DNA from: Bythopirellula goksoeyrii
Lineage (GTDB): Bacteria > Planctomycetota > Planctomycetia > Pirellulales > Lacipirellulaceae
Direction of reading: 5' to 3'
Length of the DNA: 64,000 nucleotides
Assembly: GCF_008065115.1 (NCBI RefSeq)
Contig: NZ_CP042913.1
Coordinates: 5,963,257-6,027,256 of the forward strand
Positions 1 through 64,000 of the stretch are shown here, in pieces; position 1 is the first letter of the stretch; each line of letters starts with the position of its first letter. A program made the translations under genes and the position numbers. The notes beneath the pieces were generated by a model. That model saw only the letters and a program-made list of their open reading frames with translations, made no database searches and was not told the origin of the DNA.

Positions 1-48
1 ACTCTCGTTCTGATTCTTTAGCCGCAAAGAAGCGAACTGCAAAACTCC

Positions 49-495
49 ATGTCTCTATTTTTGTCATCTCGACTGGTGGCGCTCATTGCCCTCGCAATGT
101 GCGTTACGCTGCCTGGCTGTTACGATGCCAAAGCGCTGATTGACGCTCGGCGGGAAGTCGCCATTCGTGCGAAGTTGGTCGAGGTCGACTTGGGTGCCTA
201 TCGAGTCACTTTGCCGAAGCCCTTTACGGAGCTAGAACGAGCCGAGGTGAATTTCCATGCTTTTGGCCAGATTGCTCATCGAGATCTGCAGAAAGCCAAG
301 AAAACGTTGGATGAGGTTGCTCCGGACCTGCGACACCGGCTCTTGCTCGCCGTAAGGCAGATGAGAATGTCCGAGATCGCCGACCCTTCACTGGATTTAC
401 TTCGTACGAGTATTGCCGAAGCTGTCAACGAAATGGTCGAGGGGGACCCCGTCAAGTCGGTGGGATTCTATAGCTTTACCTTCTCGAACTACTGA
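49..495 (+). CDS. FliL-like lipoprotein
   Basis: The protein has 148 residues. It opens with a hydrophobic segment ending in a lipobox (L-P-G-C, Cys about residue 24), so it is probably an exported lipoprotein. The mature part follows the FliL pattern: a 'VDLGAYRVTLP' strand near residues 47-57, a central charged strand, then 'APDLRHRLLLAVRQM' followed by a helix with 'LRTSIAEAVNEMV' and a final hydrophobic strand. In FliL the equivalent region is the periplasmic domain next to the flagellar stator. Here a lipid anchor would replace the transmembrane helix. No flagellar gene is adjacent. The family call is by pattern only and the function is unproven. Confidence 0.6.
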   Translation: MSLFLSSRLVALIALAMCVTLPGCYDAKALIDARREVAIRAKLVEVDLGAYRVTLPKPFTELERAEVNFHAFGQIAHRDLQKAKKTLDEVAPDLRHRLLLAVRQMRMSEIADPSLDLLRTSIAEAVNEMVEGDPVKSVGFYSFTFSNY

Positions 496-784
496 ACGAT
501 TGTCTTTCGGCTTGTTTCTTGCCCAATTCTGCCCATTTTCATCTAGAGGGAAGAAATCCTCGGCTGCTGGATTGCGAACCAGCAAGATCCGACTGCTTTT
601 TTTCTGGACCGACTTTATATTCAGCGTCGTTGGGCATAGAATCAGAAGAGTATCTCATTAGCCTTTTCGCCTCCCGGTGAAATCAATGGATCTGCTCCTT
701 CTGACTTATATACGCTAGGCACCATGCGCCAGCTTGCGTAGCAATCGTTTTACCTTCAACCTGCAAATAGAGAGACCCTCCCCC

Positions 785-2269
785 ATGGCACAAGAGAGTC
801 AAGTTACTCGTCGAGATTTTATCCAAAAGGGCGCCACAGGCGCTGCGGTGCTTGGTGCTGCTAGTACGTTTGCGGCACCAGCATCGGCCCAAGCGGCGGG
901 CGCCAACCAACGGCTGCGAATTGGATTCATTGGTCCCGGCGGACGCGGATTGTCTGGCCATGTCCTCCCTCTTGCCAAGCTCCGTGAAGATGGTGCGTCG
1001 ATTGATCTGGTTGCTGTGAATGACGTGTATACCCATCAGGCAGATAAGGTGGCGAACACAATCAAAGAAAAAACGGGGACTTCGCCAAAACGGTACGACG
1101 ATTATCGTGATCTTTTGGCCGACAAGGATATCGATGCGGTATGCATCGGCACTCCCGACCATTGGCACGCTAAGCAAACAATCGATGCCATGAAGGCAGG
1201 AAAGCATGTTTATTGCGAAAAGCCGATGACTCATACCATCGAAGAAGCCTTCGATGTGGTGAATACGTGGAAGGACACCGGCAAGGTGATGCAGGTAGGT
1301 GTGCAGTCGACCGCCCTGCCCGTATGGGGAGAAGCAAACGAAGTGCTCAAGAGTGGTGAACTTGGCAAAGTTCTCATGTTCCAAACGGAATACTTCCGCA
1401 ATTCGGACATGGGTCAATGGCGATACTATCCACTGCACAAGGAGATGACACCACAGACGATTAATTGGAAGTCCTGGCTCGGAGTTGATGAAGGCCTCGC
1501 CCCGGACATGCCATTTGATCGGGCCATTTATGCTCAATGGCGACGGTTCTGGCCATTTGGCTCTGGCATGTACACCGACTTGTTTGTTCACCGCACAACT
1601 TCTATGCTCAAGGCGACCGGCCTGCGTTTCCCACGGCGAGTTGTGGGGGCCGGGGGTATTTACTTGGAATACGACGGTCGCGACGTGCCAGATGTGGCAA
1701 CCGTTGTTGCCGACTACGATGAGGGGGTCCAAGGATTGATCACAGCGACGATGTCGTGTGCAGACACTCCCATCAAGCAGTTAATTCGCGGGCACTTTGG
1801 TTCCCTCGTGTTTGGCAACGGGGAAGAGTTCGCAGGCTTTGACTTCGAGGCCGAACGTCCTCAGGTCACCCACGATAGCAGCATCAAGAACAAGCGATAC
1901 GAAGTGGGCAAGATCAATAACACGACCGAAGCACACCAGAAAAACTTCGTCGATTGCTGCCTGGCGGGAACTCCAGATAAAGTAAATTGCTCGCCTGAAC
2001 TAGGTGCAGCAGCAATCGTGACGGTCTCCCTGGGATCTCGCAGCTACCGTGAAGGGAAAGTATTCCACTTTGACCCTGAAACGAGCACGGTCAGCGACGG
2101 CAATGCCGACTGGGCCAAGAAGTGGGAAAAGATTTCCCACGAACGGGGAAACCCACACCACATCGCTGGCTGGAATGCTGGCGACAAGGGGAGCAAGTTG
2201 GTTGACCCTGAGTATCAGCGTCTCGAAGGACCTTGGGTCGACGGTCGAGACCCAGTGGCTTCGCTGTAG
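785..2269 (+). CDS. Tat-exported Gfo/Idh/MocA family oxidoreductase
   Basis: The protein has 494 residues. The start at 785 is chosen because it directly precedes a twin-arginine signal (T-R-R-D-F-I-Q-K, then a hydrophobic stretch ending A-S-A-Q-A); an upstream in-frame start at 734 would put 17 odd residues before it. The mature part opens with a Rossmann NAD(P) motif (GFIGPGGRG) and carries the family's 'EKPMTH' strand, whose Lys is the usual catalytic-site residue. Planctomycetes encode many such secreted sugar dehydrogenase-like proteins with an unusual periplasmic location, usually of unknown substrate. It stands alone, facing a convergent anti-sigma gene. The substrate cannot be read from the sequence. 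Confidence 0.9.
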   Translation: MAQESQVTRRDFIQKGATGAAVLGAASTFAAPASAQAAGANQRLRIGFIGPGGRGLSGHVLPLAKLREDGASIDLVAVNDVYTHQADKVANTIKEKTGTSPKRYDDYRDLLADKDIDAVCIGTPDHWHAKQTIDAMKAGKHVYCEKPMTHTIEEAFDVVNTWKDTGKVMQVGVQSTALPVWGEANEVLKSGELGKVLMFQTEYFRNSDMGQWRYYPLHKEMTPQTINWKSWLGVDEGLAPDMPFDRAIYAQWRRFWPFGSGMYTDLFVHRTTSMLKATGLRFPRRVVGAGGIYLEYDGRDVPDVATVVADYDEGVQGLITATMSCADTPIKQLIRGHFGSLVFGNGEEFAGFDFEAERPQVTHDSSIKNKRYEVGKINNTTEAHQKNFVDCCLAGTPDKVNCSPELGAAAIVTVSLGSRSYREGKVFHFDPETSTVSDGNADWAKKWEKISHERGNPHHIAGWNAGDKGSKLVDPEYQRLEGPWVDGRDPVASL

Positions 2270-2339
2270 GCTGTTTTGGCTCTTGAATCTTCCGTCTGGC
2301 CGGGGAGCTTACCCTCCCTGGCCCTGAGAAGACATTCGA

Positions 2340-3899
2340 TCAGAATCCGCCTTCTGGGCGAGGAGGCGGATCTCTTGGCCTAAGGTCCTCACCTTGACGC
2401 GGCGGATGTCCGAAACCTGGTCGATCCTCTGGTGGTCCGCCCCGACCCCCTCGCGGCGGACCGCGTCTGTCTCGATCGCCTCTGGGAGGAGGCCCCGGTC
2501 CCAGGCGGTCGCGCCCTGGAGGCCCCTGACGATCTCGCGCCGCACGAAAATCGTCGTCGCTTGGCAATTCACCCCGCAAATAGAGCGATTTGAGTTGCTG
2601 CTCCATGCGTTCACGTGGTTGAGCTAGTAGGCGTTCTCGCGTGGCTGCATCGAGTTCCTCAGCGAAGTATCGTTCCAATTCCTCTTGTGAAATCCCATCA
2701 AAACGACGGCGTTTACCTGGCCCACGCTCGCGTTTATCACGCTCTGTAAGATCCCTCATCCAGCGGCGAAGTTGAGTCTGCTGTTGGTTTAAGGAGAGTT
2801 TCTCAAACTGTATTTTGCTTTCCGGCGAAAGTAATTCGACGGTCTTGCTCCGCCACTCGTCCCGGGAAGGTCCGATCTGGCGAAAAACCATGTACCTTCT
2901 TTCCTCCACACCAGCAGAATTAAATTGGTCACGCTCTTCACTTGTCATATTATTAATAAGCCGAGAACGTATCTCAAAAAAAGCCAGGCGAAGTTGCCGA
3001 GTCTCTTCTGCTGAAAGTTCGATCCAGTTGTTCTCGCCTTCACGAAGCTGGATATTTACGATTTCGCTCACCCGCTTGTCGAGTGGCATTTCTCGTAGTT
3101 CAAATTGCTGGCTGGCGGAGAGTGTATTGAGCCATGACTGATAAGCAAGCAATGTTTCGACGAGTTGGTCGCGGTCTTCTGCCATGACTACGTCTTTGTG
3201 TAAGTCTCGTAGACGGGATTGTTCCTTCGCCGAGACCGCCAGAAAATGATTGTACCGCCCCCGCAAGGCTGTCCGTTCTTCATCTTCCTCACTGGAAAGC
3301 CATTGTGGGCGATCGGTGTCCGAAGCGATCTCATTGAACTCCTGCACTCGGTCTGCTAGATCGGCTTCCGATAGATCCGTTGCCCACGGTGTGCCCCCCA
3401 GTTCGCTACGGAGTTTTCGCAGAAAAGCGACGTCTTGGAATTGGGAATAGATGTCGATGTATTCAATTGCCGGCAAATCAGTAAGCAAGGTGCGATTGGG
3501 ATTCTCGCGGACTAGTTGCACGCCTAACCAACCCAACGCCGCTGCCGCCGCTGCCATTAGTGCTTTGGCAAGCCACTGATTACGTTGGTGAATGGGTTGG
3601 GCAATTGTTCGAGCCGAGACTTCGTGCTGGGCAGCATCCACCACCATTTCCATTGTGGTCTGAGAGAACTTGTCATCCACCGTCACCCCCGGCAATGCAT
3701 CCAGAGCCCCCCAGGCTCGATCAATGCTTTGCACTTCTTGGCGAAAGGCATCATCGTCGGCAAGCTGCCGCTGGACAATCGCCTCATCCTCAGGCGATAG
3801 CTCGCCATCGAGATAGGCGACGATTTGCTCCAGGCGACTTGGATCGTGGTTGGTGGGTGGGTTGTTCATTGAACTACTTGAGGGCGTTCGAGAATTCAT
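2340..3899 (-). CDS. Anti-sigma factor-like membrane protein
   Basis: About 519 residues from the ATG at 3899; a second ATG at 3869 is also possible. A more upstream ATG (3965) lies inside a palindromic repeat and is probably not native. The N-terminus (R-L-E-Q-I-V-A-Y-L-D-G-E-L) matches the start of many anti-sigma factors. One transmembrane helix rich in Ala follows (about residues 110-130). The long outer part is predicted helical and ends in about 70 residues of Pro/Gly/Arg-rich low-complexity sequence. It lies just downstream of the ECF sigma gene on the same strand, so it probably holds that sigma factor at the membrane. Pairing is inferred from gene order. Confidence 0.75.
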   Translation of the reverse strand: MNSRTPSSSSMNNPPTNHDPSRLEQIVAYLDGELSPEDEAIVQRQLADDDAFRQEVQSIDRAWGALDALPGVTVDDKFSQTTMEMVVDAAQHEVSARTIAQPIHQRNQWLAKALMAAAAAALGWLGVQLVRENPNRTLLTDLPAIEYIDIYSQFQDVAFLRKLRSELGGTPWATDLSEADLADRVQEFNEIASDTDRPQWLSSEEDEERTALRGRYNHFLAVSAKEQSRLRDLHKDVVMAEDRDQLVETLLAYQSWLNTLSASQQFELREMPLDKRVSEIVNIQLREGENNWIELSAEETRQLRLAFFEIRSRLINNMTSEERDQFNSAGVEERRYMVFRQIGPSRDEWRSKTVELLSPESKIQFEKLSLNQQQTQLRRWMRDLTERDKRERGPGKRRRFDGISQEELERYFAEELDAATRERLLAQPRERMEQQLKSLYLRGELPSDDDFRAARDRQGPPGRDRLGPGPPPRGDRDRRGPPRGGRGGPPEDRPGFGHPPRQGEDLRPRDPPPRPEGGF

Positions 3900-3904
3900 T
3901 TTGC

Positions 3905-3964
3905 TGTCATTTCGAGGTACTCCGAGAAATCTGGCTTGATCCCTCAGAGTACTTCGGGATGACA
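3905..3964. repeat. Palindromic repeat (GTCATYYCG family), sigma/anti-sigma junction
   Basis: The arms 3905-3922 and 3947-3964 are imperfect inverted repeats: 5' arm TGTCATTTCGAGGTACTC, 3' arm GAGTACTTCGGGATGACA, differing at two or three pairs. The unit fills the space between the sigma gene stop (3971) and the likely anti-sigma start (3899). A related longer unit lies at 11980-12097. It has no coding sense of its own, although it adds an upstream ATG to the anti-sigma frame. Confidence 0.75.
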
Positions 3965-3970
3965 TACTTC

Positions 3971-4624
3971 CTATTCACTCTCTCTCGGCGTATCAATCTT
4001 CGTTCCCTGCTCCAAGTAAGGCTCAAGCACCTGGCGGAGGTTTCCACGGGCGCGCGACAAAAGCGATTTCACTGCCGCTGGGGTAAGTTCCATCACCTCG
4101 GCGATTTCTTCGTAACTCATGTGTTCGAATTTGTTGAGCAGCACCGCCATCCTTTGCCGATCATTCAATGCCGCGACGGCCATTTGCACCACTTGGCTCA
4201 ACTCGGCCTTGTCCAACTGGCGGGTTGGCATCAAACCGCTTGCTTCGAGGGCAGCCTGATCGAGGGGATTACCCGTGAACTCGCCTGAATCCTGGGCGAC
4301 AAGATTTACCTCACGACGCCGCGCCAGTCCGCGACGCGAATTCGATGCTACATTGTTGGCGATTGTGTACAGCCAAGTCGAAAACTTCGCTCCCGGCACA
4401 TAGCGTTTTCTTGAGCGATAGACCCGCATAAAAATATCTTGGGCAAGGTCCTCGGCCAAATCCCGCTTGCCGACCAAGTGCGTCATTAGCGACACGACCC
4501 GATCCTGATAGCGCAGCATCAGCTCCTCAAACGCTTCCGCGTCGTCCTGCTGCACGCGCAGCATCAGCCGCACGTCAGGATCTTGCGCGGTGTAGCGTGC
4601 TGCGGTGGACTGGCTGATGGCCAA
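3971..4624 (-). CDS. ECF-type RNA polymerase sigma-70 factor
   Basis: The protein has 217 residues. Region 2 is visible in 'EAFEELMLRYQDRVVSLM' and 'DLAEDLAQDIFMRVYRSR', followed by 'FSTWLYTIANNVASN', the hallmark of region 2.3-2.4. Region 4 is the helix-turn-helix 'MSYEEIAEVMELTPAAVKSLLSRARG'. The start is a TTG (4624) preceded by GGAG seven bases upstream; the next in-frame Met is too far in and would cut region 2. The gene heads a two-gene unit with the membrane anti-sigma protein at 2340-3899, with a palindromic repeat between them. Target promoters are unknown. Confidence 0.92.
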   Translation of the reverse strand: MAISQSTAARYTAQDPDVRLMLRVQQDDAEAFEELMLRYQDRVVSLMTHLVGKRDLAEDLAQDIFMRVYRSRKRYVPGAKFSTWLYTIANNVASNSRRGLARRREVNLVAQDSGEFTGNPLDQAALEASGLMPTRQLDKAELSQVVQMAVAALNDRQRMAVLLNKFEHMSYEEIAEVMELTPAAVKSLLSRARGNLRQVLEPYLEQGTKIDTPRESE

Positions 4625-4748
4625 TGGGAGGCTCCGCGAAGGGAATGATGGGGTTAGCTCTTATTATAGACGAAAAGCCTGCGGATCTTGAAACCCCGGT
4701 AAGTGGTTCAGGTTTCGCGCTTGCGAGAAACTTCCTGACTCTAAAGCC

Positions 4749-5519
4749 TCATTTGCCTTCTCCGGTCTTGAAACTATAAGCCACCGGTTCAACGGGCACG
4801 CCCGATTTGGACTGGAAGTTGATGTGCGACCTGCTGTTGATTCCCAGTTGATACTCGTGATTCGGCTTGAGAATCACAGGAAGAATGCAGGTCTTCCCAT
4901 TGGAAGACCATTTGGCCTTTTTTCCTTCAGGCAATTCTGGAAACTTGTCTCCTCCACCCATCCAACTCATCCCCTTACTCATGGGTACGTTGAATGTAAC
5001 TCGCAACGCCTTGGTTTTAGGATCAACGTCGGTCGCGCCATTCTCAGGAACCATCTTGACTATTTGCGGCATACCAGTCGTGGAGAAATAGATGACCGTA
5101 GGCGGCACTGGCTCATCTTCTTCACTGCGGAAGTTTTGATAGCTTGTGGAGTTGATTCCCACGCGGTACTTTTTGCCAGCCTTGAGTTTTACCGGCAATA
5201 CACAGGTTCGTTTATCACGCCAATGTGCTTCAGCGCCCTTCGGAACCTCGGGAAAGAGAGGCGGTCCGCCGGTCCAGCTCATGCCCTGCTGCATGTCGCG
5301 GTCGAAGGTGATCGTGATCTCCGATTTCTTGGGATCGACACCAGCAGCGCCGATATCAGGGGATGTTGCCACGACCCACGCGGGAAGCTCGTTGGGCGGA
5401 TCGTCAGTTTCGTTGGTCGCACTGGTGACGTCCGTCATCGGTACGTAAGCGAGTATCACACCCAATAAAGTTGCGTACCACCAGGTTTTGTTGCGTGTTT
5501 GAGCAAATTGATAATTCAT
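4749..5519 (-). CDS. Secreted protein with two SbsA-type Ig-like domains
   Basis: 256 residues from the ATG at 5519, which has GGAGG five bases upstream; the earlier ATG at 5531 overlaps that ribosome site. An N-terminal hydrophobic segment suggests export. Two copies of a domain of about 100 residues follow. Each contains 'ITFDRDMQQGMSW' or 'VTFNVPMSKGMSW', then a Trp-containing strand, 'C-V/I-L-P-V', and 'YRVGINS' or 'YQLGINS'. This is the bacterial Ig-like Big_5/SbsA-like fold. Each domain has one Cys in the same strand. It is probably an extracellular protein; the binding partner is unknown. Confidence 0.75.
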   Translation of the reverse strand: MNYQFAQTRNKTWWYATLLGVILAYVPMTDVTSATNETDDPPNELPAWVVATSPDIGAAGVDPKKSEITITFDRDMQQGMSWTGGPPLFPEVPKGAEAHWRDKRTCVLPVKLKAGKKYRVGINSTSYQNFRSEEDEPVPPTVIYFSTTGMPQIVKMVPENGATDVDPKTKALRVTFNVPMSKGMSWMGGGDKFPELPEGKKAKWSSNGKTCILPVILKPNHEYQLGINSRSHINFQSKSGVPVEPVAYSFKTGEGK

Positions 5520-5534
5520 AATTTCCTCCAAGTC

Positions 5535-6209
5535 TTATGACGGATCAATGCTGACCTCTGAGTTTGTCACGGGAAAACATTGTGCCAGCAACGGGATCGG
5601 AGCGCAGATCGACCAACACACATAGTTATGAACTACCCAAAACCAATTCATGAATGGCGAACGGAGAGATCGGTCGGAAAGATGCTTCGGATACCTAACT
5701 TTATGAAACTGGGCATTGTCGTAGGCGATCCGTAGATCTTGGATTGAGCTAAAGGGAAACACGATTGCAGCGTAGGGACCGCATTCTCCTGAAGGGCGAC
5801 GTAAAAAGGACAATATAATCGAACCGATTCCCAGTGGAATGAAGTAGAGGTAAAGGTGTGCCCCGATGCCCGTCTGGGCGGCGATCAATCCGCAGCAAAG
5901 CAGCAGAACAACTGCGATGATTTGAGAGCAATTCCAATATCGCGTTTTTGTAAAGCGAACTGTGGAGTTCGACTCAAGCAGCAATAGCAGCCGTTGGAAG
6001 TAGTTCCATTCTGGCTTAGTGAGCACCACAAGATGGTCTTCGCAATCGTCGTAGTGATACCAGACCGCGTCGGCAACGTACATCACGGCATCGTCACCCG
6101 AAACGCGAAACTCGTCCAAGGCCTCGTCAAACTCAAAAGCCGTGAGCTGTTCACTAAGGTAACTGCGAATCAAGGCAGCAAGATCGTTTCGAGCAGTGCG
6201 ATCGATCAT
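5535..6209 (-). CDS. Hypothetical protein with central membrane segments
   Basis: The protein has 224 residues and I do not recognise a family. The N-terminal 95 residues are soluble and acidic ('EFDEALDEFRVSGDDAVMYVADAVWYHYDDCEDH'), a pattern seen in small planctomycete proteins of unknown role. Two hydrophobic helices follow (about 112-128 and 130-150), then a cytoplasmic or outer segment. It ends 15 bp before the Ig-like gene's upstream start region and runs on the same strand, so the two may be co-transcribed. Confidence 0.55.
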   Translation of the reverse strand: MIDRTARNDLAALIRSYLSEQLTAFEFDEALDEFRVSGDDAVMYVADAVWYHYDDCEDHLVVLTKPEWNYFQRLLLLLESNSTVRFTKTRYWNCSQIIAVVLLLCCGLIAAQTGIGAHLYLYFIPLGIGSIILSFLRRPSGECGPYAAIVFPFSSIQDLRIAYDNAQFHKVRYPKHLSDRSLRSPFMNWFWVVHNYVCWSICAPIPLLAQCFPVTNSEVSIDPS

Positions 6210-6672
6210 GTAAATCGCTCCGGCAGTGACATAGACGAATCAAGTGCTATGAGGATAGTATCTCCCAACCGAATGCCGCTGACAAGAGACCGCTAGCGTA
6301 GCTGCAATTGTGATTGAAATTGAGTTCCTCCACCAGAAAAACCTACCAGCAGCAAATTTTTCGGCGGCTCCAATATCCGGACAAACGATCACTGCCAAGC
6401 ATCTGCCGGATCACATTCGAGCCACAATACAAGACTGAGCAGAAGCAACACCCCGACTTTTTGAGATCTGGCCAATCGGTTGCCTCACCTAGATTTCGTC
6501 TCGCAATAAAGAAGGCTAACTCACTGCGACTCAAGGGATAAATGCGCGTCAGGGTACCTGGAACTTCGTTCCGCCGCATCATTAAGAAAACTCGAGCCAG
6601 AGATGCTTCCTCGAAATTCACATCTCTGACTCAAGTTGCAGCTATTAATTGGAAATCGGCAAGGGATGGAGA
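6210..6672. other. Intergenic region, no convincing gene
   Basis: About 460 bases separate two minus-strand genes. Short open frames on both strands here have no signal peptide, domain or ribosome site I can support. I see no clear hairpin terminator. It presumably holds the promoter of the 5535-6209 gene. Confidence 0.4.
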
Positions 6673-7359
6673 TCAACGGGTCCTGCGAATGGCGAAGCCC
6701 CCAAGAACGCCAACTCCTAGAAGCAGGGCGGCAGTTGGCTCAGGGACTGCGACTGCTTCTACACGGGCCACTCCCACAGGCGTGCCCTGTAGATTCGTCG
6801 ATGCCAGGGCATTGTCCACGAGGAACGTCCCAAGCTCAGGAGAGACCAACAGATTACCGTCGACCGTGAGGCTTGTCACTTGCGGATTGGCGCCGGTGAC
6901 CTCAATGTCGAAAAGCGCTACAGGTGCCGGCACTACGCCGCTCACATTATTGGCAACAAAGAACCCGCTTGCTAAACCACCCAGCGTACCGGTACGGCCT
7001 GCATCGAACCCGATTGTAAAGTCGCCAATCTCGATCGTGTCCGTGTTAAAGAGCACACTACCAGAGTGCTCGATGGTGCCCATAAAACTTCCACCAGCAG
7101 GAAAAGTTGTCGCATCATACTCAAATGTTGTAGGCAGCGACCCATCACGGGCATTGATGGGAAAAGCGACCGAGTCAGGAATAGATCCAGGACTGATCAC
7201 TTCTGGGGAAACACTCGATAAATCCAATCCGGCCGCTGAGCTGAGTGTGTCAAAGTCTATAGCCACATTCGTTTGACCTCCCACCACCAGTGACTGGCTA
7301 AAGGCCGTCTGACAGTTCACCAATAGGAAGCCTGCCAAAAGATACATACCAACGCGCAT
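6673..7359 (-). CDS. PEP-CTERM sorting domain protein
   Basis: 228 residues from the ATG at 7359, which is preceded by AGGAG at good spacing. A signal peptide (hydrophobic, ending T-A-F-S-Q) begins the protein. The C-terminus has the exosortase signal: V-P-E-P, a hydrophobic helix (TAALLLGVGVLGGFAI) and R-R-T-R. The body is Gly/Thr/Val-rich and probably beta-sheet ('VVGGQTNVAIDFDTL'), resembling a cohesin-like or adhesin-type domain, but this is only a look. The protein should be exported, cut at PEP by an exosortase and kept at the surface. No exosortase gene is in this window. Confidence 0.8.
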   Translation of the reverse strand: MRVGMYLLAGFLLVNCQTAFSQSLVVGGQTNVAIDFDTLSSAAGLDLSSVSPEVISPGSIPDSVAFPINARDGSLPTTFEYDATTFPAGGSFMGTIEHSGSVLFNTDTIEIGDFTIGFDAGRTGTLGGLASGFFVANNVSGVVPAPVALFDIEVTGANPQVTSLTVDGNLLVSPELGTFLVDNALASTNLQGTPVGVARVEAVAVPEPTAALLLGVGVLGGFAIRRTR

Positions 7360-7707
7360 AGTAAGTCTCCTCTGTGTGAAAGTTTGCCTGAATAAGCCAT
7401 CTGACGAGGGAACCGCTCCCGCAAAAACTACAGGCACGATAAAACCGATACGCTCACTCACGGTTAACTGTCAGGCAAGAATTTCATCACAAATTCTCAT
7501 ATTGTCAGACGAGGCGAAAAAGCTTTTCGCGACAATTTGAATAGCCTCTACGGCGCGCAACTTATCACAGGCTTTTGACTTACAAACAAAGAATGCTGTC
7601 GAGAACACGGAACTGAGTCGCCTGGTAACTTCATGTAGCACTAATCCACTGCGACAAAATGTCACGTTCTTAAGTCGGCATCCTCAATCAGACCGTTCAG
7701 TAGAAAG
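7360..7707. other. Intergenic region upstream of PEP-CTERM gene
   Basis: About 350 bases with no supported gene. It should contain the promoter and leader of the minus-strand PEP-CTERM gene. A 64-residue open frame on the minus strand (7471-7665) has no signal or family features and is not called. Confidence 0.35.
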
Positions 7708-7894
7708 CCTACAACAAGCTATCCAACAGCAACCGCATCTTGCGCATTTCGGCGCGGTGGTCTTGGCCCTCGATTGGGGGCATGTGGATCGAGAGGGCCC
7801 GGTCGTAGCCGACTTGTTCGAGTTGCGAGATGAGTTTGCCGTAGTCGATCTCGCCTTGGCCGACGCGGACGTGGAGATCGCTGTTGGTGGAATC
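7708..7894 (-). pseudogene. Duplicated 3' fragment of the sugar isomerase-like gene
   Basis: This stretch matches 9822-10008, the 3' end of the TIM-barrel gene at 9823-10731, over 187 bases with 8 differences by my alignment. The translated tails are identical except one Lys-to-Asn change, so 7 of the 8 differences are silent. The frame runs to the same TAG stop. Upstream of the duplicated part the sequence is unrelated and the open frame has only about six extra residues, so no functional enzyme is encoded. The silent pattern suggests the fragment came from a once full-length paralogue, or from exchange with one. Confidence 0.85.
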
Positions 7895-7956
7895 ACTGAC
7901 ATCAAGACACAATTGCCTTTTAAATGTTGGAATTAAATGGAGAGGCTAGACGTGAT

Positions 7957-9585
7957 TCACAGCCCCCGGCGGAAGCAGGTGAACAGGCCCCCACCGGCGA
8001 GCGCTAAGTATGTGATAGCCCCCGGCTCGGGAACGGGAGACCAGATGGCGATGCCGCGACGATAGTCCTCAAGAAAGAACTGGAAAGCCACTTGACCTCG
8101 CTCATTGAATCCCAGCTTTTCGGTGCCGTGAAAATTAAAATCAACGATAGTGCTGCCGAGTAGAGGATCGCCCACTCGCGCTACGGGGACAAGACCAAGT
8201 TCGTCATCGTAAAAAACTATAGCTCGGTCTCCGTTTCTGCTTTCGCGAGGGATGTTCTGACCACCTAGAAATACGGCACCAAATACGACCTGCCCAGCAT
8301 CGTTGATGGCAGGATGGTAAAACTCTCTATACGTCCCATCACCATCGGGCGCGAGCTGCCCATGGCGGGCAATTTGCTCCAGAGTGACTCCGTCACCGCG
8401 CACGATTCCCCTATCAGTGAAGCCGAGGCTACTGTCAATAAATCCAGCTCGAAATGCTACCTGTCCCGAGTTATTGAGGGACCTAGGAGTGCTGAATGTT
8501 CCGAAGCTGCCGTTCCCATCGGGGGCAGGCTGTCCTCTACGAGCAATTGTCGTTAATGAGCTGCCATCGCTCAAAAACACACCACCACCGTCGTTAAGGC
8601 CATCCACGGTACCGGTCACATATGCCGAAAATGCTACTTGGCCCATCTCATTAAGTGCCGGAGCAGCGAGGCCCAAAGTCTGGCCATAAACGAGGTCGCC
8701 ATTGCCATCGGGAGCTGGCTGACCCGAGCGGACGATCTGGATTAGTTTGTCACCGTCTCCCAGCAGGAGGGCTTCGTCACCGCCAATGCCGTCAGGGGTG
8801 GGTGTAATTGCGACCCCGAAAGCTACCTGTCCTAATGCATTGAGAGAACTTCCATGGAAGGTAGTAGTTCTACCAATGATCCCATTGCCATCCGGAGCGG
8901 CTTGGCCCGTGCGGGCAATTTGGGTCAGGACATTTCCATCGTTGCGATAGACACCAACGTCAGATGTAAGGCTGCTATTTGAACCGATAAGTGTAGCCGC
9001 GAAGGCAACTTGTCCCGCGTCGTTGATGTCGGGAATAGATACGTAGGAAAGTATTCCGTTGCCGTCGGGACTGGGTTGGCCCGCACGGGCTATCTGCGTC
9101 AGCGTATTGCCATTACCTACGACGATTCCACTATCTTCGCTGCTGCCTCCATGACTGCCAATATAGCTGGTGCGAAGCGCCACTTTGCCTGTGTTGTTGA
9201 GAGAACCATTGAGAATGGGAAAGTTCAGATCGATGAAGTCATCAAGTATTCCGTTGCCGTCGGGAGCAGACTGCCCCTCGCGCGCGACTTGGGCCAGTGT
9301 ATTGCCATCACTTAGGAGGGTGGCGTTATCTGAAGGGTTCCCCCCCATTCCATTGGAAATGAATCCTGAAAAAGCCGCTTGGCCTATGTCATTGAGCTTT
9401 GGCAACGTCAGGCCAATAACAATAATTCCATTACCATCGGGGGCGGGATCGAGGGTAACGGCCACGACCTTGGTATTCGACCCCGCATTGGCCGCTGCCG
9501 AAGTCCCCAGGGTGACCATTACCACAACTGCAAGAGGAAGAGCGAACAGTAATGCGCCCCGCAGAATGCCTTTGATACTTCTCAT
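7957..9585 (-). CDS. PEP-CTERM protein with seven PDGNG tandem repeats
   Basis: 542 residues from the ATG at 9585 (AAGGA upstream). A long hydrophobic signal segment covers about residues 7-30. The body contains seven units of about 65 residues, each with 'G-Q-x-A/S-P-D-G-N/D-G', then 'LNxxGQVAFxA', then 'xGVxxxDGxxLxQIAR'. The units resemble beta-propeller blades or the 'choice-of-anchor' repeats common in planctomycetes. The C-terminus is V-P-E-P, a hydrophobic helix, and R-R-G-L, the exosortase signal. The gene lies between the isomerase gene and its duplicated 3' fragment. Ligand unknown. Confidence 0.85.
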   Translation of the reverse strand: MRSIKGILRGALLFALPLAVVVMVTLGTSAAANAGSNTKVVAVTLDPAPDGNGIIVIGLTLPKLNDIGQAAFSGFISNGMGGNPSDNATLLSDGNTLAQVAREGQSAPDGNGILDDFIDLNFPILNGSLNNTGKVALRTSYIGSHGGSSEDSGIVVGNGNTLTQIARAGQPSPDGNGILSYVSIPDINDAGQVAFAATLIGSNSSLTSDVGVYRNDGNVLTQIARTGQAAPDGNGIIGRTTTFHGSSLNALGQVAFGVAITPTPDGIGGDEALLLGDGDKLIQIVRSGQPAPDGNGDLVYGQTLGLAAPALNEMGQVAFSAYVTGTVDGLNDGGGVFLSDGSSLTTIARRGQPAPDGNGSFGTFSTPRSLNNSGQVAFRAGFIDSSLGFTDRGIVRGDGVTLEQIARHGQLAPDGDGTYREFYHPAINDAGQVVFGAVFLGGQNIPRESRNGDRAIVFYDDELGLVPVARVGDPLLGSTIVDFNFHGTEKLGFNERGQVAFQFFLEDYRRGIAIWSPVPEPGAITYLALAGGGLFTCFRRGL

Positions 9586-9822
9586 GTACTCGTTCCTTTC
9601 AAAAGGAACACCGAGCGAAAGCAATGCCCTCTAGCCCGCGCGGCGGATCATTTCTGACCAGCCAATGAAATGTCGCCTTCGTTCTGTTCCGTGTTGTGCG
9701 AAGAACCGCAGCGGCTATGCTTCCAAGCGTTGATAGATAATAGCAGCGCTACCTCTGTTCTGCACACGAGCCTCATTTAGCCTATTCGATAGCGGTGAGA
9801 ATAGCAAGTATTTCAGATCCAC

Positions 9823-10731
9823 CTACAACAAGCTATCCAACAACAACCGCATCTTACGCATTTCGGCCCGGTGGTCTTGGCCCTCTATCGGGGGCATGTG
9901 GATTGAGAGGGCCCGGTCGTAGCCGACTTGTTCGAGTTGCGAGATGAGTTTGCCGTAGTCGATTTCGCCTTGGCCGACGCGGACGTGGAGATCGCTCTTG
10001 GTGGAATCGCGAAGATGCACGTGATAGACGTAGGGCATCACCTTGGAATAGTCGCGGCCTTGACGCGGGCCGGAGGTGTAATGCGAAGGGTCGAGGGCCA
10101 AGCCGAGACCTTTGACGTTGTCGCACAGGACGACGGCTGTGTCGGGGTCCTCGGTCATCGTGCCGATCTCAGTTTTCATCGCGACGAGGCAACCTTCGAG
10201 CGAGGCGAGTCGCACGAGGTCACGGAGTCGTTCAATCTCTTCGTTAAACGGGGTGCCCAATTCGGCAGCGGGAACTACCAACGGAACAACCCGCTGTGAC
10301 TTGGCAAGCTTGCAGCAGGCATTGAAGCGGTCGTAGTAGTCGCCGCCCCAAGGGCCCGGATCGACCGAGAAGGCGGCGATCGCCAAGCGACTCGTATCGC
10401 GGACAACTTCGACTGACTTGTCGAATTCTGCTAGCACGGTAGAAGGCTTTCCCCAAGAGATGCCTTCTTCGTGAAGAGGAAGTTCGACGGACGAAAACTC
10501 CAAATCGACCAACAGGGGGAGGACATCCTCCTGAGGAATTTCGGGAAAACACTCTGCCGCTGCACAAACTATCAAGCCGCTAACTCCTTTACCCGAGGGA
10601 TAATGCGCGTCCAAATCGACGATTCGTACCGGATACTGTAACGGCAATCGGGGCCAGCTGGCAACATTAAATGACCAACGTCCAATGATCAATGTCCAAA
10701 TAGACGCTGTGACTCGCGTTTTTCTAGGCAT
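9823..10731 (-). CDS. Sugar phosphate isomerase/epimerase (xylose isomerase-like TIM barrel)
   Basis: Up to 302 residues. The body matches AP-endonuclease-2/xylose-isomerase-like barrels: 'FSSVELPL' (Glu on strand 2), 'VVPLVVPAAELG', 'CLVAMKTEIG', 'GLGLALDPSHYTSG' with the metal-site Asp/His, and 'YVYHVHLRDSTKSDLHVRVGQGEIDYGKLI', the C-terminal metal-binding strand. The first 35 or so residues are doubtful: the ATG at 10731 and 'WTLIIGRWSFN' are a translation of a palindromic repeat (10670-10760). A non-ATG start nearer 10640 is more likely, but I cannot fix it. Its last 187 bases are duplicated at 7708-7894. Substrate unknown. Confidence 0.8.
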   Translation of the reverse strand: MPRKTRVTASIWTLIIGRWSFNVASWPRLPLQYPVRIVDLDAHYPSGKGVSGLIVCAAAECFPEIPQEDVLPLLVDLEFSSVELPLHEEGISWGKPSTVLAEFDKSVEVVRDTSRLAIAAFSVDPGPWGGDYYDRFNACCKLAKSQRVVPLVVPAAELGTPFNEEIERLRDLVRLASLEGCLVAMKTEIGTMTEDPDTAVVLCDNVKGLGLALDPSHYTSGPRQGRDYSKVMPYVYHVHLRDSTKSDLHVRVGQGEIDYGKLISQLEQVGYDRALSIHMPPIEGQDHRAEMRKMRLLLDSLL

Positions 10732-10760
10732 TGGTCATTGGACATTCGTGATTGGTCATT
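10670..10760. repeat. Inverted repeat of the TTGGTCATTGGACATT type
   Basis: Left arm 10670-10699 and right arm 10731-10760 are imperfect inverted copies built from ATGACCAA and TCCAATGA words. It covers the 5' end of the isomerase open frame and part of the divergent spacer before sppA. A degenerate partial copy occurs at 17183-17216. Confidence 0.7.
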
Positions 10761-10897
10761 CTTACTCGCACATTTCCCTGCCTCGTTGTCTCTGAAAACC
10801 AGGGCAGTAGAATGAGGAAACTGTTTGCGGCTTCAATGCTGCAGAAACCTACGCATCCCAAGCCCGTTTCGTTACTGACCCAATCGAGATCCCTGCT

Positions 10898-11974
10898 ATG
10901 CCTGACACGCCCCCCCTTACCCCACATCATGTTGCTCCTCCACCACAGATCATTGTGCAGCAGCCTCCTACGGCGTTTGGACGCTACGGCAAGTTTTTGC
11001 TTATTGCGTTAGTGCTGGCCGTGATGGCACTCATCGGCATGAGTGCTAAATATCAGAGCTATTTTAGCCCACCTGGCGAGCCTCAAGAGAAGTATCATTC
11101 CCTCAGCAAAACTGCCAGCGAAAAGATCGCCATCATCGATATCTCGGGCACGATTATGGACACGGATGGGTTTGTGAAAAAGCAACTCGACCGAGTCAGT
11201 AACGACGATGATGTGGTGGCCCTGGTACTGCGGATCGATTCACCCGGGGGGACGGTCACCGCCAGCGACTATCTTTATCATCATGTAATAGAGCTTGCCA
11301 AGGAGCGCAAACTGCCTGTCGTAGTGAGCATGGGGGGCATCTGTGCCAGCGGAGGGTATTACATTGCAATGGCTGTAGGAAACGAGGAAGATGTCATCTT
11401 CGCCGAGCCGACGACTTGGACCGGTTCGATCGGCGTTGTGATTCCTCACTACGATCTCTCGGGGATGCTGGCAGATTTTCACGTCGAAGACGATTCTATC
11501 GCCAGCGCCCAAGACAAACTGATGGGAAGTCCGACGCGTGAACTAAGCGACGCGGAGCGGGCTAAGGAACGCAAGCTATTTCAAGATTTAGTTGAAAGTA
11601 GCTTTGCTAGGTTCAAAGAGATTGTTCTGGGAGGTCGCCCTAAGTTCGAGCAGGACAAAGATGCGTTCAAAAGGGCAACCACTGGTCAGATCTTCACCGC
11701 AAGCCAGGCACTGGAGTTAGGTTTGGTAGATCAGATTGATTTCGTGGAAGCGGCCATTGAACGGGCCGCGGAATTAGCAAAGCGGAAACCTGACGACCTG
11801 CGTTGTATCAAATATATGCAGCCCGCCTCACCGCTCGACGCGCTGATGAGCGTGAAGGCAAATCCACCTGAGACAGCACTGGGGAGCTTGCGAGCGATTT
11901 TAGATTTGTCGGTCCCGCGGGCGTATTACTTGTGTACGTGGTTGCCTGGGTTGTTGGACAATGCGGGGCGGTAG
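10898..11974 (+). CDS. sppA: Signal peptide peptidase SppA (S49 family)
   Basis: The protein has 358 residues. A Pro-rich N-terminus precedes one transmembrane helix (about 31-50), then an S49 protease domain. The strand 'IAIIDISGTI', the oxyanion motif 'RIDSPGGTV' (112-120) and the nucleophile motif 'CASGGYYIA' (Ser151) are all present. The general base is Lys207 in 'QDKLMGSPTRE', the position used by short Bacillus-type SppA with a Ser-Lys dyad. The length fits the short single-domain form, not the double-length E. coli form. It degrades cleaved signal peptides in the membrane. A 118-bp palindromic unit separates it from rlmN. Confidence 0.92.
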   Translation: MPDTPPLTPHHVAPPPQIIVQQPPTAFGRYGKFLLIALVLAVMALIGMSAKYQSYFSPPGEPQEKYHSLSKTASEKIAIIDISGTIMDTDGFVKKQLDRVSNDDDVVALVLRIDSPGGTVTASDYLYHHVIELAKERKLPVVVSMGGICASGGYYIAMAVGNEEDVIFAEPTTWTGSIGVVIPHYDLSGMLADFHVEDDSIASAQDKLMGSPTRELSDAERAKERKLFQDLVESSFARFKEIVLGGRPKFEQDKDAFKRATTGQIFTASQALELGLVDQIDFVEAAIERAAELAKRKPDDLRCIKYMQPASPLDALMSVKANPPETALGSLRAILDLSVPRAYYLCTWLPGLLDNAGR

Positions 11975-11979
11975 CTTCC

Positions 11980-12097
11980 TGCCATCCCGAAGAAGTTCTG
12001 CGACCGAGGGATCTGGACAGCACAACAAACATGCACTGACACCCATTCAGAGGGCAACCCGGATTCCTCTAGTCGTGGAACTCCCATCGGAATGACA
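11980..12097. repeat. Palindromic repeat (GTCATYCCG family) filling the sppA-rlmN gap
   Basis: The left end reads TGCCATCCCGAAG and continues to GAGGGATCT; the right end reads CGGATTCC through CATCGGAATGACA. Reverse-complementing one end recovers the other with mismatches, as in the unit at 3905-3964. It begins six bases after the sppA stop. The terminal GGAATGACA carries the ATG (12092) that starts rlmN. Confidence 0.7.
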
Positions 12098-13144
12098 ACT
12101 ACACCTCCGCCCCATCTATTGAACGCCTTTGGCGAACCTCTGGAGGCTTGGCTCAAAGACAATAGCCTGCCACGATTTCGTGGTGCGCAGATTCGCAATT
12201 GGCTCTTCAAGCAGCGCGCCGAGGACTGGGACCAGATGACCGATCTGCCCAAGTCGCTGCGGACTCAGCTGGCTGCCGACTGGCAATTGTGGACCAGCGA
12301 GATTTTGAAACACACTGAGGCAGAGGACGGCACGGAGAAACTGCTGCTAAGACTCCCCGGTGGGGGGCAGGTCGAATGTGTGCTACTGCGTGACACGGTC
12401 CGCCGCACGATCTGCATCAGCACCCAGGTGGGCTGCGGCATGGGCTGCGTGTTCTGTGCGAGCGGACTCGATGGAGTAGAGCGGAATCTCACCACGGGTG
12501 AAATCCTGGAGCAGATGCTGCGGTTGCAATTGCTGCTTGGCCCCGAAGAGCGGCTGAGCCACATTGTAGTGATGGGGATGGGCGAGCCGCTGGCCAATCT
12601 GGATGCGTTGCTGCCCGCGTTGGCCGAGGCGCATCGGGCGGAGGGACTCGATATTAGTGCTCGACGGATTACGATTTCGACGGTGGGTTTGCCGCAACAG
12701 ATTGAACGGTTAGCCCGCGAAGAAACAAGTTATCGGCTGGCGATTTCCCTACATGCGCCAAACGATCTGCTGCGGAACGAACTGGTACCGGTGAACGACA
12801 AAATAGGGCTGGCGGCGATCATGGCAGCGGCGGACACTTTCTTTGCCGCCTCGGGGCGTCGTCTGACATTCGAATATGTGCTGCTAGCAGATGTGAATGA
12901 TGCACCGGAGCATGCTCGTGAGTTGGGGAAACTACTTTCCGATCGCGAGGCGCTGCTCAACGTGATTCCCTACAACCCCGTGGCCGGCTTGCCGTATCGC
13001 ACTCCAACTGCGGAGCGTCAGCAACAGTTTCGCCGTATTCTGGAAGATGCTGGCGTGCGAGTGCGGTTTCGCCATCGCAAGGGGGACAAGATCGACGCGG
13101 CGTGTGGACAGCTGCGGAGGTCGCAGATGGTGGAGTTGGGGTAA
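12092..13144 (+). CDS. rlmN: Dual-specificity rRNA/tRNA adenine C2 methyltransferase RlmN
   Basis: The protein has 350 residues. This radical-SAM enzyme methylates A2503 of 23S rRNA and A37 of some tRNAs. The N-terminal domain has 'FRGAQIRNWLFKQRAEDWDQMTDLPKSLR'. The iron-sulphur motif C-x3-C-x2-C is Cys115, Cys119 and Cys122, followed by 'VVMGMGEPLANLDALL' for SAM binding. 'RRITISTVGLP' and 'SLHAPNDLLRNELVPVN' are also typical. The methyl-carrying Cys is Cys338 in 'DAACGQLR'. No in-frame ATG lies between 12092 and the conserved domain, so the start inside the palindromic repeat seems to be the real one. Confidence 0.95.
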   Translation: MTTTPPPHLLNAFGEPLEAWLKDNSLPRFRGAQIRNWLFKQRAEDWDQMTDLPKSLRTQLAADWQLWTSEILKHTEAEDGTEKLLLRLPGGGQVECVLLRDTVRRTICISTQVGCGMGCVFCASGLDGVERNLTTGEILEQMLRLQLLLGPEERLSHIVVMGMGEPLANLDALLPALAEAHRAEGLDISARRITISTVGLPQQIERLAREETSYRLAISLHAPNDLLRNELVPVNDKIGLAAIMAAADTFFAASGRRLTFEYVLLADVNDAPEHARELGKLLSDREALLNVIPYNPVAGLPYRTPTAERQQQFRRILEDAGVRVRFRHRKGDKIDAACGQLRRSQMVELG

Positions 13145-13334
13145 GAACTTTCTTTCCTAAGCCCGCGGTTTGAAGCATTGGGGTGGATTACGATTCGAGT
13201 ATATGGTCAGGATCTCTTCAGCAAATAGGCCATGTGCGGTCGCTCCCTCAAGGTGAAATCCTCGGTCATGACATGGACTCAGTCAGCAGGATTTGGTATC
13301 TATCGCCAATCTCAAGCCTTCCCAGGAAACCAGA

Positions 13335-14603
13335 ATGTCCAACAAACAAAGCAGGTCAAGCCAAACGCTCTCTTCAGCACTAATTCTTATTAGTGCTTTG
13401 AGTTCTGCGACCGCTGCCCCGCGATACCGCATTGAGTTGATTGGCCCTGAACCAAACCGCGAGCTGTTTCAATCTGTGGGGATCCAATCTGTTGGAGGAC
13501 TGAACAATCGGGGTGAAGTTGCTTTCAGCTATAATCGGCCTATCCAAATCACTCCAACTGCTTCTCGGAGTGTAAGTGACTCCTTTGTAAGCACGGCTAC
13601 AGGAGTAGTTAGCATCCTCGACCTGGGTGGACAAAGTGCCCACGCTCTAGACATCACTGATTCTGGTCTAGTAGTTGGAGCTGCCAGCAGTGCAGATTCA
13701 CATATCTCGCCCATTTTGCCTAATGTCGAGTTGCGAGATACCGAGCCGTTCGTTAGCCAGTACGGTCATACCATCGCGATCCCAACTCCCGAGCGTGGCT
13801 TCGCGGTTGCTAGCGCCGCAAACAACTTGGGGGAGGTCGTTGGCTCGGCCTCAGGATCCAATGGAAGGACGGCTTTCAAGTGGAGCGAGTTCGAGGGATA
13901 CACGGATCTGGGCAACTTCGGTGTCGAATATCTTGATGTGATTGACATTAATGAACGAAGCGACATCCTGCTGCAATTGAGAGGCCGTGAGAACTTGTTA
14001 TATGGTGACAGCTACTACTACAACGGCACCCAAACCGTAATTTATAACAATGGTTCAATCACGCAGGTACCGAGTCCAGAGTTTGGGATCACCAATGGCT
14101 CGGCGATTAATGACCAGGGTGTTGTCGTAGGTGGATTTGCCACGAAACCCGGTAAAGAGTGGCACGCATTCATATGGGACGAGAAGAACGGATTTCGTGA
14201 TCTTGGTTTCGAAGACGAGGACAGCGGTGCGTCGGACATAAACAACTCAGGCGTCATCATTGGCTCGTACGAATCATCCTATCAAGGATACGCGCCTTTT
14301 GTTTACACCGAGCAGGATGGTCGCCAACGGCTCATCGACCTTATAGATAATCCTGAGGGTTGGAGCTGGCTGGAAGCAGCCGTTGACATTAACGACCGTG
14401 GACAAATTCTCGGAATCGGGCGGACAACAGACCCTCTCCCCAACACGCGAATCTATCTTGCGACCCCGATACCGGAACCGTCCACTCTGATCATGTGCCT
14501 GCTAGTCAGTCTATTGTTTAACAAGGCATACCGTCACCGATCCGCCGATATGGTGAAGAAAACTCCAGTCGCCTTAAATAAGCGTCAGGTGAGGCGTGCC
14601 TGA
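13335..14603 (+). CDS. PEP-CTERM protein with HAF-type repeats
   Basis: 422 residues from the ATG at 13335 (AGGA eight bases upstream). A signal peptide ends near S-S-A-T-A-A. The body carries repeated 'I-N-x-x-G-x-x-V/I-G' units, for example 'INDQGVVVGGFA', 'DINNSGVIIGSYE' and 'DINDRGQILGIG', alternating with 'AFIWDEKNGFRDLG'. This is the HAF repeat pattern of extracellular proteins. The exosortase signal is I-P-E-P followed by a hydrophobic helix, then an unusually long basic tail of about 30 residues rather than the normal short Arg cluster. It is a single-gene unit. Function unknown. Confidence 0.8.
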   Translation: MSNKQSRSSQTLSSALILISALSSATAAPRYRIELIGPEPNRELFQSVGIQSVGGLNNRGEVAFSYNRPIQITPTASRSVSDSFVSTATGVVSILDLGGQSAHALDITDSGLVVGAASSADSHISPILPNVELRDTEPFVSQYGHTIAIPTPERGFAVASAANNLGEVVGSASGSNGRTAFKWSEFEGYTDLGNFGVEYLDVIDINERSDILLQLRGRENLLYGDSYYYNGTQTVIYNNGSITQVPSPEFGITNGSAINDQGVVVGGFATKPGKEWHAFIWDEKNGFRDLGFEDEDSGASDINNSGVIIGSYESSYQGYAPFVYTEQDGRQRLIDLIDNPEGWSWLEAAVDINDRGQILGIGRTTDPLPNTRIYLATPIPEPSTLIMCLLVSLLFNKAYRHRSADMVKKTPVALNKRQVRRA

Positions 14604-14761
14604 AAGCGGCCCCTGTTAGGATTGACTCTTTACTAACACTTCTTCCTGTTGCCAGACGGATACAACTACTCAATTTAACTCTGCTGGTTGTGACAAAGTA
14701 GGTTGAGCAATACCGAAGAGAAAAACATCAGCCTGGCGTCGACGGCTATATAAGAGGAAGC

Positions 14762-14812
14762 AAAAAACAAGCCAGCCGAGTCGCTGCGAAACGCAGACGA
14801 CTCGACCGGCTT
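14762..14812 (-). terminator. Rho-independent terminator after the PDZ gene
   Basis: Read on the minus strand, a long stem (about 20 paired bases around a TTT loop near 14789-14791, including CGAGTCG and CTGCG) is followed by six T (14767-14762). It lies 30 bases past the PDZ gene's stop. Confidence 0.8.
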
Positions 14813-14843
14813 TCGGTAGGAGACCCTTGGTTCGGGCTGAAAA

Positions 14844-15866
14844 TCAGTTCGACTCTTCGTCGAGCTTCTGCTGCAACTGCTTGAGTTGTTCTTCCATTTT
14901 TTGCATCCGCTGGATTACCTCGTCTTCGTGCTCCTGGATACCGGGCAGGTTGCCTAGGTTGTCGGGGAGCATATGCTTTAGCTCGGCTTGCCAGTCGAGA
15001 TTGCCCAGTTCTTTTTGAATATCAAAGCCGCCCCCCTGGCCTTGGAGCATCCCTTCGACATACTTGCGAACTCCTTCAGGCAATTCAGCAAGGGCCTTGG
15101 CGTCGTCGCTGTTTAGGGTCCAAGTCTGGTCGCCCTTTTTGACGGTGATCTGAGCGGGGCCGTCGTTGTCGCGCATGATCGAGATCGACATGCCGTTGGG
15201 CATCGCGTTGAGGTCGATACGATTGTTGTTAAACGCCATTCCGGGACCGAAGATCCGCCGGCCGCCAATGCCACCAGGGAAGCCGCCGCCCGCGCCAAAC
15301 TGTTGCAGCAATCGTTGCAGTGCCTGATCGGGGCTTCCTAATGGAACGGTCATGTCATCACCAGAAAGTTGTTCGATGTTGTCAGGCCGCACCTCGGGTG
15401 TGACGGTTACAGAGGTTTCTTTGCCCAATCGCAAAATCTGAAGATCGATGGGTTTGTCCTGGGATTTGCTGACGTGGTCCTGAAGAACCAACATCGAATC
15501 GACAATGTCGCCATTGGCTCTGAGGATGATGTCGTGCTTACGCAAGTCCGCCTTCTCGGCGGGGCTATCGGCAACGACGTCCTCAACCACAACGCCCATA
15601 TCTTCGGCAAGCTGCAACTGTGTGCGAAGCACGGGGTCGTCGACGTTGCGGCCTCGCAGGCCAATCCAATACATGACGGGGGCCGCTTCCTCAGTAGCGG
15701 CGGGCAGGTCGGTTTCCTCAGCACCCGCCGGGCCAATCTGCACAATGTTTCCTTCGAGTTCTTCCGCGTGAGATTGCGATGATTGCAATGTCTGTAGAAT
15801 CAACGCAGCAACTGCCGTCGCCCCAAGGATAAAAATAGCTTCCCAGACCCAATGTGTGCGTTTCAT
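14844..15866 (-). CDS. Membrane-anchored PDZ domain protein
   Basis: 340 residues from the ATG at 15866, which has GGAGG nine bases upstream. One N-terminal transmembrane helix (about 8-27) anchors it. A PDZ domain spans about 64-155: 'YWIGLRG', 'GVVVEDVVADSPAEKADLRKHDIILRANG' and 'DHVSKSQDKPIDLQILRLG'. After it comes a Gly-rich linker ('GGGFPGGIGGRRIFGPG'), a short beta domain and a C-terminal coiled coil (Gln/Glu/Lys-rich, 'MQKMEEQLKQLQQKLDEES'). There is no trypsin-like protease domain, so it is not a complete DegP/HtrA. It may be a substrate-binding or scaffold protein at the membrane. Confidence 0.8.
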   Translation of the reverse strand: MKRTHWVWEAIFILGATAVAALILQTLQSSQSHAEELEGNIVQIGPAGAEETDLPAATEEAAPVMYWIGLRGRNVDDPVLRTQLQLAEDMGVVVEDVVADSPAEKADLRKHDIILRANGDIVDSMLVLQDHVSKSQDKPIDLQILRLGKETSVTVTPEVRPDNIEQLSGDDMTVPLGSPDQALQRLLQQFGAGGGFPGGIGGRRIFGPGMAFNNNRIDLNAMPNGMSISIMRDNDGPAQITVKKGDQTWTLNSDDAKALAELPEGVRKYVEGMLQGQGGGFDIQKELGNLDWQAELKHMLPDNLGNLPGIQEHEDEVIQRMQKMEEQLKQLQQKLDEESN

Positions 15867-16115
15867 TTTTTGGTCCTCCAATTTCAAGTTGAGAGTCAAA
15901 TACAATTATGTGTCATTTGATTGCTCGCTGTCATACCCCCCTAGGGATATACGACAAGCGAAGAGATTCGGCTTGACATCTGACTGGCTGTTTTGGCGTA
16001 CTCGTAGCCAGGCGGGAGCCACCTCACAAGCCGTGCAGGGAGCTGCGAGGGCGTGCGGCTTCAACCCGCACGACTGTGGGAGGGGACTCCTTGGGCACCG
16101 ATGGCCTCAACATTC

Positions 16116-17174
16116 CTATACGAACGAAGCCCGGCGAGGGGTCTGTCGGAGGAGAAAAACCCAGCCGATGGCGGTCGCAACTAGCAGCAAAATGCTGATA
16201 TTTTGCGAGATACTGAGCCCTGTGCCGAAAACAGCCGATTCGTCGATACGGATCATTTCCAGCAGAAATCGCGAGATGGGGTGGATTGTGAGCATCAGAG
16301 CGGTAACTTCGCCGTCGCGGCGGCGGAAAGGATAGTAGCTCCACAGGAACCAGCACAACAGAGCCGCGTCGATCGAGCTATAAATCTGAGTGGGGTGCAC
16401 CGGCAGACTCCGTGGCGGCAGATTAGCGGGCAGCCCCGTTGCGGCGTCGATAGGCGTGTTCTCGCCCACGAGTTTGCCACTTTCGAATTGCTCCATATAC
16501 GGCAAGCTGTCGCGGGGGAAGGTCACAGCCCAGGGCAAATCAGACTCACCACCATAACAGCAGCCATTCAACAGGCAGCCGATGCGTCCGAAGGCAAGCC
16601 CGACAAGCAAGCTAGGGGCGATCAAATCGGCCAGCGCAAGTGGCGGCAGTTTGTGTCGGTAGGTGAAAACAAGAAATGCCAGTGTGGCGCCGATCAGGGC
16701 GCCATAGACTACGAGACCCCCTTCGGTGAATTTCACAACGGCCAGAAGTGTCGACGGCCAGTCGCCGAATTGAAAGCGGGTGTCCCAATACTCGATCACG
16801 TAGAACAAACGGGCGCCCAGGATGCCGCAGATGAACATGCCGAATGCGAGGGAGAGGAGCGTGTCCGCATGGATTCCCATCTGTTTGCCGCGATGGATGG
16901 CCATCAGGATTCCCGAAACAGAACCACAAAGTACCATCAGTCCATAACCGCGAAGAGGCAAGCCTTCAGGGAAGAAGCGCGGGAGGATCGCGATTGCTAG
17001 TGCCCCGATGATCCAACCGGGGACGAATTCCTTCCAGTTGTGTTGGGCGGACTTCTTGGCGTACACCACCATGGCTGCGATGCCGCCGAGGAGCCACAGC
17101 GCCAGCAACACACCGATGCCAAAAAGCGGCACGCCGGAGATTTCAAGCGGGATGCGGAGTAGTTCGGAGCGCAT
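16116..17174 (-). CDS. lgt: Prolipoprotein diacylglyceryl transferase Lgt
   Basis: 352 residues from the ATG at 17174; an in-frame ATG at 17198 lies eight codons upstream. The protein has about seven transmembrane helices. It moves diacylglycerol from phosphatidylglycerol to the lipobox Cys of lipoproteins. The signature region reads 'GLAFGRIGCLLNGCCYGG' instead of the classic G-R-I-G-N-F-x-N-G-E; the GCCYG form is common in planctomycetes and relatives. 'VHPTQIYSS' and 'PISRFLLEMIRID' match the conserved C-terminal blocks. An inserted loop around 225-265 ('VGENTPIDAATGLPANLPPRS') makes the protein longer than the E. coli enzyme. Confidence 0.9.
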   Translation of the reverse strand: MRSELLRIPLEISGVPLFGIGVLLALWLLGGIAAMVVYAKKSAQHNWKEFVPGWIIGALAIAILPRFFPEGLPLRGYGLMVLCGSVSGILMAIHRGKQMGIHADTLLSLAFGMFICGILGARLFYVIEYWDTRFQFGDWPSTLLAVVKFTEGGLVVYGALIGATLAFLVFTYRHKLPPLALADLIAPSLLVGLAFGRIGCLLNGCCYGGESDLPWAVTFPRDSLPYMEQFESGKLVGENTPIDAATGLPANLPPRSLPVHPTQIYSSIDAALLCWFLWSYYPFRRRDGEVTALMLTIHPISRFLLEMIRIDESAVFGTGLSISQNISILLLVATAIGWVFLLRQTPRRASFV

Positions 17175-17182
17175 GGGGAAAT

Positions 17183-17216
17183 GATGACCAATTTCCAATG
17201 ACTAAGGACCAGTGAA
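17183..17216. repeat. Partial copy of the TTGGTCATTGGACATT-type repeat
   Basis: Words ATGACCAA, TCCAATGAC and GGACCAGTGA occur in order just upstream of lgt, a degenerate half of the unit at 10670-10760. Confidence 0.45.
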
Positions 17217-17411
17217 CGACTAAGCTCGATTCACGGGATTAACCTTAGGAAATTCTAGTGGCGAGGGGAGAATCAATCGAGGGCAATCGTCGGTGGCAAT
17301 GTATGCTCAATTAGCGGTTGAGGCTCTGTGGGGCTTGGTTTGAGTTTTGGCGCAAGATTGATAGAATAGGACGTGTTGCCTGCGAATCTCTAATGAAAAA
17401 ATAGGTGTACC

Positions 17412-17627
17412 ATGTTTCGCAAAGCATTTGTCACGGCGGCGGTATTGGTTCTTTTGGAAATCTTTGCAGCGAGTTATTCGTCTGCACGCATGATCAGCCC
17501 AGGGAATCCCTACCGTAGCTTCAACATCAGCGGGATCAACTACGGCTCGATGCAATGGGAACGTACGAATCGTGGGCGGACGAACTATCGGCATCGTTCG
17601 AATAGCTTTAGATATCGACGACGATAG
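17412..17627 (+). CDS. Small secreted basic protein
   Basis: The protein has 71 residues. A clear signal peptide (M-F-R-K, hydrophobic core, A-A-S-Y-S-S-A-R) leads a mature part of about 45 residues rich in Arg, Asn, Ser and Tyr ('GINYGSMQWERTNRGRTNYR'), ending R-Y-R-R-R. Codon use and signal structure support a real gene, though the ribosome site is weak. I do not recognise a domain. It sits 60 bp before the VIT1-like gene on the same strand but probably has its own promoter. Confidence 0.55.
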   Translation: MFRKAFVTAAVLVLLEIFAASYSSARMISPGNPYRSFNISGINYGSMQWERTNRGRTNYRHRSNSFRYRRR

Positions 17628-17688
17628 CAACTCGCTGGGCTAGCAGATCCTAAAAGTATAATCGCGTAGAGATTGGGATTAGTACGCC

Positions 17689-18447
17689 ATGAAACAATCC
17701 CTCTCTCAGCAACACGTCGAGTCTCATCTACCGGCAGAAATTCGTCGGCGGCTCACTGAAGGTGTGCGACCCAGTTATCTGCGCGATTTCGTTTATGGGG
17801 CGATCGACGGTGCCGTGACGACCTTTGCAGTGGTCTCCGGTGTGGCGGGGGCGGGGCTTAGCTCGAGTGTGGTCATCATTCTGGGGATTGCGAATCTGAT
17901 TGGCGATGGATTCAGTATGGCGGCCAGCAACTACCTGGGTATTCGTGCTGAACGTGAATTGCAGGAGCGAGTTCGACGCACTGAGAAGCTTCATATCGAG
18001 AACTACCCAGAGGGGGAGCGAGCAGAGATTCGTGAGATCTTTCGCCAGAAAGGATTCACGGGCGAGGACTTGGACCGGGCCGTGGAGATCATCACTTCGG
18101 ATGTAAATCAATGGATCGATACGATGCTCACCGACGAGCATGGACTGGCGCTGGAGGGCCCTGATCCTCGTATTGCCGCAGCGACGACTTTTGTGGCATT
18201 TATTACGGTGGGGTTTATTCCTCTGTTATCTTTCGTCTGGCAGTGGCTATTGCTCGATACGATAGATAATCCCTACCTGTGGAGCACGCTTCTTACCAGT
18301 GTAGCTTTCTTCGGAGTAGGAGCCGCCAAGTCTTGGTTTATCCAGCGGCCTTGGTACCGCGAAGGGCTGATCACTTTGGCGATTGGTGGTACTGCGGCGG
18401 GGTTGGCGTATTTAGCTGGGGACCTCATAGGAGGTGCACTGGGTTAG
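17689..18447 (+). CDS. VIT1/CCC1 family iron/manganese transporter
   Basis: The protein has 252 residues. The N-terminal 'LRDFVYGAIDGAVTTFAVVSGVAGAGLSSSVVIILGIANLIGDGFSMAASNYLG' region gives the first two transmembrane helices with the conserved Asp and Gly-rich turn of VIT1/CCC1. A soluble Glu-rich metal-binding loop follows (about 85-150, 'ERELQERVRRTEKLHIENYPEGERAEIREIF'). Three more helices complete the usual five. Family members export or sequester Fe2+ or Mn2+ by proton exchange. Substrate is inferred from the family only. Confidence 0.88.
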   Translation: MKQSLSQQHVESHLPAEIRRRLTEGVRPSYLRDFVYGAIDGAVTTFAVVSGVAGAGLSSSVVIILGIANLIGDGFSMAASNYLGIRAERELQERVRRTEKLHIENYPEGERAEIREIFRQKGFTGEDLDRAVEIITSDVNQWIDTMLTDEHGLALEGPDPRIAAATTFVAFITVGFIPLLSFVWQWLLLDTIDNPYLWSTLLTSVAFFGVGAAKSWFIQRPWYREGLITLAIGGTAAGLAYLAGDLIGGALG

Positions 18448-18562
18448 CACGCCACATGGGGGGGGACTAAAAATCTTCCTGGCAGAAAGGCACCAAAGGA
18501 TGGACATGGTCGAAGACTGCTAGTTAGAATAGGAGCCGATCTCTTCCTGTATCTTTTCAAGG

Positions 18563-18582
18563 CATCTTCCATCTGGAAGATG
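18563..18582 (+). terminator. Hairpin between VIT1-like and PEP-CTERM genes
   Basis: CATCTTCC, loop ATCT, GGAAGATG is a perfect 8-bp stem followed by a T-rich run interrupted by other bases (TCGGCTTTTGATTTCTTTT). It may end the VIT1 transcript or sit in the leader of the next gene. Confidence 0.45.
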
Positions 18583-18620
18583 TCGGCTTTTGATTTCTTT
18601 TCCCGAGAGGAGTGGGTCTC

Positions 18621-20327
18621 ATGAATGCCACATCGAATGCGAGAATCTCTTCCGACTTTTCAAAGCATCTTGGTTGTTTGACATTAATTTTTCTCCTATC
18701 GCTCAGTTCTTTGAGCTACGTCAATGCTATTACAATCAACGGGACCCAAGTTCTTGGGGGAACGATTGCCGGTCAACCCGTCACTCCTCCCTCACCTTTT
18801 GTTCAAGGTGGGGGGACTCTGGCCAGCCTTTTCAATACGGCTGCCGATTTGTGGGAACAAGGAATTCTCGATATTGACACCATAAATCTGCGCTACGGAT
18901 GGGCTGATCTCGATGGCGGAATACCTGGAAGTGGACCACTTGCGATCGCTCAAGGACTCGACATCGCTTTTAATAGCAGCTTCAACAGCGGCGGATTCTA
19001 CGCTTTGTACATGGACCCTGTGCCGACCGACGAGATCGAGTACAATCATCTTTGGAAAGAAGAGGCCGACCTAGGTGTAGGCACGGTCAACGTGGCCCGA
19101 GTCCACTACCAACCCAACATTCCAGACGCTTCGACCTTCGATATCTTGTCGGTAGCCAACCATGAAATTGGTCACGCATTGGGTATTCAGAATCTGGGCC
19201 CCTCTCCGTATGTGATCAATCCCCCCCTACCGTTCGCCGGCTCGCAAGTTCCGCTCGTAGGATCGAATCACTTCAATATCACATTACCTCCCTCGATTCC
19301 GCCCGGGTCACTGCCGAATGAGCCTCGTTCGCTAATGGCGCCTACGATTCGTACGGGGGTACGATATCTTCCTAGCGACATCGACTTCCTAGCCGCTGCG
19401 AGTGTGAATGGGTGGACCCAAACGAATCTCAATCCACGCGGTGGACCTACGACCGGCACGCCTTACGCCAAATGGTCGCAGTTGCCCATGAACATGAAGG
19501 GGGAAAATATACCCTCTGAATTCGACTGGCGCGAAATTATGAAGCAACCCGCAGATCGCGATCCGATGGGTGTCCCTGCGATTACCGCGGCTGATGATTT
19601 CCAATCGGATGGTCGGCCGATTGAGGCGATTCGTTGGTGGGGTTCGTACTTTGGTGATCTCCCCTACCCTGAGCCAGAGCATATTCCGCCTCGTGAACTG
19701 GGGTTCGCGATTTCCTTTTTCTCCGATATCCCAGTCGACCCGAGCATTCCAGGATCGTTTAGCAAGCCTGGTCAATTGCTGGGGACTTACAAACTACCCA
19801 TTGAGAAAGTAGAGCTCACGGGAACCGACATGCTGGGTTGGGACGGACACAACATTGTGAAATATGAGGCAAAACTGGAAGATGCCTTTCTGGATCACGC
19901 GATTGCCGGCCTTTCTGAGCCGGAGGCTTTTTATGAAGTGGCCGGCGACATCTATTGGATGTCCATCGCCGCTTGGGATGGCCACCGACTCCTCCCTGAT
20001 GGAACCTCCGTCGATTCGGGTGAACCAGTGCGCAAAGTTACCATCGACCCTCTTACGGGAGTTGTCATCGACATAGATCACCTTTGGGGCTGGCATACGA
20101 GCCCTGATAGCTGGAACGACGTGGGGGTTACGGGAACGCTCGATATGTATAATCCCCCTACCGATTGGGACTACGACAACTGGCGACCATTCCCTCCTCT
20201 GCACGGTGATGATAATTTCGCATTCGAACTATTGACAAGCATCCCCGAGCCGAGCAGCCTCTTGCTGTGCATGGGTCTTGCCATTTGTATCGCACTGCGG
20301 AGGACCTCGTCACAAGGCCCCTGCTAG
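18621..20327 (+). CDS. PEP-CTERM protein with metzincin-like protease domain
   Basis: 568 residues from the ATG at 18621 (AGGAG eight bases upstream). Signal peptide first. A matrixin-like region includes 'GILDIDTINLRYGWADLDG' and the zinc motif 'NHEIGHALGIQN' (His181, Glu182, His185). The third metzincin ligand position holds Asn instead of His or Asp, which would weaken zinc binding unless another residue serves. The second half ('DRDPMGVPAITAADDFQSDGRP') resembles domains of other planctomycete surface proteins. The end is I-P-E-P, hydrophobic helix, R-R-T. The gene overlaps the convergent DUF2156 gene by 18 bases at the 3' ends. Confidence 0.8.
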   Translation: MNATSNARISSDFSKHLGCLTLIFLLSLSSLSYVNAITINGTQVLGGTIAGQPVTPPSPFVQGGGTLASLFNTAADLWEQGILDIDTINLRYGWADLDGGIPGSGPLAIAQGLDIAFNSSFNSGGFYALYMDPVPTDEIEYNHLWKEEADLGVGTVNVARVHYQPNIPDASTFDILSVANHEIGHALGIQNLGPSPYVINPPLPFAGSQVPLVGSNHFNITLPPSIPPGSLPNEPRSLMAPTIRTGVRYLPSDIDFLAAASVNGWTQTNLNPRGGPTTGTPYAKWSQLPMNMKGENIPSEFDWREIMKQPADRDPMGVPAITAADDFQSDGRPIEAIRWWGSYFGDLPYPEPEHIPPRELGFAISFFSDIPVDPSIPGSFSKPGQLLGTYKLPIEKVELTGTDMLGWDGHNIVKYEAKLEDAFLDHAIAGLSEPEAFYEVAGDIYWMSIAAWDGHRLLPDGTSVDSGEPVRKVTIDPLTGVVIDIDHLWGWHTSPDSWNDVGVTGTLDMYNPPTDWDYDNWRPFPPLHGDDNFAFELLTSIPEPSSLLLCMGLAICIALRRTSSQGPC

Positions 20328-21314
20328 ACGCAGCGAGGCAATGATGCGCACATCGTTGAATAGGCACTTCGATGAGTAATAGGTCTGTTCTTCTTGGCCG
20401 GCAAAACGGCGTTTGAAGTCGGCATGACCCGCCAGGTTGTAAAAGTAGCGATTGATCCACCAGGCGTTCAGTGCGCGGCTCCAACTGAAATGGAGCAGCG
20501 GGTTAGCACGAAACTCACCGTCGGTAATCGCAGCCATGGGCGACAGCCCCAGCATGACGCACTCGACCCCTTCGCTCTGAAACTGCTCGATGGCCACCTT
20601 CATAATTCCTTCTTCAGCCCGGAGAGGTGCCTCCGGGAGGCGACGTTTGATGGCGGGCGAGTAGCCCACGACTTCGCCAGCCTGACAAATGGGATCGAAG
20701 AAAATGAATGCCTCGGGATCGCCAGCGGGTGAAAACAGGAAAAACTTGCGTACATCGATCTCGTCGGCATACACGATTGGTCGATTGAAGAAGTAGACAT
20801 CGCGTGTCGTGCGTCGCTCGGCTTGCCAACGTGCAGAGAGCTCACGTATCTCGCTTACAGAAACGTCCGAAGCAAAGGTTCCTTCGCGAATCTCGTAGCT
20901 GTGCTTGGCGAGCCAATTGGTGGCGTGGCGGAGTCGTTCCTTTTTCTTGCCGGCAAAGCTGTAACTGGCCAAATCCAGCCGGGTGTCACAACCCATCTCG
21001 TTGATCCAAAAGCCCCGTTCTTGGAGCAGGATGGCTGTCCCCTTTGAGATTTGCCAAAAACAGTTCCTGGGAAATTCCTTTGTGAAGGCCGAGAGCAAGG
21101 GCGCATGCAACTCAGGAGCACCTACGGGATCGGCCAACACGCAGGCAATGCCCCATTTCCGGCGGAAGGCGAGATACGCTTCGCCATGCCAAAAGTACTC
21201 AAGTCCTGGCTGCACCGCCGTGGAATAGGCCTGCGTAAACGATCCGAACTGCCGCACGAGTTGCAGCCGCCGGTCGGGGGCGTCCAAGGCTATTGGGGGA
21301 ACAGCTGGTGGCAT
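20310..21314 (-). CDS. DUF2156 / phosphatidylglycerol lysyltransferase-like protein
   Basis: The protein has 334 residues, matching the C-terminal soluble domain of MprF-type aminoacyl-phosphatidylglycerol synthases (two GNAT-like halves): 'FGSFTQAYSTAVQPGLEYFWHGEAYLAFRRKWGIACVLADPVG', 'GKKKERLRHATNWLAKHSYEIRE', 'AFIFFDPICQAGEVVGYSPAIKRR', and 'EEGIMKVAIEQFQSEGVECVMLGLSPMA'. It has no transmembrane flippase part, so it is the free-standing form. In the family it adds an amino acid to a lipid, but free-standing copies may have other acceptors. It is convergent with the PEP-CTERM protease-like gene. Confidence 0.8.
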   Translation of the reverse strand: MPPAVPPIALDAPDRRLQLVRQFGSFTQAYSTAVQPGLEYFWHGEAYLAFRRKWGIACVLADPVGAPELHAPLLSAFTKEFPRNCFWQISKGTAILLQERGFWINEMGCDTRLDLASYSFAGKKKERLRHATNWLAKHSYEIREGTFASDVSVSEIRELSARWQAERRTTRDVYFFNRPIVYADEIDVRKFFLFSPAGDPEAFIFFDPICQAGEVVGYSPAIKRRLPEAPLRAEEGIMKVAIEQFQSEGVECVMLGLSPMAAITDGEFRANPLLHFSWSRALNAWWINRYFYNLAGHADFKRRFAGQEEQTYYSSKCLFNDVRIIASLRLAGAL

Positions 21315-21494
21315 TGGGTTTCTGGGAAGTTGCTATTTCATGGGAATATCGGCAGGGGCCAACTTACTAGCAGGGCTTTCTCACCGTGTGAGGGGGCAAA
21401 CAGGCTAAAACCCGGCAAAAACGCGAAAAAAAGTCTGGGGCATTCGCATGCCATTGATACCGAGGGATTCTGTTGTCTATTCGCCACAAATTTG

Positions 21495-21523
21495 TTGACA
21501 ATCTGTGAAACCCAGGTTACTCT
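21495..21523 (+). promoter_or_regulatory. Putative sigma-70 promoter ahead of the tandem RNA elements
   Basis: TTGACA at 21495-21500 is a perfect -35 box, with a 17-base spacer and TACTCT at 21518-21523 as a weaker -10. It points toward the structured elements and the PEP-CTERM gene at 21984. Transcription would begin near 21530. A short perfect inverted repeat ATTAGA/TCTAAT (21566-21583) lies in the transcript. Confidence 0.5.
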
Positions 21524-21623
21524 AGGAACTAGTGGGAGCGTTTCCCCCAACAATCCAACAACTGAATTAGAGTCTGATCTAATACTGAAGACAGTTTAAA
21601 CACCTCGATTATCCTCAGGATAC

Positions 21624-21711
21624 CGCTAATTTTACGAGCGACTCCCCAATTCTTCTTTCGTCAGCCAAGCATTTGGTTGATTTGTTAGAGGCATTAGGGA
21701 GTCGCTTTTTT
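21624..21711 (+). ncRNA. Structured RNA element 1 with terminator-like end
   Basis: The unit begins CGCTAATT. An outer stem pairs 21638-21646 (GCGACTCCC) perfectly with 21697-21705, extendable by A-T at the base. An inner hairpin pairs 21661-21668 with 21673-21680 around loop GCAT. A T6 run follows the outer stem. The second unit 169 bases downstream shares the start, the CCAAT word after the 5' arm, and the layout. Function unknown; it could be a terminated small RNA or an attenuator in the leader of the PEP-CTERM gene. Confidence 0.6.
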
Positions 21712-21792
21712 AGTGAACTGCAAGAAATTCGACTCTTGGCGACAAGTTTTAGATAGAACCGAACCCTAGCAGCTAATATCCCCCCAGGAAAA

Positions 21793-21885
21793 CGCTAATT
21801 AGTCAAACGATTCACCAATCCTCCCCTTCTTATCCCCGGCATATCCGGGTGGCGTGCTTGGGTAGTTTTTGTGAATCGTTTTTTA
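21793..21885 (+). ncRNA. Structured RNA element 2, paralogue of element 1
   Basis: Begins CGCTAATT. The outer stem 21805-21815 (AAACGATTCAC) pairs perfectly with 21871-21881, and an inner CCCGG/CCGGG hairpin lies at 21835-21849. A run of T (21879-21884) ends it. Aligned without gaps to element 1 at the 5' side, three outer-stem pairs change on both strands (G:C to A:T, C:G to T:A, C:G to A:T), keeping the stem intact. The PEP-CTERM gene starts about 100 bases downstream. Confidence 0.6.
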
Positions 21886-21983
21886 ATGGTCTCACGAGTC
21901 TGCACCGACGAAATAATCTTACACACCAAGAATACTTACCCTTTCATTTCAACTTAGATGGAATCCTCTTTGGAGAAGAACTA

Positions 21984-22727
21984 ATGTTTCGCTTTCAGAA
22001 AATCCTTCTTTCGGCACTGGCTTCGCTGTTAATTGCACCCCTTGCCCAGGCATCTCTGATTCATCCCGATGTGATGGGTGCCACAGTCACCTTCAAGAAC
22101 ATTGAAGAAAGTTCGCCAAGTAGCGATCCGCTGCCACTCTATGGTCAGCCGGGAACCAATGGCGATGAACTCATCTTTCCCACGACAGGTAATTTCTCGG
22201 CTTCCTCACTCGATGGAAACGCTTCCGACCAGACTGACGGAAAGCTGAACCTGATGATTGTTGCCAAATCGGGTTTCTTTCTCGACAGTTTTACGATTAG
22301 CGAGGAGGGATTGGTTCTGCTAGACGCTCCCTTTGGCGGCGATGCATTTGCCTCGGTGAATGCATTTGGAATTGCGAAAGTGGTTGAGGTTTCAGGAGTT
22401 CCAGTCAACATTCCGGTCATTAATTTTTTCCTGAGTGCATCTCCCTTGGGAGGTCAGTATCAGCTGTCGGTGATCGGAGGATCTTCCTATGCAGCCGGCT
22501 GGCAGGCATCGTCATTAGTAGGACTACCGCAAAACACGACGAAGGTAAATCTTACGCTTGACAACAATCTATTTGCTTCGTCGACAGGTCAGGGAACGAG
22601 AGCCTTTATCGACAAGAAAGCGTTTGAAATCGACGTTGAAACCTCAGTCCCCGAACCGCATACCCTGTTGCTGGGAGTCGCAGGTATTTTGGCGTTTGCC
22701 GGAAGTCGCCGCGGGTCTTTTGCTTAA
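21984..22727 (+). CDS. PEP-CTERM sorting domain protein
   Basis: 247 residues from the ATG at 21984, with GGAGAAG upstream; an upstream in-frame start would run through the RNA element and is rejected. Signal peptide (ending A-Q-A-S). The body is probably all-beta ('DVMGATVTFKNIEESSP', 'DGKLNLMIVAKSGFFLDSFTISEEG'), resembling other planctomycete surface proteins of unknown role. The C-terminus is V-P-E-P, hydrophobic helix, R-R-G-S-F-A. A strong terminator follows. The long leader containing two structured RNA elements is unusual. Confidence 0.8.
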   Translation: MFRFQKILLSALASLLIAPLAQASLIHPDVMGATVTFKNIEESSPSSDPLPLYGQPGTNGDELIFPTTGNFSASSLDGNASDQTDGKLNLMIVAKSGFFLDSFTISEEGLVLLDAPFGGDAFASVNAFGIAKVVEVSGVPVNIPVINFFLSASPLGGQYQLSVIGGSSYAAGWQASSLVGLPQNTTKVNLTLDNNLFASSTGQGTRAFIDKKAFEIDVETSVPEPHTLLLGVAGILAFAGSRRGSFA

Positions 22728-22758
22728 GTCGAAGTTTACAATTCTGGATCCATGCTCA

Positions 22759-22783
22759 GGGGTGCTTTGGCACCCCTTTTTTT
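22759..22783 (+). terminator. Rho-independent terminator after the PEP-CTERM gene
   Basis: GGGGTGC, loop TTTG, GCACCCC, then seven T. A textbook intrinsic terminator about 30 bases past the stop at 22727. Confidence 0.92.
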
Positions 22784-22965
22784 GTCTAGTTCGAACCTGA
22801 CTTGGTCAGGACTTCTAATTCATCTGGTTGCATTATGAATTCTCAGGGGTGAGAATAGAACTTACACAGGGTCTTGGTAATGAATGCGAAAGGGTTGAAC
22901 GGCCCTTCATAGACCATGTCTCAGTTCTACTCTTAGACAATTTGCTTTGATTGAGGAGGCTCACG

Positions 22966-24492
22966 ATGAATCGTTCGATTGTGTGTGCGATGCTTCTACT
23001 TGGATTCCTAAGCCTTAGCATGCAGCCCAGTCTTGCTGCCGAGGACAATTCGAAGGAAGCCGAAGAGTCACAGAAGGTGACGGGGAAAGAAAGTGAAGCC
23101 CACAAGAAAGATGAGAGCGAACAGAGTCGCGAGACCTTCACGGTCAGCTCTGGGCCCCTAAAAATTGAGGAGTCGCTAGATGGGCGTTTTGTCGCCACGG
23201 AGAGGGCGGAAATCTCCTTGTGGCCAGAATCCTGGTCCGACTTCAAAATCAAGGACGTGGTCGAGCATGGCGCAGAAGTTCAGAAGGGTGAGACCCTGTT
23301 CCAATTCGAAGACAAGGATCTCAACAAGGCAATTGCCGATTTGGACCTGGAGCTGCACCTAGGTGAACTGAAGATCAACCGCATGGAGCAAGCGCTTCCT
23401 CGCCAAGAGCGTTCCCTCAAGCGAACCCTGGCAAATGCGGAAGAAGCTTTGAAACGGGCCAAGGAGGACTATGAGCGATACCAAGAGACAGAGCGTGAGC
23501 AGGCAATTGACTCGGCGAACATGAACCTGAAAATGGCTAAGTTTAATCTGGACTACTACAAGGATGAGCTTGAGCAACTGGAGAAAATGTACGAAGCCGA
23601 CGATCTGACCGAAGAGACCGAGGAGATCGTCTTGCGGCGTCAAAAGTTCATGGTCGAGTATGGAGAATTCAACTATGAATTATCCAAGCACTATCACGAC
23701 CGGACTTTGAATGTTAGCATCCCGCGCAGCGATCGCGATATGAAAGAATCTCTTGATCAAGCAGAGGATCGCGTCGAGAGTGCCGAACTCGCCAATCAAA
23801 TCGATGTCAGCACTGCCCGTTACGAATTGGAGAAGCTCAAGTCAGCGCGAAAGGCATCTTTAGATAAGCATGTCAAACTGCTTGCCGATCGCGACTTGAT
23901 GGCGATCACATCCCCTCTTGCTGGGGTCGTTTACTACGGAGACGCCTCTGACGGAAAATGGAGCAAGATCGCGACTCAAAAACAAAAACTCCTCCCAGGC
24001 AAGTCGGCTGATAAACAGACCGTCCTCTTGACAGTGCTTGATACGACCAAGTTGCAAGTTATGACTCTCTTGGATGAGAAATTGCGCATTTCTCTCAAGA
24101 AAGGTGAGAAGGTCGAGATTCAGCCTGCTGCTCAAGGCTCTAAAGCTTTGGCTGGAAAAGTTGCGTCAATTTCTGCGATGCCCGTCGCTGATGGAAAGTT
24201 TGAAGCACTATTTGATCTGACCACAAACGATCTGCCTGAATGGCTAGTTCCTGGGATGTCGTGCAAAGTGGAGGTAGTCACTTACCAAAACGAAGATGCT
24301 TTGCTTGTGCCAAAGAAAGCGATTCACGATGATGAATCTAAAGACAAGAAATATGTGTGGACTGTTGAGGACGACAAACCTGTAAAAACGTGGGTCGAGA
24401 CGGGTCGCGAAAAAGGAGACAAGGTTGAAATCACTTCGGGCTTGAGCACGGGAGACGTTGTATCCCTGGACGATGAGAAACAGGAGGAATGA
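22966..24492 (+). CDS. HlyD-type periplasmic adaptor with long coiled coil
   Basis: 508 residues from the ATG at 22966 (GAGGAGG upstream). A signal peptide (ends Q-P-S-L-A-A-E) and a charged linker come first. A barrel-sandwich segment ('WPESWSDFKIKDVVEHGAEVQKGETLFQFED') leads into a long alpha-helical hairpin (about 120-300, rich in Glu, Lys, Arg and Leu). Then come the second half of the sandwich ('DLMAITSPLAGVVYYGDA'), a beta-barrel, and a C-terminal membrane-proximal domain ('LLVPKKAIHDD', 'ITSGLSTGDVVSL'). The family links inner-membrane pumps to outer-membrane channels. No pump gene is adjacent. Confidence 0.82.
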   Translation: MNRSIVCAMLLLGFLSLSMQPSLAAEDNSKEAEESQKVTGKESEAHKKDESEQSRETFTVSSGPLKIEESLDGRFVATERAEISLWPESWSDFKIKDVVEHGAEVQKGETLFQFEDKDLNKAIADLDLELHLGELKINRMEQALPRQERSLKRTLANAEEALKRAKEDYERYQETEREQAIDSANMNLKMAKFNLDYYKDELEQLEKMYEADDLTEETEEIVLRRQKFMVEYGEFNYELSKHYHDRTLNVSIPRSDRDMKESLDQAEDRVESAELANQIDVSTARYELEKLKSARKASLDKHVKLLADRDLMAITSPLAGVVYYGDASDGKWSKIATQKQKLLPGKSADKQTVLLTVLDTTKLQVMTLLDEKLRISLKKGEKVEIQPAAQGSKALAGKVASISAMPVADGKFEALFDLTTNDLPEWLVPGMSCKVEVVTYQNEDALLVPKKAIHDDESKDKKYVWTVEDDKPVKTWVETGREKGDKVEITSGLSTGDVVSLDDEKQEE

Positions 24493-24562
24493 AGGATCTT
24501 TTCAAAGACACTTCCGACGCATCGCCACGAGACCTGATTTCCTTTTTCTAAGATTTGGTGCA

Positions 24563-25807
24563 ATGTTAATTCCACATCGATTGCTCTCGATCGCACTGAT
24601 ACTACTCTTTGTCATCTCGACTGACTCTGTTCCTGCCGTAGCGCAGACAGAGTTACTTGAAGCGGAGACGGAAAACTCCCCGCTGGCGACGAGCGGCCCC
24701 CAACCGAGAATCGTAGAGCCTCCTGCGGAAGGTGCTTTGCAGTCGGCAATTGATCGAGGTGTGGATTTCTTGTTGCAAGACCAACGCCCGGACGGAGGTT
24801 GGGGCAGCGCAGAGCAAACCAAAGGGCTCAACATCTACGCGCCCGTGCCAGGCGCTCACCAGGGATTCAAACTGGCCGTGGGGGGGTTGGTACTCTCATC
24901 GCTGGTTGAATGCGAGTCGACGCTTGATGCCGAACGGGCCGCCAAGGTGAGCAAAGCAATAGACCGTGGTACGAAGTGGATGTTGGAAAATCACGAAAGA
25001 GTACGCCGTGCCGAACCGATGGCCATTTACAATGTCTGGGGGCATGCCTACGGCTTGCAGAGTTTCGTAGACCTTTATCATCGAGCCAAGCTATTGGGGC
25101 AGGACGAGCTAGAGGAAAAGCTGCTCGCTGCAGCCCAAATTCAGGCGGACAAGCTCAATCGCTATTCCTTTCTTAGCGGTGGCTGGGGCTACTACGATTT
25201 CGATCATCGCACACAAGTCCCTGCCAGCAGCCCAACGAGTTTCACCACGGCAACGATGTTGGTGGCACTCCACAATGCAAAGGAGATTGGTGTCAGGTTT
25301 CCTGAGAAGTTGATCGACAAAGCCATCGCTTCGATCAATCGGCAGCGGAACCCCGACTTCAGCTATGCCTATGGTGAATACCTGCGGATGATGCCACGAA
25401 TGGAGATCAACCGTCCTGCTGGCAGTCTCGGCAGAAGCCAGGCGTGTAACCTGGCACTACGTTTGTTCGGAGACGAACATGTCACCGACGAGGTGATTCA
25501 AACCTGGCTTGATCGGTTGTTTGCCCGCAACAATTGGCTTGGGTATGGGCGCAAGTTGCCGATTCCTCATGAAAGCTATTTCATGGTGGCTGGGTATTTC
25601 TATTATTACGGCCACTACTACGCAACAATGTGTATCGAACAACTTCCCGAAGAGGATCGGCAGGATCACGAGAATCAAATGGCCCACATCCTATTACCGC
25701 TGCAAGAGAAGGATGGGAGTTGGTGGGACTACCCGTTCTACAATTATCACCAGCAGTATGGAACGGCTATGGCGCTCTATTCGCTGAGGCATTGTCAGCA
25801 GGATTAG
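24563..25807 (+). CDS. Secreted terpene cyclase/prenyltransferase-fold protein
   Basis: 414 residues from the ATG at 24563. A signal peptide (ends P-A-V-A-Q) starts it. The mature part has alpha/alpha-barrel repeats like the squalene-hopene cyclase and prenyltransferase superfamily: 'AIDRGVDFLLQDQRPDGGWGS', 'FLSGGWGYYDFDHRT', 'KDGSWWDYPFYNYHQQYGTAMALYSL'. The QxxDGxW-type motifs are present, but the DxDD cyclase acid motif is not seen. Export argues against sterol or hopanoid synthesis; such secreted barrels are common and uncharacterised in planctomycetes. It follows the adaptor gene by 70 bp. Confidence 0.72.
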   Translation: MLIPHRLLSIALILLFVISTDSVPAVAQTELLEAETENSPLATSGPQPRIVEPPAEGALQSAIDRGVDFLLQDQRPDGGWGSAEQTKGLNIYAPVPGAHQGFKLAVGGLVLSSLVECESTLDAERAAKVSKAIDRGTKWMLENHERVRRAEPMAIYNVWGHAYGLQSFVDLYHRAKLLGQDELEEKLLAAAQIQADKLNRYSFLSGGWGYYDFDHRTQVPASSPTSFTTATMLVALHNAKEIGVRFPEKLIDKAIASINRQRNPDFSYAYGEYLRMMPRMEINRPAGSLGRSQACNLALRLFGDEHVTDEVIQTWLDRLFARNNWLGYGRKLPIPHESYFMVAGYFYYYGHYYATMCIEQLPEEDRQDHENQMAHILLPLQEKDGSWWDYPFYNYHQQYGTAMALYSLRHCQQD

Positions 25808-25854
25808 AGGGGCCACGGGGGCGCGCTCCGCTACGCTGGCGCTACGCGTCGCGG

Positions 25855-26790
25855 TTAACGGAGGTCGCTGGGGGTGTAGACGATTTGCTCGCGAGGGAGA
25901 TTAGATAGCTCGAAGTTTTGAGCGAACTCTTTGGCGGTCATTTCACGTTGTTCGTCCAGTCCACACCAGTGGGCCAGCAAGCCAAGGATGCGTTCGGGTG
26001 TCACTCCTTTCTCTCGGTAATACGAGAGGCGGGTATCGCCGTGGCGTTTGGCAAGCCGGCGACCATCCTCGCCGACCACCATGGGGAGGTGCGTGTATAG
26101 TGGCACCGGTCCTAGACCAAGCTTCTCGTAGAGGATCAATTGCCGTGGCGTTGAGCTCAAAAGATCGTCGCCGCGCACGATCTGTGTGATGCCTTGCCGA
26201 GCGTCGTCAACCACCACTGCCAGTTGATAGCCGGGCAGACCCAGCTTGGTGCCTACCAGGAAATCACCGACCAATTGCTCAACGTTCCACGCTTGTTCCC
26301 CCGCAAACTCATCGACGAAGGTCACGTCGCCTGGTGGGACGCGCAGTCGTAGTGCCGTGCCCTCTTGGAGTAACTGTTGATTTGAGATGGGAACGCGCTT
26401 CGGCGGTCGGCAGGTCCCCGGATATCGCCGTTCGTGATCGTCGTCGTGCGGTGCCGAGAGGCTTGCCTCTTCGATCTGCTTCCGCGTGCAGGCGCAGGGA
26501 TAGATGTCTCCCTGGGAACCAAGCTTTTCGAGAGCTGCTGTGTAGGGCGTTAAGTCCGCGAGTTGGTAAAAAGGGCCCTCATCCCAATCCAGCCCCAACC
26601 AAGTGAGAATGTCAATCGCCTCTTCAGCCGCACCCTGCTTGATGCGAGGTCCGTCGAGGTCTTCGATCCGCAGCACAATCTGCCAGCCTTGCTGCCGAGC
26701 GAGCGCCCAATTCACAAGAAAAGTGCGCGCGTTCCCCAAGTGCAAGGCACCCGTAGGAGAGGGAGCCAGTCGCGTGCGATGTTGTGACAT
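25855..26790 (-). CDS. gluQ: Glutamyl-Q tRNA(Asp) synthetase
   Basis: The protein has 311 residues. It is a class I glutamyl-tRNA synthetase catalytic domain lacking the C-terminal anticodon-binding domain, as in GluQRS. The HIGH-type motif is 'SPTGALHLGNART' and the KMSKS-type motif is 'RRLAKRHGDTRLS'. The zinc-site cysteines 'CACTRKQI' and 'RRYPGTCR' are characteristic. It attaches glutamate to queuosine at position 34 of tRNA-Asp. The start at 26790 (M-S-Q-H-R-T-R) is preferred over the ATG three codons earlier. Confidence 0.9.
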   Translation of the reverse strand: MSQHRTRLAPSPTGALHLGNARTFLVNWALARQQGWQIVLRIEDLDGPRIKQGAAEEAIDILTWLGLDWDEGPFYQLADLTPYTAALEKLGSQGDIYPCACTRKQIEEASLSAPHDDDHERRYPGTCRPPKRVPISNQQLLQEGTALRLRVPPGDVTFVDEFAGEQAWNVEQLVGDFLVGTKLGLPGYQLAVVVDDARQGITQIVRGDDLLSSTPRQLILYEKLGLGPVPLYTHLPMVVGEDGRRLAKRHGDTRLSYYREKGVTPERILGLLAHWCGLDEQREMTAKEFAQNFELSNLPREQIVYTPSDLR

Positions 26791-26880
26791 GAATCCCAAG
26801 AAATAAATTTAGTGAAAGCCAATTGACATGGAAATAAATTATATTCATATTCAGAAGGAGATCAATACATAAAGTGAAAC

Positions 26881-27246
26881 ATGGATCAAAAAACCCCCAA
26901 CGCTGAATGTCCCTACTGCCAGCAAGCAATGACCGTTAGTCGGATGACGTGCCATGCCTGCCAGATCGCAGTGGAGGCGACGTTTCCCACTGCCCGACTG
27001 GCCAACCTGCCTGTCGAACATCAGCGGTTTATTGAAATTTTTGTCCTCGCCAGCGGCAGCCTCAAGGAAATCGCGGAGCAGACTGGGGTCAGCTATCCGA
27101 CCGTGCGATCGCGGCTCGACAAGGTGATCGCGGCGTTGCGCGACGAAATTGGCCGTACTCAGAAGACAAAGGGTTCGATTCTGGACGCCGTAAGCGCGGG
27201 AAAACTGTCCGCGGAAACAGCGGCACAATTGATCAAGGCTATTTAA
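26881..27246 (+). CDS. DUF2089 zinc-ribbon/HTH protein
   Basis: The protein has 121 residues. An N-terminal zinc ribbon has four Cys (CPYC, CHAC) around residues 10-25. A helix-turn-helix region of sigma-like type follows ('GSLKEIAEQTGVSYPTVRSRLDKVIAAL'), then a short tail. This is the DUF2089 layout. It probably acts as a transcriptional regulator or sensor partner for the downstream TPR protein, which starts 3 bases later. That job is inferred from spacing only. Confidence 0.8.
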   Translation: MDQKTPNAECPYCQQAMTVSRMTCHACQIAVEATFPTARLANLPVEHQRFIEIFVLASGSLKEIAEQTGVSYPTVRSRLDKVIAALRDEIGRTQKTKGSILDAVSAGKLSAETAAQLIKAI

Positions 27247-27249
27247 CTC

Positions 27250-28500
27250 ATGGTCAGCACTATGGCACACAGTCTACCAAGTTCAGGGAGCAGCAATAAG
27301 AGCTCACTCCCTCCTGACGAACAACAAATCCTGGACTCGGCACTCCTGGAATCGGACCAACTGTTGGTCCGGTCACTTCATGACGACCAACAACGCCGCC
27401 GCAAGCGGGCAATCTGGTTGTCTGTAATTCTATTTGGAGGAGTAGCGATGTCGACATTACTTTGGTTGGTGATGACCGGTCTGACAACGGTCACCGTGTC
27501 TCGCGCAGACGTCAATGAAGCGCAGCAATTGAGCAAGGAAGGTTGGCAATTTTGGCAGAAGCAACAATTCGCTGATGCGGAAGAAAAGTTTACCAAGTCG
27601 GTCGAATTAAACCCTAAGGATGCTGACGCCTGGAATGGCCTCGGCTGGACTCAATTCAATAGTGGCCAGAGTGCTGAAGCAGTCAAAACGTTTGAACAGT
27701 GCGTGAAGCTCAAGCCGAAACACCCGGCGGGTCTCAATGGACTGGGGCAGATCTATCTCATGTGGGGGGACCTGCCTCAGGCGGAGAAGTATCTCAAGAA
27801 AGCTGCTCCCCAGGCGCCTGCCGCTTGGTTCGGGTTGGCAAGACTGTATTTGATCCAAGGCGATTTCAAGAAGGCGAAGCCTTGGGTCGAGCGGCTGGCC
27901 GAAGATCCCAACAATGCTGAGGCGCAGAGGATGCTCGAAGCGGTAAAGAACCAGGAGCTTCCCGAAGACTTGAAGATCATGCTCCAACCCGCAGGGAAAC
28001 CAGAAGGTGCGGAATCTGAATCAGAGACCGAAGAGCCAACGACTGATGAGAGTGCCCAGGCAACAAGTGGTGCTGGCGACGAATTTGCTGAGTGGCGAGA
28101 TCAACTCACATCAGCAGGAGAAAGTTCAAAATGGTTTGTAGGGGCCAACTTCGGCAAGACGCTCGCCGCGCTGCCGGGTGATGAGGCATTGCGGATTCTG
28201 GAACCCTGCTGGTCAGAGATCGCCGACAGTGTCCGGCCGCAACTACTCAAAGGTTTCTCTCCAGGAATGATGGGCAACAAGAAGATGAATAGGAGCTTCT
28301 TCGATGTCATGCATCTGGGGATGAGCGACCCCAATCCGACTGTGCGGGAGTACGCTTCCACCTACCTGGAAATGCAGGGGCTACCGAATTTCGCCAACAA
28401 CCAAGAAGGATACGCCAAGTGGTGGGAGGCAAACAACGATCGTTCTGCCGAAGAGATCGTCAAGGAGAATAATTTGCCGGTGCTAGAGTTCGTCGAATAG
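27250..28500 (+). CDS. Membrane-anchored TPR protein
   Basis: The protein has 416 residues. A Ser-rich N-terminus and a transmembrane helix (about 55-78) precede tetratricopeptide repeats (about 88-230): 'EEKFTKSVELNPKDADAWNGLGWTQFNSGQSAEAVKTFEQC', 'LKPKHPAGLNGLGQIYLMWGDLPQAEKYLKKA', 'AAWFGLARLYLIQGDFKKAKPWVERL'. An acidic linker (SESETEEPTTDES) leads to a C-terminal domain with an armadillo- or HEAT-like look ('DPNPTVREYASTYLEMQGLPNF'). It is co-transcribed with the DUF2089 gene. Its partner is unknown. An imperfect hairpin at 28511-28585 just past the stop could end the transcript. Confidence 0.78.
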   Translation: MVSTMAHSLPSSGSSNKSSLPPDEQQILDSALLESDQLLVRSLHDDQQRRRKRAIWLSVILFGGVAMSTLLWLVMTGLTTVTVSRADVNEAQQLSKEGWQFWQKQQFADAEEKFTKSVELNPKDADAWNGLGWTQFNSGQSAEAVKTFEQCVKLKPKHPAGLNGLGQIYLMWGDLPQAEKYLKKAAPQAPAAWFGLARLYLIQGDFKKAKPWVERLAEDPNNAEAQRMLEAVKNQELPEDLKIMLQPAGKPEGAESESETEEPTTDESAQATSGAGDEFAEWRDQLTSAGESSKWFVGANFGKTLAALPGDEALRILEPCWSEIADSVRPQLLKGFSPGMMGNKKMNRSFFDVMHLGMSDPNPTVREYASTYLEMQGLPNFANNQEGYAKWWEANNDRSAEEIVKENNLPVLEFVE

Positions 28501-28626
28501 GCGTGATTCAATCCGGGGCGTGGCCATAAGCCGTGCGAGGGAAAACATGTGCCGTGTCCAGCTCTGCGGCTGGCTGCGCCCCGATGATAAAATGCTAGCG
28601 ATGAGAGGCCGCGAATTGACGAGTTT

Positions 28627-28715
28627 AACGCAGAGTGCGCCAAGGCGCAGAGATTTGCAGAGAATACACATGAATTTCTGCTCTGCGAAACTCTGCGTCT
28701 CCGTGTCCTCTGCGC
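28627..28715. repeat. Inverted repeat of the CTCTGCG type
   Basis: The words CGCAGAG, GGCGCAGAG and GCAGAG on the left are matched by CTCTGCG, CTCTGCG and CTCTGCGC on the right. The layout resembles the ends of the GxxExxY cassette at 32474-32967 but no gene is enclosed. Confidence 0.6.
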
Positions 28716-28773
28716 TTTCAATGAAGTTTGGGAAGAATGTGAATACATGAGACGGAAGTAGAATGGGGTAATT

Positions 28774-28950
28774 ATGAATTCAATTCTTGTTCGCCATGGC
28801 CCTGCTATGGCTGCTGTTCTAGGAGTTCTTGCCTTTTTCTTTGGTTTGAATCCTAGAGGAGAGGTGCTTTTGTTGACTAGCAGCATCTATTTTGGGTCGG
28901 CGATCATCGCGGCTCAAATAGCGAGAATAAGCGACAAAAACAGCGAATAG
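28774..28950 (+). CDS. Small membrane protein, 58 residues
   Basis: A 58-residue frame starts MNSILVRHGPAMAAVLG, with a hydrophobic helix (about 11-25) and a second weaker one (about 33-50), ending ARISDKNSE. A weak GGGG precedes the ATG. The following sequence makes a good hairpin (28996-29016). I do not recognise a family. It may be real, since the hydrophobic pattern and downstream hairpin fit a gene, but evidence is thin. Confidence 0.45.
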   Translation: MNSILVRHGPAMAAVLGVLAFFFGLNPRGEVLLLTSSIYFGSAIIAAQIARISDKNSE

Positions 28951-28995
28951 CTGCCAAATCATTGCCATATCTTGGATTGTGTTTACAATGGAGTG

Positions 28996-29018
28996 AGCCG
29001 GAGAAGGGCTCCGGCTTT
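28996..29018 (+). terminator. Hairpin downstream of the small membrane ORF
   Basis: AGCCGGAG, loop AAGGG, CTCCGGCT is a perfect 8-bp stem with TT after it. The T run is short, so termination strength is uncertain. Confidence 0.55.
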
Positions 29019-29220
29019 CAGATGCAAAATCCATCCCTACCCGCCTATTCGCAGGTTGTTGCTCGTGCTTTCATCGCGCTATTGATCAAACAGAGTGTTG
29101 CTCATTGATCGTTCTTATGCGCACACAATCGGCTGTTGCCATTGTGAATTCTAATTACTGATCTTGATTTCACGCATCGTCATGTGTCGATGTTACGTGA
29201 AGAGGCACCTTGGAGAATCT

Positions 29221-30108
29221 ATGTTTAGTAAATTTCAACTACAACTTTGCCTACTGGCTTGCCTGGTTGGCTGTCCACCAACTTGGGCAGCCTTTAGTTT
29301 GTCGTTCAATGTCAACACGAGCGGCTTTACGGCGTCCCAAGTGACAACTCTCAATACTTCCCTCGATCTGGCAAAGGCTCGTTGGGAGAATGTCATCACC
29401 GGTTACCAACCCGGGATCAGCGTCAGTTCCGTTCCTATCAGTGTGCAGTCAGGGTCAGCCTTCGCGGCAGCTTCCGTTGGTTCGTCCGTATCCCAAGGTG
29501 GGTTTGTTGTTTCCACGAGTGGAAGACTGTTTGTGAATCCTGCTGTGATCGACGCCTATGCCAGTTGGAATGGCGTGGGGCCAACCAATCCGAATCCAGA
29601 CTACCTCGGTCAGAACTACCTCGACGATATCCTGGGCCACGAAATTGGGCATGCGCTAGGCATTGGAACCCTCTGGTCGGCAAACGAAGTCTCGACTGCG
29701 GGAACGGGACAATACACGGGGACCTATGGAGTGCTGGCCTACCAGAGGGAGTTTGATCCCTTGGCGACTTTCGTTCCTGTCGAACAAGCAGGTGGCTCTG
29801 GTACACCAGACAACCACTGGGATCAAGTCATGCGGAGCAGCACGCAAGAAGGCAATCCGAGTGATCCCTGGAATGAGTCGCCGCTGACTGGCATTACCGA
29901 CGCAGAGGGGCGTGATTTTGCCTTGGAATGGATGACTGGTGCGCTCGATCCCGACTATGGCCAACCCTTTTTGAGTATGACGACGATCCAATCACTGCGC
30001 GACTTGGGATTCACAGTAGTGCCAGAGCCGAGTGGGATCGTGTTGCTGGTGAGTGCGCTGGCTATTCTCAATCATAGCCGTCGGCGGAAGCCGATGGTTG
30101 TACGATAG
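29221..30108 (+). CDS. Leishmanolysin-like PEP-CTERM metalloprotease
   Basis: 295 residues from the ATG at 29221 (GGAGA upstream). A signal peptide comes first. The zinc motif is 'GHEIGHALGIGTLW' (His140, Glu141, His144), the form seen in leishmanolysin-like bacterial proteins in which the third ligand is distant. A plausible third ligand is His199 in 'GGSGTPDNHWDQVM'. Further family features are 'EWMTGALDPDYGQPFLSMTTIQSLRDLGFTV'-type sequence near 236-267. The exosortase tail is V-P-E-P, hydrophobic helix, R-R-R-K. It is a predicted surface protease. Confidence 0.82.
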   Translation: MFSKFQLQLCLLACLVGCPPTWAAFSLSFNVNTSGFTASQVTTLNTSLDLAKARWENVITGYQPGISVSSVPISVQSGSAFAAASVGSSVSQGGFVVSTSGRLFVNPAVIDAYASWNGVGPTNPNPDYLGQNYLDDILGHEIGHALGIGTLWSANEVSTAGTGQYTGTYGVLAYQREFDPLATFVPVEQAGGSGTPDNHWDQVMRSSTQEGNPSDPWNESPLTGITDAEGRDFALEWMTGALDPDYGQPFLSMTTIQSLRDLGFTVVPEPSGIVLLVSALAILNHSRRRKPMVVR

Positions 30109-30142
30109 ATAGATTTGGCGCGAAGACGCGAGCGGAGGGGCA

Positions 30143-30790
30143 TTATAGTGCACGCAACTTTGTCGGTGTGAGTTCTCGCAGGCTATCCACCACCATGAGT
30201 GCGTGGGATAGTTCCTCGCGGGTGGCGGTGCCAGTGAGTGCTACGCTGGCCATCTCCGCACGGTTGGCGGCTTCGATACCAGCAGGGGCATCTTCGACGA
30301 CCACGCACTCGCTCGGGTCAGCGCCCAGTCGCTGAGCCGCGATCTGGAATACCTGTGGATCGGGCTTGCCGCGAGTGACGTCTACCCGGGTCACTTTAGC
30401 GGCGAACAATTCGGAGCGTCCCAGGCAATCGAGGGTGAGTGCGATATTCTCAGGGGGCCCCGATGAGCCGACTGCGAGTCGGAATCCGTCGGCTGCCAAG
30501 GAATCAAGAAGTTCGACTGCACCGTCGATGGCAGGAAACGACTTGCGAATGATGTCGCGGTAAAGGGCTTCTTTGCGGTTGTCCCACTCGCGGATCTCGG
30601 CGTCGTTGAGATCCTTTCCATAGAGCGCAGCGATAATGTCGTGGCTAGTGCGACCAAAGGTGGCGCGGAAGTCCTGCTCGGTAAACGAAACGCCCTGCTC
30701 AGCAAACATCGCCAACCAGCTTTCGTAGTGAGCCTGATAGGAATCGATGAGTACCCCATCGACATCGAAAATTACGGCTGAGCGTGGCAT
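30143..30790 (-). CDS. HAD family phosphatase (beta-phosphoglucomutase-like)
   Basis: 215 residues from the ATG at 30790. Motif I is 'IFDVDGVLIDS', with the nucleophile Asp and the second Asp two residues on. The cap domain follows ('SYQAHYESWLAMFAEQGVSFTEQDFRATFGRTSHD'). Motif II is 'LAVGSSGPPENI', motif III Lys is in 'RGKPDPQVF', and motif IV is 'CVVVEDAPAGIEAA'. Subfamily IA beta-phosphoglucomutase-like enzymes act on sugar phosphates. It follows gltD by 78 bp on the same strand; a functional link is not evident. Confidence 0.88.
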   Translation of the reverse strand: MPRSAVIFDVDGVLIDSYQAHYESWLAMFAEQGVSFTEQDFRATFGRTSHDIIAALYGKDLNDAEIREWDNRKEALYRDIIRKSFPAIDGAVELLDSLAADGFRLAVGSSGPPENIALTLDCLGRSELFAAKVTRVDVTRGKPDPQVFQIAAQRLGADPSECVVVEDAPAGIEAANRAEMASVALTGTATREELSHALMVVDSLRELTPTKLRAL

Positions 30791-30868
30791 GGCCAACTTT
30801 TTCCTGTTCAGATTCGACCATGGGCTTCCGCCCACGGCTATTAGCAGACTTGGCGCAACTTGTCCGAA

Positions 30869-32443
30869 CTACACCACTTGCTGTGGCAAGTTGAGCCCCG
30901 GGGCGGATAGCACGGTGCTACCCCGAAGGAATTCGTCGATCGCGCGGGCTGCGCCGCGGCCTTCATTGATTGCCCATACAACGAGGCTTTGGCCGCGTCG
31001 ACAGTCGCCGGCAGCGAATACTTTTTCTAGGTTCGTGGCAAAAGCACCATGCTCGGCGGCGAATGTCTGCCAGTTGCCTCGTGGGTTCTGTGTTTCGAGT
31101 CCCAACATTTCGCCGACCTCAAGTTCAGGGCCGACGAATCCGGTTGCCAAGAATACCAAGTCGGCGGGCCAAACTTTCTCGCTGCCGGGGACTTCGCTGA
31201 ACGGGGCCTTATCGCCGGGCTTCGACCAATCCACGGTGACAGTCTTCACACCACTGATGCGACCGTTGCCGTCGTCGATAAATTCTTTGGTAAGCACATT
31301 GAACTGCCGAGGGTCTGCTCCCAGGCGCGCCTTTGTCTCTGCGTGGGAGTAGTCGACTCGATAGACGCGCGGCCATTGGGGCCAGGGATTGTTTGGAGCC
31401 CGCTCGGCGGGAGGCGTGTCCAAGAGTTCAAAATTAACGATGCTCTTTGCACCGTGACGCAAAGAGGTGCCAATACAGTCGGCACCCGTATCGCCACCAC
31501 CGATGACGATTACATGCTTGTCTTTGGCCGAGAGGAATTTTCCGTCGGCTAATTCGGAATCGAGCAGGCTCTTGGTATTGCGCGTGAGAAAATCCATCGC
31601 CAGATAGATTCCCCCCAGATCACGACCTGGACAGCGACCGGTAGGATCGAAGGACTTGGTTGCCCCGGTGGCCATGAGAACGGCATCATATTCGTCGATG
31701 AGTTCTTGCGGATCGATGAACTGCATCTCGCAGCCACGCTCCTGCATGATTTGGGTCATGTGGCCCGAGGGAAAATCCTCTTCGCGGCCGACATGAACAC
31801 AGGTGACGAACTCGACGCCTTCTTCGCGCAGAAGATTCACGCGTCGCTCGACGACACCCTTGTCGAGTTTCATGTTCGGAATGCCATACATCAACAGGCC
31901 GCCAATGCGGTCAGCACGCTCGAAGACAGTAACGGCGTGTCCTGCTTTGTTGAGTTGAGCAGCAGCGGCCAAACCAGCGGGGCCACTGCCGACAATGGCC
32001 ACCCGTAGGCCGGTGCGCTCGCTGGGAGGCTGAGCTACGACCCACCCTTCCTCAAAGCCGCGGTCAATGATGGCGTTTTCAATGTTCTTAATCGTAACCG
32101 GCGGATCGGTAATCCCCAGAACGCAAGATCCTTCACAAGGCGCAGGGCAAGCGCGGCCAGTGAACTCGGGGAAGTTGTTCGTTTTGTGCAGCCGATCCAG
32201 CGCATCGCGCCAGCGATTCTGGTAGACCAGATCGTTCCATTCGGGAATGAGATTATCGATCGGACAACCCGAATTTGACTGACAAAAGGGCACCCCACAG
32301 TCCATGCATCGCGCACCCTGAGTGCGCAGTTGCTCTACGATCGGCTCGGTGTAGATCTCCAAGAAATCACCAGCCCGCTCGACGGGGTCGCGGTAAGGCA
32401 CAACTTCTCGCTGAAATTCTTTAAATCCGGTAGGTTTTCCCAT
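30869..32443 (-). CDS. gltD: Glutamate synthase small subunit
   Basis: The protein has 524 residues. It supplies NADPH electrons to GltB for glutamate synthesis from glutamine and 2-oxoglutarate. N-terminal cysteine clusters bind 4Fe-4S ('[21 protein letters not shown]' and '[12 protein letters not shown]'). The FAD site is '[17 protein letters not shown]' and the NADPH site is '[16 protein letters not shown]'. The closing FAD motif is '[18 protein letters not shown]'. It is in the same direction as gltB but separated from it by the inverted-repeat cassette. It is slightly longer than typical GltD. Confidence 0.95.
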
Positions 32444-32473
32444 GATTCGCCACTAACTTGCTGTTTGAAGTAT

Positions 32474-32499
32474 CTCTCGCAAAGGCGCTAAGGCGCAAA
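32474..32499 (+). repeat. Left arm of the 26-bp inverted repeat
   Basis: Exact reverse complement of 32942-32967. Starts 25 bases before the gltD start codon region's outer side and 24 bases beyond the GxxExxY stop. Confidence 0.9.
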
Positions 32500-32522
32500 T
32501 TCGAGAACCCTTTATTAGATTA

Positions 32523-32903
32523 CTATTCGAGTCCATTCACAATCCGAGTGATTCCATTCCGTATCAATTCTTCGTTGAAGTTGATAAGTAGCCCCAGCTT
32601 TTTATTCGATAGCCGAAGGTAGGTTAGGAGTTGTTTCTTGTGAACGTTCTCTATTTTCTCAATCGACTTGATCTCAACGATAACTTTCTCTTCCACCAAC
32701 AAATCCAATCGGTAGCCTTCTTCGAAGCATCTACCGTCATACTCTACTAATACTGGTACCTGTCGTTTGAGTGAAAGACCACGTATCTCGATCTCATATG
32801 CCAATACTCTTTCATAAACTGACTCAAGGAGCCCCGGACCAAGGGTGGTATGAATCCGATACGCGGCGTCTACAATCTCCTTAGAAATCGGGTTCTCATG
32901 CAT
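32523..32903 (-). CDS. GxxExxY protein (PD-(D/E)XK-like)
   Basis: The protein has 126 residues, the full family length. The name motif is Gly24-x-x-Glu27-x-x-Tyr30 in 'GPGLLESVYERVLAYEI'. A nuclease-type core follows: Asp67 in 'GYRLDLLVEE', then Glu77-x-Lys79 in 'VIVEIKS', the D...ExK layout of PD-(D/E)XK enzymes, then 'KQLLTYLRLSNKKLGLLINF', the family's C-terminal block. The biochemical role of GxxExxY proteins is not established. This copy lies inside an inverted-repeat-bounded insert between gltB and gltD, in the same direction as both, so it may be read through with them. Confidence 0.92.
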   Translation of the reverse strand: MHENPISKEIVDAAYRIHTTLGPGLLESVYERVLAYEIEIRGLSLKRQVPVLVEYDGRCFEEGYRLDLLVEEKVIVEIKSIEKIENVHKKQLLTYLRLSNKKLGLLINFNEELIRNGITRIVNGLE

Positions 32904-32941
32904 CTTAGTGGATGACTCCTACTAAATATGAAATGCCTTAG

Positions 32942-32967
32942 TTTGCGCCTTAGCGCCTTTGCGAGAG
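32942..32967 (-). repeat. Right arm of the 26-bp inverted repeat
   Basis: Exact reverse complement of 32474-32499. Lies between the GxxExxY start (32903) and the gltB stop (32983). Confidence 0.9.
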
Positions 32968-32982
32968 GCATTACTTGAAGTG

Positions 32983-35900
32983 TCATACCACCGCTGGTTG
33001 TTTGTTGGCTGCTTTTTGTTCCTGGAGGACTCGTTTGTAGTCGGTGGGCATAACTTTCACGAATTGCGGTAGGGACTCGTCCCAGCGGTCGAGGATTTCG
33101 CCTGCCACTGTGGAGTCTGTGTAATTCTGGTGCATTTCGATTAGCTCACGTAGCTCGTTTATGTCCTCCTCCTCTTCAACCTTCTCCAATTCGACCATCC
33201 CCAGGTTGCAGTTGGCTAACAATTCATCGTTCGGATCCCATATATATGCGATACCACCACTCATGCCGGCAGCGAAGTTGCGGCCAGTAGGGCCGAGAAT
33301 GACGACGCGACCACCTGTCATGTACTCACAACCATGATCTCCTACTCCTTCGATGACCGTTCGGGCTCCACTGTTGCGGACGGCAAATCGTTCGGCAGCT
33401 CGGCCGCGGAAAAATGCCACGCCACTCGTGGCACCGTACAAACAAACGTTGCCTGCCAGGATGTTCTCCTCGGCAGCGAAAGTTGCATCCTTGGACGGAT
33501 AAAGGATGATACGTCCGCCGGAGAGGCCTTTGCCGACATAGTCGTTGGCGTCCCCTTCGAGTTCCAGCGTGACCCCCTTGGCCAAAAATGCGCCGAAGCT
33601 TTGTCCCGCTGATCCGTGGAATTTGAAATGAATGGTGTCGTCGGGGAGAAGCTCTTCACCCCACTTTTTGCAGATCTCGTTGGAGAGAATCGTGCCGACA
33701 GTGCGATCGGTGTTGACGATGGCCAATTCCTCTCGGACTTTATCCCCCCGCTCCAGGGCAGGTTTGGCCAAATCAAGAAGCTTGGTCATATCGAGCGAAA
33801 GCTCCAAGCCATGGTCCTGAGCCTGGGTGCAGTAAGTGCCAACATCGGGACGCGGCTTCTTGATTGGGGAAAGCAGCGACGTGAGATCCAAGCCATCCGC
33901 CTTCCAGTGCTTGATCGCGGCATCGGTTTCCAGGCAATCAACGCGGCCAACCATCTCGTCGATGGTGCGGAACCCCAGCTCGGCCATGATCTGGCGGGTG
34001 TCCTCGGCTACCATAAACAAATAGTTCACCACATGCTCAGGCTTGCCGGCAAATTTGGCACGGAGTTCGGGGTCTTGGGTCGCAATACCGACCGGACAGG
34101 TATTGAGATGGCACTTACGCATCATGATGCAACCGAGTGTGATGAGGGGTGCCGTGGCGAAACCGAATTCTTCAGCTCCCAAGATGGCCGCGATTACCAC
34201 ATCGCGCCCTGTTTTTAGACCGCCATCGGTCTGCAAAATGACACGGCTCCGCAAGTCGTTGAGTACCAGGGTTTGGTGTGTTTCGGCAATACCCAATTCC
34301 CAGGGAAGGCCGGCATGCTTGATACTCGTGAGAGGCGAGGCACCGGTGCCACCGCCGTCTCCAGAGATCAGGATGTGGTCGGCATAGCCCTTGGCAACTC
34401 CAGCAGCAATCGTGCCGACGCCCACTTCGGAAACCAGCTTCACACTCACTCGAGACGCCCGATTGGCATTCTTTAAATCGTGGATCAATTGCTTGAGGTC
34501 CTCGATAGAGTAAATATCGTGATGAGGCGGCGGACTGATCAAGCCGACCCCGGGGGTCGAATAGCGAATCCTGGCGATGGTGTCGTCCACCTTGCGGCCA
34601 GGAAGCTCTCCCCCCTCACCCGGCTTGGCACCTTGCGAGATTTTGATCTGCAATTCATCGGCGTTCGTGAGATAATTAATCGTCACACCGAACCGACCCG
34701 AGGCGACCTGCTTGATGGCCGACCGTTTGGAATCTCCATTGGGCAGGGTCTGGAAACGAATTGGGTCTTCGCCTCCTTCACCCGTGTTGCTCTTGCCACC
34801 GAGTCGATTCATAGCAATCGCAAGACTCTCGTGGGCTTCCGCTGAAATCGAGCCGAAGGACATCGCCCCGGTGCAGAATCGCTTGACGATCTCCTTGGCA
34901 GACATGACTTCGTCGAGCGGAATCGGCTTTGCGGCGGGCTTGAATTTCAGCAATCCACGGAGTTGGCAGCGAGTGGCGGCATCATGGTTGATGTGCTCGG
35001 CAAATCGCTTATAAGCATCCTGATCGCCGGCGCGGGCAGCAACTTGGATGTCGGCGATCGACTGGGGATCCCACATGTGGCGCTCCCCTTCGGCTCGCCA
35101 ATGGAACTCGCCCGGATTCGGCAGAACTGGCAGCTGGGAAGATTTCATCTCGGGATATCCCAGCGTGTGACGGCGCAAAGCTTCTTCAGCCAGGATGTCG
35201 AAGTCGACCCCTTGGATTCGGCTGGCAGTTCCTACGAAGCAGCGATCAATAACGTCGCTCTTAAGTCCGACGGCTTCGAAGATTTGGGCACCTTTGTAGC
35301 TTTGCAGCGTCGAGATGCCGATCTTGGCCATTACCTTGAGCATGCCCTTGGCGACACCCTTGCGATATTTCTTCACCAGATCGTGGTCCGCTTTGGTGAC
35401 TGGGTCATAGAGTTCGCCGTTGGCACCTGCTGAAATGGCGGGATGGGCATGCCCTTCGCCCGCTTCTTCGTCGCTCACGGTCGGTTCGCCTGAATCGAGC
35501 AGACCGTCACGTCGGGCTTGCCAGAGGGCCTCGAAAGCCAGATAGGGATTGATCGCGTCGGCACCGTAGCCGATCAACAGGCAATGGTGATGCACTTCGC
35601 GTGCTTCGCCCGTTTCGACAACCAGCCCGATCTGAGTTCGTTTTGTTTGCTTCACGAGGTGGTGATGCACGGCCCCGGTGGCCAACAGCGAACTGAGTGG
35701 CACGCGGTCGGCTGAAATATCGCGATCTGAAAGGACAACGAGTGAAAATCCTTCGTCGACAGCCGATTCGGCCTCAGCACAAACGCGCTCAAGTGCCGCC
35801 ACCATGCCAGCTTTTCCCTCACTCTTGGGCCAAGTGATGTCGATCACTTTGGCTTTCCAGCCACGATGGTCGATGTGCTTGAGCGAGGCCATCTGTTCAT

Positions 35901-37644
35901 TGGAGAGAATCGGATGCGGCAACCGTAACCTGTGCGCGTGCTCCTTGGTGGTTTCGAGCAGATTCTGTTCGGGGCCAATATAGCACTCCAGCGACATGAT
36001 GATCTCTTCGCGGATCGAATCGATCGCTGGATTCGTGACTTGGGCAAAAAGCTGCTTGAAATAGTCGTAGATCAAGCGTGGCTTGTCCGAGAGACACGCC
36101 AAGCAGGAGTCATTGCCCATCGAACCAATGGGATCTTTCTCTGCTTTAATCAATGGCAGCAGCATGAAGCTCATGGATTCGATCGTGAAACCGAAAGCCT
36201 GCATCCGCTCCAAGAGTGTGGGACTGTCGAAACCATGCGGTTCCTTGTTTGGCTCAAGCTCATTGAGATCGATACGCTGATTGTTCAGCCAGGTCTTGTA
36301 AGGGAGACGCGAGGCGAACTCGCTTTTAAGTTCGTCATCGGGAATCAGGCGGCCCTCTTCAAAATCGATGAGGAACATGCGGCCGGGTTGCAGGCGACCC
36401 TTTGCTTTGACGTTCTTCGGTTCGACGGAGCGCAGTACTCCAACTTCGCTCGCCATGATGACGCGGTCGTCATGTGTGAGATAGTATCGCGAGGGCCTGA
36501 GTCCGTTGCGGTCGAGTACGGCACCAATCACTTTGCCATCGGTAAATACAATTGAGGCGGGACCGTCCCAGGGTTCCATCAGGGCGGAATTGAACTCATA
36601 GAAAGCCCGCTTTTCTTCGGACATGGTTTGGTGATTCTGCCATGCCTCGGGAATCATCATCATGACCGACTCCTGCAAACTGCGGCCATTCATCAACAGA
36701 AATTCGAGGACGTTGTCGAAGGTGCCCGAGTCGCTGCAATCGGGCTCTGCCACGGGAAAGAGTTTTGGTAAATCGTCGCCGAACAACTCGCTCTTAAGGA
36801 CACCTTCTCGGGCAAACATCCAGTTCTTGTTGCCGCGCACGGTGTTGATCTCGCCATTGTGGCTCATGAAGCGACATGGCTGGGCACGATCCCAGGAGGG
36901 GAACGTGTTGGTCGAAAACCGCGAGTGCACCATTGCCAGGTGACTGGTGTAGTCTTCGTCGCGGAGATCGGGATAGTATTGGAACAATTGCTCCGTAGTG
37001 AGCATCCCCTTGTAAATGATCACCTTGCTCGACAGCGAGCAGATGTAGAACATCTTTGCCTGGGTGAGCTTGCTATCGCCGCGAAGACGATTGCTGGCTT
37101 GCTTCCGGATCAAGTAGAGTTGGCGCTCAAAAGCGTCTCCCGAGAACTTCTTCCCGCTGGCGACAATCAATTGCTCGACGACCGGTTCCGCGGCGAGAGC
37201 GGTTGGGCCAATGTCCGCTTTCTTGACATCAGTAGGCACATCGCGCCATCCGACTAATTGCTGGCCGCACTCCTTGATGAGTTCTTCGACTACCGACTTG
37301 CAGACCGCACGCTCCTCGACATTCTTAGGAAGGAACACATTTCCAGCGGCAAACTTACCCGGCTCGGGGAGGTCGGCTCCCAGGTCGGCTTTGACCACTT
37401 TCTGAAGAAACTCAAACGGCAATGCAGTCAAGATTCCAGCCCCGTCGCCCGTGTTGGCCTCGCAACCACAGGCACCCCGGTGGTCCATATTGCGCAGCAC
37501 TTCTTCGGCGTCGGCGACAATCTGATGGCTTCGTTCACCTTTGATGTGTGCAACGAAACCCACGCCACACGAATCGCGTTCGTTGGCCGGATCATAAAGA
37601 CCTTGCTTAGGCGGAAAAGGAGAGAATTGTTGTGCTTGTTCCAT
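32983..37644 (-). CDS. gltB: Glutamate synthase large subunit
   Basis: The protein has 1553 residues, the usual size. The glutaminase nucleophile is Cys26 in '[15 protein letters not shown]' after a propeptide. The domains run in order: class II amidotransferase (about 26-430), central domain, FMN-binding synthase barrel with '[25 protein letters not shown]', and the 3Fe-4S cluster motif '[19 protein letters not shown]'. The C-terminal GXGXG beta-helix ('VYLYGATSG', 'GAVVEGVGDHG'-like repeats) closes the protein. It transfers glutamine amide N to 2-oxoglutarate. It starts 18 bp after the LysR gene. Confidence 0.96.
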
Positions 37645-37662
37645 GGCAAACTTCCCAAAAAA

Positions 37663-38637
37663 TTACCTGGCCGGAGCCGATTGATGCCAGTGATTGTTTC
37701 CATTGTTCGAACTTGCTGTTTCAAGCGTCTGCTCGACCGGGCATCGATCGGAGAATTCCGAATCTGCCTGCAAAAGTTCGACAAAATTGCGAGCCAAGTC
37801 CCTTAAGGGGCGGTCGCGGCGATGCACGATCCCCAACGGGCGGGAATGATGCTCCCCTTCGAGCGGAACCTTGACCAGTGTGCCCGATGCGATCTCCTTG
37901 GCGACCGTCGGTTCGGGGAGCAAGCTGATCCCCTCGTTGATTTCGATGGCCCGCTTCATGGTTTCGATATTGTCGAATTCAAAGGCAATGGTCGCATCCA
38001 CATCGTGGACCATCAGCAGGCGGTCGATTTCTGCACGAATTCTGAGTCCCTCTTCGAAAGCAACAAGAGATTCGCCGGACAACTCGGCAAAGTTGACTGA
38101 GCGCTCTGTGGCAAAGCGATGATTGGGATGGCATACCAGCACGATCGCTTCGTCGCGCCAAGGAATTGCAGCGAGGGTGCGTGTTTCCTCGGGATAACTC
38201 ACGAGCCCCAGATCGACGTCCCCCTGTTCGACCACCTCCAACACCCGGTCGGGATGCAGATACTCCAGTCGCACCTGGGCGCTGGGATACTTGGCCGAGA
38301 ACTGCCTCATGAACAGACTCATGTGCGCCAGCCCAACGGAATAGATCGACGCCACTAACAACCGTCCCGCCGAAGCATCGCGGAGCGTGCGGACATCGTT
38401 CTCCAGTTCGTCGTATTCGCGGACGATCTGGCGGCACCCCTCGAAAAAGCGTTTCCCTTCGGGCGTGAGCACAAATGGTCGCTTCGAGCGGTCGAGCAAC
38501 TGAGCCCCCAGACGCTCTTCGAGTTGGTGAACCACCTGACTGGCATTGGATTGGCTAATGCCATTATCATCGGCAGCGCGCGAAAAGCTCCGCCGCTCAA
38601 CGATATCGCAATATATTTTTAGGGACTTGATATGCAT
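37663..38637 (-). CDS. LysR family transcriptional regulator
   Basis: 324 residues from the ATG at 38637. The N-terminal winged helix is clear ('MHIKSLKIYCDIVERRSFSR', 'ISQSNASQVVHQLEERLGAQLL'), followed by the linker helix and a periplasmic-binding-like effector domain ('GRLLVASIYSVGLAHMSLFM', 'DVDLGLVSYPEETRTL'). It lies directly upstream of gltB, in the same direction with 18 bases between, rather than divergent as GltC is. Regulation of the glt genes is likely by position but unproven. An ATG 15 codons earlier exists. Confidence 0.92.
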   Translation of the reverse strand: MHIKSLKIYCDIVERRSFSRAADDNGISQSNASQVVHQLEERLGAQLLDRSKRPFVLTPEGKRFFEGCRQIVREYDELENDVRTLRDASAGRLLVASIYSVGLAHMSLFMRQFSAKYPSAQVRLEYLHPDRVLEVVEQGDVDLGLVSYPEETRTLAAIPWRDEAIVLVCHPNHRFATERSVNFAELSGESLVAFEEGLRIRAEIDRLLMVHDVDATIAFEFDNIETMKRAIEINEGISLLPEPTVAKEIASGTLVKVPLEGEHHSRPLGIVHRRDRPLRDLARNFVELLQADSEFSDRCPVEQTLETASSNNGNNHWHQSAPAR

Positions 38638-39835
38638 GGTGTCTACCAAAGTTTCAGCTCGGGAGGGGAAATCCAATTTCACCCAAGGGGCGCAACAATA
38701 CCCTTGCGGGTTTCCGCCGCCAAAAAGCGAATCGCCGTATTCGCTGTGTTTGAACTACGATCGAACTACGAAAAGTACCGCCTAATCGCTTGAATTGGCT
38801 GGAGGACCGGATGCTGGCACCCTGGATTATCAGGGTTACAAATACCGCTGCCTTCCAGAATCTCAAATTCAGATACTAGATTATCCGGCTAGGTTCGCGC
38901 CGTCAAGGAGGCGGAAATCGCGGCAGAAATGCCATACCGCAGGATTTGCCAGAGTTTAGCCGCGACTCGAAGCCGAGCCCCGCTCGGCATGAGAGGAGCG
39001 CCGCCGGTCACCAATGCTCTCAAGTCACACCAACAACTTAGCCAGGATGCGCCGGAGTACCGACGCCGCTAGACTATCGCAGCGCGCTCTTTCAGAACTA
39101 GCGTGCCTTCGGCACTCTTCAGGCCGGTACGGCCGCGCTGTGATAGCCCAGAGCAAGTTCCAACGAGCGACAGCGAGACTGGAACGCCGCCCTGGGTTGC
39201 CAAGCACCCCACACGATCCTAGCTCTGAAAGAGCGCGCTTCGTTCGCGAGCAAAAGAGGTCCGGTGTTTTTGGTTGTGAAGGAATCCCCACCCATTTGAA
39301 TTCCCTCTCATTCATTCCTCAAAGTTTCTTGTAGAAATTGTGCCACGCGCTATGTTAGAGTCCTCTTGGCACTTGTTGCCGAAGCACACCTTTGTGCTGC
39401 GCCGATCCTTGACAATTCAACCGTTGATGCAACTATCCAACCGATTCGGCACGACTATCGGCGCGCCGGGACGGCTAGGGATCCGTTGGTCCTCACCGGT
39501 GTATCGATGACTCGAAGCAACACGAGTTTTGTCAGCGACAAGCCGAGTTTTGTTTTACAAAACTAATTCGCGAATTTCAGAAAACCACTGCAAAACTAGT
39601 GCGAAACGAGCTTGGGACGCCGAGTTTTATATTTTTGTTTTCGGTTTCGATAAATTGGCCACGACAAAACTCCCGTCTTGGTGCGCAGGATCTGGCAAAG
39701 TTTGTTGGCTTTGCGCAAGTCTCAGGTACCCGGCAGACACTTCCTCCGGATGAGCCATCGAATTGCGTTCATCACTTCCCCGGCAACTTCTCGAATTTGC
39801 ACTCGTGCTCCCGGGTCACGGGAGACCGTGGCCGA
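38638..39835. other. Repeat-rich intergenic region of about 1.2 kb
   Basis: No convincing gene. It contains the inverted repeat at 39082-39238 and a second degenerate element near 39541-39700. Short open frames here (for instance 39014-39334 and its antisense) are translations of the repeat. The 38638-38700 part should hold the LysR/glt promoter. Confidence 0.5.
39082..39238. repeat. Inverted repeat unit with 20-bp ends
   Basis: Ends 39082-39101 (GCGCGCTCTTTCAGAACTAG) and 39219-39238 are inverted copies with one mismatch. The interior is GC-rich. It resembles non-coding palindromic elements found scattered in planctomycete and verrucomicrobial genomes; that likeness is from memory. Confidence 0.65.
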
Positions 39836-40474
39836 TTACTCCGGAATGTCTTCTGTTACCGCAAACAGGGCTGAGACGTCCACGTTGAAGTCGCTTAGGA
39901 GAACAGAGGTTGCCTGTTGACCGGCGCCGAACTCACCATGCACCGCATATCGCTCTCCTTCAAGACGATGAACGATCACCAGCTCCCGGTCGAGGTCCAC
40001 AATCCAATACTCGGCAATCTTGGCTTCTGCATAGTCATTGAGTTTCAGCTCGTAATCGCGTTGACGATCCTTGGGATCGTCGCTTACGACTTCCATCACC
40101 AAGTCTGCGCCATCCCAAACTCGATTGTGGCGCACCGCAAAGTGATCTCTATGCAGGAACAGTACGTCAGGAAGGCGAAGCTTGCCAGGGCGGACCCGTA
40201 CCCGGATGCCATTTGAATAAACTTTGCCCAGATTATTCGGATTTACGAAGTTGTACAATGCAATATAGAGAAACTGAACTAACGCTTCGTGTGTTTCAGT
40301 TGGCATCGGCAAGAACTCCAGTCGGCCATCGGTGAACTCGACCCGTCCGTTCGTCTCATCGGTCAAATCCAGATATTCCACTTCGGACCACTCTCCCTGC
40401 TCGGGATAGAGGGTGGCCAATTCCCACGCATAATCACCAGTGCCTTGGAAGTGTGAAAGCGGGGCGTGCGACAT
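39836..40474 (-). CDS. Uma2 family endonuclease-like protein
   Basis: The protein has 212 residues. This is the Uma2/DUF820 restriction-endonuclease fold: 'VEYLDLTDETNGRVEFTDGRLEFLPMPTETHEAL' at the start, then 'LPDVLFL' and 'DLVMEVVSDDPKDRQRDYELKLNDYAEAKIAEYWIVDLD', giving the PD...ExV and Lys-containing active-site pattern. The C-terminal strand ('VIVHRLEGERY') is typical. These genes are numerous in planctomycetes and cyanobacteria and have no settled role. It sits alone next to repeat-rich DNA. Confidence 0.85.
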   Translation of the reverse strand: MSHAPLSHFQGTGDYAWELATLYPEQGEWSEVEYLDLTDETNGRVEFTDGRLEFLPMPTETHEALVQFLYIALYNFVNPNNLGKVYSNGIRVRVRPGKLRLPDVLFLHRDHFAVRHNRVWDGADLVMEVVSDDPKDRQRDYELKLNDYAEAKIAEYWIVDLDRELVIVHRLEGERYAVHGEFGAGQQATSVLLSDFNVDVSALFAVTEDIPE

Positions 40475-40644
40475 GGCAAATACCTACAGAAAAGGCATAG
40501 ATTCAATCGAAGTCTCAGACTCCGTATATTATAGCAGCTTTCATGACTGCTGGGGTAGCACACAAAGTTACGTCTTATATTCTCTAGTTGGAAAGGCGAC
40601 TGGCGGATAAGTGTCGCTATCCTCCAAACAGAGCCACGAGAGCA

Positions 40645-41826
40645 TCACTCGTCCTCGATGCTTTCGGCGACTTGCTGAATAGGATTCGGCGGGAGAAATC
40701 TTATGCCCTCCACGTCGGTATCACGAGTCTTGGGGAAATCTTCTAGGGTGGAGAGCGAATCCCGTTGCGAGGCGTAGAGTGGGCGTTGGGTTGCATAAGC
40801 CACAATTAGATTCGCGACACTCATTAGCGAGTCGGTATTGGTGCGCTCGTAGCCATGGGAACCATCGACGCCGAAGGTCACCAGTGCAGTGCGTATGTCG
40901 TTGCCCGCCTCTAAGGCCGACGCGCTATCGCAACGATAATAACGCAGAATGTCCCGCCTGAATTGAATTTCATTTGCCTGGCAAAGTTGGATCAGATGGT
41001 GCGTCAGATGGTAGTCGAACGGCCCGCTCGAGTCGGCCATGCCGATCGTTACGCCATACTCGCTCGAACTTTGCCCAGGTGCCGTGGTCCCATTGTCGAC
41101 CGTGATCATCTCTGCAACATCGCCGTGAAGCACTGCAGACGCACCAGAGCCGACCTCTTCGGAAATTGTAAACAGCAAATGCAAATCAACGGGTAGTTCG
41201 ATCTCGTTGTCAACGAGGTACTTGGCCACGGTGAGAATCGCCGCGACCCCTGCTTTATTATCGAGGTGGCGGGCACAGATATAACCGTTCGGAAATTCCT
41301 CGGTAGAGCTGTCGAAACCCACGAAATCGCCAACGTTGATTCCAAGATCCAACAATTGCTCCTTCGTGCAAGCCCTTTCGTCTACGCGAAGTTCGACATT
41401 GTCCCACCCGACCGGCTGTGTATCGACATCATGGTTAAACGTATGTCCGGATGCTTTGAGTGGAAGGACCTGCCCACGATAGATCTGGTCGTCGGTAAAG
41501 ATGGAGACACGCCCTCCTTCGGCGAATCGAGCCGACCAAGTGCCGACGGGGACCAACCCGAGGCGGCCGTTCTCCTTCAGTTCCCTTACCATAGCGCCAA
41601 TCGTATCAAGATGCGTGACGACCGCCCGGTCGGGACTCCCTTGTTTTCCTCTGAGAGTTGCACGAATCGCACCGCGCCGGGTCAACTCATATTCAACATT
41701 GAGCTCATCAAGCATCTGGCAGACGCAGCGAACTATGGGGTCCGTGTAACCTGTGGGGCTATGAATGCCTAGAAGAACCAGCAAATTGGAAAGAAGGTAT
41801 TCGCTATCGAGTGGGATATGCTTCAT
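40645..41826 (-). CDS. M42 family peptidase of the NAGGN osmoprotectant system
   Basis: The protein has 393 residues. M42 metallopeptidase features: 'VVTHLDTIGAM' (metal His), 'ICARHLDNKAGVAAIL' (bridging Asp), 'FTISEEVGSGAS' (catalytic and metal Glu), 'ITVDNGTTAPGQ' and 'GVDGSHGYERTN' (metal His). It is the last of four minus-strand genes and starts 24 bp after ngg. The subfamily is regularly found beside asnO and ngg in NAGGN clusters and may turn over the dipeptide or a precursor. Its own substrate is unproven. Confidence 0.9.
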   Translation of the reverse strand: MKHIPLDSEYLLSNLLVLLGIHSPTGYTDPIVRCVCQMLDELNVEYELTRRGAIRATLRGKQGSPDRAVVTHLDTIGAMVRELKENGRLGLVPVGTWSARFAEGGRVSIFTDDQIYRGQVLPLKASGHTFNHDVDTQPVGWDNVELRVDERACTKEQLLDLGINVGDFVGFDSSTEEFPNGYICARHLDNKAGVAAILTVAKYLVDNEIELPVDLHLLFTISEEVGSGASAVLHGDVAEMITVDNGTTAPGQSSSEYGVTIGMADSSGPFDYHLTHHLIQLCQANEIQFRRDILRYYRCDSASALEAGNDIRTALVTFGVDGSHGYERTNTDSLMSVANLIVAYATQRPLYASQRDSLSTLEDFPKTRDTDVEGIRFLPPNPIQQVAESIEDE

Positions 41827-41850
41827 TGGGTTGGGTGCTATTCGCAGAGT

Positions 41851-43578
41851 TTATCCGCTTGGATCATTAATGGTGTAAGGAAACAGTAAATCGATGAACC
41901 GTTCGGCCGTTGGCTGAGGCTCGTGATTAGCCAGCCCGGGACGTTCGTTTGCCTCAATAATATAGTATTGCTCACCCTCCACCGAGGGGACAAGAAAATC
42001 TAGCCCCACGACGGGGATTTCCAAAGTCATGGCTGCACGCACGGCAGCTTCGCGCAGAGTGTCGCTCAATTGAGGCGTGACATCGTGAATGGTTCCCCCC
42101 GTGTGGAGATTGGCAGTGCGGCGGACTTGCAAAGGCATTCCTTCGGGGAGGATGTCCTTGTATTCGAATCCTTCGCTGCGAATACAACGAAGCGTTTCCT
42201 CGTCAAGAGGAATCTGACTCTCGCCTCCGGTAGCGGCCTTACGGCGGCGACTGACTTTCTCCAGCAATTGCGCGATCGTGTGCCGCCCGGTGCCTAGGAT
42301 CTCCGCGGGCTTGCGAACCGCAGCGGCGACCACTTCCATGTTGATTACAATAATCCGTAGATCGATGCCTGCGACAAACTGCTCTAAGAGAACTGTATCG
42401 GCATGGGCACTTGCTGCTTTGACGGCCTTCAGGACTTCTTCCAGTTCTTGCAGATCTACAGCGACACCGATTCCTTGCTCTCCTTCCAAGGGTTTCACTA
42501 CCACGCGTCCGTGCTCCTTCAAAAACTCGGAAGCCTTTTGATCGTTGGTATAGGCTATCTGATCGGGCACACTAAGACCGACGTTGGAAAGCAACTCTGC
42601 CGTAAGCTGCTTATCCGCACACCGACTCATAGAGATTGAGGAAGTAAGATCGCTCAATGACTCACGACAGGTTATTCGTCGATTGCCGTGGCCCAGGCGG
42701 AAATAACCGCGAGGGGGATCAATAGGCTCAACTATGATTCCACGTCGCAAAGCCTCTTCGATGATAATCATCGCATAGGGATTGTAGCCTTCCTGAACAT
42801 CCTGAGCGACGAACAGCGGCTCGTTGATCTGATTGCGTCGCTTGACGGTAAATACCGGCACACGCTCGAAGCCTAGCCCTTCATACAAACGAATCGCGGC
42901 TTCGCTCTCCTGCAGTACCGAGAGATCCATGAGGTGGCGTCCGCGTTGTGCAAAGAAATCGGCGAGATGGCTTACAAGCTCAGTACCTACCCCTGGATAT
43001 TTCGTCTGCGGGTCGACCGCCAACGCCCACAGGCTACTACTGTTGAACATGTCGTCAAAGCAGCTTGTGTGATCGACTCCCAGAGAAACCCCTACAATCT
43101 CCTGAGAGTCCTGGGGGCGGGCTAAGAAGTACTTGAAGCGATCGTCCTCTCGACTCTGCCAAACCGTTTCCGTATCGACGGGAACCATACCGTTCGCACT
43201 ATAGATTCGATTGATCTCGTCAATGTCCTTCTTGGATTCGACCCCGGTAACTCTGATAGGAGAGTCGATTTGGCTCTGACGTTTCCATGTTTTCAGATCC
43301 AAACGATAGGTGGTCGATGGATCGAGAAACAAATCCTGCGGGGCCACGCGCAGCACCAACTGGGGGTCATTCACATAGAACGCAATGTCTCTTCGATTGA
43401 GCTGCTCCTGCAATAGAATATCTGCCACCGACTGCGGATCGGGAAAAGTGTGAGCGAAGATGAGTCGGCCCCACCCGACATCGACGAATGAACCAATAGT
43501 TGTACTTGGGTTGCTCATAGCGATACGTCTATTAACGGGGTTGGTCGGGAGAGAATCGACTTGCTGCGGTTTTTCCAC
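41851..43578 (-). CDS. ngg: N-acetylglutaminylglutamine synthetase (GNAT + ATP-grasp)
   Basis: 575 residues from a GTG immediately after the asnO stop; an ATG at 43518 would give 555. The N-terminal half is a GNAT acetyltransferase ('DGMVPVDTETVWQSREDDRFKYFLARP' region, 'LAVDPQTKYPGVGTELVSHLADFF', with the acetyl-CoA loop). The C-terminal half is ATP-grasp ('HGRVVVKPLEGEQGIGVAVDLQEL', 'VLLEQFVAGIDLRIIVINMEVVAA', 'VVGLDFLVPS', 'YIIEANERPGLANHEPQ'). Together these are the fused synthetase that acetylates and joins two glutamines. The product is amidated by AsnO. The translational coupling fits an operon. Confidence 0.92.
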   Translation of the reverse strand: MEKPQQVDSLPTNPVNRRIAMSNPSTTIGSFVDVGWGRLIFAHTFPDPQSVADILLQEQLNRRDIAFYVNDPQLVLRVAPQDLFLDPSTTYRLDLKTWKRQSQIDSPIRVTGVESKKDIDEINRIYSANGMVPVDTETVWQSREDDRFKYFLARPQDSQEIVGVSLGVDHTSCFDDMFNSSSLWALAVDPQTKYPGVGTELVSHLADFFAQRGRHLMDLSVLQESEAAIRLYEGLGFERVPVFTVKRRNQINEPLFVAQDVQEGYNPYAMIIIEEALRRGIIVEPIDPPRGYFRLGHGNRRITCRESLSDLTSSISMSRCADKQLTAELLSNVGLSVPDQIAYTNDQKASEFLKEHGRVVVKPLEGEQGIGVAVDLQELEEVLKAVKAASAHADTVLLEQFVAGIDLRIIVINMEVVAAAVRKPAEILGTGRHTIAQLLEKVSRRRKAATGGESQIPLDEETLRCIRSEGFEYKDILPEGMPLQVRRTANLHTGGTIHDVTPQLSDTLREAAVRAAMTLEIPVVGLDFLVPSVEGEQYYIIEANERPGLANHEPQPTAERFIDLLFPYTINDPSG

Positions 43579-45357
43579 TCATCTCGCCGGTAGGTGCTCC
43601 TGTAGCCAGAGTTCCAGCAACGCGATTTGCCAAAGCTTGGAACCACGTAGCGGCGTAATGTGGGCTTCGGGGTCGGCCAGTAAGAGGTCGACATAGTCTT
43701 GTTTGAAAAGTCCGCGCTGACGCGCAGCGGGCGTGGACAGTGCATCTCGCGTCATTTCAAGAAATTGTCCTCGAAGGTATTTTAATGCCGGCACAGGAAA
43801 ATAGCCTTTCGGGCGATCGATTACTTCCGCGGGAATCACACGGCGGGCTGCTTCCTTGAGAATGTATTTCCCCCCGTCTTTTACCTTCAACTCGGCAGGA
43901 ACTGTCGCAGCGAACTCGACAACTTCATGGTCAAGAAACGGCACCCGAGCTTCCAAGCCGGCTGACATCGTGTGATTGTCGACGCGTTTGACTGGATCGT
44001 CAATTAGCATCACCTGCGTATCAATTCGCAGGGCTTTGTCGATTGCGAGTTCGGCGCCCGGTTTGTTGAAGTGGTCCCTGGTAAACGAAGTCACTGCATC
44101 TTCGCTAAGATATTGCTCCTGGATCACTTGTTTGTATTTCTCGTAGTCGAGATCAAAGAAGTACTTTTGGTAGGTTGAAAAGGCATCGTCTGTGTCGAGC
44201 ATTGGAGGATACCAATGATAGCCTGCGAAGATTTCGTCGGCTCCCTGGCCGCTCTGGACCACCTTCAGCGATTTGGCGACCTCTTGGGATAGCAAGTAGA
44301 ATCCAACATTGTCGTGGCTGACCATCGGCTCCGACATCTGACAAATGCAATCTCTCAATGCCGGCAACGTGCGGCTGGTGTCGATGTACATTTTGTGATG
44401 CTTGGTTTGAAACCGCTCGACAATGATGTCCGAATACTTAAACTCATCGCCTAGTTCGTCACCGACGGAATCGAAACCGATTGAAAATGTCTCCAAATTC
44501 GCTCCGTCGTTTTCGCAGAGCAGACCGACCACCAAACTGGAATCGAGCCCCCCCGAGAGCAGCACACCCACAGGTACGTCGGCCACCATGCGACGTTTCA
44601 CCGCCCGTCGCATTACTTCCAAAGTTTCGTCGCACCAATCTTCGAAACTATATCCTGCCTGATCAGGGCGTTGTCCGAATTCCAGATCCCAATAGTGACT
44701 CGACTTCATCGTGCCGTCGGGTTCGACTACGGCAATCGTCGCGGGGGGGAGCTTTTTGATTCCCGATAGAATCGTTCTCGGCGGAGGAACGACCGAGTGA
44801 AACGACATATAGAAGTTCAGCGCGATCGGATCGATCGAGGTATCGACGTCTCCGGCGGCCAGTATTGCAGGAAGTGACGAGGCAAACCGCAGCCGCCCCG
44901 GTGCCTCTGAGTAGTACAGTGGTTTGATTCCCAGTCGATCGCGCGCTAGCACAACTCTACCACTATCGCGTTCATGAATCGCAAAGGCAAACATCCCGTT
45001 GAAGTGATCGACGCACTTGGTTCCCCAAGCGTGATAAGCTTTTAGGATGACTTCGGTATCGCCGTGGCTGAAAAACTGGTAGCCCTTCTGCTCGAGTTGT
45101 TTGCGGAGTTCAGGGTAGTTGTAGATCGCTCCGTTGAAAGCAATCGTAAGCCCGAGGTGGGAGTCGACCATCGGCTGTTGCGAGTTTTCCGATAGATCGA
45201 TAATCTTTAGTCGCCGATGCCCAAACGCCACGCGACCGTGGGAAACAATGCCATCGGCATCGGGGCCCCGACGAACCATGCTGTCGGCCATACGACCGAC
45301 GGCGCCTACGTCGGCCGTTGTCTCGTCAAATCGAATCTCACCACAAATGCCACACAC
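43579..45357 (-). CDS. asnO: N-acetylglutaminylglutamine amidotransferase
   Basis: The protein has 592 residues, in the asparagine-synthetase-B family. The glutaminase nucleophile is Cys2 (M-C-G-I-C-G). The ATP-pyrophosphatase loop is 'GVLLSGGLDSSLVVGLL'. Further motifs are 'FGHRRLKIIDLSENSQQPM', 'GDTEVILKAYHAWG', 'VVQSGQGADEIFAGYHWY' and 'ARVPFLDHEVVEFAA'. Together with the adjacent synthetase and M42 peptidase it identifies the NAGGN (N-acetylglutaminylglutamine amide) system, which in Pseudomonas and Sinorhizobium makes a dipeptide osmoprotectant. An acetamidase gene lies 26 bp upstream. Confidence 0.9.
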   Translation of the reverse strand: MCGICGEIRFDETTADVGAVGRMADSMVRRGPDADGIVSHGRVAFGHRRLKIIDLSENSQQPMVDSHLGLTIAFNGAIYNYPELRKQLEQKGYQFFSHGDTEVILKAYHAWGTKCVDHFNGMFAFAIHERDSGRVVLARDRLGIKPLYYSEAPGRLRFASSLPAILAAGDVDTSIDPIALNFYMSFHSVVPPPRTILSGIKKLPPATIAVVEPDGTMKSSHYWDLEFGQRPDQAGYSFEDWCDETLEVMRRAVKRRMVADVPVGVLLSGGLDSSLVVGLLCENDGANLETFSIGFDSVGDELGDEFKYSDIIVERFQTKHHKMYIDTSRTLPALRDCICQMSEPMVSHDNVGFYLLSQEVAKSLKVVQSGQGADEIFAGYHWYPPMLDTDDAFSTYQKYFFDLDYEKYKQVIQEQYLSEDAVTSFTRDHFNKPGAELAIDKALRIDTQVMLIDDPVKRVDNHTMSAGLEARVPFLDHEVVEFAATVPAELKVKDGGKYILKEAARRVIPAEVIDRPKGYFPVPALKYLRGQFLEMTRDALSTPAARQRGLFKQDYVDLLLADPEAHITPLRGSKLWQIALLELWLQEHLPAR

Positions 45358-45383
45358 GGATTGCTAACTCCTATTATTTTTAT

Positions 45384-46322
45384 TTAATCACTGTCAGCTT
45401 TTGAGGTGGGTAGCCAGCGCTTCGCTATTTTCGCCACCATGGAATAGTTGGGGTCAACCATGTTGCCAAGCCGCATCTTTCCTGCCAGACCGAGCAACTG
45501 ATATGCTTCCAGTTTGTTGAAACCGTAATCTTCCTCGAGCCAAAAAATCAACTCCTTCCAAGCGATTCTTGCCGCGTCTTCCAAAGGCCTTGCACTACCA
45601 ACCGCCATGAGGTACTCGTCCGTCTCGATGCGAGGCCAATGGATCCTGCGATTCTTTAGCAGAGCAAAACTCAATGTGATGCGTGCCGACATTTCAGCGG
45701 CTACGCCGGTCAATTCGCCATCCCCTTGACAGGCATGCGCATCCCCCACAAAAAAGTACGCGCCTTCGTTGCGAACCGGCAACCAAACGCTGCTTCCCGC
45801 GCAGGTTTCGACACAGTCCATGTTGCCTCCCCAATAGCCAGGCACGAGGCTTGAAATTGCCTCAAGGTCGGGAGCCGTACCTAAGGTCCCGATAAATGGC
45901 TCCAGGGGAAGCGATATCGTGTCGTTGAACCGAAGCGCGCCGTCCTCGATTGGCAGGATCCGAGTACTCTCAGGCAGGGGTTCATCCAGCGTTGCCGTTA
46001 GGCTTGTTCCGGTTAGACCCCCAAATTCAGGAATCAAGGCTGTGACCGCGAACGATTCAGCCGGCTCGATGTTGTGGATCTGAACCACCAGCGTGTCACC
46101 CGGCTCGGCCTCTTCGATAACAAATGGCCCCGTTTGTGGATTCGCCCGGGGAGGACCGGGGCACTTTTGCGAGTACAAATCGTCCGATGAATTCAACTTA
46201 CCTTCGAAGGCATCAACCGTTTTGATCAAGACGGTTTCATGGCAGGCAACCGTAGCAATAGGCGGATGCAGAGCGCTGAGAGTGTACACATAAGCGTCAT
46301 CTGGCTGCCGAATAGTCCGCAT
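45384..46322 (-). CDS. Acetamidase/formamidase family protein
   Basis: About 312 residues from the ATG at 46322; the frame is open further upstream, and the GGAGGA there lies 15 bases before this ATG, so the exact start is not certain. Family blocks are present: 'GPFVIEEAEPGDTLVVQIHNIEP', 'GYWGGNMDCVETCAGSSVWLPV', 'GAYFFVGDAHACQGDGELTGVAAEMSARITLSF', 'LEEDYGFNKLEAYQLLGLAGKMRLGNMVDP'. These are FmdA/AmdA hydrolases of short amides with metal-binding Asp and His. It is the first gene of the NAGGN operon. It might release ammonia from an amide in that pathway, which is speculation. Confidence 0.85.
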   Translation of the reverse strand: MRTIRQPDDAYVYTLSALHPPIATVACHETVLIKTVDAFEGKLNSSDDLYSQKCPGPPRANPQTGPFVIEEAEPGDTLVVQIHNIEPAESFAVTALIPEFGGLTGTSLTATLDEPLPESTRILPIEDGALRFNDTISLPLEPFIGTLGTAPDLEAISSLVPGYWGGNMDCVETCAGSSVWLPVRNEGAYFFVGDAHACQGDGELTGVAAEMSARITLSFALLKNRRIHWPRIETDEYLMAVGSARPLEDAARIAWKELIFWLEEDYGFNKLEAYQLLGLAGKMRLGNMVDPNYSMVAKIAKRWLPTSKADSD

Positions 46323-46434
46323 CCGCTTGTGGTCTTCCTCCGCCTCTTGGAAACTATTGCAAGCGTATAGTGTCGCATAATCCGCGAGTTTTTCAACCCG
46401 TTGAGAACGTGCAGCACAAGGCAGGATCATGTGA

Positions 46435-46519
46435 GTCAGGGTCGGAAGATTATTTTGAATCAGACCCTATCAAAGAACCTCGTCGTAGATTGGGCACTCC
46501 TGCCCGATACGAGGTTCTT
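46435..46519. repeat. Hairpin-forming sequence in the divergent spacer
   Basis: AAGAACCTCGT (46473-46483) pairs perfectly with ACGAGGTTCTT (46509-46519), with GGGCA/TGCCC inside. Just before it, AGGGTC and GACCCT (about 46439-46469) form a weaker inverted repeat like the units at 49309 and 55685. The spacer separates the acetamidase from the sulfatase cluster. Confidence 0.6.
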
Positions 46520-46888
46520 GAATAGGCACTCTTATTCTCCTCTTGTAATTTATTACTGGCAAGCAACGCAGAAGTGCGATTCCAATGCATCAAGAACGTC
46601 TCGATTCTCTCATGGTGGCCGATCTGAATCTCGGGTTGTGAAAACTATGACAAAATGTCATCGGTGTCGGGCTATCTCAACCTTTTCTTAATGGTAGTCG
46701 CATATACATCGTTGAATCCCCTCCAAAAGAGGGTATAAAGTTAAATTGCAGCAGGGGCAACGGTTAAACCGCGGGACTCTCGATCGGTTAGCTCATATCT
46801 TCTCTCTTAGGAAAGCACCCCACCAGCCTAGTTTTTCAGCTCACCAGTGTACGTGTCAACTTATCCATTCCAAACATGAGTTTCAGCG

Positions 46889-49240
46889 ATGCTCAAAAGA
46901 ATTGTACTTACAGACACTTTCTTCGCTTCATTTCTAACGATTCAATTGTTCACAGGAGCCTACGCCGACGAAGTCCTGCCTCGTCCCGAAGAGCCGTTTG
47001 CTGGTAAGATCGGGTTGACCTACAAAGATTCAGAAGCCGTCAAACCGAAACTCAAGATTCCCCAGAACTTCGGAATCGAAGACGCCCCGAATATTCTGAT
47101 CGTACTCATAGACGATTGCGGATTCGGTCAAATGGGAACCTTTGGTGGAGCCGTTCCTACGCCAACGCTTGATCGCGTGGCCGACAATGGCCTGCGCTAT
47201 AATCGTTTTCATACCACCGCGCTTTGTTCGCCGACGCGGGCAGCCTTATTATGCGGCCGTAATCACCATTCCGTGGCGAGTGGTGTTATTGGCGAAGCCG
47301 GTACGGGCTTCCCTGGTTACTCAGGCATCATTCCAGCCACGGCCGCCACGTTTGCCGAGGTACTACGCGAATATGGTTATATGAATGCCTGGTTTGGCAA
47401 GAACCACAATGTGCCCGACTGGGAGACAAGCATAGTCGGTCCCTTCGATCGCTGGTCTGCTGGTCTCGGATTCGACTATTTCTACGGCTTTGTGGGTGGG
47501 GATACCGATCAATTCCACCCAGCCTTGGTCGAGAACAAGAAGCGGATCGAACCACCAGAGACAAATGAGGATGGCTCACCCTATCACTTTACGACCGACA
47601 TCGCCGATCATGCGATTCGCATGATGCGTGCCAGCAAGGCAGTCGCTCCTCAGCGGCCCTTCTTTGTCTACTTTGCGACCGGGGCTACGCACGCCCCGCA
47701 TCAAGTTCCCGCAGATTGGATTGATAAATTCAAAGGTCAGTTCGACGGCGGCTGGGACAAGTACCGCGAGGAGACATTTGCCCGGCAAAAGAAACTAGGG
47801 GTCGTGCCACAAGATGCCAAGCTAACGCCACGCCCCGAGTCACTGCCTGCCTGGGACTCGCTTCCCGAGAACGAACGCAAAATCTACGCCCGTATGATGG
47901 AGGTCTTTGCAGCATTCACGGCACACACGGACTACGAGGCGGGCCGTGTCATCGATGCGATCGAAGAGATGGGTGAACTCGACAATACCCTGATCTTCTA
48001 CATCGCCGGCGACAATGGATCCAGCGCCGAAGGCGGCCTCAATGGCCTCTTGAATGAAATGACCTTCTTTAACGCGATTCCTGAGCCTTTGGAAATGAAA
48101 CTCGCCTCGCTCAAAACGTTAGGCAGCGAAAAACACTACAACCATTTCCCTGCCGCTTGGGCCTGGGCCATGGACACGCCCTTCCAGTGGACCAAGCAGA
48201 TTGCTAGCCACTTCGGCGGAACTCGCAACGGCATGGCTGTCTCTTGGCCGAAGCGTATCAAAGCCCATGGCGAAATTCGCGATCAATTTCACCACGTGAT
48301 CGACATCGCACCGACGATTCTCGAGGCGGTGGGCGTCGAAATGCCTGCCCAGTTCAATGGCGTGGCCCAGAAGCCGGTTGAGGGGATCAGCATGATGTAC
48401 ACCTTCGACGATGCCGATGCGGAGGATCGTCGCACAAAACAGTACTTTGAGATGCTTGGCAATCAAGGCATCTATCACGACGGCTGGATGGCCAGCGCGA
48501 TTCGAGGGATTCCCTGGGCTAGCGAGTCACCGCCGATCGACTTGCTCAACATGCCTTGGGAGCTCTATCACATCGACGAAGATTTCTCGCAGGCCACCGA
48601 TCTTGTCAAGAAGAATCCTGAGAAACTCGCTGAGCTCGTGAAACTGTTCTTCGCTGAGGCAGCCAAGTATCAGGTGCTGCCTCTCGATGGTCGCAAGACT
48701 GCACGACTTGATGTCGCCAATCGACCAAGCCTGACGGAAGGGCGCAAGACATTTACCTATCCCAACCTCCTTCGACTACCCGAGGGTGCCGCGCCGGACC
48801 TCAAGCACCGCAGTCACACCATCACTGCCAAAGTGGTCGTCCCCGAGGGGGGAGCTGACGGGATGCTCTTCACGCAGGGAGGGCGGTTCGCTGGTTATGG
48901 TTTGTATGTACTCGACGGCAAACTGGTCTACGATTACAACCTCGTCGGCGTGGACCAGTACACCGTCAAGTCAACCGAAGCGATACCCACCGGCGAGGTA
49001 ACGCTCAAGGCCGTCTATGTAACGGATGCCGACAAGCCATTTGCTGGCGCAAATGTAACGCTCTATGCCAACGACAAAAAAGTAGGCGAAGGAAGAGTTG
49101 AAAAGAGCATCCCTAACCGCGTGACGCTCGACGAAACGATGGACTTTGGCTTCGACACCGGGACACCAGTCGCCGAAGGCTATGACATGCCGTTCAAGTT
49201 CGAAGGGAAGCTTACTGCTGTGACGATTGATTTGAACTAA
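46889..49240 (+). CDS. Arylsulfatase
   Basis: The protein has 783 residues with a signal peptide. Sulfatase motif I is 'TTALCSPTRAALLCGRNHH', with Cys113 as the residue converted to formylglycine. The metal-binding Asp75-Asp76 lie in 'IVLIDDCGFG', and motif II is near 'WFGKNHNVPDW'. 'IAGDNGSSAEGG' carries the C-terminal metal Asp/Asn. A C-terminal beta domain of about 170 residues ends 'YDMPFKFEGKLTAVTIDLN'. It closely resembles the gene at 53334, suggesting a tandem duplication. It cleaves sulfate esters, probably of polysaccharides. Substrate unknown. A maturase is not in the window. Confidence 0.93.
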   Translation: MLKRIVLTDTFFASFLTIQLFTGAYADEVLPRPEEPFAGKIGLTYKDSEAVKPKLKIPQNFGIEDAPNILIVLIDDCGFGQMGTFGGAVPTPTLDRVADNGLRYNRFHTTALCSPTRAALLCGRNHHSVASGVIGEAGTGFPGYSGIIPATAATFAEVLREYGYMNAWFGKNHNVPDWETSIVGPFDRWSAGLGFDYFYGFVGGDTDQFHPALVENKKRIEPPETNEDGSPYHFTTDIADHAIRMMRASKAVAPQRPFFVYFATGATHAPHQVPADWIDKFKGQFDGGWDKYREETFARQKKLGVVPQDAKLTPRPESLPAWDSLPENERKIYARMMEVFAAFTAHTDYEAGRVIDAIEEMGELDNTLIFYIAGDNGSSAEGGLNGLLNEMTFFNAIPEPLEMKLASLKTLGSEKHYNHFPAAWAWAMDTPFQWTKQIASHFGGTRNGMAVSWPKRIKAHGEIRDQFHHVIDIAPTILEAVGVEMPAQFNGVAQKPVEGISMMYTFDDADAEDRRTKQYFEMLGNQGIYHDGWMASAIRGIPWASESPPIDLLNMPWELYHIDEDFSQATDLVKKNPEKLAELVKLFFAEAAKYQVLPLDGRKTARLDVANRPSLTEGRKTFTYPNLLRLPEGAAPDLKHRSHTITAKVVVPEGGADGMLFTQGGRFAGYGLYVLDGKLVYDYNLVGVDQYTVKSTEAIPTGEVTLKAVYVTDADKPFAGANVTLYANDKKVGEGRVEKSIPNRVTLDETMDFGFDTGTPVAEGYDMPFKFEGKLTAVTIDLN

Positions 49241-49302
49241 AGAAATCGCACGAATTCTTAAGCCGTATTTTCACCTTTGAAGGAGAATAACTAGTAGAGA
49301 AA

Positions 49303-49357
49303 TCAAAAGGGTCGGGAGTCTTTGATTGAAAATGACTTCCGACCCCTTATCTCAATC
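49303..49357. repeat. REP-like hairpin after the first sulfatase
   Basis: GGGTCGGGAGTC (49309-49320) and GACTTCCGACCC (49334-49345) form a stem with one mismatch around a TTTGATTGAAAAT loop, followed by CTTATCTCAA. A near copy follows the fourth sulfatase at 55679-55733, and a partial one lies at about 46439-46469. Confidence 0.7.
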
Positions 49358-49383
49358 CTAATTTGAATTGAACTGGAATTGCT

Positions 49384-49611
49384 ATGCATTACGTCAAAGG
49401 TGCCTTTGCCCTCCTGGTTATGTTGATCATGATCATTTTCGCAGTTCAGAATCTGGACGTGATCAACGTCAAGTTTCTTTCCTGGGCCATGTCGGTGCCC
49501 AAGTTTATGGTGATCGTGGGAACCTACGTTCTGGGGATGATCACCGGGGCGTGGTTGTTCGATTTTCTTAAGATGCTTTTTAGGTCGAACCCGGCAAATG
49601 CGAGCCAATGA
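49384..49611 (+). CDS. LapA/DUF1049 family membrane protein
   Basis: The protein has 75 residues. Two transmembrane helices (about 5-24 and 38-60) surround the short 'NLDVINVKFLSWAMSVPKF' loop typical of LapA-domain proteins. In enterobacteria LapA works with LapB in lipopolysaccharide assembly control; in planctomycetes the role is open. It lies between two sulfatases and shares no obvious operon with them beyond direction. Confidence 0.82.
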   Translation: MHYVKGAFALLVMLIMIIFAVQNLDVINVKFLSWAMSVPKFMVIVGTYVLGMITGAWLFDFLKMLFRSNPANASQ

Positions 49612-49789
49612 TACTTTCCTGAAAGCACTGGGGAGCTATAGGAGCTGGAATATGAAGTCTTGGAATTAGCCCTAGTAACATTATGCCATTGCCCGTTCGA
49701 ATGTTATACACTTACTTTCAAAACTACTGATTAGTTCGCTGGCGCTGGGCTGGCGAGCGACATCTTACGTTCTTTAGAGGAGTTTACTC

Positions 49790-51397
49790 ATGAGATTACT
49801 ATGGAGTTTGCTGTTTGCCTCGTTTGCGTTCTATGGGGCGCATTCACAACAATGCGCAGCGCAGAATACCGCCGGTAAAAAGCCAAACATTGTTATCATC
49901 TGGGGCGACGATGTTGGCCAGTCAAACGTAAGCGCCTACTCCCGTGGAATGATGGGGTATAAGACGCCGAACATTGACAGCGTTGCCGAAGACGGGATGA
50001 TGTTCACCGACTACTACGCTGAGCAAAGCTGTACTGCCGGGCGCGCGTCGTTTATCACCGGTCAGCACGGCATGCGCACCGGACTAACGAAGGTCGGCAT
50101 GCCCGGTGCCAAGGCGGGCATGCAGAAAGAAGATCCTACCATCGCTAGTCTGCTCAAGGCGCAAGGGTATGCGACCGCTCAGATCGGCAAAAATCATTTA
50201 GGTGACCGCAACGAATTTCTGCCAACAGTCCACGGCTTCGATGAATTCTATGGCAACCTGTATCACCTGAACGCCGAAGAGGAGCCCGAGCATGTCGACT
50301 ATCCGAAGGATCCAGAATTCCGCAAGAAGTTCGGCCCTCGCGGAGTGCTCGAATGTAAAGCAACGGATACGGACGACGAGACCGTTGATCCGCGGTTTGG
50401 CAAAGTAGGCAAACAGACGATCAAAGACACCGGCCCGCTGACCCGCAAGCGGATGGAAACGATCGACGACGACATCGCCCAACGTTCGGCTGACTTCATT
50501 AAAAGGGAAGCGGCAGCCGGCGAACCATTTTTCATCTGGGTGAACTTCACCCACATGCACGCCTTTACCCATCCGAAGCCTGAGAGCATCGGCCAGTCCG
50601 GGCGGTGGCAAAGTGAATACCACGACGTAATGATCGACCACGATAAGAATGTTGGCACGGTACTCAAGGCCATCAAAGATGCTGGCATCGAAGACAATAC
50701 GTTCGTCATGTACTCAACCGACAACGGCCCGCACATGAACACTTGGCCGGATGGCGCCATGACGCCGTTCCGCAACGAAAAGAATACCAGCTGGGAAGGC
50801 GCTTATCGCGTGCCCTGCATGGTCAAGTGGCCGGGCAAGATCAAACCAGGAACGATAGCTAATGGGATCGTCTCGCACCTCGACTGGCTCCCCACACTAC
50901 TGGCCATGGCCGGTGACCCCAACGTTACCCAGAAACTGCTCAAGGGCTATCAGGTCGGGGACATGAACTATAAGGTCCACCTCGACGGGTACAATCTGAT
51001 GCCGTATCTCACCGGTGAAACAGATAAGAGCCCGCGAGAGTCATTCCTCTATTGCACGGACGAGCAACAAGTCGCAGCACTGCGCTATGACAATTGGAAG
51101 CTACTGTTCATGGAACAACGCGTGCCAGGCACACTGCAGGTATGGGCCGAGCCGTTCACCACACTCCGTGTGCCGAAACTCTTCAACCTCCGGACTGACC
51201 CGTATGAGCGTGCCGACATCACTTCGAACACGTACTACGACTGGTTGTTCCAGCGGATTTATCTGCTCGTCCCGGCCCAGACCTATGTGGGAAAATTCCT
51301 GGAGACGTTTAAGGAGTATCCGCCACGTCAAAAGGCCGATTCCTTCAACCTCGAAGAGGTAATGAAGAATCTCCAGGAGAACGCCGGCAGTAAGTAA
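49790..51397 (+). CDS. Arylsulfatase with CTAGR active-site motif
   Basis: The protein has 535 residues with a signal peptide (ends H-S-Q-Q-C-A-A-Q). Motif I is 'EQSCTAGRASFITGQHGMRTGL': Cys81-x-Ala83-x-Arg85, the C-x-A-x-R variant of the usual C-x-P-x-R; formylglycine formation is still expected at Cys81. The metal Asp pair is 'IIWGDDVGQS', and 'QIGKNHLGD' and 'YSTDNGPHMNTWPDG' are also present. GAGGAG precedes the start. A strong terminator lies 20 bases after the stop, so this gene ends its own transcript. Confidence 0.92.
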   Translation: MRLLWSLLFASFAFYGAHSQQCAAQNTAGKKPNIVIIWGDDVGQSNVSAYSRGMMGYKTPNIDSVAEDGMMFTDYYAEQSCTAGRASFITGQHGMRTGLTKVGMPGAKAGMQKEDPTIASLLKAQGYATAQIGKNHLGDRNEFLPTVHGFDEFYGNLYHLNAEEEPEHVDYPKDPEFRKKFGPRGVLECKATDTDDETVDPRFGKVGKQTIKDTGPLTRKRMETIDDDIAQRSADFIKREAAAGEPFFIWVNFTHMHAFTHPKPESIGQSGRWQSEYHDVMIDHDKNVGTVLKAIKDAGIEDNTFVMYSTDNGPHMNTWPDGAMTPFRNEKNTSWEGAYRVPCMVKWPGKIKPGTIANGIVSHLDWLPTLLAMAGDPNVTQKLLKGYQVGDMNYKVHLDGYNLMPYLTGETDKSPRESFLYCTDEQQVAALRYDNWKLLFMEQRVPGTLQVWAEPFTTLRVPKLFNLRTDPYERADITSNTYYDWLFQRIYLLVPAQTYVGKFLETFKEYPPRQKADSFNLEEVMKNLQENAGSK

Positions 51398-51417
51398 TTC
51401 TGTGACTCGGAAACCAG

Positions 51418-51453
51418 GGCCGCCGTCTCCGTTTCGGAGACGGCGGCCTTTTT
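51418..51453 (+). terminator. Rho-independent terminator after the second sulfatase
   Basis: A perfect 14-bp stem of GGCCGCCGTCTCCG with loop TTT (51418-51448) is followed by five T. Very strong. Confidence 0.95.
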
Positions 51454-51466
51454 ATGGAGAAGGTAA

Positions 51467-51589
51467 ATGAATATTGATTGTGTCGAGAGAGTGACCACAG
51501 ATGGATCGCCCGACCATGTGCCGTCGGCCGCTCGGATTGCCGTCTTCGACAAGACGTTCCAGCTGCCTGATTTCGAGATTGTGAATTAG
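51467..51589 (+). pseudogene. N-terminal remnant of a HAD-type phosphatase gene
   Basis: A 40-residue frame reads INIDCVERVTTDGSPDHVP-type sequence and then 'AARIAVFD', the approach to the HAD nucleophile motif (normally F-D-N-D-G-T-L-W). The frame then leaves the family pattern (KTFQLPD) and stops. The second catalytic Asp and everything after it are missing. Such phosphatases often sit next to arylsulfatases in planctomycetes. Called a remnant by pattern only. Confidence 0.6.
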
Positions 51590-51620
51590 TTGCCCCTCGA
51601 CAAGGACTTCCCGCACACCC

Positions 51621-51692
51621 ATGATGGATGGCTACGACATGCCGTTTGATTTCGCCGGCAAGCTCAGCGTGGTGACGATTGAACTGGAGTAA
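51621..51692 (+). pseudogene. C-terminal remnant of a fifth sulfatase
   Basis: 23 residues, MMDGYDMPFDFAGKL then SVVTIELE and a stop, match the last residues of the sulfatase at 46889-49240 (GYDMPFKFEGKL then TAVTIDLN). There is no sulfatase sequence ahead of it, so it is a leftover of a deleted or truncated gene. The next intact sulfatase starts 7 bases later, at 51699. Confidence 0.8.
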
Positions 51693-51698
51693 TTGACT

Positions 51699-53300
51699 AT
51701 GAGACTTTTTTCCTTGGTGTTGCTGTTATTTTCTGTTCCAGGTTTCGTTCTTCCACTTCGGGCTGAAGAAGCCTCCTCGAGAACGGGTGCTTCCTTCGAC
51801 CGCTCCGTGCGAGTCGCCGACAATCGTGAGCCGGCAATCCCGCGCCCGGAACAAGACAAGGCCGTTGCCGCAAAGCTGGCCGCGATGGAACAGAAATTCG
51901 GCAAGAAGCCTAACATTGTCTGGCTCGTGGTCGACGACATGGGCTTTGGCGACCCGGGTTGTTACGGCGGTGGCTTACTCGCGGGCGCATCTACGCCGAA
52001 CATTGACCGGCTGGCCCGGGAAGGACTCAAACTTACGTCGTGTTATGCTCAGCAGACATGCACGCCCACGCGCTCGGCGATTCTCACGGGCCGACTGCCG
52101 ATGCGCACGGGTCTCACCCGGCCTATTCTGGCTGGCGACAAGGTTACCCAGAATCCGTGGGAAGATGAGGTGAGCCTGGCCAAACTTTTGAGCGACGCGG
52201 GTTACACGACGCTGATCACCGGTAAATGGCACGTAGGCGAATCCGAGGGAATGCGACCGCACGATGTGGGCTTCGACGAGTTTTATGGCTATTACCCGGC
52301 GCAAAAGGAAATTTCGCAGCGTGTCGATGGGCGACGTTATCCTGGGCTGGTGCTGAATTCCGAACGGCTCGCCGCGTTTGAGGCGATTGGCCCCGGCGAT
52401 CATCTGATCGAAGGCCATAAAGGTGGGGAAACGAAAGAAATTAGCCAGATCAAATCGATTGAAGATATGGGCAACGCCGACCAAGTGTTGACGGAGCATA
52501 CTTTACAGCGAATCGCCCAGCTTGCTAAACAAAATAAACCTTTCTTTCTCGAACATTGCTTCATGAAAGTCCATTGCGACAACTTTCCCAACAGCGATCA
52601 TGTGGGCGAGAGCGAAGCCAAGTATCCCTACAAGGATGCCGTCCATGAAGTGGATCGGCTGGTCGGTCAGATTGTGGATGCTTTGGATAAAGCGGGCGTG
52701 CTGGAAAATACGCTCGTGTTCTTCACTTCCGACAACGGCCCGCAAATGGATGGCTGGCCCGATGCCGGTTACACGCCGTTTCGCGGTGCGAAAGGAACCA
52801 CATTCGAAGGTGGCGTACGTGTGCCGGGAATCGCGTATTGGAAAGGGATGATCACTGCCGGTCGCGAAAGCGACGAGTTATTTGATTTGATGGACCTTTT
52901 TGGCGTTGCAATGAATCTCGCTGGCGTGAGCAGCGACAAACTTCCGGCAGATCGTTATTATGACTTTGTCGATCAGACGTCTTTTCTGCTAAGTGATGAT
53001 GGCCATTCCAAGCGCGAAGCGGTGTATTTTTGGTGGGGGACAACACTTATGGCCTGCCGGATGCACGAGTACAAAGTTCACGTAAAAGTCGTGCTGCCGC
53101 AGGCGCCGCACATGCACATCGATTTGGCAACGGTGCAAGATGTGGGGCTGTCGCCTTGGTTCTTCAATCTGTATCTCGACCCCAAGGAAGAAATGACCGT
53201 GGGTCACCGTCTCGATCCGTGGCTGGCGAGTGTGACCGCGAAGCTCAAAGCCCACGGCGCTACTTTCAAGAAGTATCCACCGAAGAGTATTGGTCTTTAA
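51699..53300 (+). CDS. Arylsulfatase
   Basis: 533 residues from the ATG at 51699; an in-frame TTG two codons upstream is not used. Signal peptide (ends P-L-R-A-E-E). Motif I is 'QQTCTPTRSAILTGRLPMRTGLT' with the formylglycine Cys at about residue 121. The metal Asp pair is 'LVVDDMGFGDPG', motif II is 'ITGKWHVGES', and 'FTSDNGPQMDGWPDAG' is present. It starts 7 bases after the remnant sulfatase stop, so translation may be coupled to whatever survives upstream. It probably shares a transcript with the gene at 53334, 33 bp on. Confidence 0.92.
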   Translation: MRLFSLVLLLFSVPGFVLPLRAEEASSRTGASFDRSVRVADNREPAIPRPEQDKAVAAKLAAMEQKFGKKPNIVWLVVDDMGFGDPGCYGGGLLAGASTPNIDRLAREGLKLTSCYAQQTCTPTRSAILTGRLPMRTGLTRPILAGDKVTQNPWEDEVSLAKLLSDAGYTTLITGKWHVGESEGMRPHDVGFDEFYGYYPAQKEISQRVDGRRYPGLVLNSERLAAFEAIGPGDHLIEGHKGGETKEISQIKSIEDMGNADQVLTEHTLQRIAQLAKQNKPFFLEHCFMKVHCDNFPNSDHVGESEAKYPYKDAVHEVDRLVGQIVDALDKAGVLENTLVFFTSDNGPQMDGWPDAGYTPFRGAKGTTFEGGVRVPGIAYWKGMITAGRESDELFDLMDLFGVAMNLAGVSSDKLPADRYYDFVDQTSFLLSDDGHSKREAVYFWWGTTLMACRMHEYKVHVKVVLPQAPHMHIDLATVQDVGLSPWFFNLYLDPKEEMTVGHRLDPWLASVTAKLKAHGATFKKYPPKSIGL

Positions 53301-53333
53301 ACGAATCACTCCTACATGCTTAAGGGTCTAAAT

Positions 53334-55652
53334 ATGAAGGCTTGTCATGCTCTCGCAATTCTTACTGTGGTGATCGCATGTCCCTGTTACGCTCAATCTC
53401 AACTCCCCCAGCGCGATCCCGAGTTCAAAGGCAAAATCGGCGAGACCTATAAGGAATCGACGCCAAGTTATCCAGCGCCAGTCAGGGCACCCAAGGGCAG
53501 TCCCAACGTTCTGATCATTCTGCTCGACGACGTAGGCTTCGGTATGTGCAGTACTTTTGGCGGGCCTGTGCCGACGCCGAACCTCGAAAAGCTCTCGGCG
53601 AACGGATTGAAGTACAACCGATTCCACACGACGGCTTTGTGTTCCCCCTCGCGTGCTGCCTTGCTGACCGGTCGGAACCACCATAGTTGCGGGACAGGCG
53701 TCATCATTGAAATGGGCACAGGCTATCCTGGCTATACGGGGATCATCCCTCTAAGCACCGCGCCTGTCTCCAAGACCTTAAAAGACAACGGCTATGCCAC
53801 GGCAATGTTCGGCAAGTGGCACAACACCCCAGAAATGGAGATTAGCCCCGCGGGTCCCTTCGATCGCTGGCCGACGGGACTTGGCTTTGATTATTTCTAC
53901 GGATTCAATCAGGGGGAAGCAGATCAGTATCACCCTACGCTCTATCGGAATACGACGCCGGTTGCACCACCTAAGACTTACGAGCAAGGGTATCACTTCA
54001 CTGCCGACATGACCGACGAAGCGATTGAATGGACTAGGAACGTGCGGGCTGCTGATCGCGAGAAACCTTGGTTCGCCTATTTTTCCACCGGGGCTGTTCA
54101 CGCTCCTCATCAGGTGCCTGCCGAATGGCGTGAGAAATTCTCAGGTCAGTTCGACCACGGTTGGGATCGCCAACGAGAGCTCACGTTCGAAAATCAGAAA
54201 AAGATGGGCGTAATTCCTGCCGATGCGAAACTCACACCACGCCCCAAGGAACTCCCTGCGTGGAAGGAGCAATCCGACGATGCGAAAAAAGTATTCATTC
54301 GGCTGATGGAAAATTATGCCGGATTTATGGCACACACAGATCACCATGTGGGGCGTTTAATTGACAGCCTGGAGCAATCAGGTGAACTGGATAATACGCT
54401 TGTTATCTACATCGTCGGGGACAACGGTGCAAGCGCTGAAGGAGGACTTGAAGGTACTTTTAGCGAGTTGGCCAGTCTCATGGGTGTGCAATTGGGACTT
54501 CAGAGCACAATCAAGCGCATTGACGAGATCGGTGGACCTACGAGCGAACCCCACGTACCGGTTGGGTGGGCATGGGCGATGGATTCTCCTTTCCAATGGA
54601 CTAAGCAAGTTGCCAGCCATTTCGGCGGTACGAGAAATCCGCTGGTCGTCCATTGGCCCAAGGGGATCAAAGCCAAGGGAGAACAGCGCTCGCAATTCCA
54701 CCACATCATCGATGTCGTCCCTACGATTCTCGAAGCATGCGAAATTACCGTCCCTGACGAAGTCAATGGTATCAAACAAAAGCCGCTTGAAGGAATAAGC
54801 ATGCGCTATAGCTTCGATGATGCGAACGCCAAAGATCGGCGGACCACGCAATACTTTGAAATGATGACGAATCGTGCTCTTTACAAAGAGGGTTGGCTTG
54901 CCTGCAGCCGCTTTGGCGTACCATGGACAACTGCCGGTAAAGAGGGTGATTTCCTTGACTCACCTTGGGAGTTGTACAACGTGGACGAAGACTTTTCCCA
55001 GGCCAACGACCTCTCCGCCCAAGAGCCGGAGAAGCTCAAGGAGTTGCAAGCAGAGTTTCTCGTCGAGGCCGAAAAATACGACGTGCTGCCGCTCGATCCA
55101 AGAATGGCGGAACGTATGGATCCGCGTAACCGCCTGGAAGGTGAACCGAAGTCCGACTGGACCTACTACGGCAATCGCGTGAGGTTACCAGAACCGGTCA
55201 GCCCATTGATCTTTCCATCATCTCACACTATTACTGCGGAAGTGCAAGTTCCCGAAGCAGGAGCGGAAGGCGTGATCGCTTGCTGCGGCGGCTACTCCTC
55301 TGGCTGGACTCTCTATATTCAGGACAACAAGCCGCATTTTGCGTACACGTTCTTCGACCTGGCCAATTCACAAGTCGACGGCACGATGGAACTTCCCACA
55401 GGCAAAGTCACGATCAAATCTGAGTACGAGGCAGTTGGCCCAATGGAAAAGGGTGGTAAGCTGCGACTCTTTGTCAACGGCCAACCTGCCGGAGAAGGCC
55501 AGATTAAACGGGTCGGATTCCGCAGTGGTGGGCTCGAACCATTTGAAGTGGGTCGGGATTCGATTACTTCGATTGTACCCACCTACAAAGACAAGGGGGA
55601 CTTCGAGTTCACGGGCACCATAGATGAGATCAAGTTTGAGCTCTCGAAGTAA
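53334..55652 (+). CDS. Arylsulfatase
   Basis: 772 residues from the ATG at 53334 (AAGGG seven bases upstream). Signal peptide (ends C-Y-A-Q-S-Q). Motif I is 'TTALCSPSRAALLTGRNHHS', with Cys103. 'IILLDDVGFG', 'MFGKWHNTPEM' and 'IVGDNGASAEGG' supply other active-site residues. The C-terminal beta domain (from about 600) ends 'DFEFTGTIDEIKFELSK'. Its organisation and many blocks match the gene at 46889, so these two long sulfatases are likely paralogues. It is the last gene of the sulfatase run. Confidence 0.93.
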   Translation: MKACHALAILTVVIACPCYAQSQLPQRDPEFKGKIGETYKESTPSYPAPVRAPKGSPNVLIILLDDVGFGMCSTFGGPVPTPNLEKLSANGLKYNRFHTTALCSPSRAALLTGRNHHSCGTGVIIEMGTGYPGYTGIIPLSTAPVSKTLKDNGYATAMFGKWHNTPEMEISPAGPFDRWPTGLGFDYFYGFNQGEADQYHPTLYRNTTPVAPPKTYEQGYHFTADMTDEAIEWTRNVRAADREKPWFAYFSTGAVHAPHQVPAEWREKFSGQFDHGWDRQRELTFENQKKMGVIPADAKLTPRPKELPAWKEQSDDAKKVFIRLMENYAGFMAHTDHHVGRLIDSLEQSGELDNTLVIYIVGDNGASAEGGLEGTFSELASLMGVQLGLQSTIKRIDEIGGPTSEPHVPVGWAWAMDSPFQWTKQVASHFGGTRNPLVVHWPKGIKAKGEQRSQFHHIIDVVPTILEACEITVPDEVNGIKQKPLEGISMRYSFDDANAKDRRTTQYFEMMTNRALYKEGWLACSRFGVPWTTAGKEGDFLDSPWELYNVDEDFSQANDLSAQEPEKLKELQAEFLVEAEKYDVLPLDPRMAERMDPRNRLEGEPKSDWTYYGNRVRLPEPVSPLIFPSSHTITAEVQVPEAGAEGVIACCGGYSSGWTLYIQDNKPHFAYTFFDLANSQVDGTMELPTGKVTIKSEYEAVGPMEKGGKLRLFVNGQPAGEGQIKRVGFRSGGLEPFEVGRDSITSIVPTYKDKGDFEFTGTIDEIKFELSK

Positions 55653-55678
55653 CGGTCATGCAATGAATGCTCTCGTAA

Positions 55679-55735
55679 TTCAAAAGCGTCAAGAGTCTTT
55701 GATCGAAAACGACTCCCAACCCCCTATCTCAAGCC
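55679..55735. repeat. REP-like hairpin after the fourth sulfatase
   Basis: CAAAAGCGTCAAGAGTC, a TTTGATCGAAAAC loop and GACTCCCAACCCC, then CTATCTCAA: the same layout and flanks as 49303-49357 with base changes in the stem, which pairs less perfectly here. Confidence 0.6.
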
Positions 55736-56280
55736 ACGTCTGACTTGCGCGTATTCCGGTCACTAACGTTCGCGGCTGGCCAAAGGTCGCTGCGCGGCTG
55801 TTTTCCGTTTGGCCCAAGAAAAGTTGTGGAAGTTCTCCCCGGAATCTTGATAATGGAGCGTGCGACGTGTCACCGGAACTCGCCAGCGCCCGCAAAGTAC
55901 TGCAGGTTTGCTCGCGCTAGGTCTGCGCGCTCAATAAATTTGACGGATTGGACGACCAAGTAGCGGCCAGTTTGGAGGGGTTTTATTTACAAAACCTCGC
56001 CGCTCCCGAGGCAACGTGATTTGTGTAAGTATTGATCGGCCAATGAGTTGAAGCCCAACGGACCGACAGAATGAGAGGGGGTTTTGTTTTGTAGAAAAAG
56101 TTTTCGACAAAATGTGTGGGGGCAAATCGCTTCCTGCAGTGCGCAGGATCTAGAAAGAATCGTGAGCTTTCCACCGCCCACGCAACGACAACTAGCGAAC
56201 GATAATCAGGAGGAATCAGCGTCTGCTGGTTCGTCTTCCTAAAGACGAACAACGGCGCCGATAACTATGGAAGGCATGCC
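55736..56280. other. Intergenic region after the sulfatase cluster
   Basis: About 545 bases with no supported gene. From about 55975 to 56155 lies a degenerate element with words TTTACAAAAC, CGACAAAA and GCGCAGGATCT in the same order as at 39555-39693. No terminator with a good T run is evident for the sulfatase transcript. Confidence 0.4.
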
Positions 56281-57135
56281 CTAGTACCGCCAGCCAAAAC
56301 CCGCGTTGGAGAAGAAATTTGGAGCCTCATCGTTGAGACCCCAACCCACGCGCACACCCACTTCCAGATTCGGGTTGATCAAGTAATGCGCACCCGGGCT
56401 AAAGAAATGTTGAGTCGTCTCGTCCTCACGACCCTGAGAGAAAATGCCAAAGTACTCCGCATGCACCTTCCAGCTTTCGCCGACGGGGATTTTCACAACG
56501 GTCGAAGGGGCCCACACATTGAAATCGTCTTCTTCCTGACTGCTCGTACTGTAGCGGATGGCCGAGTCACAAACTGCTTCACAGGGTAAGGTCCAACCCC
56601 AGACGTAAGTCGCCGACATGTCTGTATCGTTCGATTCACCGCTGGTTGGGGTAAATCCCTGCAAGATGACGGCACTCTCAGGCAGCCATTCCCCTTGTTT
56701 GGTCACTCGCGCTTTAAAGCCATACAACAACCGAGACGCCCGTTCTAATTCTCCGTCCTCGCCAAAATCGCTGGGTACATTTCCCGAGACCGGGCTCCCA
56801 GCACCGCCAACTTCGTAGTTCCATCCCAGTCGCAGTTCGAACCAGTCCCCAATACCTCGACGCGCGACGAATTCGGGATAGCTATGCGTTTCTGGAACAG
56901 AGCGGTTGTCGATAAACGAATACGCTGCCTCGAATATCGTGAGCCCGCTGCCAGCGGTCGTCGTTGCAGGAGTGAAAGAGTCGCGATCAGTCTCGATCTC
57001 GCCTGCTTCCTCAGATTCTTCCCCCTCAAAACCACCAAAAGGAAATCCTAAGATTCCCTGGCCGCGCGCTGAGCTACCCAAGACTATTGCCACTATCAGT
57101 AGCGAGAGGAACGGGCGTAGTGCTAGCATCGACAT
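56281..57135 (-). CDS. Outer-membrane beta-barrel transporter-like protein
   Basis: The protein has 284 residues with a signal peptide (ends S-S-A-R-G-Q). The mature part resembles the putative MetA-pathway (phenol degradation) transporter family: 'ETDRDSFTPATTTAGSGLTIFEAAYSFID', 'GIGDWFELRLGWNYEVGG', 'FKARVTKQGEWLPESAVILQGFTPTSG', 'HYLINPNLEVGVRVGWGLND', ending in an aromatic residue (F-G-W-R-Y), as outer-membrane barrels do. No phenol pathway genes are nearby, so the transported substrate is unknown. Confidence 0.75.
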   Translation of the reverse strand: MSMLALRPFLSLLIVAIVLGSSARGQGILGFPFGGFEGEESEEAGEIETDRDSFTPATTTAGSGLTIFEAAYSFIDNRSVPETHSYPEFVARRGIGDWFELRLGWNYEVGGAGSPVSGNVPSDFGEDGELERASRLLYGFKARVTKQGEWLPESAVILQGFTPTSGESNDTDMSATYVWGWTLPCEAVCDSAIRYSTSSQEEDDFNVWAPSTVVKIPVGESWKVHAEYFGIFSQGREDETTQHFFSPGAHYLINPNLEVGVRVGWGLNDEAPNFFSNAGFGWRY

Positions 57136-57576
57136 GGGGCCTTCCGTCGGCAGTTGGCGGGGTAGAGAGTTACCGGCGTATCTTTCGTCATCGACGATGT
57201 GCAGTACCGGACTTAACTATTACCTGTCCCAACTTCCAAAGCACAATCGAGTATCACTTTCTTGGCCGGTGGAAGTAATCCTCGTGAATCGCAAATCCAT
57301 GCTGTAGCAAGGTCTAAGCCATGATCTGAGCTTTGTCGGATAGCAGATAATCTGCTCAGTGTTTCCAAGGACTTCACAAAGCCAAAAATCATGCGAAAAT
57401 CGATTTTTGTCTCTCGTCGAATTCGCCAGTGCAGTCACAATTATCACTCGAGTTCGGCGAGAAAATCCACGACGCGATCCGGACAGGGCGTGTGTGGCCT
57501 GCATGCCGCGGGTCGATTATGGTATGCGATCGACCGGAAGTTTGGAGGCCAACAACTCAACATAAAGGAGACTCTC
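57136..57576. other. Divergent intergenic region
   Basis: About 440 bases between the barrel protein and the SnoaL-like gene. It must hold both promoters. I see no clear operator, repeat or small gene. Confidence 0.4.
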
Positions 57577-57996
57577 ATGGCTATCGACCAGAAAGCGACA
57601 TCAAAGCAACTCCTCGAATTGTGGGGCGATAACTCCGTTCACAAAGCCGACGACCATCTCTCGGCTGCTTATGTCAATCATCAGATGCCCGATGCGGCGG
57701 GGGGCACTTCCAGCAAATTGCTGGCGGAATGGAAAGGTTTGGTCACCGACTTTCATCAGGGCTTTTCCGACGTGAACATGGAAGTACTCCAGCAAGTGGC
57801 AGAAGGAGACTTCGTTTGCTCCCGCTGGCGAATGACGGGCAAGCACACGGGAACCTTTGGGGCGCTTGAGGCAACTGGCAAGACAACGACGTGGACCGGT
57901 GTCCACACCGATCGCTACGAAGGAGACCAACTCGTCGAGAGTTGGGTCGATTGGGATAAATTCAGTTTTCTCGAAGGCTTGGGTGTAATCAAGTGA
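57577..57996 (+). CDS. SnoaL-like / ester cyclase family protein
   Basis: 139 residues from the ATG at 57577 (AAAGGAG seven bases upstream). NTF2-like fold of the SnoaL type: 'YVNHQMPDAAGG', 'VTDFHQGFSDVNMEVLQQVAEGDFVCSRWRMTGKHTG', 'TTWTGVHTDRYEGDQLVESWVDWDKFSFLEGLG'. Members include polyketide cyclases and many uncharacterised stress-related proteins. There is no biosynthetic cluster here, so the substrate is unknown. Confidence 0.85.
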   Translation: MAIDQKATSKQLLELWGDNSVHKADDHLSAAYVNHQMPDAAGGTSSKLLAEWKGLVTDFHQGFSDVNMEVLQQVAEGDFVCSRWRMTGKHTGTFGALEATGKTTTWTGVHTDRYEGDQLVESWVDWDKFSFLEGLGVIK

Positions 57997-58130
57997 CGAC
58001 CTCAGCTTGAGTTTGATAATTCAGTAAGTGATCTTCAAAGAATCGGGATAGTATTTCTGATGTCCATCGAGATCGTTTCAATCCTTAAGCAGCTTTAATA
58101 GAATGTTGCTCTCGCCAGGCTCGTAGAGAT

Positions 58131-58571
58131 ATGTTGACTCCCGTTCAATGGGCGTATCTATTTGTGATCTTGTTGTGCGCCTTTGCCGGTGGTTATCTGC
58201 CATTGGCCAGACCCGATCAGGCGCGCGGTCCGCAAGGATTTCCCAATGGCGAAGCCTTTTCATCCGGGGTTTTCCTGGCCCTTGCGCTGACGATGCTACT
58301 TCCGTCATCGTTTGCGGTGTTTCGGCAAGTGTTGCCTGATCTTGAGTACCCCATTGCGTCGGTGATAGCGATCTTGGCGTTCCTCGTCTTGCTGGCACTC
58401 GAACATTTGATGGGTCACTTGGTAGGTCACACCCTGTCGGCAGAGACAAGTGTGAGGATACCGGCGATAATCCCTCTGATCATGACTAGCATGATTGCTG
58501 CCCCCTCTTTTTTCTTGGGTGTTGCGCAAAGGTGCTCGTGCAGTTGTCTGGCGCGTCCGAACGGAACTTGA
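58131..58571 (+). pseudogene. Truncated ZIP family metal transporter
   Basis: 146 residues. The N-terminal half of a ZIP-type permease is clear: a first helix, 'NGEAFSSGVFLALALTMLLPSSF' (usually ending HxLPxA) and 'LAFLVLLALEHLMGH', followed by 'AIIPLIMTSMIAAPSFFLGVA'. The frame then departs from the family into a Cys/Arg tail and stops. Intact members are about 250-300 residues with four more helices, so the second half is missing. The truncation lies about 45 bases from the convergent PEP-utilising gene. Confidence 0.65.
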
Positions 58572-58615
58572 CATGCGTGGATTGCGAAAGCCGAGCTATA
58601 TGATGCTCTTCAAGA

Positions 58616-60670
58616 CTATCCTATCCTCGCCCGTTCCAATATGCGTACCAACTGCTGCGTAGCGTCCACTTCGACCAAGTCCCCATCGTGAATCGCCGAG
58701 GTAGCTCGCCCTGTACCAATGATTGTCGGAATCTTGAGTTCGCGGCAGATGATGCCGGCGTGGCAGGCGACTCCTCCATCATCCGTGACAATGGCGCCTG
58801 CATGCCGAAGGAGCGGCATGAGATTAGGATTCGACTGGATCGAGACAAGTACCTCACCGTCATTGAGTTCGATCCCGTCGGGTTCGGATGTCAGCACCAC
58901 TCGCGCCCGGCCACGATGCACACCTGGCCAAGCGGCCTGACCGGCAATTCGGTCAGGATCGTCCGGCGGGATAATCTGCCGCTGACCCATTTCGCGCATA
59001 AGTAGGTAGCCCGTTTCCGTGACGAAATCCACTCGCTCCTCGTCACCAAGCATCTGATAAACAAACAGTCGACCGGCAATAACCTGTTCGAGGCGATTCT
59101 CCAGTGTTTCGCGGTTGATGCTGTTTTGATGCAACTCTCGCCAGGTGACAAGTTCGGGAGCACGATCGGGCTCTGAGAAACCCAGGCGATCTGCCAAGTC
59201 TTTCACAATCGGTTCAATTAGTCGACTCAAGAAGCGAGGATACAACGAATGCGATCGGAGTTCCTCAGCCAACTCGCGGACGCGCGGGTCGTCGATGTGG
59301 CCTTGTTCCAGAGCAATTAAGGTTGAAGCCGGTAAACTCGTGGTGTAGCGCCCCACTTCGATAAAGTGTTCGATTGCCTCATCTAGATTGCTGAAGCCCT
59401 CCCCTCGTTCGATCCGCTCGAAGCCGCGCCGATAAATCTCACGGCCGCGTTCCAAGAAAGCGATCAACTGATTTCGATCCGTACGATCAAGCTGACGAAT
59501 ATGATCGAGGACTGCTTCGAAGCTTACTTTCGGAGGAAACATCGTGGTCATTCCGGCCGCATCTTGAATCGACAAGAATCGATCGCAATGAAAGCCGAAA
59601 TCTTCACCCGCGTGACGGCTGTCGAGCCAATGGCTGATGATCGAGGCCTCGAGTAGCGATAGTGGCCGCCGCACAAACGGCATCCAGGGCTCGGAATGAT
59701 CGACAATTGGATCACGATATTCCTGCGCGAGTGTCGTAATTGGACGAGCTTGCAGAAGATGAAACGTGTCATCCGTCAATGCCCACTCTGTGTCCATGGG
59801 CATGCCGTAGTGGTCTTCGATTCGATCCAACAGCATGGCATACTCAAGCACCTGCTCGCCGCTCATTTTGGGCTCGCCGCCACGTTCACCAAGTTCGCGC
59901 CACTGTGGCTCAGGTTGGCCATGTTCGAGAAACAATCCTTGGCGCTGCTTGCCCCGAGTACTCTCGACGATTTCTTGTGCGCCGCGCCGAACCACATACT
60001 GGTCTGGCATTATCTTGCCCGATACTATCGCCTCCCCCAGTCCAAAACAGGCCTCAATGAGTCGCAGATCAGGTTCTTGAGTGACTGGATGAACCGAGAA
60101 ACCGATGCCGGAGACTTCGCTAGAAATCATCTCTTGCACAACAACCGCCACGCCGAATTGGCCGGCACCGTAGCCGTGCGCCGCTCCATAGGCCAACGCG
60201 GGGGCTCGAAAAATGGAAAGCCAACAGGCCAGCACTTGCGACTCGATATTCTCGGGGGCAACGTCAAGGAACGTATCGAGTTGACCCGCCCAAGCATTGG
60301 CGGTGCCGTCTTCACAAGTCGCACTCGAGCGTACCGAAACGCTGAGAACATCAAGATAGTTAACGCCTGCTATGATCGCCGAGCTGATTTCTGCTGGAAT
60401 CGTCGCACTGCTAAGCAACTCAACAATCGCCTGCGCTGCTTCCGCAACCGGTATTTTTCCAGTGTCGACATCGGCCAGCCAGCGAGCGACTTGACCGTTC
60501 GGATCAGCCATCGCCATAAAAGTATCAAATGCCGGGCGCGTAACGACAAAACCTTTCGGCACCCGCATACCAACATGCACAAGCTCACCTAATGAAGCAC
60601 CCTTACCTCCACAGAGCGCTACCTTGCTGCCGTCAATTTCATCGAGTCGGAGTGTGTAGGGCGATGGCAT
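58616..60670 (-). CDS. PEP synthase/rifampin phosphotransferase-like dikinase
   Basis: 684 residues from the ATG at 60670. The N-terminal ATP-binding domain (about 1-320) is of the pyruvate phosphate dikinase type: 'GGKGASLGELVHVGMRVPKGFVVT', 'SVRSSATCEDGTANAWAGQLDTFLDV', 'EMISSEVSGIGFSVHP', 'DTEWALTDDTFHLLQARPI'. A middle helical domain follows, then the phosphohistidine domain with His637 in 'DDGGVACHAGIICRELKIPTIIGTG'. The C-terminal PEP-binding barrel of true PpsA/PPDK is absent. The order fits rifampin phosphotransferase-like enzymes, though the size is smaller than usual. Substrate unproven. Confidence 0.8.
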   Translation of the reverse strand: MPSPYTLRLDEIDGSKVALCGGKGASLGELVHVGMRVPKGFVVTRPAFDTFMAMADPNGQVARWLADVDTGKIPVAEAAQAIVELLSSATIPAEISSAIIAGVNYLDVLSVSVRSSATCEDGTANAWAGQLDTFLDVAPENIESQVLACWLSIFRAPALAYGAAHGYGAGQFGVAVVVQEMISSEVSGIGFSVHPVTQEPDLRLIEACFGLGEAIVSGKIMPDQYVVRRGAQEIVESTRGKQRQGLFLEHGQPEPQWRELGERGGEPKMSGEQVLEYAMLLDRIEDHYGMPMDTEWALTDDTFHLLQARPITTLAQEYRDPIVDHSEPWMPFVRRPLSLLEASIISHWLDSRHAGEDFGFHCDRFLSIQDAAGMTTMFPPKVSFEAVLDHIRQLDRTDRNQLIAFLERGREIYRRGFERIERGEGFSNLDEAIEHFIEVGRYTTSLPASTLIALEQGHIDDPRVRELAEELRSHSLYPRFLSRLIEPIVKDLADRLGFSEPDRAPELVTWRELHQNSINRETLENRLEQVIAGRLFVYQMLGDEERVDFVTETGYLLMREMGQRQIIPPDDPDRIAGQAAWPGVHRGRARVVLTSEPDGIELNDGEVLVSIQSNPNLMPLLRHAGAIVTDDGGVACHAGIICRELKIPTIIGTGRATSAIHDGDLVEVDATQQLVRILERARIG

Positions 60671-60776
60671 AGAATTCGCCTCGTTGAAAAGTATTAATGA
60701 TATTTTAAACCCAGAATGCGAACACAGGATAGCATAATGTATTAAGTGGAACACGACCACGAAGCGTGTGTACCAT

Positions 60777-63098
60777 TTAAAGCTTCACCGAGCGCAAACG
60801 CAGCGCATTACCGATCACCGAGACGCTGCTGAGACTCATCGCCGCGGCGGCGATCATAGGGCTTAGTAGCCAACCAAATGCAGGGTAAAGCACTCCAGCG
60901 GCGATAGGGATACCGATGGCGTTGTAGCCAAACGCGAAGAAGAGATTCTGGCGGATGTTGCTCATCGTTGCTCGGCTCAATGAGGCCGCTTTGACGACTC
61001 CGCTGAGATCGCCCCCCACGAGTGTAACCCCGGCAGACTCGATGGCCACGTCGCTGCCGGTCCCCATGGCAATTCCCACATCCGCCGCCGCCAGGGCAGG
61101 GGCATCGTTGATGCCATCCCCAGCCATCGCAACAATCTTTCCTTGCTGGCGAAGTTGCTGGACAAAGTCGTGTTTGTCCTCCGGCGAAACTCCGGCCTTG
61201 AAATCGTCAATTCCAAGTTCGTTGGCGACGGCTTGAGCTGTGGCCTGGGCATCGCCAGTGAGCATCACTAGGTTCAACCCAAGCTTGTGGAGCTTCTTGA
61301 TAGTGTCTGGTGTTGTCTCTTTGATCGGATCGGCAATTGCGATTACGCCAAGCAGGTTCTTGTCCGCTGCCACATATACTACCGTGCGACCCGTTGACTG
61401 TAATTCAGTGCTTCTCTCCGTGATCGACTGGGGAATCGGCACACTGGAGTTCGCTAGATAATCGTGTTTTCCAACCAACACGAGGCGACCACCTACTTTC
61501 GCTTCGATGCCGCCACCGGTGGTGCTCTGGAAATCGGAGGCCTCGTCAATTTGTAGATTTCGCTCGCCAGCTGCATCTACGATCGCCCGTGCCAACGGGT
61601 GTTCACTCGCACCTTCCGCGGCGGCGGCGAGCGCCAGCAATTCATCTTTGCTACTGCTTTCCACCGTAACGACATCGACCACCCGCGGACGGCCTTCGGT
61701 GAGCGTACCCGTCTTGTCAACGATAATCGTATCAACCTTTTCCATCGTTTCGAGTACTTGGGCGTCCTTGATCAACACGCCATCTCGGGCACCCCGACCG
61801 ATGCCTACCATGATAGACATCGGCGTTGCCAGTCCCAGCGCGCACGGGCAGGCGATGATCAGCACCGACACGGCAGCCAACAACGCATGCGCAAGTCGCG
61901 GCTCGGGGCCGATGATCGCCCAGACTCCAAAGGCAACCAGTGCCGCGACAATCACCGCCGGCACAAACCAGGCTGCAACGACATCCACCAAACGCTGAAT
62001 CGGCGCGCGACTCCGTTGCGCAGCCGCAACCATGTCGACGATTCGGCCCAGCACTGTCCCCGCTCCCACCTGCTGGGCTTCGATGAGAAGAGTTCCCGTC
62101 TGATTGAGTGTGCCCGCGGAAACCTTGTCGCCCAGTCGCTTTTCCACTGGCAACGGCTCCCCGGTAAGCATTGCCTCGTCGACGGTGCTTTCCCCTTCGC
62201 GCACGACTCCATCGACAGGCGTTTTTTCGCCTGGACGGACTCGGAGAGAATCGCCGACCTGAATCTGATCGAGAGGCACATCTTGTTCGCCGCCGTCCGT
62301 TACGCGATGGGCAGTTTTCGGCGCGAGTTGCATCAGCTCCCGAATAGCTCCGCTTGTGCGCTTGCGCGCTCGCAGTTCGAGCACTTGCCCCAAGAGGACA
62401 AGTGTAATGATGACTGCCGCTGCTTCAAAATAAAGCGGAGGTCGATCATGCTCATAAAACGCAGCCGGGATCAACGAAGGCAGCATCACGGCCACCAAGC
62501 TGAAAGCAAACGCTGTGAGTGTGCCGATCGCGATGAGCGTAAACATGTTAGGACTGCGATGCACAATCGATTGCCAACCACGCACCAGCAGCGGCCAACC
62601 ACACCATAAAACCACAGGTGATGCGAGCGTCAATTGCAGCCAACCGGCAGCTGTGGCCGACAGCCAAGGATCCATTCTGAGCCCCACCATTGGCCCCATG
62701 GTCAGAATCAAGAGCGGCACACTCAGCGCTACACCGACCCAAAATCGCCGCGACATATCGTCCGCCGTCCCGTCCTCTTCCTCCTCAGCTGAGACGGTCT
62801 TTGGCTCCAGGTCCATCCCACACTTGGGGCAACTCCCCGGCCCGACCTGCTCGATCTCGGGATGCATGGGACAAGTGTAAAGTCGAGTATTGTTGCCCTG
62901 GGTGGCAGCGTCGCGCTGTTGTGGTTTATCGTGACAACAGGAATGTTCGTCGCTCTGTTGGTCTGTCGCATGCTGCTTGGCAAAGCGATCGCGACAGCCG
63001 GCGCTGCAGAAGTAATGCGTCGTGCCGTCCTCGGTCAGCGAGAGAGCCGTCTCAGTATCGACCTGCATCCCACAAATCGGATCGGTTGCCTGGTCCAT
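60777..63098 (-). CDS. copA: Copper-type heavy metal translocating P-type ATPase
   Basis: The protein has 773 residues. An N-terminal YHS domain ('DPICGMQVD', CSAGC) and a heavy-metal-binding domain ('TCPMHPEI', 'CPKCGM', about 75-95) replace the usual HMA domain. The transmembrane metal site is Cys417-Pro-Cys419 in '[13 protein letters not shown]'. The phosphorylated Asp461 is in '[11 protein letters not shown]', the nucleotide-site His in 'SEHPLARA', and '[10 protein letters not shown]' closes the hinge. CPC points to Cu(I) or Ag(I) export, and the YHS/MHPEI layout is common in planctomycete and proteobacterial copper pumps. Metal choice is inferred from the motif. Confidence 0.92.
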
Positions 63099-63175
63099 GG
63101 GTTTATTACTCCAGAGATTTGTAATAAGGAGTATTTAATAGCCCTCGCATAGAATCAGCGATGTTGTGGACCTCA

Positions 63176-63520
63176 TCACTCCACAACTTCACTCGGTTCT
63201 TCCCAAGTCATCAGATGCGATTCGAATGATTTGATTGCGGCACCACCATCCTCGGCTGGTTCCGATTCAAAGCCGGCCTCCGCCAAAAAGGATTGTTGCT
63301 CTTCATCGACCTGGCCGTTGTCAGCAACGGCCCGCCACCATTGCAATTGCGGCCAGTCGCGACGAACCGTTTTCAACGATGTGCTGACAGTCCGACCGTT
63401 GACACCTGGCGAGAATCCAGCACGAGTGGCAATCGAGGACAAGGTTGCCAGCTTTTCTGCTTTCTTAAGTTCCCAAAGAATGTGAGCAATGGCTTGAGCG
63501 CGAGTTGACGTAACGGACAT
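63176..63520 (-). CDS. Alkyltransferase-like (MGMT-fold) protein without acceptor Cys
   Basis: The protein has 114 residues. Residues about 25-85 follow the DNA-binding half of O6-alkylguanine-DNA alkyltransferase: 'ATLSSIATRAGFSPGVNGRTVSTSLKTV' (HTH with the NGR arginine finger position), then 'QLQWWRAVADNGQVDEEQQSFLAEAGFE' in place of P-C-H-R-V. Trp61 sits where the acceptor Cys should be, the hallmark of ATL proteins, which bind alkylated guanine and hand it to nucleotide excision repair. The remaining C-terminal 30 residues are acidic. The match is by pattern and the motif is atypical (Gln-Trp-Trp rather than Pro-Trp-His). Confidence 0.6.
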   Translation of the reverse strand: MSVTSTRAQAIAHILWELKKAEKLATLSSIATRAGFSPGVNGRTVSTSLKTVRRDWPQLQWWRAVADNGQVDEEQQSFLAEAGFESEPAEDGGAAIKSFESHLMTWEEPSEVVE

Positions 63521-63847
63521 GAATCACTTCTGACGGCTAAATGTTAATTGTTCTTAGTTCTGGGCGCCTGTAGTCTTCGGCCAGTCTTGGCTTTTGATTG
63601 CAATGGTGTTGTTGAGAACCGATCAATCAATGTACTTGCCCAGATGGACGGAAGCGGCGTGAAGCTCCCTCATTCCCTCTGACAAGATTCATTCTACACT
63701 ATCGTGCACTATCTTGTCTTCACGGCGTTCTTCCCTTGAAGTACGCATGTCCAGCAGGGTGCAACGTGCCCGTAAGAACTATTTGACAGTGAATATAGAG
63801 GCCAAAGAGAAGAACTTCCGGCGACGGCTACTAATAACCACCAATCT
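63521..63847. other. Intergenic region, no supported gene
   Basis: About 330 bases between two minus-strand genes. Short frames (63709-63912 on the minus strand) overlap the partial membrane gene in another frame and lack features. No clear terminator seen. Confidence 0.4.
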
Positions 63848-64000
63848 CTATAGCACGACTTCTTCGTGTTCGAGTTGCTCTGGCGGCTGCCCCATCCAGA
63901 GTGGCGTGGCAATGAACCACACGATGGTAGCGATCAGCATGGCCAGCTTCGTTTGGGATAGATCTAGCGAACCGGTTAGGAACATGACCGATGGTACAAT
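63848..64000 (-). CDS. C-terminal end of a membrane protein (runs off the window)
   Basis: The last 50 residues of a gene starting beyond 64000. A hydrophobic helix (KLAMLIATIVWFIATPLWMG) is followed by a short cytoplasmic tail (QPPEQLEHEEVVL). It looks like the end of a multi-pass transporter or permease. The family cannot be judged from this part. Confidence 0.55.
   Translation of the reverse strand: MVPSVMFLTGSLDLSQTKLAMLIATIVWFIATPLWMGQPPEQLEHEEVVL

Follow-up and report, generated by a model that had tools for sequence, protein, structure and literature searches.

Tandem attenuators read by a protein are known from the pyr operon, where the sites for PyrR overlap the antiterminators. The RNA elements described here, which precede genes for PEP-CTERM proteins in planctomycetes, resemble this arrangement in that several successive terminators on one transcript would be read by one factor. 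In contrast to the antiterminator overlap of the pyr operon, complementarity between their conserved box and hairpin is no better than chance, and the reader is putative. 5'-UTR attenuators and attenuator regulons were described by Naville and Gautheret in 2010 (PMC2965389), with terminator-like leader hairpins common to non-homologous genes of one set, as is the case here, and a tandem leader at rimP; the terms Planctomycet-, Pirellula and PEP-CTERM are absent from that paper's main text.

Leader RNA for exopolysaccharide-related genes is represented by the epsC motif of Bacillus (PMC2864571), with LoaP antitermination as a parallel (PMC12691694). The present elements differ from these in having no Rfam match and in repeating both box and terminator. 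For epsC, there is one element per operon.

Upstream of proteobacterial PEP-CTERM genes, sigma-54/PrsR sites have been reported, together with large non-coding upstream regions for most PEP-CTERM genes and the expectation that regulators outside the sigma-54 class were still to be found (Haft 2006, PMC1569441). Such sites, too, are a cis element common to PEP-CTERM genes and located in their long upstream non-coding regions, but they are DNA promoter elements of Proteobacteria, whereas the element described here is an RNA lying behind a TTGACA-type site in planctomycetes. In Methylophaga nitratireducenticrescens GP59, three c-di-GMP riboswitches flank PEP-CTERM genes and a further one flanks a VPLPA-CTERM gene, and their transcript levels have been compared between biofilm and planktonic culture (PMC12530212); RNA control near PEP-CTERM genes is, as such, already known. 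There too, RNA elements adjoin a small set of neighbouring PEP-CTERM genes, but those riboswitches belong to a known class, whereas the present elements match no Rfam model and consist of a box and a terminator-like hairpin, often repeated. The Rhodopirellula-1 motif is a candidate cis element in Planctomycetes and Proteobacteria that carries no Rfam number in the table listing it (PMC2864571).

Within the portion of the open-licence PMC literature that was covered, no description of this leader element was found, and one paper dealt with RNA elements beside PEP-CTERM genes (PMC12530212). The family may have been described earlier under another name, for instance as Rhodopirellula-1 or in the 2017 list of 224 candidate RNAs. 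Viewed here as a candidate family of 5' leader attenuators, the elements appear to be new in two respects: dissimilar proteins are linked to them through a common sorting signal, and the module of box and terminator is repeated. The presence of the same element before many PEP-CTERM genes of related bacteria suggests a common RNA control element. It is a concrete, testable candidate regulator of PEP-CTERM genes outside Proteobacteria, and an RNA element whose partner is a sorting signal and not any single family of proteins.

Two RNA units upstream of a PEP-CTERM gene

The window, that is, the whole stretch of 64,000 nucleotides that was analysed, covers positions 5963257-6027256 of a single-contig genome of 6,473,141 bases (genome G000). 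Two structured units lie within it, upstream of a gene that is itself preceded by a Shine-Dalgarno-like GGAG at 21972 (Table 1). Both units open with CGCTAATT, at 21624 and at 21793, and align without gaps over their first 27 nt, through CCAAT. In each, an outer stem of 11 pairs runs into six T. This common start and the shared layout of stem, hairpin and T run had been reported in a preliminary description of the sequence and are confirmed here, as are the three pairs that differ on both sides between the units (G:C/A:T, C:G/T:A, C:G/A:T) and the TTGACA-17-TACTCT promoter 100 nt upstream. The end given there for the first T run, 21711, is also right, whereas the second run ends at 21884 and not at 21885.

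Table 1. Features of the predicted leader and its gene, in window coordinates
Feature	Position	Strand	Remarks
Probable promoter of the leader, TTGACA-17-TACTCT	21495-21523	+	TTGACA 21495-21500, 17 nt, TACTCT 21518-21523
Extra upstream box, GATCTAAT	21576-21583	+	GAYCTAA enriched before first units
CUAAU box of unit 1, GGATACCGCTAATT	21618-21631	+	CTAAT near 5' end in 37/42 units
Unit 1	21624-21711	+	Structured RNA element upstream of PEP-CTERM gene
Unit 1 hairpin	21636-21707	+	Outer stem 21636-21646 with 21697-21707, inner hairpin within; fold z and covariation
Unit 1 T run, terminator-like	21706-21711	+	Six T
CUAAU box of unit 2, GGAAAACGCTAATT	21787-21800	+	CTAAT near 5' end in 37/42 units
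Unit 2	21793-21884	+	Structured RNA element upstream of PEP-CTERM gene
Unit 2 hairpin	21805-21881	+	Outer stem 21805-21815 with 21871-21881; fold z and covariation
Unit 2 T run, terminator-like	21879-21884	+	Six T
Downstream gene, 247-aa PEP-CTERM protein, presumed target	21984-22727	+	PF07589 E 1.2e-4, above cut-off

When compared with dinucleotide shuffles, unit 1 has a fold z of -7.40, with none of 200 shuffles as good, and unit 2 has a z of -2.69 in context, with 5 of 200 as good, or -3.45 when trimmed. Both folds are retained within the whole predicted leader. The earlier view that neither unit is a known riboswitch or small RNA agrees with Rfam, which has no match in the window at gathering score and, below threshold in the two-unit region, nothing relevant (only Chlorobi-1 on the minus strand, E 0.64). 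In 13 related loci, Rfam 15 matched only 23S and 5S rRNA, and no c-di-GMP riboswitch class.

Relatives, covariation and anatomy of the units

A DNA search for the window units in 59 related genomes, the window's own included, found the same two units in synteny in one other genome (locus L014). A pattern scan upstream of homologues of the window gene's protein, followed by reading of the stretches, revealed further units in G010 and G006, such that four of 30 homologue loci showed units: those of the window, of G004 (a genome of the same genus), of G010 and of G006. A covariance model afterwards found units near some other homologue loci (G035, G030), and no unit was found at L158, a further relative of the window protein. 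With units at so few of these loci, the protein family alone is no predictor of the leader. The pattern CGCTAATTN{8,28}CCAAT has five matches in the window's own genome, three of them lacking a hairpin of the unit type.

At E<=0.05, the covariance model R1 matched 15 of the 43 family genomes searched. In the window's own genome it scored the two units at 1.3e-14 and 1.2e-12, and the other three matches had E values of 0.28 or worse, two of them being the reverse strands of the window units themselves. Model R2 matched 20 of 40 genomes at E<=0.1, all sampled from the window's own family, taken as Lacipirellulaceae, or 19 of 40 once G034, where the match is a boxless hairpin only, is discounted. 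At E<=0.01, R2 matched 21 of 296 genomes of the order, 18 of them in the window's family; in a phylum sample, where searches over 40 genomes run stricter filters and no other genome of the family is listed with a match, it matched one of 392, namely the window's own. Judging from these counts, the detectable family has its centre in Lacipirellulaceae, and other parts of the order contain weak relatives.

Weak matches outside the family lie at L149 (4156-4244), L150 (4081-4180) and L151 (4228-4329), with E values of 5e-4 to 3e-3. The exact CTAAT is absent in all three, the box reading CTAAC in L150 and CTGAT in L151, while L149 lacks a clear one. All three are followed by a PEP-CTERM ORF, which suggests that the element may be older and more widespread than the model detects.

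The two window units belong to an RNA family with a covarying outer stem. In a MAFFT alignment of nine units, 94.0% of the outer-stem cells are paired, against 82.9% in shuffles and 33-53% in slid controls, and 16 cells are changed on both sides, against 6.3 in shuffles; none of 500 shuffles was as high in either respect. Further pair types showed no excess among the nine units (12 against 12.3 in shuffles). Among 27 units from forward matches (alignment A6), a set that leans towards this stem because it was gathered with a model of it, so that the nine-unit test is the cleaner one, both sides have changed in 11 of 13 outer pairs, 94.6% of cells are paired, and 76 cells are doubly changed against 23.3 in shuffles. 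The covariation score of these 27 units is 0.636, as opposed to 0.272 when shuffled and 0.10-0.20 when slid, and further pair types are not above shuffles (25 against 23.3). Covariation between the two window units alone, on which the preliminary description had built its claim of a selected RNA structure before a PEP-CTERM gene, is thin evidence; it is the relatives that make the evidence strong. That description had staked the claim on further homologues with covarying stems, and many have been found.

It is scarcely credible, in light of these data, that the units are DNA-level elements, such as binding sites or mobile repeats, whose folding is an accident of palindromy. The hairpins are nearly palindromic, and for this reason yield weak matches of the model on the reverse strand. 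However, their pairs change together while the sequence drifts, the box and the U run are strand-specific, the units are not dispersed in the window's own genome (two strong matches only), and they lie upstream of a gene and in its direction in all 24 loci counted below.

The anatomy of the units was taken from 24 readable loci with 42 units, in 10 single, 10 double and 4 triple arrays. This sample was drawn from 28 distinct places matched by R2 in the family at E<=0.1. Left out were two arrays at a contig end with an unreadable downstream gene (G005:C662 and G021:C66, loci L141 and L142), and two plain boxless hairpins that were excluded after being inspected (G034:C7 and G008:C85, loci L147 and L148; E 0.072 and 0.082). 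L147 is followed by a PEP-CTERM ORF, and L148 by an ORF without the signal, which we take to be RsmH-like. The sample also omits L092, matched by R1 only (a 70-nt match before a reverse gene, with no same-strand ORF within 450 nt), as well as reverse-strand echoes and L149-L151, which belong to other families of the order.

Each unit consists of a CUAAU box, a long hairpin with a median fold energy of -42.9 kcal/mol (42 units), and a U run. The five units that do not have CTAAT near the 5' end differ from it by one base, and the box typically reads GGnAACGCTAAT in the genus and AGAACTAATCC in some other genera. A T run of at least five, and of up to eight, closes 41 of the 42 units. In the 110 nt that precede the first unit, taken over all 24 loci, the related motif GAYCTAA, which was spotted by eye first and counted afterwards, is found nine times, against about 0.27 expected, at a distance of 21-37 nt in eight cases and of 107 nt in one. 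The predicted accessibility of CUAAU is moderate, with a mean unpaired probability of 0.56, and of 0.25 and 0.40 in the window units.

Association with the PEP-CTERM sorting signal

Among same-strand ORFs that begin no more than 450 nt from the array, the longest, picked without regard to its C-terminus, carries a PEP tail at 23 of the 24 loci. The lone exception is L087, at which 860 nt separate the array from the start of the PEP-CTERM gene and a 159-aa ORF lacking the signal comes in between. Four of the loci (the window, L078, L079 and L082) were found via the protein and are therefore circular evidence; among the 20 found via the RNA model, the tail is present in 19. Ranking by length irrespective of strand puts an overlapping opposite-strand ORF first at three loci (L143, L145, L146), giving 20 of 24, and if the two boxless matches and L092 are restored, the same-strand count is 24 of 27. 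By comparison, these loci contain 249 other ORFs of 200 aa or more, of which 19 carry a PEP tail. The base rate in the window's own genome is about 3%, as 143 of 150 scored PF07589 matches (from 316 candidates, some scored in one frame) are above cut-off against 5007 protein genes (PMC11588811). With the three weak loci of other families included, there are 27 downstream proteins; PEP is invariant in every one of them, and 23 match PF07589 at E<=0.05.

At E<1e-6 over more than 80 residues, the downstream proteins fall into 11 BLAST groups for the 24 loci and 14 for the 27, and lectin-like, amidase and metalloprotease domains are found among them. The number of groups indicates that the leader goes with the sorting signal and not with one protein. 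For instance, the array in G008, which is similar to that in G007, precedes a PEP-CTERM protein of a different BLAST group from those in G006 and G007; judged from these sequences, the leader appears to have remained recognisable in front of differing genes. The arrays at L081 (4990-5391) and L080 (1436-1917) are alike, with similarities of 0.80 for the first and 0.76 for the last units, and precede PEP-CTERM proteins of different BLAST groups, as though either leader or coding sequence had been swapped.

Two side observations concern single genomes. G010 has four further single-unit leaders (L083, L084, L085, L086) before four PEP-CTERM proteins that show no mutual BLAST similarity at E<1e-6. 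At L087, the 159-aa ORF (5332-5811) is preceded by a three-unit array and followed by the PEP-CTERM gene at 6019, and its start, GGAGAAGAACCAATG, resembles that of the window gene.

The window's own genome has on the order of 140 PEP-CTERM matches above the Pfam cut-off, those in the window (18612-20327 and 21984-22727) included. In genome-wide model searches and at 30 further PEP-CTERM loci, read as stretches of about 3 kb around the C-terminal motif in which the starts of long genes may be missed, only the gene at 21984 was found with a leader. One leader among so many PEP-CTERM genes argues against the leader as a general control of such genes in this genome.

Proposed attenuation and its alternatives

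Sites of the form TTGAC-N16-18-NANNNT are found within 200 nt before the first unit at 17 of the 24 loci, and TTGAC alone at 22. The window's own site was not listed by a generic promoter scan because its -10 box, TACTCT, matches the consensus at only three of six positions. None of the 18 gaps between units has such a site, in a scan that covered sigma-70-like sites in the gaps, as distinct from the units themselves and from other promoter types, and whose power is limited by the shortness of the gaps (1596 nt in total). TTGAC occurs once in these 1596 nt as against 25 times in 4800 nt upstream, and four times in 3125 nt between the last unit and the start codon, which is about chance. The last unit lies 29-216 nt from the start codon at 23 of 24 loci, and several of these gaps (29-60 nt) are too close for another promoter. 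Given a promoter-like site before the array and none in the gaps, the units are most simply, and probably, parts of one 5' leader.

We consider it fairly probable that the 21984 gene has a 5' leader in which the two window units serve as tandem transcription-attenuator modules, read by a trans-acting factor. The start site, termination, its regulation and the factor that reads the box are here inferred from sequence. RNA polymerase would start about 95 nt before unit 1, producing a leader of about 450 nt in which each module presents a CUAAU box followed directly by a long hairpin and U run resembling an intrinsic terminator. By default, some or most transcripts would stop at the hairpins. The trans-acting factor, probably an RNA-binding protein or a component of the elongation complex, would read the CUAAU boxes, the GAUCUAAU box before unit 1 included, and would alter read-through and in this way set the output of the sorted surface protein. 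Two features expected of attenuators can be compared with the data: a hairpin with a covarying stem is followed directly by a U run in the direction of the gene in 41 of 42 units, and the place between promoter and start codon is given by predicted sites, the promoter-like site before the array at 17 of 24 loci and the start codon after it at the distances noted above.

The preliminary description had offered two guesses at the role of the units, leader attenuators or a tandem pair of small RNAs. The former is favoured by the position of promoter-like sites, by the short distance to the start codon and by the near-constant association with PEP-CTERM genes, and a pair of independent small-RNA genes is disfavoured. 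The units might still be small RNAs, or also give rise to them: stable molecules of about 90-180 nt, ending at the U runs, that would act in trans through CUAAU as a seed, their place before PEP-CTERM genes reflecting regulation of that gene set. Each unit does have a discrete hairpin and U run with a conserved box next to the hairpin, transcription from the 21495-21523 promoter to 21711 would give an RNA about 180 nt long, and leader-derived small RNAs exist, as for UpsM before the dcw cluster (PMC5089854). We regard this as unlikely, as the missing sigma-70-like sites in the 18 gaps make units 2 and 3 unlike separate genes, Hfq (PF17209) has no match in the genome at E<=1, and the units stay linked to their downstream gene in 11 BLAST groups of PEP-CTERM proteins, a linkage that a trans-acting RNA would not need.

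At about 70 nt, the hairpins are longer than is usual for an intrinsic terminator; they could instead be RNase III sites or stability elements in the 5' UTR. Here, long imperfect stems would be cut or would shield the mRNA, and regulated termination would play no part. The length and stability of the leader hairpins and their tandem arrangement in 14 of 24 loci are consistent with such a role. It is nonetheless decidedly improbable, since the U run of 5-8 after 41 of 42 units is not needed for processing and the CUAAU box is left without explanation.

A further alternative, that the units are constitutive insulating terminators which only stop read-through from upstream genes, is in our view very improbable. 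The units are terminator-like and lie between genes, and the upstream gene is co-directional at L090, L091, L094 and L096. In the window, however, the gene upstream runs divergently (20310-21314, minus strand), the units follow the probable promoter instead of preceding it, gaps of 29-60 nt to the start codon leave little room for a promoter, and insulation needs neither a conserved box nor PEP-CTERM partners. The arrays at L090, L091, L094 and L096, from four genomes and three other genera, follow the same two genes, a case of conserved synteny. These presumably encode a sugar-kinase-like and an amino-acid-kinase-like protein, as judged by eye.

Returning to attenuation, a self-contained, riboswitch-like switch with an antiterminator formed between box and hairpin was considered and rejected. 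The energy of the box-hairpin duplex is no better than with shuffled hairpins (mean z +0.21, with one of 42 units below -2), and it is from this that we infer a trans-acting reader of the box. More tentatively, a factor reading the CUAAU boxes may let polymerase pass one to three successive terminators and so co-switch PEP-CTERM genes that have no sequence similarity. If so, planctomycetes would control their exosortase-sorted surface proteins by a dedicated mechanism at the RNA level. The PEP-CTERM system would then have, in addition to the c-di-GMP riboswitches of Methylophaga, a new class of leader RNA and factor, and the leader would be one that passes from gene to gene where only the sorting signal is shared. 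The CUAAU box would provide a handle for finding the putative factor.

Four other identities of the box were rejected. The rRNA leader of the same genome carries an ordinary boxA, TGCTCTTTGA, and has no CTAAT in the 700 nt before 16S, which speaks against a boxA/Nus site. Conservation stops at CTAAT and the next bases vary (TAATCC, TAATAC; by eye), unlike a -10 promoter box, and the spacing to the stem is not in threes (by eye), as would be expected for a cryptic ATT start codon. An overlap of CTAAT with the start codon of the gene (GAACTAATG at 21978) is not a general feature, being found at only four of 27 genes, all of one BLAST group.

In eight multi-unit arrays of the genus type, each unit was compared with the units of the other arrays; for 13 of 16 first or last units the best match there holds the same position, as opposed to only one of four middle units. 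Between G007 and G008, the first units have a similarity of 0.80 and the last of 0.76, and between G000 and G004 the corresponding values are 0.84 and 0.77, compared with 0.60-0.62 for units within an array.
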